Assembly: GCF_024345185.1 (NCBI RefSeq)
Contig: NZ_BROB01000026.1
Coordinates: forward strand, 1-36,017
Length of the DNA stretch: 36,017 nucleotides
Direction: 5' to 3'
From: Levilactobacillus humaensis
Lineage (GTDB): Bacteria; Bacillota; Bacilli; Lactobacillales; Lactobacillaceae
Below the pieces are notes generated by a model. That model was not told the DNA's origin. It made no database searches and saw only the letters and a list, made by a program, of their open reading frames with translations. The translations under genes and the position numbers were made by a program. Each line of letters begins with the position of its first letter. Position 1 is the first letter of the stretch. Positions 1 through 36,017 of this stretch are shown piece after piece.

Positions 1-75
1 CTGTTCTTAGTGAGATACTGTTTGGTGTACCCTAAAATAAAGTCTCTTTATTTACAGAGCTTGACTAAACGTAGG

Positions 76-111
76 AAGAAGGGCCTGAGACAAAAGTCTC
101 AGGCCCTTCTT
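76..111. terminator. Perfect 16-bp hairpin, probable terminator of a gene left of the window
   Basis: Bases 76-91 and 96-111 are exact inverted repeats around an AAAA loop. The stem is GC-rich in the middle (GGGCCTGAGAC), and the pyrimidine-rich CTTCTT on each side gives only a weak U-tract. It may act on both strands. No gene is visible between it and the left window edge. Confidence 0.65.
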
Positions 112-137
112 GCGCTCCAAACGTCAATAGTCGAAAC

Positions 138-248
138 GTGTGACAAAAGGCAGTCAACTCCGCCTAACCCCGATAGACAAACAATCCAAGACCAGGATTA
201 TTCGTCTATCGACGTTAATGCTCATTGACTAACCGCCTTTTGTCGCAC
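138..248. repeat. Long imperfect palindrome downstream of groEL
   Basis: The outer arms are 138-151 and 235-248 (13 of 14 complementary, the other a U-G pair on the plus strand). They extend inward through AGTCAA (152-157) and TTGACT (225-230) with a 4-nt bulge at 231-234. An inner stem pairs 171-187 with 195-211: 15 of 17 are Watson-Crick, and the two exceptions become G-U pairs on the minus strand. The whole could fold as a 111-nt rod with an internal loop. It lies 44 nt past the groEL stop. It could be a structured RNA in the groEL 3' region or a miniature palindromic repeat; I see no second copy in this window. Confidence 0.5.
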
Positions 249-291
249 TCTCTTCTTTAGATTCATCGCTAGCGAACCAGCGACTTATTTT

Positions 292-1926
<1,635 letters not shown>

Positions 1927-1976
1927 TCACCTCATATTAGTTTTTATATTGTCGATTTGGTATCAGTGGGAAAGTC

Positions 1977-2261
1977 CTAGTCAATAACGGCGACTAAGTC
2001 CTTTTCGTGTAAAACAAGGTAAGTGTTGCCTTGGTACTTAACTTCCGTACCAGCGTACTTATCAAACAATACTCGGTCACCAACCTTAACAGTTGGGGCC
2101 ACCTTATCGCCATTGTCTAATACCCGGCCATCGCTAACAGCAACAACGTTCGCCGTTTGGGGCTTTTCTTGGGCGTTACTTGCGAGCACGATGCCGCCAA
2201 CCGTCGTTTCTTCTTCTTCTGGTTGATCTAAAATGACACGGTCTCCTAATGGTTTTAACAC
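1977..2261 (-). CDS. groES: Co-chaperonin GroES (10 kDa)
   Basis: GroES is the heptameric lid of the GroEL cage. The 94-residue product starts [26 protein letters not shown], which contains the conserved N-terminal strand and mobile loop, and includes [14 protein letters not shown] near residues 61-74. Length is normal for the family. It is the first gene of the heat-shock operon, preceded by GGAGGG and a well-formed CIRCE operator. Both genes are expected to be repressed by HrcA and released on heat or folding stress, which is established for CIRCE operons and inferred here from the operator. Confidence 0.98.
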
Positions 2262-2287
2262 TTAAATCCCTCCAATGAACTTACTTT

Positions 2288-2323
2288 TTAGCACTGTTAG
2301 CACTTGACTAACATAAGTGCTAA
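2288..2323 (-). promoter_or_regulatory. CIRCE operator (HrcA site) with an extra half-site
   Basis: TTAGCACTT (2297-2305), nine spacer bases, then AAGTGCTAA (2315-2323) form a perfect 9-bp inverted repeat, the standard CIRCE architecture. Immediately next to it, 2288-2296 reads TTAGCACTG, a direct repeat of the first arm. The operator lies just downstream of the groES -10 box, where HrcA binding would block transcription. Confidence 0.95.
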
Positions 2324-2334
2324 TCACAATATCT

Positions 2335-2363
2335 AATATATGGTTTTTCGTTTTAAAAATCAA
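2335..2363 (-). promoter_or_regulatory. groES-groEL promoter
   Basis: On the minus strand TTGATT (2358-2363) and TATATT (2335-2340) are separated by exactly 17 bp, a sigma-A type promoter. The CIRCE element begins 12 bp downstream of the -10 box, so the expected transcription start falls at or just before the operator. Confidence 0.8.
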
Positions 2364-2454
2364 GGAATTTGGTAGACGAATTTTCCCAGGACACGCCCGG
2401 AGCTTACGGGCACTTGTCTTCCGGCTTTTGATTCGATTAATCCGCAACGAATAC

Positions 2455-2486
2455 AAAAAAAGAGCCCAGGATTTCTCCCAGACTCT
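2455..2486 (-). terminator. Intrinsic terminator of rex
   Basis: On the minus strand an 11-bp stem (2476-2486 with 2461-2471, several G-U pairs) with a 4-nt loop is followed by a run of seven U (2455-2461). It begins 9 nt after the rex stop codon. Confidence 0.85.
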
Positions 2487-2494
2487 GCCGTCGT

Positions 2495-3133
2495 CTAACC
2501 TAAATTGTTGTAGTGTTCCAAGAAGTAGATCAACGTCTGTAACTCATTAGTCAAATCAACATTTTGAACCCGGACACCCTTAGGCACCGTGATCCGCAGT
2601 GGCGTGAAGTTCAGGATTCCCTTCACACCCCCGGCAACCGTTTCGTCCGTCACCTGTTGGGCAACATCGGCGGGCACCGTTAAGATCGCCACCTCAATCT
2701 GCTGTTCTTCCAATTGCTTGCGCAGATCGGTCATGGGATAGATGGGTACCCCACTCTGAACGGTGTTGGCCATCGAGTCCTTCACATCAAAGGCGGCACT
2801 GATTCGGACATTGCCATCCTGATGGAAATTGAAGTTCAACAGCGCATGACCCAGGTTACCTACCCCGATCAATGCCACACTAGTCAGGCGATCCTGGTTC
2901 AGAATTTTCTTAAAGAATTTAATTAAACTTTCAACGTCGTATCCGTAGCCTCGCTTACCCAGCGCACCAAAATACGAAAAGTCCCGGCGAATAGTGGCTG
3001 AATCTACCTTCACGGCATCTGATAATTCAGTCGATGAGACCCGGGTCTTATCTGCATCCAATAAAATATTCAGATAACGGTAGTAAATGGGCAGTCGTTT
3101 CGCTGTCGCCCGGGGAATCTTATGTTCAGTCAA
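2495..3133 (-). CDS. rex: Redox-sensing transcriptional repressor Rex
   Basis: Rex senses the NADH/NAD+ ratio and represses fermentation and respiration genes when NADH is low. An N-terminal winged helix (about residues 1-80, with [17 protein letters not shown] and [23 protein letters not shown]) precedes a Rossmann domain with GVGNLG at 90-95 and a C-terminal domain-swapped helix. I choose the TTG at 3131-3133 as start because AGGAGG lies 9 nt upstream and the product then begins [14 protein letters not shown] like known Rex proteins. A longer reading from a TTG at 3154 has no ribosome site. It is divergent from ydiF, and its promoter overlaps TTGTGAAA half-sites, so autoregulation is likely. 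Confidence 0.96.
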
Positions 3134-3162
3134 AGCTTGAAACCTCCTAATCAAAATCTCTT

Positions 3163-3188
3163 ACCGGTGTTCACAAGCACCGGTTTTT
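3163..3188. promoter_or_regulatory. Hairpin in the rex leader with a Rex-like half-site in its loop
   Basis: ACCGGTG (3163-3169) and CACCGGT (3178-3184) form a perfect stem. The loop TTCACAAG carries a Rex-type half-site. On the plus strand a T-run (3184-3189) follows, which looks like a terminator, although no plus-strand gene lies upstream. On the minus strand the hairpin falls in the rex 5' leader, about 15 nt before the ribosome site. Confidence 0.5.
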
Positions 3189-3207
3189 TACGGCCTATTT
3201 GTCTGGA

Positions 3208-3282
3208 TTGTGAAACTAACTTTCTTACAAATTATAGCATAACCACTCTTCTTGTGAAAGAATTTGCAAAAAGTTTTCACAA
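3208..3282 (-). promoter_or_regulatory. rex promoter with overlapping Rex-type half-sites
   Basis: On the minus strand TATAAT (3231-3236), preceded by TGC as an extended -10, lies 16 bp from TTCACA (3253-3258), which serves as -35. TTGTGAAA occurs on the plus strand at 3208-3215 and 3252-3259, and TTTCACAA at 3275-3282. The last two are perfect inverted copies 15 nt apart, whereas a classical Rex operator has them almost adjacent. The -35 box sits inside one half-site. Promoter call is strong; Rex binding is inferred. Confidence 0.7.
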
Positions 3283-3314
3283 GTTAGGTTGGATTTCGGT
3301 CTGACCCCAGAATA

Positions 3315-3323
3315 TGCTAAAAT
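3315..3323 (+). promoter_or_regulatory. Putative ydiF promoter (extended -10)
   Basis: TGC followed by TAAAAT (3318-3323) gives an extended -10 box. The corresponding -35 region (TTCGGT at 3295-3300) is weak. The ydiF ribosome site AAGGAGG follows about 30 nt downstream. Confidence 0.5.
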
Positions 3324-3369
3324 AGTGGGTATTAACTCAGTGAAATGAAAAAAAGGAGGTTGGTTCACC

Positions 3370-5322
3370 GTGATACTCTTACAAGTTCAACAAGTCACCC
3401 GGCGCTTCGGGGCCAGTGTGCTCTTCGAAAACGTGAGCATGGACGTTCCCGAACACGGTCGCGTGGCCCTAGTTGGCCGTAATGGTGCGGGGAAATCCAC
3501 CCTATTAAAAATGATTGCCGGCGAAACGACACCGGACGTGGGTCAAATCACGACAAAACGGGGCCTAACCATGGGCTACCAGGCGCAAAATGCCGGCCTG
3601 GCATCCACCAAGACCGTTTGGAATGAGATGCTCAGTGTCTTTGCCAAACTAATTGCCATGGAAAAACGCATGCATGAACTTGAAGCTCAAATGAGTGATC
3701 CCAACGTTACCGCCGATCAGGAGCAATTTGCCCAGGTCTCCAGTAGCTACGATCAGCTCCAACAAGACTTCAGCGACCAGAACGGCTACGGCTATCAGGC
3801 TGAAATTCGTGGCGTCCTGCATGGATTCGAATTCGATGAAGACTACTATGATAAGCCAATCAATGAACTTTCCGGTGGCCAACGAACCCAGTTAGCCCTG
3901 GCCAAACTGTTGCTAGAACGGCCTGACCTGCTCATCTTAGATGAGCCCACTAACCATTTGGACGTTGAAACTCTAACCTGGTTGGAAGGTTACTTGCAAG
4001 GTTATCCCGGTGCCATTCTGGTCGTTTCCCATGACCGGTACTTCCTCGATCACGTGGTCAATGACGTCTACGATATGGCCCATGGCGGGCTGGACCACTA
4101 TCCCGGCAACTATTCCCACTACATCTCCGCTAAGGCTGAACGCCTCCGGTTATCCTGGAAGGAATACGACAAGCAACAGGCCGAGATCAGTAAGCTCGAG
4201 GACTTTGTGAATAAAAACATCGTCCGTGCCTCGACCACGAAACGCGCGCAAGCCCGGCGAAAACAATTGGAAAAGATGGACAAGCTTGATCGGCCTGAGG
4301 GCGATGACAAGGCGGCACGCTTCAGCTTTAATCCCCGTCGCCAAAGTGGGAATGTCGTGCTCGACGTCGTCAATGGCGCCGTCGGCTACGATGACCATAT
4401 TCTAGCGGCTCCCGTCACCCTAGATATCAAGAAACACCAGTCGGTAGCCATCGTGGGTCCCAACGGGATTGGGAAGTCCACCCTACTCAAGACGATTCTG
4501 GGTCGCATCCCCGCCATTCAGGGCCAAATTATCTTTGGCACCGGTGTGGACACCGGGTACTACGATCAAGATCAAGCCACCTTACATGACAAGAAGTCCG
4601 TCCTCCACGAGTTGTGGGATGACCATCCGACAACCCCTGAGGGAGATATTCGCTCGATCCTAGGTAGCTTTCTCTTCACCGGAGCCGATGTCGACAAGAG
4701 TGTCCACAGCCTGAGTGGTGGTGAACGCGCCCGCTTGCTGTTGACTAAACTCGCCCTCCGTCACGATAACTTCCTGATGCTCGACGAACCTACGAACCAT
4801 TTGGACATCGACAGCCGCGAAGTCTTAGAAACCGCCTTAAATGAATTCGACGGCACCATCCTGTTCGTTTCTCATGACCGGTACTTCATTAACCAAGTGG
4901 CCACTCAGGTCGTGGAACTGAGTCCTGAAGGCACCACACGTTACCTGGGGAACTATGACTACTATGTAGCTAAGAAGGCGGAACAAGACGCCTATGCCGC
5001 TAAGGAAGCCGAAGAAGCTGAGGCCGCTCATCCAACAGTGACAGCCCCCAAGCAAACTCAGGTGGACTACCAGGCACAAAAAGAACAGGCCAAGGCCAAA
5101 CGAAAGTTAAGCCGGCAAGTGACCGCACTGGAAGACCAAATGGCCGACCTCGAACAACAGAAAACGGCCATTGAAACCGAAATGAGCCAAGAAGAAAACT
5201 TCAATGATGCGGGTAAATTGGGCGATCTGCAAGCGCAGCTCACGACCATTACCACACAACTCAGCGAAACTGAAGATTCCTGGACCGAAAAGAGTCTGGA
5301 ATTGGAAGAATTCGCTGACTAA
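3370..5322 (+). CDS. ydiF: ABC-F family ATPase (YdiF-like)
   Basis: This is a soluble ABC-F protein: two ATPase domains and no membrane segment. Such proteins act on the ribosome as translation factors or, in some branches, antibiotic-protection factors. Domain 1 has Walker A GRNGAGKS (36-43), LSGGQ (167-171) and DEPTNHLD (191-198). The inter-domain linker follows near 255-310. Domain 2 has GPNGIGKS (about 362), LSGGE (about 448) and DEPTNHLD (about 471). A charged C-terminal coiled coil covers about 545-650. The GTG start has AAGGAGG 10-11 nt upstream. Position beside rex and near tsaD matches Bacillus subtilis ydiF. Both ATP sites look intact. A resistance role cannot be judged from sequence alone, and its housekeeping location argues against it. 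Confidence 0.9.
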   Translation: MILLQVQQVTRRFGASVLFENVSMDVPEHGRVALVGRNGAGKSTLLKMIAGETTPDVGQITTKRGLTMGYQAQNAGLASTKTVWNEMLSVFAKLIAMEKRMHELEAQMSDPNVTADQEQFAQVSSSYDQLQQDFSDQNGYGYQAEIRGVLHGFEFDEDYYDKPINELSGGQRTQLALAKLLLERPDLLILDEPTNHLDVETLTWLEGYLQGYPGAILVVSHDRYFLDHVVNDVYDMAHGGLDHYPGNYSHYISAKAERLRLSWKEYDKQQAEISKLEDFVNKNIVRASTTKRAQARRKQLEKMDKLDRPEGDDKAARFSFNPRRQSGNVVLDVVNGAVGYDDHILAAPVTLDIKKHQSVAIVGPNGIGKSTLLKTILGRIPAIQGQIIFGTGVDTGYYDQDQATLHDKKSVLHELWDDHPTTPEGDIRSILGSFLFTGADVDKSVHSLSGGERARLLLTKLALRHDNFLMLDEPTNHLDIDSREVLETALNEFDGTILFVSHDRYFINQVATQVVELSPEGTTRYLGNYDYYVAKKAEQDAYAAKEAEEAEAAHPTVTAPKQTQVDYQAQKEQAKAKRKLSRQVTALEDQMADLEQQKTAIETEMSQEENFNDAGKLGDLQAQLTTITTQLSETEDSWTEKSLELEEFAD

Positions 5323-5334
5323 ACCTGAAACATC

Positions 5335-5382
5335 AAGGACGACGTCGTAACTTCACTATAGTGAGGTTGCAACGTCGTCCTT
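5335..5382. terminator. Long bidirectional terminator between ydiF and the glycosylase gene
   Basis: AAGGACGACGT (5335-5345) and ACGTCGTCCTT (5372-5382) pair perfectly. Pairing continues inward through GTAACTTCAC against GTGAGGTTGC after one mismatch, giving a stem of about 23 bp around a TATA centre. TTTT follows on the plus strand. It sits 12 nt past the ydiF stop and 5 nt past the stop of the convergent gene, so it probably serves both. Confidence 0.85.
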
Positions 5383-5387
5383 TTCAA

Positions 5388-6473
5388 TTACTCTAATTTT
5401 ACTTTAGTGTTGGTAAATCCCGTATAGTCAGCCGCTAGGAACTGGGCTACCCGCATAAATTGCGTGGTCAGTTGGTCGTGATCAAACGACCCCCAGCTAA
5501 CCACGCTAAAGTGAATCTGCCCTTTTCCCAGTTGATACGTCCATTTCCCCACAACGGTTCCATGGGCCACGATTGGGGCCCGGAGAATGCCATTCTTGGA
5601 CCACAGCTGTTGTTGAATGGCCGGGGTGACGAACCACGCCTTCTCCCGGTAGCCCGTCATCGCAGCACTGAAACTGGCCGCAATCAGTGTATTTTGTGCG
5701 ACGTGATCGGTTATCGTTGCCAGCTTAGCTGGTGAAATCGGATCAATCGTCCATAACTGCTCGGTGTCGATCATCACGGGCGTCAACTCCGGCACAACCT
5801 GTTGCCAAGCCGGCCGCACCTGACTAATTTTAATGCCTGACCACTTCACGACGTCGTCTAAGGTCGCGGGACCAAATCCCCGTAGATATCGTCGAATTAA
5901 TTCGGCCGTGGCCGCCTGTTGGTCTAATAGCCCAACCGCGCTCGGCGTGACGAGCTGCCAATCCTGAGTCGACGCGGTCGGCAACATCTGTAGTCGCCCC
6001 TGCGCTGTCAAGACCTGTAGGACGGCATAATCAAAATTCTTAGGCCGATCGGCATACCAGGAATATTTGGCCGCTAAGTAGTCCGTATAAGCTGCCCGAT
6101 TCAGTGGTTCTGTGGTCCGTAATAACTGGTCAATCTCATTAGCAGCCGCCCTGACGTGGTCCTCAGCCCCCAAGAAGTAGGCCTTGGGTAAGCGCTCCTG
6201 TTGCCGGGCCGAGACGACTAACCGCAGATCGACTGGTGTCAGCAGCTGAATGGTCCAACGTTGGGCCCAGGAGCGAGCAATCCCCTGCTTTTGATAAAAG
6301 GCCAGCAATGCCGCGTGGGACACTCCCGTCTGCAAGGCCACATTGAGCTCCGCGGCACGTTGGTTCTGCGCCTGAAATCCCACACAACGCAAAAAAGCCG
6401 TCTCCAAATCGGCGTGCGTTGTTAACATCCCCTGTCGAAACAGACGGGTGGCAAACAATTCGGCTCGATTCAT
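5388..6473 (-). CDS. AlkZ/YcaQ-like winged-helix DNA glycosylase (HTH_42 family)
   Basis: The 361-residue protein resembles the HTH_42 (DUF1006) family, which includes AlkZ and YcaQ, DNA glycosylases that remove bulky alkyl adducts and unhook interstrand crosslinks. Near the N-terminus GFQAQNQ places Q34-A-Q36 where AlkZ carries its catalytic QxQ motif. The middle section YLRGFGPATLDDVVKWSGI is the typical helix-turn-helix region. The C-terminus has VVGKWTYQ and the VSWGSFD segment. The ATG follows GAGGAGG. It begins 26 nt after tsaD and probably shares that transcript, then ends at the bidirectional terminator with ydiF. It is not part of the conserved Bacillus arrangement here, so it looks like a lineage-specific insertion. 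Family assignment is good; substrate is unknown. Confidence 0.75.
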   Translation of the reverse strand: MNRAELFATRLFRQGMLTTHADLETAFLRCVGFQAQNQRAAELNVALQTGVSHAALLAFYQKQGIARSWAQRWTIQLLTPVDLRLVVSARQQERLPKAYFLGAEDHVRAAANEIDQLLRTTEPLNRAAYTDYLAAKYSWYADRPKNFDYAVLQVLTAQGRLQMLPTASTQDWQLVTPSAVGLLDQQAATAELIRRYLRGFGPATLDDVVKWSGIKISQVRPAWQQVVPELTPVMIDTEQLWTIDPISPAKLATITDHVAQNTLIAASFSAAMTGYREKAWFVTPAIQQQLWSKNGILRAPIVAHGTVVGKWTYQLGKGQIHFSVVSWGSFDHDQLTTQFMRVAQFLAADYTGFTNTKVKLE

Positions 6474-6499
6474 GAGACGTCCTCCTCGATTAAGTTGCT

Positions 6500-7543
6500 T
6501 TATTTAGCAGAATCTGCCGCCCAGTCAAATTCAAGACTCGGATCAGCGTTCAATGTGGCATCGGCAAAGACACCGTGTTGGTAAGCCACGTAGGCAAAGG
6601 CCCCGATCATGGCGGCATTGTCCCCACATAACTTCAAGGGCGCCTTAACCAGATGGGTCGTTGGGTTGTGCGCCAAGTCCCGTTCCAACCGTTCGCGTAG
6701 TCCTTGGTTAGCAGCCACCCCACCGGCCAAGATCAGTTGCTTTACGGGGTAATCCGCTAAGGCGTGCTGGGTCTTTTCAGCCAACACGTCCACGACCGCC
6801 TGTTGGAAGCTGGCGGACAGGTCCTGCTTGCTCAAGGTCTCGCCAATCTGATCGGCGTGATGGGTCGTGTTGATGAAGGCACTCTTCAACCCACTGAAAC
6901 TAAAGTCGAGATTGTCGTCCTTCTCCATGGCCCGGGGGAACTTGAACGTGTCATGTCCCTCGTGTGCCCACTGATCAACGGTCTTCCCGGCCGGATAGTT
7001 GACACCCATAACGCGGCCAACCTTGTCGTAGGCTTCGCCGGCAGCGTCATCACGTGTCTCACCGATAATTTCAAATTGGTTCTCGGCTGGCATATAAACC
7101 AGTTCGGTATGCCCACCAGAGACCAGCAGGGCCATCGCTGGAAATTCAATGGGTTCCACATAGCGCGCGGCATAGATGTGCCCGGCCATGTGGTTGATGG
7201 GAATCAGGGGCAGACTGTGGGCAAAGGCCACCGTCTTGGCCGCGGTAACTCCGATCAATAACGCCCCAACCAGGCCGGGACCGTATGTCACGGCCACGGC
7301 ATCCAAGTCGTCATAACCGACTTGGGCCTCCTGTAAGGCATCTTTGATACAAATCGTAATTTCTTCAATATGATGTCGGCTTGCCACTTCAGGAACGACG
7401 CCGCCAAACCGTTGATGACTCTTAATTTGGGTTGCGACGACGTTCGACAGAATCTTATGGCCGTCCTCAATAACTGCCACACTCGTCTCGTCACAACTCG
7501 ATTCAAACGCTAAAATTAAAGTTCGCTTTTCCGTTGGACTCAC
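6500..7543 (-). CDS. tsaD: tRNA N6-threonylcarbamoyladenosine synthase subunit TsaD
   Basis: TsaD transfers the threonylcarbamoyl group to A37 of ANN-decoding tRNAs, working with TsaB and TsaE. The 347 residues carry the ASKHA ATPase core. The N-terminal [14 protein letters not shown] is typical, the metal-binding HMAGH gives H118 and H122, and GDNAAMIG near residue 308 supplies the C-terminal metal ligand. The start is a GTG close behind GAGGGA, so spacing is poor; no better in-frame start is visible. The gene follows rimI by 51 nt, but that gap contains an intrinsic terminator, so tsaD expression must depend on readthrough or on an internal promoter I cannot see. Confidence 0.97.
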
Positions 7544-7566
7544 TCCCTCTTCATGCCAGAAACCAT

Positions 7567-7595
7567 AAAAAACGGGTGGCTGTGCGCCATCCCGT
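7567..7595 (-). terminator. Intrinsic terminator or attenuator between rimI and tsaD
   Basis: On the minus strand ACGGGATGGC (7595-7586) pairs with GCCACCCGT (7580-7572) with one bulged base, and the 5-nt loop is GCACA. A run of six U follows (7572-7567). The stem begins at the rimI stop codon, and the tsaD start lies 24 nt beyond the U-run, leaving no room for a complete promoter. Confidence 0.8.
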
Positions 7596-8188
7596 TACGC
7601 CTCACGTGACTCTTCTTCAGCCTTCGGTAGGTATAACACCATATCCGCGGCATCTTCATGATCGCCAAAGTAGTAACCGCGCTTGATCCCGGTCTGTTCA
7701 AAGTCCAGATCCCGGTACAGGCGTTGGGCACTCTTATTGGATACCCGAACTTCCAGACTCACGGTCCGGTAGTTCAACTTCTTAGCCTTCTTAATCATGA
7801 CGCTCAAGAGAAAACGCCCCAGACCATGGGCCTGAAACTCCGGCAACACGGCAATATTCGTGATATGGGCATCTTGCTCATGTTCGTCAAACGTACTGCC
7901 AATAAAGGCCAGCAAGCGGTCGTTCTTCCGAATAACCAGGTAGAGCCGATCCTTCTCACGCCGTAACTCGTTGGCGAAGGCCGTCGAATCCCATGGCGCT
8001 TGGCCAGAATAAACGGCGCGTTCGATTTCAATCATCTCGGGGATGTCGGTGAACAGGGCCTTGGCCACGAAGTAAGTCTCATCGCGAATTTCTACGCGGT
8101 GATTCTTCACATCCATGGTTTCCTCGCGCACGAGCTCTCGCCGACTTCCAAATACATTTTTATACCAACTCTTAAATTTTTTCAACAT
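7595..8188 (-). CDS. rimI: Ribosomal protein S18-alanine N-acetyltransferase RimI (GNAT)
   Basis: RimI acetylates the N-terminal alanine of ribosomal protein S18. The GNAT fold is visible: ITNIAVLPEFQAHGLGRFLLSVMI contains the beta-4 strand and the acetyl-CoA loop QAHGLG, followed by VSLEVRVSNKSAQRLYRDLDFEQTGIKRGYY, a hallmark of RimI. From the chosen ATG (8186-8188) the product has 197 residues, with about 45 basic residues before the GNAT domain, longer than the usual 150. A start at M36 (MDVKNHRVEI) is possible. The gene overlaps the end of tsaB by 17 nt, so translation is probably coupled. The tsaB-rimI-tsaD order is conserved in Firmicutes. Confidence 0.93.
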   Translation of the reverse strand: MLKKFKSWYKNVFGSRRELVREETMDVKNHRVEIRDETYFVAKALFTDIPEMIEIERAVYSGQAPWDSTAFANELRREKDRLYLVIRKNDRLLAFIGSTFDEHEQDAHITNIAVLPEFQAHGLGRFLLSVMIKKAKKLNYRTVSLEVRVSNKSAQRLYRDLDFEQTGIKRGYYFGDHEDAADMVLYLPKAEEESREA

Positions 8189-8894
8189 ATGATCCGGTAT
8201 CCTCTTCTGGGTTCTTGGCACGCCATTCGGCTTCAGCTTGCGTCAATCGTAGGTAGTTCGGCACGAATTGATCCACGTCTTTTACGGGCGTCTCGTGACG
8301 ACCCAACAGGCCAATCGTTGCCGCCTGTGGTAAGTTCATCCAGGCACTCACGTTCGGCGTTGCGGCCGAAATGGTGGTGTCAATGAGCTCAGTAAAGTGG
8401 CTAGCGTCACCTAAGAACCAGACGGGCTCACCATACTCGTTAATGGCTTCTAAATAAGTCGTGACGTTCGTGTGTGCATCCGCAATCTCGGACACGGGGA
8501 CGCCCCCCTTGATCCGGTACAGTCCAGCGAAAACGTTCTGGTTCCGCGCATCGAACAAAGGTGCCACCAGGGCGCCCTCAACCGGCACGTTCGCCGCCAA
8601 GGTTGCCAGACTAGAGACGGCCACTAACTCGATATCGAGTGTTGCGGCCAGCGTCTTTGCCGTTGTCACGGCAATTCTAATCCCCGTGTAGGAACCCGGA
8701 CCCGCAGCCACAACGACCCGGTCGAGATCGGTTGGCTTAAGTTCGGCCATGGCGAGAAGCCGTTCAATTTCCGGTAATAAATACTCAGCGTGCTTCTGGT
8801 GAACGGTCACCGTGATGGCGGCCAGCACGTTCGAGTCATCCAACACAGCCACACTCAGTGGTCGGTTAGACGTATCAATTGCTAAAATCTTCAT
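8172..8894 (-). CDS. tsaB: tRNA threonylcarbamoyladenosine biosynthesis protein TsaB
   Basis: TsaB is the catalytically inactive TsaD paralogue that scaffolds the t6A synthesis complex. The 240-residue product opens MKILAIDTSNRPLSVAVLDD, contains the heterodimer-forming segment GPGSYTGIRIAVTTAKTLA near residues 65-83, and lacks the HxxxH metal site of TsaD, as expected. The start ATG has AAAGGGGA about 12 nt upstream. It heads the group tsaB-rimI-tsaD-glycosylase. A terminator-like hairpin lies about 70 nt upstream of the start, so the leader may be attenuated or transcription may begin after it. Confidence 0.95.
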   Translation of the reverse strand: MKILAIDTSNRPLSVAVLDDSNVLAAITVTVHQKHAEYLLPEIERLLAMAELKPTDLDRVVVAAGPGSYTGIRIAVTTAKTLAATLDIELVAVSSLATLAANVPVEGALVAPLFDARNQNVFAGLYRIKGGVPVSEIADAHTNVTTYLEAINEYGEPVWFLGDASHFTELIDTTISAATPNVSAWMNLPQAATIGLLGRHETPVKDVDQFVPNYLRLTQAEAEWRAKNPEEDTGSYVEKI

Positions 8895-8960
8895 GTTTAT
8901 TTAGGGTCCCCTTTGATGTGTTTGGTTATGCCGGTACCCGCACTCATGGAATGAGACGGC

Positions 8961-8991
8961 AAAAGCGGCGGCTGGTTAACGGCCACCGCTT
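8961..8991 (-). terminator. Hairpin between the thioesterase gene and tsaB
   Basis: On the minus strand AAGCGGTGGC (8991-8982) pairs along all 10 bp with GCCGCCGCTT (8972-8963), with a 9-nt loop. Only four U follow, then GCC. It most simply terminates the upstream tmk-to-thioesterase transcript about 105 nt past the last stop. The remaining bases of 8895-9096 show no clear promoter. Confidence 0.65.
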
Positions 8992-9096
8992 CATCTTGGC
9001 TACCCAGTTACGGTTTCTAAATGACTGTTCATATCAGTTAACTATACTACCACAAAGATCCGCTGAGGGCACCTTCTCCGCTTGATCGTTAACCTT

Positions 9097-9837
9097 TTAT
9101 CGATCTTGCCAGTCGATAGCGGCCTGAACCGCCACCGTCTCCCCGACCTTGACCTCGTGGGTTGTGGCGTGATCGCTAGGCGTCACGGCCGTACTCAGGA
9201 CTTGATGACCATATTGAACTTCATTTTCAAAACGAATTCGAATATCGGTTGCCTGATGTTGACGCAACCAATCCGCCGGTAAGGTATCCAACATCCAATC
9301 GAAGTAGTGGGCATTGTTGACATGACCATTCCCGTCGATATCAAAGTAACGGACCGTGTAGGGCTTCATTTGAGCGGACAGACTGTGGTCTAGGCGACTA
9401 GGCCGCGGTAAACGTGGAATCCGACTAACTAATTCACTCTCGTAAGGCACCATAAGTTCCGTTGGAATCGTGGCAATTTTCCGAGTGGCATAGCTCATGG
9501 TGACCCAGATGCCCTCGCCATAGGCGATTTGGTTCCCATCCTGGTCAACCAACCAGTATTCACGATAGGCAAAATACCGATTGTAAGCCGTCGCTCTGGT
9601 TTTCACGGTTACGGTCTCATTAACCTCTGGCAAGCGGTCAATCTGAATGTGGTACTGGGTCACGACCCACCCCACACCGAGACCGTGCACACGATCACTC
9701 GTCCAGCCCAAGGCATCACTCTGATCCTCGGATACCAGGACGAAGAGATTAATTAACATGGCGACGGTCAGATGACCCGTGTCGTCTCCTTCATAGTAAA
9801 CGACGCGGTGTTCTTCGCTAAATTGTTGTGCGGGCAC
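9097..9837 (-). CDS. Acyl-ACP thioesterase (bacterial FatA/FatB-like, double hot-dog)
   Basis: The enzyme hydrolyses acyl-ACP to free fatty acid, ending chain elongation. The second hot-dog domain carries YFDIDGNGHVNNAHYFDW, the Asn/His catalytic region of the family, and the first carries LGWTSDRVHGLGVGWVVTQYHIQI. I choose the GTG at 9835-9837 (246 residues), because AAGGAG lies 8 nt upstream. The GTG at 9844-9846, which overlaps the rsmI stop in GTGA, would have its ribosome site overlapping it. No signal peptide is visible, so it is cytoplasmic. It is the last gene of the tmk-darA-holB-yabA-rsmI series. Similar enzymes are usual in lactobacilli; chain-length preference cannot be read from the sequence. 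Confidence 0.9.
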   Translation of the reverse strand: MPAQQFSEEHRVVYYEGDDTGHLTVAMLINLFVLVSEDQSDALGWTSDRVHGLGVGWVVTQYHIQIDRLPEVNETVTVKTRATAYNRYFAYREYWLVDQDGNQIAYGEGIWVTMSYATRKIATIPTELMVPYESELVSRIPRLPRPSRLDHSLSAQMKPYTVRYFDIDGNGHVNNAHYFDWMLDTLPADWLRQHQATDIRIRFENEVQYGHQVLSTAVTPSDHATTHEVKVGETVAVQAAIDWQDR

Positions 9838-9842
9838 GCAGG

Positions 9843-10724
9843 TCACTCCTTATCTAAATGATGATAGGTCCGGTAGACCTCTTGTTTCTTTAAACCACGG
9901 AGGTTCGCAACTTCCTTGATGGCGGCATTAGGCTTGTCACCGGCGGCAATTAACCGGTCGACTTGGACCTCGATGGGCTCACTTAGATCGACAGCAGTCG
10001 TGGCGGTCACTGTTGGGGCGGGATTGCCACCCACTAGGACGACAAATTCCCCACGGACGGTATCCGTAGCGGCCCAGTCGGCTAGTTCCTGTAACGTTCC
10101 CCGTAAGAATTCTTCGTAACGTTTCGTCAGCTCGCGACACAGGACGGCTGGTCGATCAGCCCCCATGCCATCTGCCAAATTTTGTAAGGTTTTCTTCAGA
10201 CGATGAGGGGCTTCATAAAAGATCAGCGTTTCCTCACGTTGGGCTAACCCGTCGATCTCGGCGCGTTGATCCTTAGGTTTCCGATCCAAAAAGCCATAGA
10301 AGTAAAAGGGCTGTGGCGCTAAACCAGAAGCGATCAATGCCGTCAATCCAGCATTGGCTCCGGGAAGCGGCGCGACTGGGATGTGCGCGTCGATACAGGC
10401 GTTAACCAGTTCATGACCGGGATCCGAGATTGATGGCATCCCCGCATCACTGACTTGGGCGATCTGCATGCCCGCTTCAAGCTTAGCGATCAGTTGTGGA
10501 ATCCGCTCTTGCGTATTATGCTCGTGAAAACTAATTTGTTTCGTTGTAATTTCAAAATGATTTAAAAGTTTCTGGGTATTACGCGTGTCCTCGGCCGCGA
10601 TGAGGTCGACGTCCTTCAACGTCTTGACGGCGCGAAAGGTCATGTCGTCCAGATTCCCAATTGGCGTTGGCACCAGGTACAAACGGCCGCTAGGTGCGGT
10701 CTTAAAACTTCGTTGACGTTCCAT
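9843..10724 (-). CDS. rsmI: 16S rRNA (cytidine1402-2'-O)-methyltransferase RsmI
   Basis: RsmI methylates the ribose of C1402 in the decoding centre of 16S rRNA. The product (293 residues) has the tetrapyrrole-methylase fold: LYLVPTPIGNLDDMTFRAV near the N-terminus, AAEDTRNTQKLL at about 43, VSDAGMPSISDPG near 90-102 and PLPGANAGLTAL near 118. The C-terminus adds a small helical domain. Ribosome site GGAGG precedes the ATG. It lies 14 nt after yabA and overlaps the region of the thioesterase start, suggesting one transcript. Confidence 0.97.
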   Translation of the reverse strand: MERQRSFKTAPSGRLYLVPTPIGNLDDMTFRAVKTLKDVDLIAAEDTRNTQKLLNHFEITTKQISFHEHNTQERIPQLIAKLEAGMQIAQVSDAGMPSISDPGHELVNACIDAHIPVAPLPGANAGLTALIASGLAPQPFYFYGFLDRKPKDQRAEIDGLAQREETLIFYEAPHRLKKTLQNLADGMGADRPAVLCRELTKRYEEFLRGTLQELADWAATDTVRGEFVVLVGGNPAPTVTATTAVDLSEPIEVQVDRLIAAGDKPNAAIKEVANLRGLKKQEVYRTYHHLDKE

Positions 10725-10738
10725 GCGGTGCGAACCTC

Positions 10739-11077
10739 CTACTGGTCACGATAGATAACTTCTAGACAAAAGGCACATTCCTCGTCCTGCTTCCGGCGGG
10801 TTCCGTAGAACTCTCGGCAGACGTGAAAGCCTTCCTCATACAATTTTTCAAGAATTTGACGCGATTTCGATAGTCCCTGCTGGGTTTCGGGATCCTGTGG
10901 TAACGTTCGTTGTAGTTCACGAACCAGGTCACGGAGATGCTGATTTTCAATCCCTAATTCCGCGTTCTGTTCGAAGACCTTAGTCATCTCCGTTTGCAGG
11001 TCGGTGAATTGGACGAGCATCTCCTGCAACTGATCTTCTAAGCTCTTAAATTGATCGTAAATTTCTTGTTTTTCCAA
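10739..11077 (-). CDS. yabA: Replication initiation control protein YabA
   Basis: YabA binds DnaA and the sliding clamp DnaN to prevent over-initiation of replication. The 112 residues consist of an N-terminal coiled coil (about 1-60, a continuous heptad helix from MEKQEIYDQFKSLEDQL) and a C-terminal zinc-binding domain with FHVC and the CAFC pair, giving the H-x-C and CxxC ligands. The start is TTG (11075-11077) with GGAGGGG 7 nt upstream. Its place between holB and rsmI matches the Bacillus arrangement, although the ricT gene found there in Bacillus is missing here. Confidence 0.96.
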   Translation of the reverse strand: MEKQEIYDQFKSLEDQLQEMLVQFTDLQTEMTKVFEQNAELGIENQHLRDLVRELQRTLPQDPETQQGLSKSRQILEKLYEEGFHVCREFYGTRRKQDEECAFCLEVIYRDQ

Positions 11078-11105
11078 GTTGCAACCCCTCCAATTCTGAC
11101 AAAAT

Positions 11106-12122
11106 TTATCGGGGAACTTGCCCCAATATTTTCAACGTTAAGGCCTCAAGAATCCCTTGAAAATTAAGGTTCCCGGCCAGTTGACCACGCGTCCCCAACG
11201 TCAAAGTGAGAATCGCCACAAGTTGGTCAACTGACAACCGTTGGGCCAACTCCCGACTGACCTTGGCAACTTGTGGAAAGGCCAACTCTGAATCCGCCAC
11301 GGCCTGGGTCTGTTGCCGCAACACATCATGCCAGGCTTGAACCACCATGTCGAGCACGAGACCTTGTTGATCACGATTGCTAGCTAAGGGCACCAGCTCG
11401 GTCTGAACCCGCACAAAGGCCCGTTCATCCCCTGCGGCACAGGCTTGAAGCCACTGTCCCACGTTCTGTTGGGCCGTCTTGAGCCAGTCATTTTCGATGA
11501 GTTCCTGGGCAGTGGCCACGCTCTCGGTCAACGTCGACAAGAGATAACGCTGGCTGGGAACGACCCCCACCTTGGCCAGCTCATCGGTCAGAGCGGCCGG
11601 GGCCACCCGTAACAGATCAACAATCTGGGTCCGCGACAAAATCGTTGGCAAAATCAAGTTCTTATTGGCCGTCAGGAGTAACGCCACCGTGTTACCCACG
11701 GGTTCTTCAATGAACTTCAAGAGGCTGTTGGCGGCTCCAGTCGTCATCCGATCAACCTGATCGACAATGAAGATCTTCTGGTTACCTTCAACCGCACTCT
11801 TACTGAATTCGGACTTAAGATAACGAACTTGATCCACCTTGATGCGTTGGCCATCAGGCACGACCGTCACCACGTCGGGATGGTCCCCGGCCATGATACG
11901 GCGGCACTCAGAACAGGTCTCACAAGGCAGCCCCTCTGGCGTCACGTTCTGACAAAAGAGGCGCATGGCAATGAGTCGGGCCAAGTCCTGGCGACCCGTG
12001 CCATCGGCCCCATTAAAGAGGTAGGCATGCGCCAACCGGTTCTCCGAAATCAACGTCATAAAATGCGTTAAAAGCTGTGGTTGTAGGCGTTGGACCCGTG
12101 CCACTAGACTATCTTCAGTCAT
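11106..12122 (-). CDS. holB: DNA polymerase III delta' subunit HolB
   Basis: Delta' is the stator subunit of the clamp loader. The AAA+ domain has YLFNGADGTGRQDLARLIA (a degenerate Walker A, GADGTGRQ instead of GKT/S, typical of delta' that does not hydrolyse ATP), the four zinc cysteines in CQNVTPEGLPCETCSEC, and the SRC-like motif LSRTQ. The 338 residues match the family. AGGAGG lies 5 nt before the ATG. It follows darA by 9 nt in the tmk operon. Confidence 0.95.
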   Translation of the reverse strand: MTEDSLVARVQRLQPQLLTHFMTLISENRLAHAYLFNGADGTGRQDLARLIAMRLFCQNVTPEGLPCETCSECRRIMAGDHPDVVTVVPDGQRIKVDQVRYLKSEFSKSAVEGNQKIFIVDQVDRMTTGAANSLLKFIEEPVGNTVALLLTANKNLILPTILSRTQIVDLLRVAPAALTDELAKVGVVPSQRYLLSTLTESVATAQELIENDWLKTAQQNVGQWLQACAAGDERAFVRVQTELVPLASNRDQQGLVLDMVVQAWHDVLRQQTQAVADSELAFPQVAKVSRELAQRLSVDQLVAILTLTLGTRGQLAGNLNFQGILEALTLKILGQVPR

Positions 12123-12131
12123 GCGGCCCTC

Positions 12132-12461
12132 CTAAAATTGATGGAACTGTTCAACTGGCATCACGAAGACCGTGGCCCCACCGACCTGAACCTCAACCGG
12201 ATAAGACGACGTACTGTCGAGCTGGGCATCGAGATTAACTGGGGGCGTCATGAACTGTTGACGCGTGTGGCTGGCTGCCTTGATCATCGCCAGAACCTCG
12301 TCGACTCGGTCGTCCTCCACCCCAATCATGAAGGTGGTATTGCCAGACTTCAGAAAACCACCAGTGGTGGAGAGTCGGGTAGCCCGGATATCGTGATCGA
12401 TAAATTCATTGCTTAAACGGTTTGCGTCCTTATCTTGGACGATAGCAATCAGTAATTTCAT
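12132..12461 (-). CDS. darA: Cyclic di-AMP receptor DarA (PII-like, YaaQ)
   Basis: DarA (also PstA) is a trimeric PII-like protein that binds cyclic di-AMP; its downstream partner is not well established. The 109 residues start MKLLIAIVQDKDANRLSNEF, with the ligand loop region TRLSTTGGFLKSGNTTFMIGVED (two short stretches around residues 28-50), which matches the DarA family throughout. AGGGAGGA precedes the ATG. It sits between tmk and holB, as in other Firmicutes, which is the only contextual link to replication. Confidence 0.95.
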   Translation of the reverse strand: MKLLIAIVQDKDANRLSNEFIDHDIRATRLSTTGGFLKSGNTTFMIGVEDDRVDEVLAMIKAASHTRQQFMTPPVNLDAQLDSTSSYPVEVQVGGATVFVMPVEQFHQF

Positions 12462-12487
12462 AGTGAGAGTCCTCCCTTAACCACCGG

Positions 12488-13144
12488 TTAGAAGTAGCGC
12501 GGTGCAGTTTGCTTAATCAAGGTCAACGCCTGGTCAACCACCTTAGCGGGTTCCTGAGTGGCGTCGATGAGTTTAATACGGTCGGGATCGGCTGCTTGGA
12601 GTCTAAGATAGGCTGCCCGCACACGATCGTGAAAGGCGGTCTTCTCGACATCGAGACGGTCAACTTGATCGGCCTGTCGGTGCGCTTGAATCCGCCGCAA
12701 ACCGACCTCGGCCGGCACGTCGAAGTAGATGGTCAGATCCGGAAGCAGCCCGTCCGTGGCAAATTGATTCATTTCTGCCACGGCGTCTTCGCCAATCTGA
12801 CGTCCGGCACCCTGATACGCAATGGAACTATCCACGTAACGATCACAGAGCACCAGCTGATCGGCTTCAAGTGCCGGTAAAATGGTCTGAGCTAAGTGTT
12901 GGCGCCGTGCTGCCGCATACAGCAGGGCCTCGGTGCGATAATCCATCGCGGTATTCGCTCGATCTAAAATGATGGATCGAATACTTTCGGAAATTGGATT
13001 GCCACCTGGTTCTCTGGTGATCACCAATTGGTCACCCAATCCGTCCATAATCTGAGCGGTAATAGCGCGTAGAGCACTGGTTTTCCCAGCACCATCCGGG
13101 CCTTCAAAGCTGATAAAAGTTCCTGACAAGATGCTCGACCCCAT
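12488..13144 (-). CDS. tmk: Thymidylate kinase
   Basis: Tmk phosphorylates dTMP to dTDP. The P-loop GPDGAGKTS, the DR(Y/H) motif in CDRYVDSSIAYQGAGRQI and the lid region HRQADQVDRLD are present; REPGG binds dTMP. I list the ATG at 13142-13144 (218 residues), but it has no ribosome site. The TTG at 13127-13129 would give MSGTFISFEGPDGAGKT, 213 residues, which fits the family better and has GGGG 9 nt upstream. The gene heads the tmk-darA-holB-yabA-rsmI-thioesterase series and has its own promoter. Confidence 0.95.
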   Translation of the reverse strand: MGSSILSGTFISFEGPDGAGKTSALRAITAQIMDGLGDQLVITREPGGNPISESIRSIILDRANTAMDYRTEALLYAAARRQHLAQTILPALEADQLVLCDRYVDSSIAYQGAGRQIGEDAVAEMNQFATDGLLPDLTIYFDVPAEVGLRRIQAHRQADQVDRLDVEKTAFHDRVRAAYLRLQAADPDRIKLIDATQEPAKVVDQALTLIKQTAPRYF

Positions 13145-13162
13145 TTTTTATTGAATAGTTAC

Positions 13163-13191
13163 ATTGTACTTGAATTCAGAATTGATGTCTA
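13163..13191 (-). promoter_or_regulatory. tmk promoter
   Basis: On the minus strand TAGACA (13186-13191) and TACAAT (13163-13168) lie 17 bp apart. The expected start is about 12 nt before the ATG and about 27 nt before the alternative TTG, another reason to prefer the TTG. Confidence 0.75.
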
Positions 13192-13250
13192 TTTGCAACG
13201 GCACCTTCTCAGCGTGACCGATCAAATCAACCATCGGTGGGCCAGCCCAC

Positions 13251-13291
13251 AAAAAAACGGGCCATTATGCTGTAACCAGCCGCCTGCCCGT
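13251..13291 (-). terminator. Terminator after yaaL
   Basis: On the minus strand ACGGGC (13291-13286) pairs with GCCCGT (13262-13257), with a smaller GCTG/CAGC hairpin inside the loop. Seven U follow (13257-13251). It separates the dnaX-ybaB-recR-yaaL transcript from tmk. Confidence 0.8.
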
Positions 13292-13305
13292 CCCTTCTGC
13301 TGCCA

Positions 13306-13557
13306 CTAATCTCGAAAGACTGCGGCGGAAATTTGTTTACCTTTAACCTGACGCCGACGGGCTTCACGGTACAAGAACAGGTAGGTCTGCCGGGCGAGCG
13401 CGGTATTAGCCGTCATCTCGTTATCCGCATCGGCAATGGCCTCTTCCGTCTGTTTAGCATGATCCCACCGATCCTTGGCATCATCAATGGTCAATAAGAG
13501 CTGATCATCATACGCAGCTTTTAATCGGGGTAATTGGCGTTTCTTTCTTCCAAACAT
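13306..13557 (-). CDS. yaaL: YaaL family protein (DUF2508)
   Basis: A short, highly charged protein of 83 residues that starts MFGRKKRQLPRLKAAYDDQLL and is predicted mostly helical. It matches the YaaL (DUF2508) family in length and in its place directly after recR, as in Bacillus. No enzymatic motif, signal peptide or membrane segment is visible, and the function is unknown. It is followed by a strong terminator, so it is the last gene of the dnaX transcript. Confidence 0.88.
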   Translation of the reverse strand: MFGRKKRQLPRLKAAYDDQLLLTIDDAKDRWDHAKQTEEAIADADNEMTANTALARQTYLFLYREARRRQVKGKQISAAVFRD

Positions 13558-13568
13558 CAGCAGACCTC

Positions 13569-14168
13569 CTACATCTCTGTCCGGCCTTCAACGGCCTTAA
13601 ACAGGGTCATTTCGTCAGCATACTCGATGTCACTACCCACCGATAAGCCATGGGCGAGACGTGTTACCTTGATTCCAGCTGGTTTAATCAGTCGGGACAA
13701 GTACATCGCCGTCGCTTCCCCTTCGGGAGTGGCATTAGTGGCAATAATAACTTCTTTAATAGAAGGATTCTTTTGTAAACGGTTGATCAGACTGGCGATG
13801 TTCAGATCTTCTGGGCCCTTGCCCTCGATGGGTGACATGACGCCTTGAAGGACGTGGTATAAGCCATGATATTCCTTCATTTTCTCCATCACCATGATGT
13901 CCTTGGCCTGTTCGACCACCAACACATGACTCTGGTCACGGGTCTTATCCGTACAGATGACACAAGGATCACTCTCGGTGATATTGCCACAGATCGAGCA
14001 AAAGTGAAGATCGCGTTTGGCCGCAACGAGCGCCTTTGAAAACGCCGTGACGTCATCCTCTGCCATATCAATCGTAAAGAAAGCCAACCGGGTCGCCGAC
14101 TTCTGGCCAATCCCAGGGAGCTTCATGTAGCTATCGATCAACTGCGCAACAGGTTCTGGGTACTGCAT
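13569..14168 (-). CDS. recR: Recombination mediator RecR
   Basis: RecR with RecO (and RecF) loads RecA on gapped DNA. The 199 residues show the helix-hairpin-helix [14 protein letters not shown], the four-cysteine zinc finger [16 protein letters not shown], and the Toprim domain with [14 protein letters not shown] and [16 protein letters not shown] choose ATG 14166-14168, with AAAGGA 10 nt upstream; a GTG two codons earlier is too close to it. It follows ybaB by 21 nt. Confidence 0.97.
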
Positions 14169-14189
14169 AGTCACAACGTCCTTTCTGGA

Positions 14190-14507
14190 TTACATCCCGG
14201 GGATATTTAACCCTTGGGTGTATTTGCCCATCGTCTGTTGGGTGCTTTCGTCAACCTTGGCAATGGCTTCGTTAACGGCAGCCAAGACCAAGTCAGCTAA
14301 CATGTCAGGGTCATCGGGATCGATGGCTTCTGGCTTGATCGTCAGGTCAGTCATCTTCCGATCACCGGTAAAGGTGGCCTGAACCAAATCGTCTGGTGAG
14401 GTTCCCGTGAAGGATTGAGCGTTCAAATTGGCTTGGTCCTCCGCCATCTTCTTTTGCATTTGCCGCATCTGTTTCATCATGTTTCCCATATTACCCATGT
14501 TCCGCAT
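14190..14507 (-). CDS. ybaB: Nucleoid-associated protein YbaB/EbfC
   Basis: YbaB/EbfC proteins are small dimeric DNA-binding nucleoid proteins. The product has a Met/Gln-rich N-terminal helix ([21 protein letters not shown]) and the conserved segment [26 protein letters not shown] choose the ATG at 14505-14507 because GAAAGG is 9 nt upstream; the ATG three codons earlier would abut that site. It lies between dnaX and recR, an order conserved across most bacteria. Confidence 0.95.
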
Positions 14508-14527
14508 CTTAATCATCCTTTCGAAAT

Positions 14528-16273
14528 TTAATCTTGCTTAATATCCACAATTGATTTACCGAAGAGCTCTTCAGCCTTCGTCACCACCGGATTCTCGGCG
14601 GGTTTTTCCGGCCGTTGATCCTCGGGTGAGTTCGCCTGGAGTTGCGCTTTGTGCGCAGCTAGATAACCCTTACGAATCCGTGGCCACTGGTCCTTTGGCA
14701 CGAAGACGACGGGTAACGCCGTCCCAATCATGCGATCCAGACCATTCTCCAAGGCATCCGTGAGCTCTCGATCCAGAGTTGCCCGCTGGAAGAAGAAGGA
14801 GAAGTCGAAGGCCACGATGACCCCCGAATCCGCCGCCGCAACCGGCTGTGAGGCCTTCATGACCGCACGCTGGGCCACGTTTAAGCTGTTCAGAATATCT
14901 GGCCAGACCTCTTGGAGTTGGTTCAATTTCTCACGAGTCGCGGTCCCCAGCACGGGATTAATCTTCGCCAGATTAACCTCTTGCTTGACGGGGGCCTTTA
15001 CCCGCGGTGTCCCGGAAGAAGCCTTGGCCGATTGTCCCGCGGGGGCTTCTTCCAGATGTTTAACCGCCGAACGTAACTGCTGAATCTCACGTTGCAGGTC
15101 GGCCATGCCGGGTTGATCAGCACCGGCTGGTGCGGCGGCTACTGGTTGCGCGACCGACGCAGTGGCAACGGGGCCCTGCCCCTTCTGATTGCCAATCTCG
15201 GCCAGCTTAATCGTGAGAATTTCGAGATAAACGTCCGGATGGGTCGTAAACCGCATCTGTTGTTGAATGGCATTTAATTCATTAATCATGGCGTACATGG
15301 TCTGCGCCGACGTGGCCGCAGCCAATTGTTGAAAGGCCTCGCTCACGCTGCCCATTTCGGCCTCTTCGACCATCTTAGGGGCTTGTTGATACAACAGGAG
15401 ATCGCGGGTGTAGCCAATAATATCCTCGGTAAACCGCTCGGCATCCTTCCCGGCCTCTAAGACCGACTGTAAGCTCGCCAAGCCAGCTTTGGTATCGCCA
15501 GCAATAACCTGCTGAACATAAGTCGCCAACAGCTCGTGAGTCACACTCCCGGTCACTAGAAGGGCATTGTCCAGGGTAATCTCATTATCCCCGAAGGATA
15601 ACGCCTGGTCCAGAATGCTTAAGGCATCCCGCATCCCCCCTTCGGCGGCCTTGGCAATCACCTTGATCGCCTGGTCGTCGTAGGTGACATCCTTTTGCTT
15701 CAAAATATAAATCATTCGTTGATAACTATCGTTAGCCGCGATGCGTTTGAAGTCAAAGCGTTGCGTCCGCGAGATAATCGTCGCTGGAATCTTGTGAGGT
15801 TCCGTCGTGGCCAGAATAAAAATCACATTGGCCGGTGGTTCCTCCAAAGTTTTTAGTAGAGCGTTAAAGGCCCCGGTAGACAGCATATGAACTTCATCAA
15901 TGATGTAGACCTTATAGTCGGCCACCGTGGGCGCATACTTCACCTTGTCACGGATATCCCGGATCTCTTCGACCCCGTTGTTGGAGGCCGCATCGATCTC
16001 GATCACATCATTCAGCGTGCCAGCCGTGATGGCCTTACAGGTCTCACATTCGTTGCAGGGCTCGCCGTCGACTTGGTGATGACAGTTGATGGCCTTGGCA
16101 AAAATCTTTGCCGCCGAAGTCTTCCCGGTTCCCCGGGGCCCCGCAAAGAGATAAGCGTGGCTAATTTGGTTGGTTGTGATGGCATTCTTAAGCGTGCGGG
16201 TAATGACCTCTTGCCCAATCATGTCGTCGAACCGTTGCGGGCGCCAGACCCGATAAAGTGCTTGATAAGCCAT
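14528..16273 (-). CDS. dnaX: DNA polymerase III subunits gamma/tau
   Basis: DnaX is the ATPase motor of the clamp loader and, through its C-terminal part, links loader and polymerase. The 581 residues have Walker A GPRGTGKT (45-52), zinc cysteines C64, C73, C76 and C79, Walker B IIDEVHML, and the sensor motif [18 protein letters not shown]. After about residue 370 comes an Ala/Pro/Gln-rich linker, then the tau-specific domain. I found no slippery heptamer with a nearby stop, so probably only tau is made. It has its own promoter at 16322-16351. Confidence 0.97.
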
Positions 16274-16321
16274 GCAATCCGTCCCTTTCTTCAGGAAAAT
16301 CCGTTAAATTCGCTGTTCATA

Positions 16322-16351
16322 ATTATAGCCTTTTTACCCGCTCGCTGTCAC
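16322..16351 (-). promoter_or_regulatory. dnaX promoter
   Basis: On the minus strand GTGACA (16346-16351) and a perfect TATAAT (16322-16327) are 18 bp apart, about 50 nt before the dnaX ATG. The rest of 16274-16468 shows short palindromes (for example around 16390-16412) but no gene. Confidence 0.75.
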
Positions 16352-16468
16352 GGGTTGTTGGTCCGGATTTACGGTAAATTAATCTCCGATCGTCATCGAT
16401 CTCGACGACAACAGCCGGGCTAACGGGACTTACTGCAGCCCTCTCGACCGTAAATATTTTTGTCCACG

Positions 16469-16497
16469 AAAAAACTCCCAGTCATCGACTAGGAGTT
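16469..16497 (-). terminator. Terminator of the SRP RNA
   Basis: On the minus strand AACTCCTAGTC (16497-16487) pairs along 11 bp with GACTGGGAGTT (16483-16473, one G-U) around a 3-nt loop, then six U. It follows the SRP RNA by about 15 nt. Confidence 0.88.
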
Positions 16498-16511
16498 TGA
16501 ATTAGCTCATA

Positions 16512-16606
16512 AACTTGAAGCACAAAGCGGCGCAAACTTAGTGCTGCTTCCTTCCGGACCTGACACAATTCGTAAGGTCACCCTTGCTCCAAGGCCTTTA
16601 CGGCAA
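16512..16606 (-). ncRNA. ffs: Signal recognition particle RNA (small bacterial type)
   Basis: On the minus strand the invariant apical motif GTCAGGTCCGGAAGGAAGCA (about 16563-16544) is present; it forms the Ffh-binding tetraloop hairpin with the asymmetric loop. Flanking arms pair CTTGGAGCA with TGCTTCAAG, closing a rod of about 95 nt. An intrinsic terminator follows. Location between tadA and dnaX matches scr of Bacillus, but no Alu domain is visible, so this is the short form. The exact ends are estimated from the closing stem. Confidence 0.93.
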
Positions 16607-16648
16607 TACTCAGTGTATCATGAACCGTTGGACCTGTCTAGCCACTTG

Positions 16649-17170
16649 TTAATTTTGTGGCGCTTGAGCAGCGCGACGGGCCTTCTTGGCCGCCTTCTGT
16701 CGTTTGCGTGCGGCTCTAAAGAACGTCACCATACGTTCTCCAGCCGCCTTAGCCAACAGGCCTTCGTGAACCGTAACCACGTGATTTAACCGGTCATCGG
16801 TAAGGGTCTGGTAAAGGCTATCGACGGCCCCGGCCTTGGGGTCACGAGCACCGTAGAAGACTTCGGGAATCCGCGCGTTGACGATTGCCCCACTACACAT
16901 GAGACAGGGTTCAATCGTGACGTAAAGTTGGCAGTCATTGAGCCGCCAGCTCTTAAGTGTCGCACAGGCTTCCTCGATCGCGCGCACCTCGGCGTGTAAC
17001 GTGGCATCGTTCCCGTGTTCTCGTAAGTTGTGCCCCCGACCGACAATCTGGCCGTCATGGACGATCACGGCCCCAATTGGGACCTCACCAATCAAGGCCG
17101 CCTGGTCGGCTTCAAACAAGGCTTCTTCCATATATAAACGCTGATGAGGTGAATAGGACGTTTCGCGCAT
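16649..17170 (-). CDS. tadA: tRNA-specific adenosine deaminase TadA
   Basis: TadA converts A34 to inosine in tRNA-Arg(ACG). The deaminase zinc site is complete: HAEVRAIEEA (His and catalytic Glu) and PCLMCSGAIVNARI (two Cys). The 173 residues exceed the core length because of a basic C-terminal tail, RAARKRQKAAKKARRAAQ, probably for RNA binding. AAAGGAGG lies 6 nt before the ATG. It is upstream of the SRP RNA, as in Bacillus. Confidence 0.96.
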   Translation of the reverse strand: MRETSYSPHQRLYMEEALFEADQAALIGEVPIGAVIVHDGQIVGRGHNLREHGNDATLHAEVRAIEEACATLKSWRLNDCQLYVTIEPCLMCSGAIVNARIPEVFYGARDPKAGAVDSLYQTLTDDRLNHVVTVHEGLLAKAAGERMVTFFRAARKRQKAAKKARRAAQAPQN

Positions 17171-17197
17171 CCAATCCCTCCTTTCGACAGCAATCGA

Positions 17198-17800
17198 TTA
17201 GCGCAACGTACTTTCTAGAATGTAGTACCCTTTATCTTTTTTAATGATTTCACAGTTGCCAAACGTGGCCGCCATATTTTTCTCAGCGGACGGGGCTCCT
17301 TGCTTCTTCTGTAAGACGACGGTCAACGTGCCCCCGGGTAGGAGATGATCCTTAGCCTGGGTGAGCATCGCCGTGACGACGTCCTTACCGGCACGGACCG
17401 GCGGATTCGTCACGATTGCCGCGTATTGTTCCGTGATATCGCTGTAAATATCTGACGTCTTGATTGTCACGTTTTCAATCTGATTGGCCGTGGCATTTTT
17501 CCGGGCTAATTGTAAGGCCAACTCATTAACGTCAACCATGGTAATTTCACGATCCGGCCACTTTTTAGCGAGGGCCAAGCCGATCGGACCGTAGCCCGTC
17601 CCCAGGTCCAACCACGCACCAGCTGGCGTTTTCTCGGCATTAAATGCCTCCAGGAGCACGCGTGAACCGTAGTCCACCCGGTTCTTTGAAAAGACACCGT
17701 TGTCGGTGGTAAACAACAATTCGTTGCCTAGCAACGTGTAGGGCCAGTGATGTTCTTCGTGTAAAACGTCTGGATTTTGTGTATAATAATGATTAGTCAA
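17198..17800 (-). CDS. Class I SAM-dependent methyltransferase (RsmC/YbxB-like)
   Basis: The 200-residue protein has the SAM-binding motif LDLGTGYGPIGLALA (about 65-79), an acidic loop VDVNELAL and the N6/N2-methylating motif NPPVRAGK, characteristic of RsmC-type rRNA guanine methyltransferases. It contains only the catalytic half of RsmC, as in the Firmicute YbxB group. Its rRNA target is inferred, not shown. The start is TTG (17798-17800) just behind GGTGGTGGAG. The gene lies 27 nt before tadA and is probably co-transcribed with it. Confidence 0.87.
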   Translation of the reverse strand: MTNHYYTQNPDVLHEEHHWPYTLLGNELLFTTDNGVFSKNRVDYGSRVLLEAFNAEKTPAGAWLDLGTGYGPIGLALAKKWPDREITMVDVNELALQLARKNATANQIENVTIKTSDIYSDITEQYAAIVTNPPVRAGKDVVTAMLTQAKDHLLPGGTLTVVLQKKQGAPSAEKNMAATFGNCEIIKKDKGYYILESTLR

Positions 17801-17877
17801 AACTCTCCACCACCTTCAGTGCCTATTTTACCTTACATGTTTGGTGGAAACCAAGAAAAATAAAAAATAAGTCCAGG

Positions 17878-17933
17878 AGCACCATATTTAGTGGTTATTG
17901 TATGATCCAACTACTAAATGTGGTGCTTTTTTT
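17878..17933 (+). terminator. Terminator-like 19-bp hairpin upstream of nrdH
   Basis: Bases 17878-17896 pair along all 19 positions (two G-U) with 17909-17927, with a 12-nt loop, and a run of seven T follows (17927-17933). No plus-strand gene lies upstream in 17801-17877, because the methyltransferase there is on the minus strand. It may be a leader attenuator, the end of a short RNA, or a block against transcription entering nrd. The stem sequence TTTAGTGGTT/AACTACTAAA is AT-rich. Confidence 0.65.
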
Positions 17934-17935
17934 GA

Positions 17936-17963
17936 TTGAATTTTTCAATATCTGGTGTACACT
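17936..17963 (+). promoter_or_regulatory. Putative nrdH promoter with an NrdR-box-like sequence
   Basis: TTGAAT (17936-17941) and TACACT (17958-17963) are 16 bp apart. The spacer contains TTTCAATATCTGGTGT (17943-17958), which resembles the NrdR box consensus (ACACWATATAT-GTGT type). NrdR boxes usually come in pairs; I see only one convincing copy. The nrdH ATG is 39 nt downstream. Confidence 0.4.
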
Positions 17964-18001
17964 TAACTCATTGATATTTAAATTTAAGGGATGTGGCAAC
18001 A

Positions 18002-18229
18002 ATGAAAGTAACAGTTTACTCCAAGAACGACTGCATGCAATGCAAGATGACAAAGCGTTTCCTTAGCGAACACAACGTGGAATTTGAGGAACACAACATC
18101 TCTCAGAATCCAGAATACGTTTCCTACCTGAAGGACCACGGTTTCCAAGCGGTCCCAGTCGTGGAAGCTTCTGGCGTACCAGCCTTTTACGGCTTCCGGC
18201 CAGACCAATTGACGAAGATTGCGGGCTAA
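18002..18229 (+). CDS. nrdH: Glutaredoxin-like protein NrdH
   Basis: NrdH delivers electrons to the class Ib ribonucleotide reductase NrdE. The 75 residues start MKVTVYSKNDCMQCKMTKRFL, with the redox pair C11-M-Q-C14, and carry AVPVVEASG and GFRPDQLTKI, typical of NrdH. The ATG at 18002 is preferred over a GTG three codons earlier because AAGGG lies 11 nt upstream. It is first in nrdH-nrdE-nrdF; the gap to nrdE (109 nt) contains a CGTC/GACG hairpin and a short TGGCGCCA palindrome followed by T-rich sequence. Confidence 0.95.
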   Translation: MKVTVYSKNDCMQCKMTKRFLSEHNVEFEEHNISQNPEYVSYLKDHGFQAVPVVEASGVPAFYGFRPDQLTKIAG

Positions 18230-18338
18230 TTTAAGTTAGACACAAACCCGTCTCGGCGACGTCGTGTTTGTTCACGGTGGCGCCATTTTTATTTGGTTTT
18301 ATGATGATCCAGTTTGAATGAAGGAAGAGATGATTAGG

Positions 18339-20504
18339 ATGAGCTTAAAAGACTTAGGTAATGTGACTTACTATGATTTAAACAATGAAATTAACATCCC
18401 CGTCGACGGACAGATCCCACTTAACAAGGATCAGGAAGCCCTCCACGCCTTCCTAAAGGAAAATGTCGGCCCCAACACCAAGCGTTTCGATTCCTTGCGC
18501 GACCGATTCGACTTCTTAATCAACAATAACTACATCGAGGCCAAGGTGATTAACCAGTACCCCTTCGAATTCGTCGAAGACCTCTACGCCTACCTCAAAG
18601 ATCAAGACTTTCATTTCAAGTCTTTCATGGCTGCCTACAAATTCTACGCCCAGTATGCCTTGAAGACCGACGACAACGACTACTACCTGGAAAACTTCAT
18701 CGATCGCGTGGCCATGAACGCCCTGGACTTCGCCGAGGGTGACCAACAGTTAGCCCATGACCTAGCCGATGAAATCATCCATCAGCGTTACCAACCCGCT
18801 ACGCCTAGCTTCCTTAGCGCGGGCCGGTCTCGTCGGGGGGAACTCGTCTCTTGTTTCTTAATCCAATCGACCGATGATATGAACACGATCGGCCGGACAA
18901 TTAACTCTGCCCTGCAACTCTCACGTATCGGTGGTGGGGTCGGGATCAGCCTGTCCAACCTGCGGGGCGCGGGCGATCCGATCAAACACATCGATGGTGC
19001 GGCCTCCGGGGTCGTTCCGGTCATGAAGTTACTTGAAGACAGCTTCTCTTATTCCAACCAATTGGGTCAACGTCAAGGGGCCGGAGTGGTCTACCTGAGC
19101 GTCTTCCATCCCGACATCGTGGCCTTCCTGAGTGCTAAGAAGGAAAATGCCGACGAAAAGATTCGGTTGAAGACCCTCTCACTCGGCGTCACCGTTCCCG
19201 ATAAGTTCTATGAACTCTGTGAACAAGATGCCGACATGTACCTCTTCAGTCCTTACGACGTTGAACGCATCTACGGCAAGCCATTTGCCTACGTCGACAT
19301 CACCACCGAATACGACAACATGGTGGCCAATCCCGACATTCGTAAGAAGAAACTGAAGGCCCGTGAGCTGGAAACCGAAATTGGCAAGCTCCAACAGGAA
19401 TCCGGCTACCCTTACATCGTCAACATTGACACGGCCAACCGGGAAAGTCCCATCGACGGCCGGATCGTCATGAGCAATCTTTGTTCCGAAATCATGCAGG
19501 TTCAGACGCCTTCACGCGTCAACAACAAGCAAGAGTACGACGTGCTGGGAACCGACATCTCTTGTAACCTCGGGTCCACCAACATCGTCAACCTGATGAC
19601 CTCCCCTGACTTCGGCCACTCCGTCGAAACCATGGTCCGCGCCCTCACCTTCGTGACCGACCACTCCGACATCGATGTCGTGCCTTCTATCCAAAAGGGA
19701 AACCGACTCGGCCATACCATTGGTTTAGGTGCCATGGGTCTGCACAGCTACTTTGCCAAGAACCAAATGATGTACGGGTCTAAGGACAGTATTGCCTTTA
19801 CCAGCGTGTACTTCATGCTGCTGAACTACTGGACGTTGAAGGCTTCAAATGAAATCGCTAAGGAACGGCACGAAACGTTCCACAATTTCGACAAGAGCAC
19901 TTACGCCGATGGCACCTACTTCGACCGCTACACCGAAAAAGACTGGCGACCAACCTCGGCCAAGGTTCAAAAACTCTTTGCCGACGTCTGGTTACCTTCA
20001 CCTGAAGACTGGGCCGAACTGAAGACCGCCGTCATGCAAGATGGTCTCTACCATCAGAACCGCATGGCCGTTGCGCCTAACGGGTCCATCTCCTACATCA
20101 ACGACACCACGGCCAGCCTCCATCCGATTATCAACCGGATCGAAGAACGCCAAGAAAAGAAGATTGGAAAGATCTACTACCCAGCCCCATACCTCAGCAA
20201 TGACACCATGCCTTACTACAAGTCGGCCTACGATACCGACATGCGTCGGGTTATCGACGTTTACGCCGCCGCGCAGAAGCATGTCGACCAAGGGATGAGC
20301 CTAACGCTCTTCATGCGTTCTACCCTGCCTGAAGGCCTCTACGAATGGAAGAATGGTCGGACGGATAAGATGACCACGCGGGACCTGAGTATTCTGCGGA
20401 ACTACGCCCACCGTAAGGGGATCAAGTCGATCTACTACGTGCGGACCTTCACCGATGACAATAGTGAAGTCGGCGCTAACCAATGTGAAAGCTGTGTTAT
20501 CTAG
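18339..20504 (+). CDS. nrdE: Class Ib ribonucleotide reductase alpha subunit NrdE
   Basis: NrdE reduces ribonucleoside diphosphates to deoxyribonucleotides. The 721-residue product carries SCFLIQSTDDMNTIG (active-site cysteine), the substrate loop SRIGGGVGISLSNLRGAG, MSNLCSEIMQV and the C-terminal redox pair in QCESCVI that passes electrons from NrdH. It lacks the ATP-cone of class Ia, as expected for Ib. I choose ATG 18339-18341 (MSLKDLGNVTYYDL), with AAGGAAGAG 9 nt upstream; earlier in-frame ATGs at 18318 and 18330 have no suitable site. NrdF lies 508 bp downstream, an unusually large gap filled by two hairpin elements. Confidence 0.97.
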   Translation: MSLKDLGNVTYYDLNNEINIPVDGQIPLNKDQEALHAFLKENVGPNTKRFDSLRDRFDFLINNNYIEAKVINQYPFEFVEDLYAYLKDQDFHFKSFMAAYKFYAQYALKTDDNDYYLENFIDRVAMNALDFAEGDQQLAHDLADEIIHQRYQPATPSFLSAGRSRRGELVSCFLIQSTDDMNTIGRTINSALQLSRIGGGVGISLSNLRGAGDPIKHIDGAASGVVPVMKLLEDSFSYSNQLGQRQGAGVVYLSVFHPDIVAFLSAKKENADEKIRLKTLSLGVTVPDKFYELCEQDADMYLFSPYDVERIYGKPFAYVDITTEYDNMVANPDIRKKKLKARELETEIGKLQQESGYPYIVNIDTANRESPIDGRIVMSNLCSEIMQVQTPSRVNNKQEYDVLGTDISCNLGSTNIVNLMTSPDFGHSVETMVRALTFVTDHSDIDVVPSIQKGNRLGHTIGLGAMGLHSYFAKNQMMYGSKDSIAFTSVYFMLLNYWTLKASNEIAKERHETFHNFDKSTYADGTYFDRYTEKDWRPTSAKVQKLFADVWLPSPEDWAELKTAVMQDGLYHQNRMAVAPNGSISYINDTTASLHPIINRIEERQEKKIGKIYYPAPYLSNDTMPYYKSAYDTDMRRVIDVYAAAQKHVDQGMSLTLFMRSTLPEGLYEWKNGRTDKMTTRDLSILRNYAHRKGIKSIYYVRTFTDDNSEVGANQCESCVI

Positions 20505-20526
20505 CAGCACGTCCCACGCCTTACCG

Positions 20527-20673
20527 GCCGGCAGATATGAGCTGGAACGGTGCGGGCACAACTTTAAGCCTCGAAAAAACCGAGTCTTAAAGCTTGGCCT
20601 TCTGCTAAGTCGGCCAAGAACGCCGACCAAGCAGAACGACGCGCCTGAGCTCATATCTGCCAGCCTCTCGGCT
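20527..20673 (+). repeat. Hairpin-cluster repeat, copy 1
   Basis: The closing stem pairs 20530-20543 with 20648-20661, a perfect 14 bp. Inside are a hairpin 20562-20573/20581-20592 (AAGCCTCG against CGAGTCTT with one C/T mismatch) and a hairpin 20600-20614/20622-20636 (TTCTGCT and GTCGGC arms). Read on the minus strand the outer end begins AGCCGAGAGGCTGGCAGATA, which matches the equivalent end of copies 2 and 3. It starts 22 nt after the nrdE stop. Confidence 0.75.
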
Positions 20674-20726
20674 TACATTGATGTTAAACATCGACTGTTG
20701 TAGTTATTAACAGCCAAGTTTCAAAC

Positions 20727-20755
20727 TTGAGTCATTACGAATTGAAAACTTACAA
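20727..20755 (+). promoter_or_regulatory. Possible nrdF promoter between the two repeats
   Basis: TTGAGT (20727-20732) and TTACAA (20750-20755) are 17 bp apart. Just upstream is a perfect palindrome CAAGTTT-C-AAACTTG (20715-20729) that could be an operator. A transcript from here would carry repeat copy 2 in the nrdF leader. Confidence 0.35.
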
Positions 20756-20782
20756 CGTTTTATCATAACAGACATCAACCTA

Positions 20783-20962
20783 AGCCGGAGGCGGACAGAA
20801 ATGTAGCCAGCCGTGAAAATAGTGGTAGCTGGCCATTTGGCTAGCTACCACTATGGGCGACTTGGAAGACACGTGTTTTTCGTGGCTTCCAAGCGAGCGA
20901 GAAGACTGGTGGTTTGCCAGTCTGAAGCGTCCCCCACAGCAGGCGGAATTTCTGGCCGCCGG
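20783..20962 (-). repeat. Hairpin-cluster repeat, copy 2 (inverted)
   Basis: On the plus strand the outer end is AGCCGGAGGCGGACAGAAAT (20783-20802); CAGAAAT pairs with ATTTCTG at 20948-20954. Three internal hairpins follow: 20819-20834/20839-20854 (15 of 16 paired), 20861-20873/20881-20893 (AAGCCACG/CGTGTCTT on the minus strand, one C/T mismatch) and 20903-20909/20917-20923. Linkers CTTCTCGCTCG and TCGCCC, read on the minus strand, are identical to those of copy 3. It ends about 50 nt before nrdF. Confidence 0.8.
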
Positions 20963-21012
20963 AGTGCGAACAAGTTAACGAAAGCTAATCTCTAAATCAA
21001 AGGAGTGGTAGC

Positions 21013-22008
21013 ATGGCAAGAATTGAAAACTATAACGCAATTAACTGGAACGCGGTTTCAGACGAAATCGACAAGGCAACTTGGGAAAAATTAACGGAAC
21101 AATTTTGGCTCGACACCCGGATTCCGGTCTCCAATGACCTGGATGACTGGCGGACACTGGATACCGACCACCAATGGGTCGTAGGTCACGTTTTCGGGGG
21201 TCTAACGCTATTAGACACCCTGCAGTCCCAAGACGGAATGGCTGCCCTGAGAAGAGACGTCCGGACGCCTCACGAGACCGCCGTCTTAAACAATATTCAA
21301 TTCATGGAATCCGTTCATGCGAAGAGTTACTCCACGATTTTCTCCACGTTGAACACGCCGGACGAAATCGACGAAATCTTCCAATGGAGTGATTCCGAAG
21401 AATTCCTACAAAACAAGACCAAGCGAATCTATGATCTGTACCACGATGACGAGCATCCCCTGAAAAAGAAGATCTCCAGCGTCTTTCTGGAAACATTCTT
21501 GTTCTACTCTGGATTCTTTACCCCGCTCTACTACTTAGGCCACAACAAATTGCCTAACGTGGCGGAAATCATCAAGCTAATCTTGCGAGACGAATCCGTC
21601 CACGGAACGTACATCGGTTACAAATTCCAGCTCGGCATGAAGGAACTTACCGACAATGAGCAACAACAAATGAAGGATTGGATGTACGACTTCCTTTACA
21701 AGTTGTATGCTAACGAGGAAAAGTACACGCACCTGATGTACGATCAAGTCGGCTGGACGGAACAAGTTCTCACCTTCATCCGCTACAACGCTAACAAGGC
21801 CCTGATGAACTTGGGCCAAGATCCCCTCTTCCCTGACACGGCCGAGGATGTGAACCCGATCGTCATGAACGGGATTTCCACCTCCACCGCTAACCATGAC
21901 TTCTTCTCCCAAGTGGGGAATGGTTATCTGTTAGGTAATGTGGAAGCCATGAACGACAGTGACTACAACATTGGGGAACCCGACGATCCAGAGGATCCTC
22001 GCAAATAA
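21013..22008 (+). CDS. nrdF: Class Ib ribonucleotide reductase beta subunit NrdF
   Basis: NrdF houses the dimetal-tyrosyl radical used by NrdE. The family's ligands and radical tyrosine are recognisable: D68 (LLDTLQ), E99 and H102 (FMESVHAKSY), Y106, and later the EIIKLILRDESVHGTY segment with Glu and His ligands. The 331 residues are normal. AAAGGAG precedes the ATG. Class Ib enzymes usually need the flavoprotein NrdI to assemble the Mn cofactor; no nrdI is in this window, so it must lie elsewhere if present. Confidence 0.97.
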   Translation: MARIENYNAINWNAVSDEIDKATWEKLTEQFWLDTRIPVSNDLDDWRTLDTDHQWVVGHVFGGLTLLDTLQSQDGMAALRRDVRTPHETAVLNNIQFMESVHAKSYSTIFSTLNTPDEIDEIFQWSDSEEFLQNKTKRIYDLYHDDEHPLKKKISSVFLETFLFYSGFFTPLYYLGHNKLPNVAEIIKLILRDESVHGTYIGYKFQLGMKELTDNEQQQMKDWMYDFLYKLYANEEKYTHLMYDQVGWTEQVLTFIRYNANKALMNLGQDPLFPDTAEDVNPIVMNGISTSTANHDFFSQVGNGYLLGNVEAMNDSDYNIGEPDDPEDPRK

Positions 22009-22027
22009 TCTTTCATAAAAAGAAAAG

Positions 22028-22081
22028 ACAGGCACTCATCGCAACCAACCCAACAGTTGATTGCCGTGAATGCCTGTTTTT
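22028..22081. terminator. Terminator of nrdF, possibly bidirectional
   Basis: ACAGGCA (22028-22034) pairs with TGCCTGT (22071-22077), with an inner GCAACCAAC/GTTGATTGC stem, and five T follow on the plus strand. The minus-strand side is also U-rich (CTTTTCTTTTT). Confidence 0.8.
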
Positions 22082-22098
22082 CGCATACGAATTTTGGC

Positions 22099-22134
22099 AA
22101 AAGAAGAGAGGTCATGCCGGCGGCACAACCTCTC
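22099..22134 (-). terminator. Terminator of the rhamnosidase/transporter operon
   Basis: On the minus strand GAGAGGT (22134-22128) pairs with ACCTCTC (22112-22106), with a TGCC/GGCA inner stem, followed by TTCTTTT. It starts 15 nt after the stop of the MFS gene. Confidence 0.75.
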
Positions 22135-22149
22135 AACATTTCTGATATC

Positions 22150-23439
22150 TTATTCCGTGACTTGCTTCTGATCGGCTTCCAGCGTCGTATCCGTGATGTG
22201 GTGACGCTTGATGTAGCGTACAACGGTAATGGCACTGAATCCAAAGACCACCGTACAACCCACCATAATCCACAACAACAGACTAGCAGAGACACCCATC
22301 AGAGTCGGGGTTGCCAGGGCAAAGATCGCCGTGACCACCCGCACGAAGCCGTATGAGAACCCGGTCATCGTGGCCCGCATGTTAACGGGATACAGGGTTT
22401 GACTCCAAATCTTGTAGAGCGCTTCCCCACAGAGCACCGTACTTCCGGAATAGAAGACGTAGACCACCGTGAAGACTTGCCACTGACTACTGAAGAGACC
22501 GGCAACCACGAAGGATACCAGGGCCACCGCAATCCCCACATACATAGCGGGGTAACGGTATTTCGAGTCAGAAATTTTCAGATAAATCACATTAATCAAC
22601 AAACAGAACAGGTTAGCCACTAGCGCGGTCCCCGTGGAGAACATCTGACTCCGGCCATCGACCGTCACCAGGAAGTAGTTCACGAATGACCCCCAGGTGT
22701 TGGCTGGCAGGTTCCAGAACAGGTAGAACACCGTGAGTAAGATGAAGGGAACCAACGCCCCACTCGTCTTCAAGAAGGTCCCTAGTTTGACCTTCTTTTC
22801 CGGTGCCTCATCCCCCTCATCCGACTGAACGGATGAGGCCAGGTTGGCTTCAATGTCCTTGAACTTACCGGAGAAGACCCGCACGGACCAATTTAACAGG
22901 GCCACTAAGGCGATCCAACCGAACAGCGCCATGATACTGCCCATCCCCGAGTTCGCGGTAATAAACCCGATAAACTGAGACAGGAGAATCCCGATCGTCC
23001 AGAAGATCTGGGTGGCGGAAATGGCCCGCCCGTAGGTTTGCTTGTTCATTCGTTCGGAAACCACGGCCAATGATGTTGGCAGGTCGGCCCCGGAGGCTAG
23101 CCCCGCGATGAAGACCCCAACAACCAGCAATGGCAGATTACCCGCAAACGCCACGATCGCCGATCCCACGAAGACAAAGAAGATGTCGACGTTGAAGACC
23201 GTGACCCGGCCAAATTTATCAGATAACCAGCCACCGGCAAAGGACCCAATGGCCACCGCCACCGTCAGCATGGTACTCAGGAACCCGATCGTCCAACTGT
23301 TCAATCCCAGGTACTTGGCCCAGATAGGCAAGGCAACCCCCAGGCTGACCAGTAAGGCGGCATCCAGGTAGGACGCAACCCCCGCGATAAAAATCAGGAG
23401 CTTACTATCTCTACTGAGCGTCACTTTCTCGTTTGGCAT
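22150..23439 (-). CDS. MFS transporter, downstream copy of the rhamnosidase operon
   Basis: The 429 residues form about 12 hydrophobic membrane segments. MFS signatures include GGWLSDKFGRVTVF in the loop between segments 2 and 3, ASGADLPTSLAVVSE and CGEALYKIWSQTLYPVNMRA. It is clearly paralogous to the transporter at 25060-26337, sharing the SGADLP, STQIFW and GEA-YK-W-Q motifs. The ATG (23437-23439) lies inside the last codons of the rhamnosidase gene, overlapping by 29 nt, with GGGAGG 8 nt upstream, so translation is coupled. A rhamnoside or rhamnose substrate is inferred from context only. Confidence 0.85.
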   Translation of the reverse strand: MPNEKVTLSRDSKLLIFIAGVASYLDAALLVSLGVALPIWAKYLGLNSWTIGFLSTMLTVAVAIGSFAGGWLSDKFGRVTVFNVDIFFVFVGSAIVAFAGNLPLLVVGVFIAGLASGADLPTSLAVVSERMNKQTYGRAISATQIFWTIGILLSQFIGFITANSGMGSIMALFGWIALVALLNWSVRVFSGKFKDIEANLASSVQSDEGDEAPEKKVKLGTFLKTSGALVPFILLTVFYLFWNLPANTWGSFVNYFLVTVDGRSQMFSTGTALVANLFCLLINVIYLKISDSKYRYPAMYVGIAVALVSFVVAGLFSSQWQVFTVVYVFYSGSTVLCGEALYKIWSQTLYPVNMRATMTGFSYGFVRVVTAIFALATPTLMGVSASLLLWIMVGCTVVFGFSAITVVRYIKRHHITDTTLEADQKQVTE

Positions 23440-25030
23440 TCTTCAGGCCTCCCTTAATAAGATACTTCTGAATCAAGTAGACCGGCGTACAACTCCAGGC
23501 ATGACAGTAGCTGTTGAGCAGTGGACTGCCATACGGTGAGTAATCTTGCTGGTTTGGATCGTAGGCTTCCCAGTAGGTGTCAGCGCCCAACGTAATCATG
23601 CCACCCCAGTAATGCTTCATGAGGGCGATAGCGTCATCCGTTAAACCGGCTTCGAACAAGGCTTCCGTAATGTGGTGATACATGTATGGCGTCGCAATTC
23701 CCGTGACTGGGAAGAGCTGGGCCACCGTCTTTTGCATGATGGCTTTACTCGTGGCATCATCCATGACGTGAGCCAACACCATCCAAGCTTGACTGGCAAT
23801 GTTGACCTCACGCTGAGGCCCCGAAACGAAGAGTCCTTGGTCAGCATCAAACAACTGGCTCTGCGCGAAGTTAAGTAACTGATCTAACGCGGCTTGGTAA
23901 CGGTCAACCTGATCATCCTGGGCTTGGTGAGCCAACTGAATGAATTGCCGTAGGGCGTAAATCATCACAGCTTGTCCAGCGGTCGTCTTATCGAAATCAT
24001 TGGACCAGTCGACGAAGACCGGATAGTCATCGGACAATTGAAGTTGTCCTTGGTCATCAACCTTTGCTAAGGCGACGTCCATTTGCTTCTTGGCAACGGG
24101 GTACAGATCCGTTAATAGCTGATCGTCCTCGTCATAATTTTCATAATCACTGAGAATTGAAATGAAGAACAGGCTGTAGTCGAAGAGGAACGTGTCATCT
24201 GGCACATCCTTGGGCTGTGTGAAGACGTTAGCCACCACGCGACCATCGTCGGCGGGCATAGCCCCGAACAGATACAGGCAACGCTTGATAATATCGGTAT
24301 TGCCAAATGTGGCGTAGTCCGCTAGGGCCTGTAACCGCAAGTCCCCAATCCATAACCGGCGATCCCGCTTGGGACCGTCTTCGAAGACCTCTTGCATACA
24401 GTCTTCCAGGGTCTTTAAACCCACCTGATAGATCCGCTTTAACATTGGATCGGCCAGTTCGGGAACCGTCACCTGACGCGCATCCACTGAGGACTGCGTG
24501 ATCACTTGCGGCTGATCGAAGACGACTTGCCACTTGGGTGAGGTATCGAGCACGGTGATTTCGACGTACCGGAAACTGTAGCGCCGTGGTAAGTCGATCG
24601 TAGCTGGTAATTGGTCCAAGTGAATGGTTTCCTCTTGAATCCAAGATTTGCTGAGCCAACCATCATAGTCGGCACTGTTGTAGCTCAATTCCACTGGCAT
24701 TTCGGCAAAACGAATCCGACAGAACAGCGGCGCATCCATGGGTGACCCCGTGGCCGTTGCCTTGATACTGAACTTGCCGACGCAGTGTTCCCCGAAATCA
24801 AGGATGACCCGGCCGTCACGCTTCAACGGCTGATTAACCAGATCCGAAACCTCGGCAACCTTCTTCACACCGTACCCACCTAACAATTTAGGCTGGTGGT
24901 CCAACGCGACGAGAGCCGTCGGTGTGACGACGTGGTGCTTGAGGGTTGGCTTGAACCCTTGCGACTTGGCCAGCAAGACCTCGTCGTGTTTGAATTTAAC
25001 TTCATCGTTTACTTGAAATGTAAAAGCCAT
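23411..25030 (-). CDS. Alpha-L-rhamnosidase-like glycoside hydrolase (GH78 type)
   Basis: The 539-residue protein resembles GH78 alpha-L-rhamnosidases of lactobacilli, which release rhamnose from plant glycosides. The N-terminal half is a beta-rich region. The catalytic (alpha/alpha)6 barrel contains EVFEDGPKRDRRLWIGDLRLQA (about 216-237) with the acidic residues typical of the family, YWEAYDP and the terminal LNSYCHAWSCTPVYLIQKYL. There is no signal peptide, so it acts in the cytoplasm on imported glycosides. It lies between two paralogous MFS genes, 29 nt after the first, and overlaps the second. Activity on rhamnose is inferred from family and context. Confidence 0.85.
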   Translation of the reverse strand: MAFTFQVNDEVKFKHDEVLLAKSQGFKPTLKHHVVTPTALVALDHQPKLLGGYGVKKVAEVSDLVNQPLKRDGRVILDFGEHCVGKFSIKATATGSPMDAPLFCRIRFAEMPVELSYNSADYDGWLSKSWIQEETIHLDQLPATIDLPRRYSFRYVEITVLDTSPKWQVVFDQPQVITQSSVDARQVTVPELADPMLKRIYQVGLKTLEDCMQEVFEDGPKRDRRLWIGDLRLQALADYATFGNTDIIKRCLYLFGAMPADDGRVVANVFTQPKDVPDDTFLFDYSLFFISILSDYENYDEDDQLLTDLYPVAKKQMDVALAKVDDQGQLQLSDDYPVFVDWSNDFDKTTAGQAVMIYALRQFIQLAHQAQDDQVDRYQAALDQLLNFAQSQLFDADQGLFVSGPQREVNIASQAWMVLAHVMDDATSKAIMQKTVAQLFPVTGIATPYMYHHITEALFEAGLTDDAIALMKHYWGGMITLGADTYWEAYDPNQQDYSPYGSPLLNSYCHAWSCTPVYLIQKYLIKGGLKNAKRESDAQ

Positions 25031-25059
25031 TTTGTCACTCTCTTTCTAGCAAGTTCTCT

Positions 25060-26337
25060 TTAGAAGTCGTGAACGTTGTGCTTTCTCTGAAGACGCATCA
25101 TGGTTAACCCGGAAATGAAACTGATTAAGATAATTCCGGCGAATCCAAACATGGTGTACTTGATCATGCCTGGAACCACTAAGGCTGGCGTCACAATGGC
25201 AAACAGCCCACATAACATCCGTGAGAATCCGTTGATAAACCCTTGAACACCGGCACGAACTTCGACTGGGAAGGATTCTTGCGTCCAAACTTTGTACATC
25301 GCTTCACCGGCGATACTGTTCCCGATGTTGTACAACCCAATGGCGATAACGATTGGCCATAAGGCGTGACTACTCAAGGCTAAACCAAGCATTGCGGCGA
25401 ATTGAACAATGGCCCCAACGATAAAGAACTTGTTCCGGTACTTGCCCCCAGAAACGGAAGCAAAGGCCATGGTGGAGAATAAGGAGATAAAGTTTAAGAT
25501 AACCCCGGCACCAGTGGCGAAACTTTGACTAGCATTGGCTTGAACCAGCGTGAACGTTTGGAATTGACCAAAGGTGTTGGCTAATAAGTTCCAGCAAATG
25601 TAGAAGATGAAGATTCCGAAGAAGAAGCCCATGTACTTGCCACGGTTTGACCCAGCAAAGACAGACTTGATAGAAACTTTTTCGGTAACGTTGGCTTCCT
25701 TTTCGTGTTCGAGTCGACGCTGTTCCCCTTGTTCGTGAAACGTCTTGAACTTGCTAGAGAATGTCCGCCATGCCCAAGTAATGAGAGCAAATGCTGCTAA
25801 TAATGAAAAGACAAGGCGTGCACCCGTAGCACCGGCCATCCGTGAAACCACGAAGGCCCCAACGTAGGAACTGAAGACCCCGATTTGCCAGAAGATTTGC
25901 GTCGATGAAACTAATTCATTCGACGTCTTCTCGTTTGGCGAGTCGTGAGAAATAACGGTTAAACTAATTGGTAAGTCGGCCCCGGAAGCAAATCCGGTCA
26001 CGATAACCCCAATGAGTAACATTGGAAAGCCTGTGGCGGCCACACAAATCAATGCTCCTAAAGCGTAGAACAAGTTAAGGGAGTTAAATGATCGAATCAA
26101 CCCGAAGGCCTTCGTAATCTGCCCGGCTAATAAAGAACCAAAAGCAATCGCGAACGTTAACGCCCCAGAGATAAACCCAACTTGGGCATTGGTCAGATTC
26201 AACCCGGCTTGCCAAACGGTAATCGTGGCTGACAATCCAACAATAATTCCTGAACCTAAAATGGATCCGATCCCAGCTGCAATCGCAAGTGGTCTATATT
26301 TACTGAACTCGGATTTTTGAACTTCACCATTATTCAT
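25060..26337 (-). CDS. MFS transporter, upstream copy of the rhamnosidase operon
   Basis: The 425 residues give about 12 membrane segments. Family motifs are GFASGADLPISLTVISHD, STQIFWQIGVFSSY and AGEAMYKVWTQESFPVEVRAGVQGF, shared with the paralogue at 22150-23439. A charged cytoplasmic loop (FHEQGEQRRLEHEKEA) joins the two halves. GGAGG precedes the ATG. It is first in the operon, under a promoter with an overlapping cre site, and divergent from the AraC-type regulator. The likely role is uptake of a glycoside or rhamnose. Confidence 0.85.
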   Translation of the reverse strand: MNNGEVQKSEFSKYRPLAIAAGIGSILGSGIIVGLSATITVWQAGLNLTNAQVGFISGALTFAIAFGSLLAGQITKAFGLIRSFNSLNLFYALGALICVAATGFPMLLIGVIVTGFASGADLPISLTVISHDSPNEKTSNELVSSTQIFWQIGVFSSYVGAFVVSRMAGATGARLVFSLLAAFALITWAWRTFSSKFKTFHEQGEQRRLEHEKEANVTEKVSIKSVFAGSNRGKYMGFFFGIFIFYICWNLLANTFGQFQTFTLVQANASQSFATGAGVILNFISLFSTMAFASVSGGKYRNKFFIVGAIVQFAAMLGLALSSHALWPIVIAIGLYNIGNSIAGEAMYKVWTQESFPVEVRAGVQGFINGFSRMLCGLFAIVTPALVVPGMIKYTMFGFAGIILISFISGLTMMRLQRKHNVHDF

Positions 26338-26367
26338 ATTGATGAACCTCCTTCTGTTTATGCCTTA

Positions 26368-26396
26368 ATTGTAAGCGCTTAAATTAATGACAACAA
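26368..26396 (-). promoter_or_regulatory. Rhamnosidase operon promoter overlapped by a cre site
   Basis: On the minus strand TTGTTG (26391-26396) and TACAAT (26368-26373) are 17 bp apart. TGTAAGCGCTTAAA (26370-26383, plus strand) fits the cre consensus TGWAANCGNTNWCA at all but one position and covers the -10 box. CcpA binding here would repress the operon when a preferred sugar is present. Confidence 0.8.
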
Positions 26397-26418
26397 TATC
26401 CCCAGCACAGCTCCTTGA

Positions 26419-26448
26419 TTGCAAAATCACAGGTAAAAATTGTATAAT
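26419..26448 (+). promoter_or_regulatory. Promoter of the AraC-type regulator gene
   Basis: TTGCAA (26419-26424) and TATAAT (26443-26448) lie 18 bp apart, 34 nt before the ATG. The two divergent promoters leave only about 20 bp between their -35 boxes, so one bound regulator could influence both. Confidence 0.7.
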
Positions 26449-26482
26449 TTAATAAATTGGTTTACTTAAAGGAGGGCGCGTT

Positions 26483-27523
26483 ATGGCATCACGAATCTTA
26501 AGTCAACTACTCTTTCGCCTGAACCGGGTGGAACGTTACCAAAAGAAAACAGGTCAAAATTTCAATTACGACAACTTGGATTTTATTCATCACCCGATCC
26601 CGCGAATGCCCCAATTCGAGTTCTTTCAGGAGTCTAATATCGCGATTACCAAGAACAATCGTTTCTCCTACACCCCGGCCCACACGCATGATTTCATTGA
26701 ATTTAACTACATGTACTCCGGCTCCTGTATCCAGTACATCAACGACGAACCCATCAAGCTCCGGCAGCATCAACTCCTGGTCATGGACCGCGACGTGGTC
26801 CAGCGCATCGACTATGCTGGTCAGAAGGATATCATCATTAACATCCTCCTCAGAGATACCGACGACTTCGCCGAATCCGCCGGTTACCTGAAGAACTCTG
26901 CGGACACCGTTTCCCAGTTCCTGTACAATGCCGCCAAACGAGATTCCCCCCATAACAACTTCATCATCTTCGATCTCAGTAAGAATGAGGTCGCCACGAA
27001 GCTTTTGGAGAGTCTCGCTATCAAGGGTCTCGAAGACACGGCCAATCGTAATGAACTCCTGCGACTCATTTTTGCGGCCCTCATGGTGGAGCTACCGGGA
27101 ACGATTCGACGCCGTAGTATCAGCTACACCAACCCCGCCAATGATGAATTCCTGCCAATTCTGCGCGCCATCAGTGCGGAATACCAGACGGTGTCGCTCA
27201 GTGAGCTTGCCACCCGTTTCGGCTACAATACCAACTACCTCGGCGACAAGATCCGTGAAATGACCGGTAAGAGTTTCAAGGAACTCATCGACCGCCGCCG
27301 ATTAGCTGCCGCGCAAAACCTGATGATTCGGACGAGCTGTAGTGCCGCTGAGATTTGCGATATCATTGGGTACAAAAACAACTCCTCACTCTTCCGCCTT
27401 TTCAAAAAGTACCTAGATATCACCCCCTCGGCCTACAAGGCTAAGGTGAGTCACCAACGCCTGATTACCCAGCCCCTCTTGCCCGAGGTTCGCGGTCACG
27501 CCAGTCGCACGCCACAGAACTAA
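26483..27523 (+). CDS. AraC-family transcriptional regulator
   Basis: The 346-residue protein has an N-terminal cupin-like sensing domain (PAHTHDFIEFNYMYSGSCIQYI, about 62-83) and a C-terminal AraC/XylS double helix-turn-helix (about 240-325: LSELATRFGYNTNYLGDKIREMTGKSF and CDIIGYKNNSSLFRLFKKYLDITPSAYK). GGAGGG precedes the ATG. Position and divergence make it the likely activator of the rhamnosidase/transporter operon, with rhamnose or a glycoside as the probable inducer; that is inference. Confidence 0.9.
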   Translation: MASRILSQLLFRLNRVERYQKKTGQNFNYDNLDFIHHPIPRMPQFEFFQESNIAITKNNRFSYTPAHTHDFIEFNYMYSGSCIQYINDEPIKLRQHQLLVMDRDVVQRIDYAGQKDIIINILLRDTDDFAESAGYLKNSADTVSQFLYNAAKRDSPHNNFIIFDLSKNEVATKLLESLAIKGLEDTANRNELLRLIFAALMVELPGTIRRRSISYTNPANDEFLPILRAISAEYQTVSLSELATRFGYNTNYLGDKIREMTGKSFKELIDRRRLAAAQNLMIRTSCSAAEICDIIGYKNNSSLFRLFKKYLDITPSAYKAKVSHQRLITQPLLPEVRGHASRTPQN

Positions 27524-27633
27524 ATTATCTCTTGTCACCCCGACTCGGTTGGCGTACTATCGACTAAACAGCACCTAAATTGGGTCGCTTAACAATCACG
27601 GTGCATGACACTGAAGTGACTACGCGATTGTTT

Positions 27634-27639
27634 TATAAT
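27634..27639 (+). promoter_or_regulatory. -10 box of the LOG gene
   Basis: TATAAT lies 35 nt before the ATG; the -35 region is weak (CTGAAG, 17 bp upstream). AACAATC (27591-27597) and GATTGTT (27626-27632) are inverted copies around a 28-nt loop, possibly a weak terminator of the araC-type gene just ahead of the promoter. Confidence 0.5.
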
Positions 27640-27673
27640 GATGTCGACTACCAATAGATGAGGGGATCAGATT

Positions 27674-28252
27674 ATGCCAAAAATTAAAAATGTTTGTGTT
27701 TTCTGCGGATCAAATCATGGGTTCGACCCTGCCTTTCTGGACCAAACCAACGCCCTAGGCCAGTACTTAGCCAGCCATGACCACCCCGTGGTTTACGGTG
27801 GCGGTAAAGAAGGACTGATGGGCGCCATTGCCAAGTCCACCATGGATGCCGGTGGCGAAGTTATCGGCATCATTCCCACCTTTCTGAGCGAGATGGGACT
27901 GGCCGAAACGCATATCACCACCCTGCTGGAAACGGCCACGATGGACGAACGTAAGGACGAAATGCTCCGGCAGTCCGACGCCTTTATCGTGTTGCCTGGG
28001 GGCTTTGGCACCTTCGAGGAGTTCACCACGATGCTCTCCTGGAGCCAAATCAACGTTCACCAGAAGCCAATCGCCCTCTTCAACATCAACCACTACTACG
28101 ATGAACTCGTGGCCATGATGGTGAAGTGTTGTGACGCCGGATTTGCGCCGAAAGAGAACCTGGATCTATTTATTAACGCCAGTTCCATCGATGGGATCTT
28201 CGATGGCTTTGCGAACTTCCATCACCAATTGCCTTACAAATACACGAACTAA
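27674..28252 (+). CDS. LOG-family (cytokinin riboside monophosphate phosphoribohydrolase-like) protein
   Basis: The 192 residues show the Rossmann-like LOG fold: VCVFCGSNHGF near the start, VVYGGGKEGLMGAIA (39-53), MDERKDEM with E92-R93-K94, and the signature PGGFGTFEE (108-116). The family hydrolyses N6-substituted or plain nucleoside 5'-monophosphates, releasing the base. Its physiological role in bacteria is uncertain, so I do not assign cytokinin synthesis. It is monocistronic, with a promoter at about 27634 and a strong terminator just after the stop. Confidence 0.92.
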   Translation: MPKIKNVCVFCGSNHGFDPAFLDQTNALGQYLASHDHPVVYGGGKEGLMGAIAKSTMDAGGEVIGIIPTFLSEMGLAETHITTLLETATMDERKDEMLRQSDAFIVLPGGFGTFEEFTTMLSWSQINVHQKPIALFNINHYYDELVAMMVKCCDAGFAPKENLDLFINASSIDGIFDGFANFHHQLPYKYTN

Positions 28253-28259
28253 GTCACTT

Positions 28260-28288
28260 GGAGTCCTTGATTGGACTCCTTTTTTATT
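28260..28288 (+). terminator. Terminator of the LOG gene
   Basis: GGAGTCC (28260-28266) pairs with GGACTCC (28273-28279) around a 6-nt loop and is followed by six T. Confidence 0.9.
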
Positions 28289-28307
28289 GCTTCATATAGT
28301 TTGGAAG

Positions 28308-28494
28308 GCCGCCTGCGGCTGCCAGGGATTACGCCTGCTGTGGGGACGCTTCAGCCTGAGACCCGGGCTTCTCGCTCGATTTGAAGCCCCGCCAGGGACG
28401 CGGGTCTTCAAATTCGCCCGTGATGTAAGGCCGAGAAAAACACTCGGTCTAACATCACCGCCACGGCCGACTCCATCCCTGACCTCCTCCGGCT
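28308..28494 (+). repeat. Hairpin-cluster repeat, copy 3
   Basis: The outer stem pairs CAGGGAT (28323-28329) with ATCCCTG (28475-28481); the minus strand end reads AGCCGGAGGAGGTCAGGGAT. Inside are hairpins 28379-28391/28401-28413 (AAGCCCCG/CGGGTCTT with the same C/T mismatch as the other copies) and 28420-28435/28443-28458. Linkers CTTCTCGCTCG and TCGCCC and the segment GCCTGCTGTGGGGACGCTTC match copy 2. The remaining 28495-28692 shows nothing I can name. Confidence 0.8.
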
Positions 28495-28692
28495 ATGATC
28501 CGCTCTTAAAAGGGTCACTGGCTGGCCTGACCAACTAAATTAGTGAGTAAAATCTGTTATGACGCACGACCTTAGTAAACTTTTTATGAGAGTTTTTGAC
28601 CATTCACCCGGCTTGATTTGAAAAGAGTTCAGCAAAAGTCAATTCTGGATTTACAAGTGTTAAGAGCATTTTCAAACGAAAATGACTGTACC

Positions 28693-28723
28693 AAAAAAGC
28701 GGTATGCCAATTGGCACACCGCT
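28693..28723 (-). terminator. Terminator of mprF
   Basis: On the minus strand AGCGGTGTGCC (28723-28713) pairs with GGCATACCGCT (28708-28698) around AATT, with six U following (28698-28693). It lies 21 nt after the mprF stop. Confidence 0.9.
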
Positions 28724-28744
28724 TTCGTTTTCATTCAAAGTCGT

Positions 28745-31354
28745 TTATTTCTGATTCCAATCAATCTCATCCGTCAACCAGCCACTCATCCAACGTGGCA
28801 CCAATTTGGTGGTCACGGTCGTTGCGCGGCGATTGATGGCCAAGACCAGCTGGAGCATGGTGAAGACCAGTGACGCCCGACGCCGATACGCCAGGTACTT
28901 CGGTTGCCAAGTTGCCACATACTTCTCCTTGTATGCGCGTAAGCCCTGGAAACTGTAAATGCTGGACCCGTATTCATAAATCAGATGCGCCAGTCGTTCC
29001 TCAATGAAACTGAATTCCGACAGACCCACGTTAGATAACGGTGCCATCCCCAGGTTGAAGGTCTGATAACCCTCCTCACGACACAGGTCAAAGAGAAAAA
29101 CAAACAGGCCATCCATAATCCCCGACGGTGCGTTAGGACTCTCGCGCATCAGATCGATCGACGTCATCACGTGTTCACCAGTCGGCATGAGGTTCGCGAA
29201 GGCCTGGATCTCACCCGACGCATCGCGCATAACCGCTATCGGAGATTCGTCCAAGTAGTGGCGGTCGAAGAATCCCATGGAGAAGCCCTTCTCCGCGGCA
29301 TCCCCCAGCCAAGCATCGGAAATAGTCTTGAGCTTTTGATAATTCTCATCACTCAATGGCGGCTGCAGGAGTTCGCAGGTATAGCCCTCACGATGGAACT
29401 TATTCACTACCGACCGTTCCCCACGGTGCGCCTTCCCGGCTAGATTGAAGGTTGCCAGATCGACGTGACCTTCTTCTCCTACCTTGATGAAGTCAAAGCC
29501 CATCTCGTGAAGATGGAGCGTCAATTTTTCCGTGATTTCGTAGAAGACTGGCCGCAGTCCGGCCTGATCCGCATCGTGCATGAAGGCCTGCAGCGCTGGC
29601 ACAATCAGATCCTGATTACCGATAGGTTCTCCCATCACCAGGACCTTGTCGGCACTCTGCCGGAACAGGAGGAACAACTGATCCTCACCATTTTCTTGAT
29701 AATAATAGACTTGCTTGTCCTTTAGGAAGGCCAGGTGGCTAATTTCATTGCCCCCGAAGCGCTTGATGATCGCACGGATTCTATCGCCGTCAAACGGCGT
29801 GTGGAGCCATTCTGGCTCTGGTTTGGCCAGATACCGGTAAATCCCCCCGAGAATCAACAGAGCCACCAGCAGGCCTCCCAGGCCATTTAACCAGACCTGC
29901 GTCGACGGGAAGAGCCACGTCTTAGGAATCCAAGAATGATGGTGCTGAACCCGAAAGGTCGAAATGCCGAGAATCGTGTAGACCACGAAGGTGCCGACGA
30001 AGATGATCCCGTCAACTAGCAGTCCCCCCCAGGAATAATGAAATCCCTGACGGTAAAGTTCGGGTCTGGCTAGAATCAGACAGAGTAGCACGAGTCCCAG
30101 CAGGACCGCCAAGCCCCCCGGAAAGTTTTCTCGCCAGAGGGTGTTGCCGATCGCGATGACCAGCACCACCATTGTCGGCCAGTAGGCTAATTTGACGCGG
30201 GAGCCAACGCCCCGGGCCAACCCAATGAGTAGGAAGGCCATGATGATGTTGGAAACCTGGTCCAAGAAGTAAAACATATAAGGCACTAAGCGAATGTAGA
30301 ACGTATTCATTAAGACCACGTCCGGAATGGTCGCGTACAGCAACATCATAATTCCAGAGAAGTACATGAAGACGGTCACGAAGAGGTGGGCACTGCGCCG
30401 AATGACGGCAATCGGTAACCCGTTGAGAAAGGTGTTGATCCTGCGTCCGGCATCGTGGACAAAGAGGCCGACACCCAAACCAAATGGCAGGAAGTAATAA
30501 AACAGCCGATACAGAATCAGCCAGCCCGCGGCATCCGCGCGGCCAACGCCCAACAGACCGAGTCCCAGAATCATGAAGACGTCAAATGATCCCAGTCCCC
30601 CGGGAATCATCGAGACGACCCCAGCAACCGAGGCCACCACAAACATTGGAAAAACGGCAATCAAGGGGATTGGCATGTGTAGCGCCCAGCCAATCGCTAG
30701 GAAGAAGAGCGCACAGCTCCCCCATTCCAGCGTCGAGCCCCCAATGAGCTTGAGTTCACGTGACCACGTCAGATCCTTGAAGAAATCATTATCGCTGAGG
30801 CGGGTGAAGAGGAAGAGTCCAGGGAAGTACAGTCCGCCACCCAGTAACCAAATCCAGTAACCGCGGAAGGGCTGCCCGACGTCGAAACCAAAGAGACAAA
30901 TCAACGCGACCCAACAGGCCAATGACAATCCGGAAAGGAGGAATAAGGCAATCTTAGAGATAGCGTAGAGTACCTGTTTCTTAGACGCCGAACGCGAATA
31001 AAAGTTTGCCCGCAGACTGGCGCCGAGAATGCCCCCCATCCCCATGAGGTTCGTGAAGGTATTGGTCACCCAACCACTACGGATGATATATCCCGTGGAA
31101 AATTCGCCGGGTAAGAATTCAACAATTGTGAAGTCATAGACCAGCATGGGGAGCACCGCAATAAAGCCCCCGACCATTAAGAGTCCTAACGTCCCCCAAC
31201 TCAGGGATGCCAGTTCGCTTTGAACCTGCTCACCGCTGATCTCACGACCGACCCGGCCGACTTCCCGAATGATAAATAGCAGGATCGAGAAGAAGAAGAT
31301 TCCCTTGATCCACGTTAAGCGTTTCTGTATAAAACCCCAGACTCTTTTCCCCAT
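28745..31354 (-). CDS. mprF: Phosphatidylglycerol aminoacyltransferase/flippase MprF
   Basis: MprF attaches lysine (or alanine) to phosphatidylglycerol and flips the product outward, lowering surface charge and giving resistance to cationic peptides. The 869 residues comprise an N-terminal membrane part of about 14 segments (residues 1-520, with PGGLGSFDVFMILGLGLLG typical of the flippase domain) and a C-terminal cytoplasmic GNAT-like synthase domain (about 540-850, including FLLFRQSADKVLVMGEPIGN and MGMAPLSNVG-type GNAT elements). I choose ATG 31352-31354 with GGGGG 7 nt upstream; a TTG 19 codons earlier has no ribosome site. It is flanked by strong terminators and appears monocistronic. Amino acid specificity cannot be read from sequence. 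Confidence 0.93.
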   Translation of the reverse strand: MGKRVWGFIQKRLTWIKGIFFFSILLFIIREVGRVGREISGEQVQSELASLSWGTLGLLMVGGFIAVLPMLVYDFTIVEFLPGEFSTGYIIRSGWVTNTFTNLMGMGGILGASLRANFYSRSASKKQVLYAISKIALFLLSGLSLACWVALICLFGFDVGQPFRGYWIWLLGGGLYFPGLFLFTRLSDNDFFKDLTWSRELKLIGGSTLEWGSCALFFLAIGWALHMPIPLIAVFPMFVVASVAGVVSMIPGGLGSFDVFMILGLGLLGVGRADAAGWLILYRLFYYFLPFGLGVGLFVHDAGRRINTFLNGLPIAVIRRSAHLFVTVFMYFSGIMMLLYATIPDVVLMNTFYIRLVPYMFYFLDQVSNIIMAFLLIGLARGVGSRVKLAYWPTMVVLVIAIGNTLWRENFPGGLAVLLGLVLLCLILARPELYRQGFHYSWGGLLVDGIIFVGTFVVYTILGISTFRVQHHHSWIPKTWLFPSTQVWLNGLGGLLVALLILGGIYRYLAKPEPEWLHTPFDGDRIRAIIKRFGGNEISHLAFLKDKQVYYYQENGEDQLFLLFRQSADKVLVMGEPIGNQDLIVPALQAFMHDADQAGLRPVFYEITEKLTLHLHEMGFDFIKVGEEGHVDLATFNLAGKAHRGERSVVNKFHREGYTCELLQPPLSDENYQKLKTISDAWLGDAAEKGFSMGFFDRHYLDESPIAVMRDASGEIQAFANLMPTGEHVMTSIDLMRESPNAPSGIMDGLFVFLFDLCREEGYQTFNLGMAPLSNVGLSEFSFIEERLAHLIYEYGSSIYSFQGLRAYKEKYVATWQPKYLAYRRRASLVFTMLQLVLAINRRATTVTTKLVPRWMSGWLTDEIDWNQK

Positions 31355-31633
31355 TATGATTCCCCCCTGTAGTCCTTTATTATCGCAATCGTTTCCCCAA
31401 AAACCAATCAAGTGGCTGTCTGAATATCCCCGTTAAGTCACCTGACTAACCTTGCGTCCCCACGCTAAGGTTTAAAAGGCTTTGGCAAATTGTGATATCG
31501 ATGTTGAGATCGCCCGTGAAAGGTACACGGCCCGATCGTTATGAGTTGTAATCAAGGTTACCATAGCTTTCCCAGTTTAGAGAACCCTGCAGAAATTCTT
31601 ACGGATCTGTTAAGAAACACCTCCTCAGGATCT
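31355..31633. other. mprF upstream region, no gene
   Basis: No credible ORF is present. On the minus strand I see hairpins CCGTG/CACGG (about 31513-31531) and a CCTT-GCGT/ACGC-AAGG stem (about 31451-31469), but no confident promoter or named riboswitch. Confidence 0.4.
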
Positions 31634-31693
31634 AAAAAAGGGCGGCCATCAGCGTGGCCGCCCTTCGTCGGATTGGTTCCCCCCAATCCGACG
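31634..31693 (-). terminator. Tandem hairpins ending the yfhO transcript
   Basis: On the minus strand a perfect 11-bp stem (31693-31683 with 31676-31666, loop GGGGAA) comes first. A second perfect 11-bp stem follows (31665-31655 with 31648-31638, 6-nt loop), then six U (31639-31634). Only the second is a proper terminator. It lies 18 nt past the last stop codon. Confidence 0.88.
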
Positions 31694-31711
31694 TTTCCCA
31701 ATTAATTTGTG

Positions 31712-32440
31712 TTATTTAACCCTTTGTTTCCCCTGATTCCGATGACCATCTTGACGCCGCCAAGATTCAGCGACACCCACGAATCCAAGCAGACCAACGA
31801 GCGACAAGCTGACACCAGTCCGGCCGCCGGGAACCCGGTAGACTAATTTGACTTGATTATTTCCAGCCACGATCGGAATTGCCGTCAGACCATAGAGTAC
31901 CCGCTTGGTCGAAACGCGCTTGCCATTGACCCAGGCCTGCCAACCGGAATCATTCGCCAGACTCAGATACAGCCAATTCTTTTTAGCGGTTCCCTGAACC
32001 TGCCCACTCAGCTGTGTCTGAAAGCGACTTGCCACCGTACGAACCGTTAAGGCCTGACGTTTAACACTAGCCATGGCCTGATCGAATTGTGCTTGCCGCA
32101 ACGACATCACCCGCACCCCATACATGGCAATCGGATAACGCGCCCCAAACCGAACCTTGACCGTGTCACCCGTCTTAAAGGTTCCCAGTTTAATCAACGC
32201 CGACTCCCCGTTGGCATTCGTATTCGGTGTGACAAATTTACCATTGACCCGCATCGTGGAGTACTTGGTCTTGCCATTCTGTGCCCAGAGATACATGGGC
32301 CCATTAGCCCTGGCTGTCAGGTGTAAAACATGATGATAGATGTATTTTGTTGGCACCCCTTTAACCGTATGGACCACTCTCATCTGATCCCTCTGTTGCG
32401 TCGCCAATGCCCCATATGGCGTGGTACTTGGCCGAATCGC
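31712..32440 (-). pseudogene. C-terminal part of YfhO-like gene, downstream of an in-frame amber codon
   Basis: From the TAG at 32441-32443 the same frame continues without another stop through AIRPSTTPYGALATQQRD to the stop at 31712. It contributes about 242 residues: a beta-rich extracytoplasmic portion (LWAQNGKTKYSTMRVNGKF; WLYLSLANDSGWQAWVNGKR) and a final membrane segment TGVSLSLVGLLGFVGVAE. That is how intact YfhO proteins end. A TTG at 32405-32407 is the first possible restart but has no ribosome site. It is best read as the detached end of the gene at 32441-34330. Confidence 0.8.
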
Positions 32441-34330
32441 CTAAAGTATCGCTTCCTGATTAACCAAGGCATCCGCTGAGAGTTGTACATCGTTTAAAGC
32501 CGTAGTTGTCGCAAAACCCATCCCCACATATCCCGGTGCAGGATGAATAGACCCACTACTCGTCGCCAACTGACCAGTCTGCTTGACTCCGAGAAGCATG
32601 TTCGTTACCGGTGTCAGTCCGACTGAGCTAATCCGTCGCACGTTGTCACTAAACATTCCCAGACGTTGCAGCGTCTGCCGGGTCCGCTCATTTAATGCCG
32701 AGTTATACCCCGACACCCCGTGAAAGTTAAAGAGTAAGCTATCATTGTAATTTTTATATGCCGACTGATAAGCCTGGTTAATCAAGGTATTTTCGTTTTG
32801 AACCCGATATAGCTGGCCATCCGGATCATTGATCTGACTCATTTGGTGATTCTCCACCTGGTAGGCACTCGCATAGGCCGCCTGACTACCAAATTTACTG
32901 GTGCTCATCGCCAAGATAAAGTTCCCGGCAACTTCGCTGACCACAACCACCCCCACTAAGGCTTGCCGCAAACGACGGCGGGTGCCAAAGATGACCAGGG
33001 CCGTGACAAAGACATAAACCGTGGCCAATCCCAGACTTTCCCAGTGAACCCGTTGAATTAAGCCGTAATAGCTAGCCAACTTCGGTGACCTTCCCGAGAC
33101 CAAGCGCGACATAATCGGAATCAACATTGCCCCACCAACCGCCAGGATCGCTTGGACAAAGGGCAATCCCTGCTGCCACCTCAGCGCAATTTTCCTTGGC
33201 TCGGCTTGCCAAGCGGCAAAGGCCAACATCACCATAACGAAACTAAAGAAGAAGACATTACGGAAAGGAAAACCTGCTGGCGCCTGCATCAGATGCCACA
33301 TGGTGTTCAAGATCCGTAGCCACATGCCCATAAACAAGGCACCCAATAAGCCTAATGCCGAGAGCTTCTGTTGCCGCGAGAATCGCGGATGGACGAAGTA
33401 AACAAGCACCAGTAGGGCAACAGTGCTGGTGACAAACACTGTGGGTGCGTGCATCAGTCGTTGGGTGTCATTGGTAGCTCCCAAGCCAAACTGGGTGAAG
33501 AACTCGGGCCCAAACTCTGGAACTAGCCGGAAGTTAAGTGCTTTAGCGGTTCCCTTGGCCGTTCGGAGCATGCCAATCCCCGTGGGAATCAGAAGTATCG
33601 CGGTACTGGCCCCACTCAAGGTTGCCGTCACGACGAAACGAGTCAATGGTCGCCACCATTTCTTGAAAGGAATTGACCGTTCCGCCAGACAGTAAATGAC
33701 GTAACAAACACTAAATAAGCAGGTCATGTAACCCAGATAGTAGTTGACCATGATGCTCACCCCCAGCCACCAGAAAAAGGCGGTCGGCCGGTGATCCGTG
33801 ACGATCCGGTCAATGCCATAAGCGACTAATGGCAACACGATCAAGGCATCCAACCACATCAGGTCAAAGAAGTTTACCGCAACGAAACCACAAAAAGCAA
33901 AGGCAATCCCAAAAACCAGGCTCATACGTCGCACCGTTTTGAAATGGACTTGCAGGAACCAGGTCATGGTCGCTACAATCGTGGCAATCTTAGCCATGAT
34001 AATCACACTTGCCGCTACCGGCACGTTTTCAGCACTGAACAGCAGGACAATCAGGTTAAAGGGACTCATTAGGTAATAGGCTAACGTTGGAACCACACCG
34101 CCCCCGATCGATTGTGAGAACGTATAGAGATGAAACACGTGGTACCGTAAAGCATGTTGTAGTGCCGTTAACAAAGGAATGTATTGCGTCCCCATGTCAC
34201 TCATCAATAGACTCTTACTTCCAAATGGCGCCACGTGCCAGAAGGTAAAAGCCAGAGCAACGACTCCCAAGGCTACTCCGAAGGCCAATCCAACGTTTTG
34301 CCAACGGCGTCCTCTCAAGATCTTCCGCAT
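32441..34330 (-). CDS. YfhO-family GT-C glycosyltransferase, N-terminal 629 residues (prematurely stopped)
   Basis: YfhO proteins are polytopic GT-C enzymes that move a sugar from C55-P to (lipo)teichoic acid on the outer face of the membrane, with a CsbB/GtlA-type partner. The N-terminal 12 or so membrane segments are intact, with SLLMSDMGTQYIPLLTALQ (the loop 1 Asp pair expected for catalysis) and LMWLDALIVLPLVAYGIDRI. The frame ends at TAG after NQEAIL, and a further 242 in-frame codons follow, so the full gene would have 872 codons. The PAP2 gene ends 2 nt upstream. Loss of the outer domain and last helix probably disables it, unless the codon is suppressed. Confidence 0.85.
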   Translation of the reverse strand: MRKILRGRRWQNVGLAFGVALGVVALAFTFWHVAPFGSKSLLMSDMGTQYIPLLTALQHALRYHVFHLYTFSQSIGGGVVPTLAYYLMSPFNLIVLLFSAENVPVAASVIIMAKIATIVATMTWFLQVHFKTVRRMSLVFGIAFAFCGFVAVNFFDLMWLDALIVLPLVAYGIDRIVTDHRPTAFFWWLGVSIMVNYYLGYMTCLFSVCYVIYCLAERSIPFKKWWRPLTRFVVTATLSGASTAILLIPTGIGMLRTAKGTAKALNFRLVPEFGPEFFTQFGLGATNDTQRLMHAPTVFVTSTVALLVLVYFVHPRFSRQQKLSALGLLGALFMGMWLRILNTMWHLMQAPAGFPFRNVFFFSFVMVMLAFAAWQAEPRKIALRWQQGLPFVQAILAVGGAMLIPIMSRLVSGRSPKLASYYGLIQRVHWESLGLATVYVFVTALVIFGTRRRLRQALVGVVVVSEVAGNFILAMSTSKFGSQAAYASAYQVENHQMSQINDPDGQLYRVQNENTLINQAYQSAYKNYNDSLLFNFHGVSGYNSALNERTRQTLQRLGMFSDNVRRISSVGLTPVTNMLLGVKQTGQLATSSGSIHPAPGYVGMGFATTTALNDVQLSADALVNQEAIL

Positions 34331-34332
34331 CC

Positions 34333-34980
34333 TTACTCACCCCACTTCTCGACTAGGGATTTCCCCCATCTCCGTTCACCTAAACTAACCACCTGAAACC
34401 ACCACCCAACCGCCAGCAGGAGACTTCCCAAAACATCCGTAGGGTAGTGGTTGCGTAGACCCAGACGTCCTAAGATAACTCCCAGAACGATTAGACTCAC
34501 CATGGTCACTGCTAACCAAAAAATCCAGTTGTGTCGTAGAACACCACAGAGTACCGTGATCACCATGATCGCTAGCAAGGTCGTGCTAAAGACATGGCCA
34601 CTGGGAAAGCTGAAACCCGTGTCGGCTATGACCTGAAAGCTAGGCCGTGGCCGCCCCATAAGATGCTTTAGGACCAGAAGAAGACCGTCACCACCGACTA
34701 ATCCAATCGCGACCATCTCGCCCCAGAAGGGTTGGCGCCAGTATAAGAGAACTGCTGCTAGGATAACAATTAGTCCTCCCGTCAGAATGGGACTACCAAG
34801 CGTCGTTAAGATCTCCCAGAACCCCACATGCGCCCCTAACTCAGCTACAGCGTCCAAACCCGCCTGGTCCAGCTGAAACACAATACCTGCGTGAATCTTA
34901 ACTAAGATGGCTAAGATTCCAAATAACCCTAGAAACCCTAAAGCCACTTGTTGATTTCGTTGTGAATTTGTCATCATCAT
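34333..34980 (-). CDS. PAP2-superfamily phosphatase, membrane
   Basis: This is a membrane phosphatase of 215 residues with about five or six segments. The three phosphatase motifs are complete: KHLMGRPRP (105-113), FPSGHVF (125-131, nucleophile-assisting H129) and RLGLRNHYPTD (172-182). PAP2 enzymes dephosphorylate lipid phosphates such as undecaprenyl pyrophosphate or phosphatidylglycerol phosphate. The gene lies 2 nt after the GT2 gene and 2 nt before yfhO, so all three are coupled and a role in recycling C55-PP for the same pathway is plausible. Three ATGs in a row follow GGTAGGG; the third is best spaced. Confidence 0.88.
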   Translation of the reverse strand: MMMTNSQRNQQVALGFLGLFGILAILVKIHAGIVFQLDQAGLDAVAELGAHVGFWEILTTLGSPILTGGLIVILAAVLLYWRQPFWGEMVAIGLVGGDGLLLVLKHLMGRPRPSFQVIADTGFSFPSGHVFSTTLLAIMVITVLCGVLRHNWIFWLAVTMVSLIVLGVILGRLGLRNHYPTDVLGSLLLAVGWWFQVVSLGERRWGKSLVEKWGE

Positions 34981-34982
34981 CC

Positions 34983-35924
34983 CTACCGTTTCTCTTTAAT
35001 CAGATACTGTGGTCGCCGTTTTGTCTCCAGGTAAATCTTGCTGACATACTTCCCAAGAATTCCCAGGCAAAGCAATTGCAGACCACCTAACATCAGAATA
35101 ATTGTCACCAGAGATGGCCAGCCAGCCGTTGGATTGCCAAACAGTAATGCCCGAATCACAATCCAAATCATCCCCAAGATGGCCGCCACGAAGGACAAAC
35201 CGCCCAGCCACGAGGCAATCGACAGGGGTACCTCTGAATAATCCATGATGCCTTCTAAGGAATAGGCCAACAGCTGACGTAATGACCAGTGGGTGTTCCC
35301 AGCAACCCGGTCGCGGTGATCGAAGGTTAAGACCTTGGCCTTGAACCCGACCCAACTGAAAATTCCCTTTGAAAAGCGGTTCACTTCGGGTAAATCAATC
35401 ACGGCTTGAACCACTTGGCGGGTCATTAACCGATAATCACGAGCCCCTGGTCGAATCTTAACCAGAGAGAGCCCGTTGATCACGTGATAGAAAGCTTGAG
35501 ATAGCTTTGACCGTAACCAAGGCTCCCCACTGCGATCAATCCGTTGGGTTTCGACAACATCGTAATCCGAGGTGGTCAGCGTCTCAATCATCGTTGGTAA
35601 CAGTTCCGGCGGATCTTGCAGGTCGGCGTCCATGACGGCCACGTAATCCCCTTGGGCCTGCTTTAAGCCCGCCAACAGGGCAGCTTCTTTCCCGAAGTTT
35701 CGTGAGAAGTTCACGTAATGGACCTGGTCGGGATGGCCGACCTGGAGATAAGTCATTTGCTTCAAGGTCTCGTCCGATGACCCGTCGTTAACAAACCAAT
35801 ATTCCCAGCTCAAGTCCTCTCGTTGTTGTTTAAATTTCTCTAGAATATCATCCACCCGTTGATAAAAAATGGGAATGCTCTCTTGCTCGTTGTAACAAGG
35901 CACGATGATGGATACTAAGGTCAT
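34983..35924 (-). CDS. GT2 glycosyltransferase, CsbB/GtlA/GtrB-like (polyprenyl-phosphate sugar synthase)
   Basis: The enzyme transfers a sugar from a nucleotide sugar to undecaprenyl phosphate. The 313 residues open SIIVPCYNEQESIPIFY, carry VNDGSSDET and the DxD motif in MDADLQDPPE (D99, D101), and end with two membrane segments (about 225-250 and 258-283) and a basic tail KRRPQYLIKEKR. That is the DPM1-like layout of CsbB and GtrB. I choose ATG 35922-35924 because AAGGAGG lies 7 nt upstream; a TTG 10 codons earlier has none and starts inside the adjacent IS end. It is the first gene of the cassette with PAP2 and YfhO. Sugar and target are not readable from sequence. Confidence 0.9.
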   Translation of the reverse strand: MTLVSIIVPCYNEQESIPIFYQRVDDILEKFKQQREDLSWEYWFVNDGSSDETLKQMTYLQVGHPDQVHYVNFSRNFGKEAALLAGLKQAQGDYVAVMDADLQDPPELLPTMIETLTTSDYDVVETQRIDRSGEPWLRSKLSQAFYHVINGLSLVKIRPGARDYRLMTRQVVQAVIDLPEVNRFSKGIFSWVGFKAKVLTFDHRDRVAGNTHWSLRQLLAYSLEGIMDYSEVPLSIASWLGGLSFVAAILGMIWIVIRALLFGNPTAGWPSLVTIILMLGGLQLLCLGILGKYVSKIYLETKRRPQYLIKEKR

Positions 35925-35940
35925 GATGAGTCCTCCTTCA

Positions 35941-36017
35941 GGACGAATTGTCAAACCAAGTGCAACACTTTATCAAATAAAACTTCTTCAGGGGTACAGT
36001 AGTCTAGAACCTTTCTC
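35941..36017 (-). mobile_element. Right end of an IS30-family insertion sequence (truncated by window edge)
   Basis: The transposase reading frame stops at 35951-35953, and AT-rich sequence with TTTGACAATT follows, which looks like the element's terminal repeat. The exact boundary (about 35941-35950) and the other end are outside what I can see. It abuts the ribosome site of the GT2 gene. Confidence 0.6.
35951..36017 (-). CDS. IS30-family transposase, C-terminal 21 residues
   Basis: The minus strand reads RKVLDYCTPEEVLFDKVLHLV then TGA. This matches the conserved end of IS30 transposases, where NRPRK-LGY-TP-EVF is the last conserved block. Only the last 21 codons are in the window, so nothing can be said about the active site. 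It reads in the same direction as the following GT2 gene. Confidence 0.75.
   Translation of the reverse strand, partial: RKVLDYCTPEEVLFDKVLHLV

What the first reader, a model, noticed from the sequence alone, without database searches (positions are those of the whole stretch)
20527..28494. A family of three hairpin-cluster elements with covarying stems
Copies at 20527-20673, 20783-20962 (inverted) and 28308-28494 share one layout: an outer stem beginning AGCCGGAGG..GG.CAG, then internal hairpins separated by short linkers. Copies 2 and 3 share linkers CTTCTCGCTCG and TCGCCC and the segment GCCTGCTGTGGGG. The middle hairpin keeps AAGCC-N-CG against CG-N'-GTCTT in all three, and the variable pair changes together: T/A, C/G, A/T. 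The upper stem changes together too (CTTTAAG/CTTAAAG, ATTTGAAG/CTTCAAAT, CTTGGAAG/CTTCCAAG). A C/T mismatch is conserved at the same place. The outer stem covaries as CAGATAT/ATATCTG, CAGAAAT/ATTTCTG and CAGGGAT/ATCCCTG. This shows that structure, with fixed single-stranded linkers, is under selection. It could be an undescribed structured RNA or a palindromic mobile repeat.
Basis: seen in the sequence. Interest (0 to 1): 0.85.

Follow-up and report, generated by a model that had tools for sequence, protein, structure and literature searches.

The report
Paired hairpin modules of mobile element
The three folded repeats are worn copies of modules that, in a sister species, sit inside a small gene-less jumping element of food lactobacilli; why their fold is so well kept is still unknown.

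Summary
The copies belong to a large family: 144 units counted in the sampled stretches of this 2.37 Mb Levilactobacillus genome. The fold is well supported: 32 of 49 (type B) and 31 of 56 (type A) pairs change on both sides; 0 of 500 shuffles reached the observed values. Rfam has no match.

Copies 1 and 2 are one composite: modules A and B pointing outward from a spacer, between nrdE and nrdF. Copy 3 is a solo B whose orthologous site in genome G001 holds a pair. Of 40 multi-module intergenic regions 39 are outward-pointing pairs; the last is such a pair plus a duplicate.

In L. koreensis full elements are 608-624 bp: inverted-repeat ends, arm, A, spacer, B, arm; 14 of 19 fetched elements have exact 7-9 bp target duplications. 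An IS4-family insertion sequence there has the same ends. So the family travels as a MITE; the window copies are remnants without ends.

Open: why A and B vary about 2.5 times less than arms and spacer and persist here without transposase. I infer an RNA-level role; it is not shown.

The parts
20507..20677 (-). Module A (type A unit; inner 5' end at the right, outer end 3 nt past the nrdE stop)
   Evidence: R1 match 59 bits; A profile match at 20518-20676; fold and covariation
20678..20778 (.). Spacer between the inner ends of A and B (101 bp)
   Evidence: Between the two R1 matches
20779..20979 (+). Module B (type B unit), outer end 34 bp before nrdF
   Evidence: R1 match 180 bits; fold and covariation
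20796..20954 (+). Outer stem of module B: CAGAAAT at 20796-20802 with ATTTCTG at 20948-20954
   Evidence: Read; helix 2
20861..20893 (+). Middle hairpin of module B: CTTGGAAG at 20861-20868 with CTTCCAAG at 20886-20893, with the conserved A.G mismatch above it
   Evidence: Read; helix 7; mismatch
28298..28498 (-). Solo module B; its partner is missing here but present at the orthologous site of G001
   Evidence: R1 match 207 bits; L262 8250-8426 (-) and 8670-8849 (+)
18318..20504 (+). nrdE, upstream neighbour of the composite
   Evidence: Pfam PF02867, PF08343, PF00317
21013..22008 (+). nrdF, downstream neighbour of the composite
   Evidence: Pfam PF00268

Best explanation
The hairpin clusters are modules of a family of small non-autonomous transposable elements (MITE type) of Levilactobacillus. 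Shown by sequence: where the element is intact (L. koreensis), a type A and a type B module lie in inverted orientation with their inner ends facing a spacer of about 110 bp, framed by arms of 63-68 bp and terminal inverted repeats CTAAAGGTTGAAAG, most of them with 7-9 bp target duplications; an IS4-family insertion sequence in the same genome has the same ends. Inferred: that transposase moves the element in trans. In the genome of the window the ends are worn away and no such transposase was found; old A-spacer-B pairs and solo modules remain, are lost by deletion (often leaving one copy of the short repeat found at both ends of a module) and are replaced by other copies. Inferred and not shown: modules stay well kept because they act as a folded nucleic acid, most likely as RNA in transcripts that run past gene ends (stabilising, processing or insulating them), which makes insertions tolerable.
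For: TIRs and whole-element homology of composites in L. koreensis, hammesii, tujiorum and G016. The 14-base TIR in 23 of 35 genus genomes, 72 times in L. koreensis, reversed-pattern control zero in the genomes listed. Exact 7-9 bp duplications at 14 of 19 fetched elements; 10 of these 19 carry both modules near full length. A 1,559-bp element with the same ends, an 8-bp duplication and a 489-codon frame matching NF049925 (IS4 family) with 469.9 bits, cut-off 250. Outward pairs in 39 of 40 multi-module regions, the 40th a pair plus a duplicate, and in 9 of 9 two-module loci of other genera. Presence and absence between sister species, with scars holding one terminal repeat. Modules differ by 5.0% and 6.6% among 11 L. 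koreensis elements, arms and spacer by 15-16%, TIRs by 1.3%. Mismatches A.G and U.U kept at fixed places in both types.
Against: The window copies have no TIR (no match with up to 2 mismatches in the window) and no target duplication. 5 of 19 L. koreensis elements lack an exact duplication. The IS carries no module, so the interior does not come from it. NF049925 passes its cut-off in only 6 of 35 genus genomes and not in the own one. Composites of another genus spread as wholes without this TIR, so this vehicle is not the only one. In the own genome paralogue homology stops at single modules. No transposition, transcription or function was tested.
Confidence: 0.7

Rival explanations
1. The modules are domesticated host elements: each resident copy works in cis at gene ends (mRNA stabiliser, processing site, terminator or shield against antisense read-through), and mobility is only their origin.
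For: Orthologous units are 92-93% identical to two sister species (medians, 40 and 20 units) while the inner 120 bp are 70-73% identical, in a genome without the transposase or intact ends. The outer end often lies close to a gene 3' end, by a crude gene caller, and convergent regions are over-represented: 32 of 95 unit-bearing regions with both neighbours against 71 of 355 gaps of 50 bp or more in the same stretches. The composite is kept at nrdE-nrdF in L. koreensis, andaensis and, diverged, tujiorum.
Against: Fast turnover: own to L. lindianensis 19 present, 15 absent, 3 partial. Unit exchange with paralogues (25 of 61 orthologues have a closer paralogue) can keep copies alike without host function. 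Single changes in pairs of units without close paralogues fall as G.U 20, A.C 15, other 19, with no sign of fold-guided filtering.
Confidence: 0.25
2. The conservation and covariation come only from exchange between copies (gene conversion, re-insertion) and from template switching in inverted repeats; the fold has no function.
For: 79 of 81 double Watson-Crick changes between sister species are in the group that includes units with close paralogues; 25 of 61 orthologues have a closer paralogue; homology between paralogues stops at module ends.
Against: Template correction would remove mismatches, yet A.G, U.U and C.A stay at fixed places in both types and the linkers are recognisable in another genus. 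Arms and spacer of L. koreensis elements are also repeated but vary about 2.5 times more.
Confidence: 0.2
3. Each module is a small RNA gene read outward from the spacer.
For: Both modules read outward from the spacer. On pairs predicted on both strands G.U exceeds A.C in that reading (82:45 cells for B, 45:7 for A). A short conserved leader precedes the 5' end.
Against: On all predicted pairs the cells are nearly equal (124:121 and 70:58), and a position that is C.A in 48 of 59 B rows would be a wobble pair on the other strand. Beyond roughly 25 nt before the module no position is conserved among 54 own-genome B units; I saw no promoter there by eye.
Confidence: 0.1
4. They are REP/BIME-type repeats moved by a Y1 (RAYT) transposase.
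For: Intergenic palindromic repeats in high copy and in inverted pairs.
Against: Y1_Tnp (PF01797) is found in 23 of 35 genus genomes, not in L. paucivorans, and the single own copy has a stop codon inside. Units are about 190 nt with several hairpins, and intact elements have TIRs and target duplications.
Confidence: 0.03

Closest known systems
Bacterial MITEs with folded transcripts (Correia, QMITE, ERIC; review PMC10969869, passages seen; Correia paper PMC2649163 seen in a listing)
   Same: Short gene-less elements with TIRs and target duplications, moved in trans by an IS, intergenic, with stable predicted folds; QMITE2 has 7-9 bp direct repeats according to the review's figure legend.
   Different: The review gives a typical length under 500 bp; here full elements are 608-624 bp and hold two homologous multi-hairpin modules with fixed mismatches and linkers, more conserved than arms and spacer. 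The searched words for lactobacilli and IS4 do not occur in that review's main text.
bcr repeats of the Bacillus cereus group (PMC3446304 and PMC6542083, passages seen)
   Same: High-copy intergenic repeats; bcr1-bcr3 are called MITE-like and are often parts of UTRs; bcr10 and bcr18 are said to have conserved secondary structures.
   Different: Mobility of bcr elements is linked there to a TTTAT motif and a possible site-specific mechanism; no outward pair of modules and no shared IS4-type ends are mentioned in the passages seen.
REP/BIME/REPIN (PMC2817692, PMC3733652, PMC3116915, seen in a listing)
   Same: Intergenic palindromes in alternating orientation and high copy.
   Different: Units of 20-40 bp according to the listed abstract of PMC3733652; Y1 transposase association not met here.
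BOX and RUP of Streptococcus pneumoniae (PMC3049150, seen in a listing)
   Same: Small interspersed repeats of a Gram-positive chromosome; BOX is modular (recalled).
   Different: Not compared by sequence here.

Membership tests
MITE (intact elements of L. koreensis) | Short element without a transposase gene | tested here: met
   19 fetched elements of 363-624 bp; the separate 1,559-bp element is the one with a transposase frame
MITE (intact elements of L. koreensis) | Terminal inverted repeats | tested here: met
   CTAAAGGTTGAAAG at both ends, 0-2 mismatches
MITE (intact elements of L. koreensis) | Target site duplication | tested here: met
   Exact 7-9 bp in 14 of 19; five without
MITE (intact elements of L. 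koreensis) | An autonomous IS with the same ends | tested here: met
   L347, IS4 family NF049925 469.9 bits
MITE (intact elements of L. koreensis) | Moved in trans by that transposase | not testable with these tools
   Needs a transposition assay
MITE (the window copies themselves) | Terminal inverted repeats | tested here: not met
   No match with up to 2 mismatches in the window; the copies are placed in the family through their modules, not their ends
REP/BIME | Association with a Y1 (RAYT) transposase | tested here: not met
   PF01797 in 23 of 35 genus genomes, absent from L. paucivorans
Described RNA family (Rfam 15) | Score above a family's gathering threshold | tested here: not met
   Only the SRP RNA elsewhere in the window; relaxed searches gave weak matches far below gathering scores
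Structured non-coding RNA | Covariation beyond chance | tested here: met
   relatedness and copy exchange not fully removed
Structured non-coding RNA | A defined sense strand | tested here: inconclusive
   Depends on which pairs are counted
Structured non-coding RNA | Transcription | not testable with these tools
   No expression data held

The most novel reading that the evidence does not exclude
A new class of structured nucleic-acid module, found in five genera of one bacterial family, that lives as outward-pointing pairs on small mobile elements with different kinds of ends, is needed for their spread or for tolerated insertion, and persists as an RNA element at gene ends after ends and transposase are lost.
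Probability: 0.3. Interest if true: 0.8.

Novelty: new variant of a known kind. Interest (0 to 1): 0.55.

Why it matters
It accounts for more than a hundred folded intergenic repeats in one Levilactobacillus genome, one of them splitting the ribonucleotide reductase operon, and it separates two sources of covariation that look alike: copy exchange in a mobile family and selection on a fold. If the modules do act as RNA, a gene-less transposon that carries two conserved RNA structures would be a new kind of passenger and a practical system for asking why bacterial MITEs keep folded cores.

Tried and rejected
Rfam at gathering and relaxed limits: nothing useful. Plasmids: one weak match of copies 1-2, on L. 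brevis plasmid p5 beside an S8 peptidase gene; copy 3 none. Phages: copy 3 none; copies 1-2 were not run against phages. Spacer as cargo or ORF: in seven pairs of the own genome the spacers did not align to each other. Pairs as a by-product of two gene ends: rejected, pairs also lie between tandem and divergent genes. Single module as the transposing unit: paralogue homology in the own genome stops at module ends, but whole elements with TIRs in L. koreensis show that the composite moves; I read the sharp ends as exchange between old copies. Clean empty site at nrdE-nrdF: L. paucivorans keeps a remnant of B, and L. lindianensis and L. huananensis have an unrelated spacer, so no target duplication could be read there. 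Y1 transposase as mover: rejected. A first count of G.U against A.C looked like a clear strand bias; weakened it. R-scape was not available. Papers: seven searches; their listings show no description of this repeat in Levilactobacillus, but only part of each list was shown (for example 15 of 4,064) and most subscription journals are not held. Passages were seen of PMC3446304, PMC6542083 and PMC10969869; all other papers named were seen in listings only.

Full report
What was checked. Copies 1 and 2 lie between nrdE (18318-20504) and nrdF (21013-22008); copy 3 lies between a lysine-decarboxylase-like (LOG) gene and an LPG-synthase-like gene. By eye, a plain terminator hairpin with a T run (about 28263-28288) comes just before copy 3. 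Rfam gives no match for them.

A family. With model R1 (59 type-B rows) the own genome gives 139 matches at E <= 0.001, with 150 of 634 candidates scored and a few antisense shadows included. In 631,546 bases of stretches chosen around matches I counted 144 non-overlapping units in 103 intergenic regions (crude gene calls). The genus is Levilactobacillus. In the genus 34 of 35 genomes have matches; in the order 8 of 246 genomes, the own one included, all of the same family, in 5 of 65 genera (stricter filters).

The fold. Type B has a long outer stem, inner hairpins and fixed linkers; type A has the same plan with one hairpin fewer. RNAalifold gives 49 pairs for B and 56 for A. On alignments not fitted to the fold, 32 and 31 pairs show changes on both sides; no shuffle of 500 reaches the observed value on any of the five measures, and sliding the partners destroys the signal. 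Shuffles do not remove relatedness. A.G (58 of 59 B rows, 28 of 28 A rows), U.U (53 of 59, 28 of 28) and C.A (48 of 59, 22 of 28) stay at fixed places in both types. Core linkers are recognisable in another genus.

Pairs. Of 40 intergenic regions with more than one unit, 39 hold two units whose inner ends face each other, and the last holds such a pair plus a tandem duplicate; spacers are 26-329 bp, and 839 bp in one case. In other genera 9 of 9 two-unit loci among 20 fetched have the same arrangement. Solo copy 3 has a paired counterpart in G001.

The whole element. Composites of L. koreensis, hammesii, tujiorum and G016 align beyond both modules (40 loci chosen because they hold a pair; 18 of them aligned) and end in inverted repeats. 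The motif CTAAAGGTTGAAAG occurs in 23 of 35 genus genomes, 72 times in L. koreensis, with a reversed-pattern control of zero in the genomes listed; with two mismatches it is 134 against 16 in the control. From the capped list I matched 28 motif pairs by hand: 9 are 608-624 bp, 18 are 250-577 bp and one is 1,559 bp. I fetched 20 of them. Of the 19 short ones 14 have an exact 7-9 bp duplication and five do not; 10 carry both modules near full length, the others have damaged or missing modules. The 1,559-bp one has an 8-bp duplication and a 489-codon frame that matches IS4-family model NF049925 with 469.9 bits, cut-off 250; it contains no module. NF049925 exceeds its cut-off in 6 of 35 genus genomes, among them L. 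koreensis, paucivorans and lindianensis, and has no match in the own genome. Of 30 TIR loci from 23 genomes, by my count 15 have a module just inside the motif.

Modules against the rest. Among 11 of the 19 L. koreensis elements, mean pairwise difference is 1.3% in each TIR, 15.3% and 15.5% in the arms, 15.9% in the spacer, 5.0% in A and 6.6% in B. In the own genome orthologous units are 92-93% identical to those of L. paucivorans (40) and L. lindianensis (20), the inner 120 bp 70-73% and the outer 120 bp, partly coding, 88-89% (medians).

Turnover. Own to L. lindianensis: 19 units present, 15 absent, 3 partial; own to L. paucivorans: 39, 4 and 7. Relatives were fetched around their own units, so presence is over-counted. 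Several absent alleles keep one terminal repeat where the filled allele has two (for example the sites of C10:55730, C13:16435, C10:71709 and C2:12239 in L. lindianensis), as expected of deletion between the repeats; others are ragged. At nrdE-nrdF the composite is in L. koreensis, andaensis and, diverged, tujiorum; L. paucivorans keeps a remnant; L. lindianensis and huananensis have an unrelated short spacer. 25 of 61 orthologous units have a closer paralogue. Double Watson-Crick changes number 2 in 775 pairs of 14 units without a close paralogue and 79 in 2,709 pairs of the other 47. Exchange between copies is therefore active and explains part of the recent covariation.

Strand. On pairs predicted on both strands G.U exceeds A.C when modules are read outward (82:45 and 45:7 cells); on all predicted pairs the cells are nearly equal (124:121 and 70:58), though more pair positions still favour G.U (30 to 13 and 24 to 8). 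The fixed C.A would be a wobble on the other strand. I leave the strand open.

Reading. That the family travels as a MITE with IS4-type ends is well supported in L. koreensis. The window copies are remnants without ends, placed in the family by their modules. Why the modules are so well kept is not shown: the fixed mismatches and linkers, and survival without ends or transposase, favour a folded RNA role at gene ends; exchange between copies is a live alternative. In genus g21 (G198) composites of about 650 and 770 bp are alike as wholes but show none of these TIRs, which suggests that the module pair is older than its present vehicle.

Noticed in passing
window 16509-16595 (-): Bacterial small SRP RNA, the only Rfam match at gathering level (53.2 bits).
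   Followed up: no
G000 C17:27923-28146 (L326): A 224-bp element between two exact TIR motifs, without any module match: a second MITE family with the same ends in the own genome.
   Followed up: partly
G000 C10:48260-48946: Three units in one region; the second and third lie in a perfect tandem duplication (100% over 749 bp of the compared stretches), the one region that departs from the simple pair.
   Followed up: partly
L371-L379 (G198, another genus): Two kinds of composite (about 650 and 770 bp, 82-92% alike) whose homology stops near the outer module ends, with no TIR or target duplication seen; how they spread is unexplained.
   Followed up: partly
G023, G002, G018 draft contigs (for example L318, L325, L346): TIR motifs about 40-130 bp from contig ends, which suggests that longer identical copies, probably the insertion sequence, break these assemblies.
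   Followed up: no
L230:4001-4113 (L. brevis plasmid p5): A fragment like module A just after an S8 peptidase gene, the only plasmid match.
   Followed up: no
outer flanks of own-genome B modules: A-rich stretch about 10-25 nt beyond the outer end; in several examples it reads as the T run of the neighbouring gene's terminator, as if modules sit just past terminators.
   Followed up: partly
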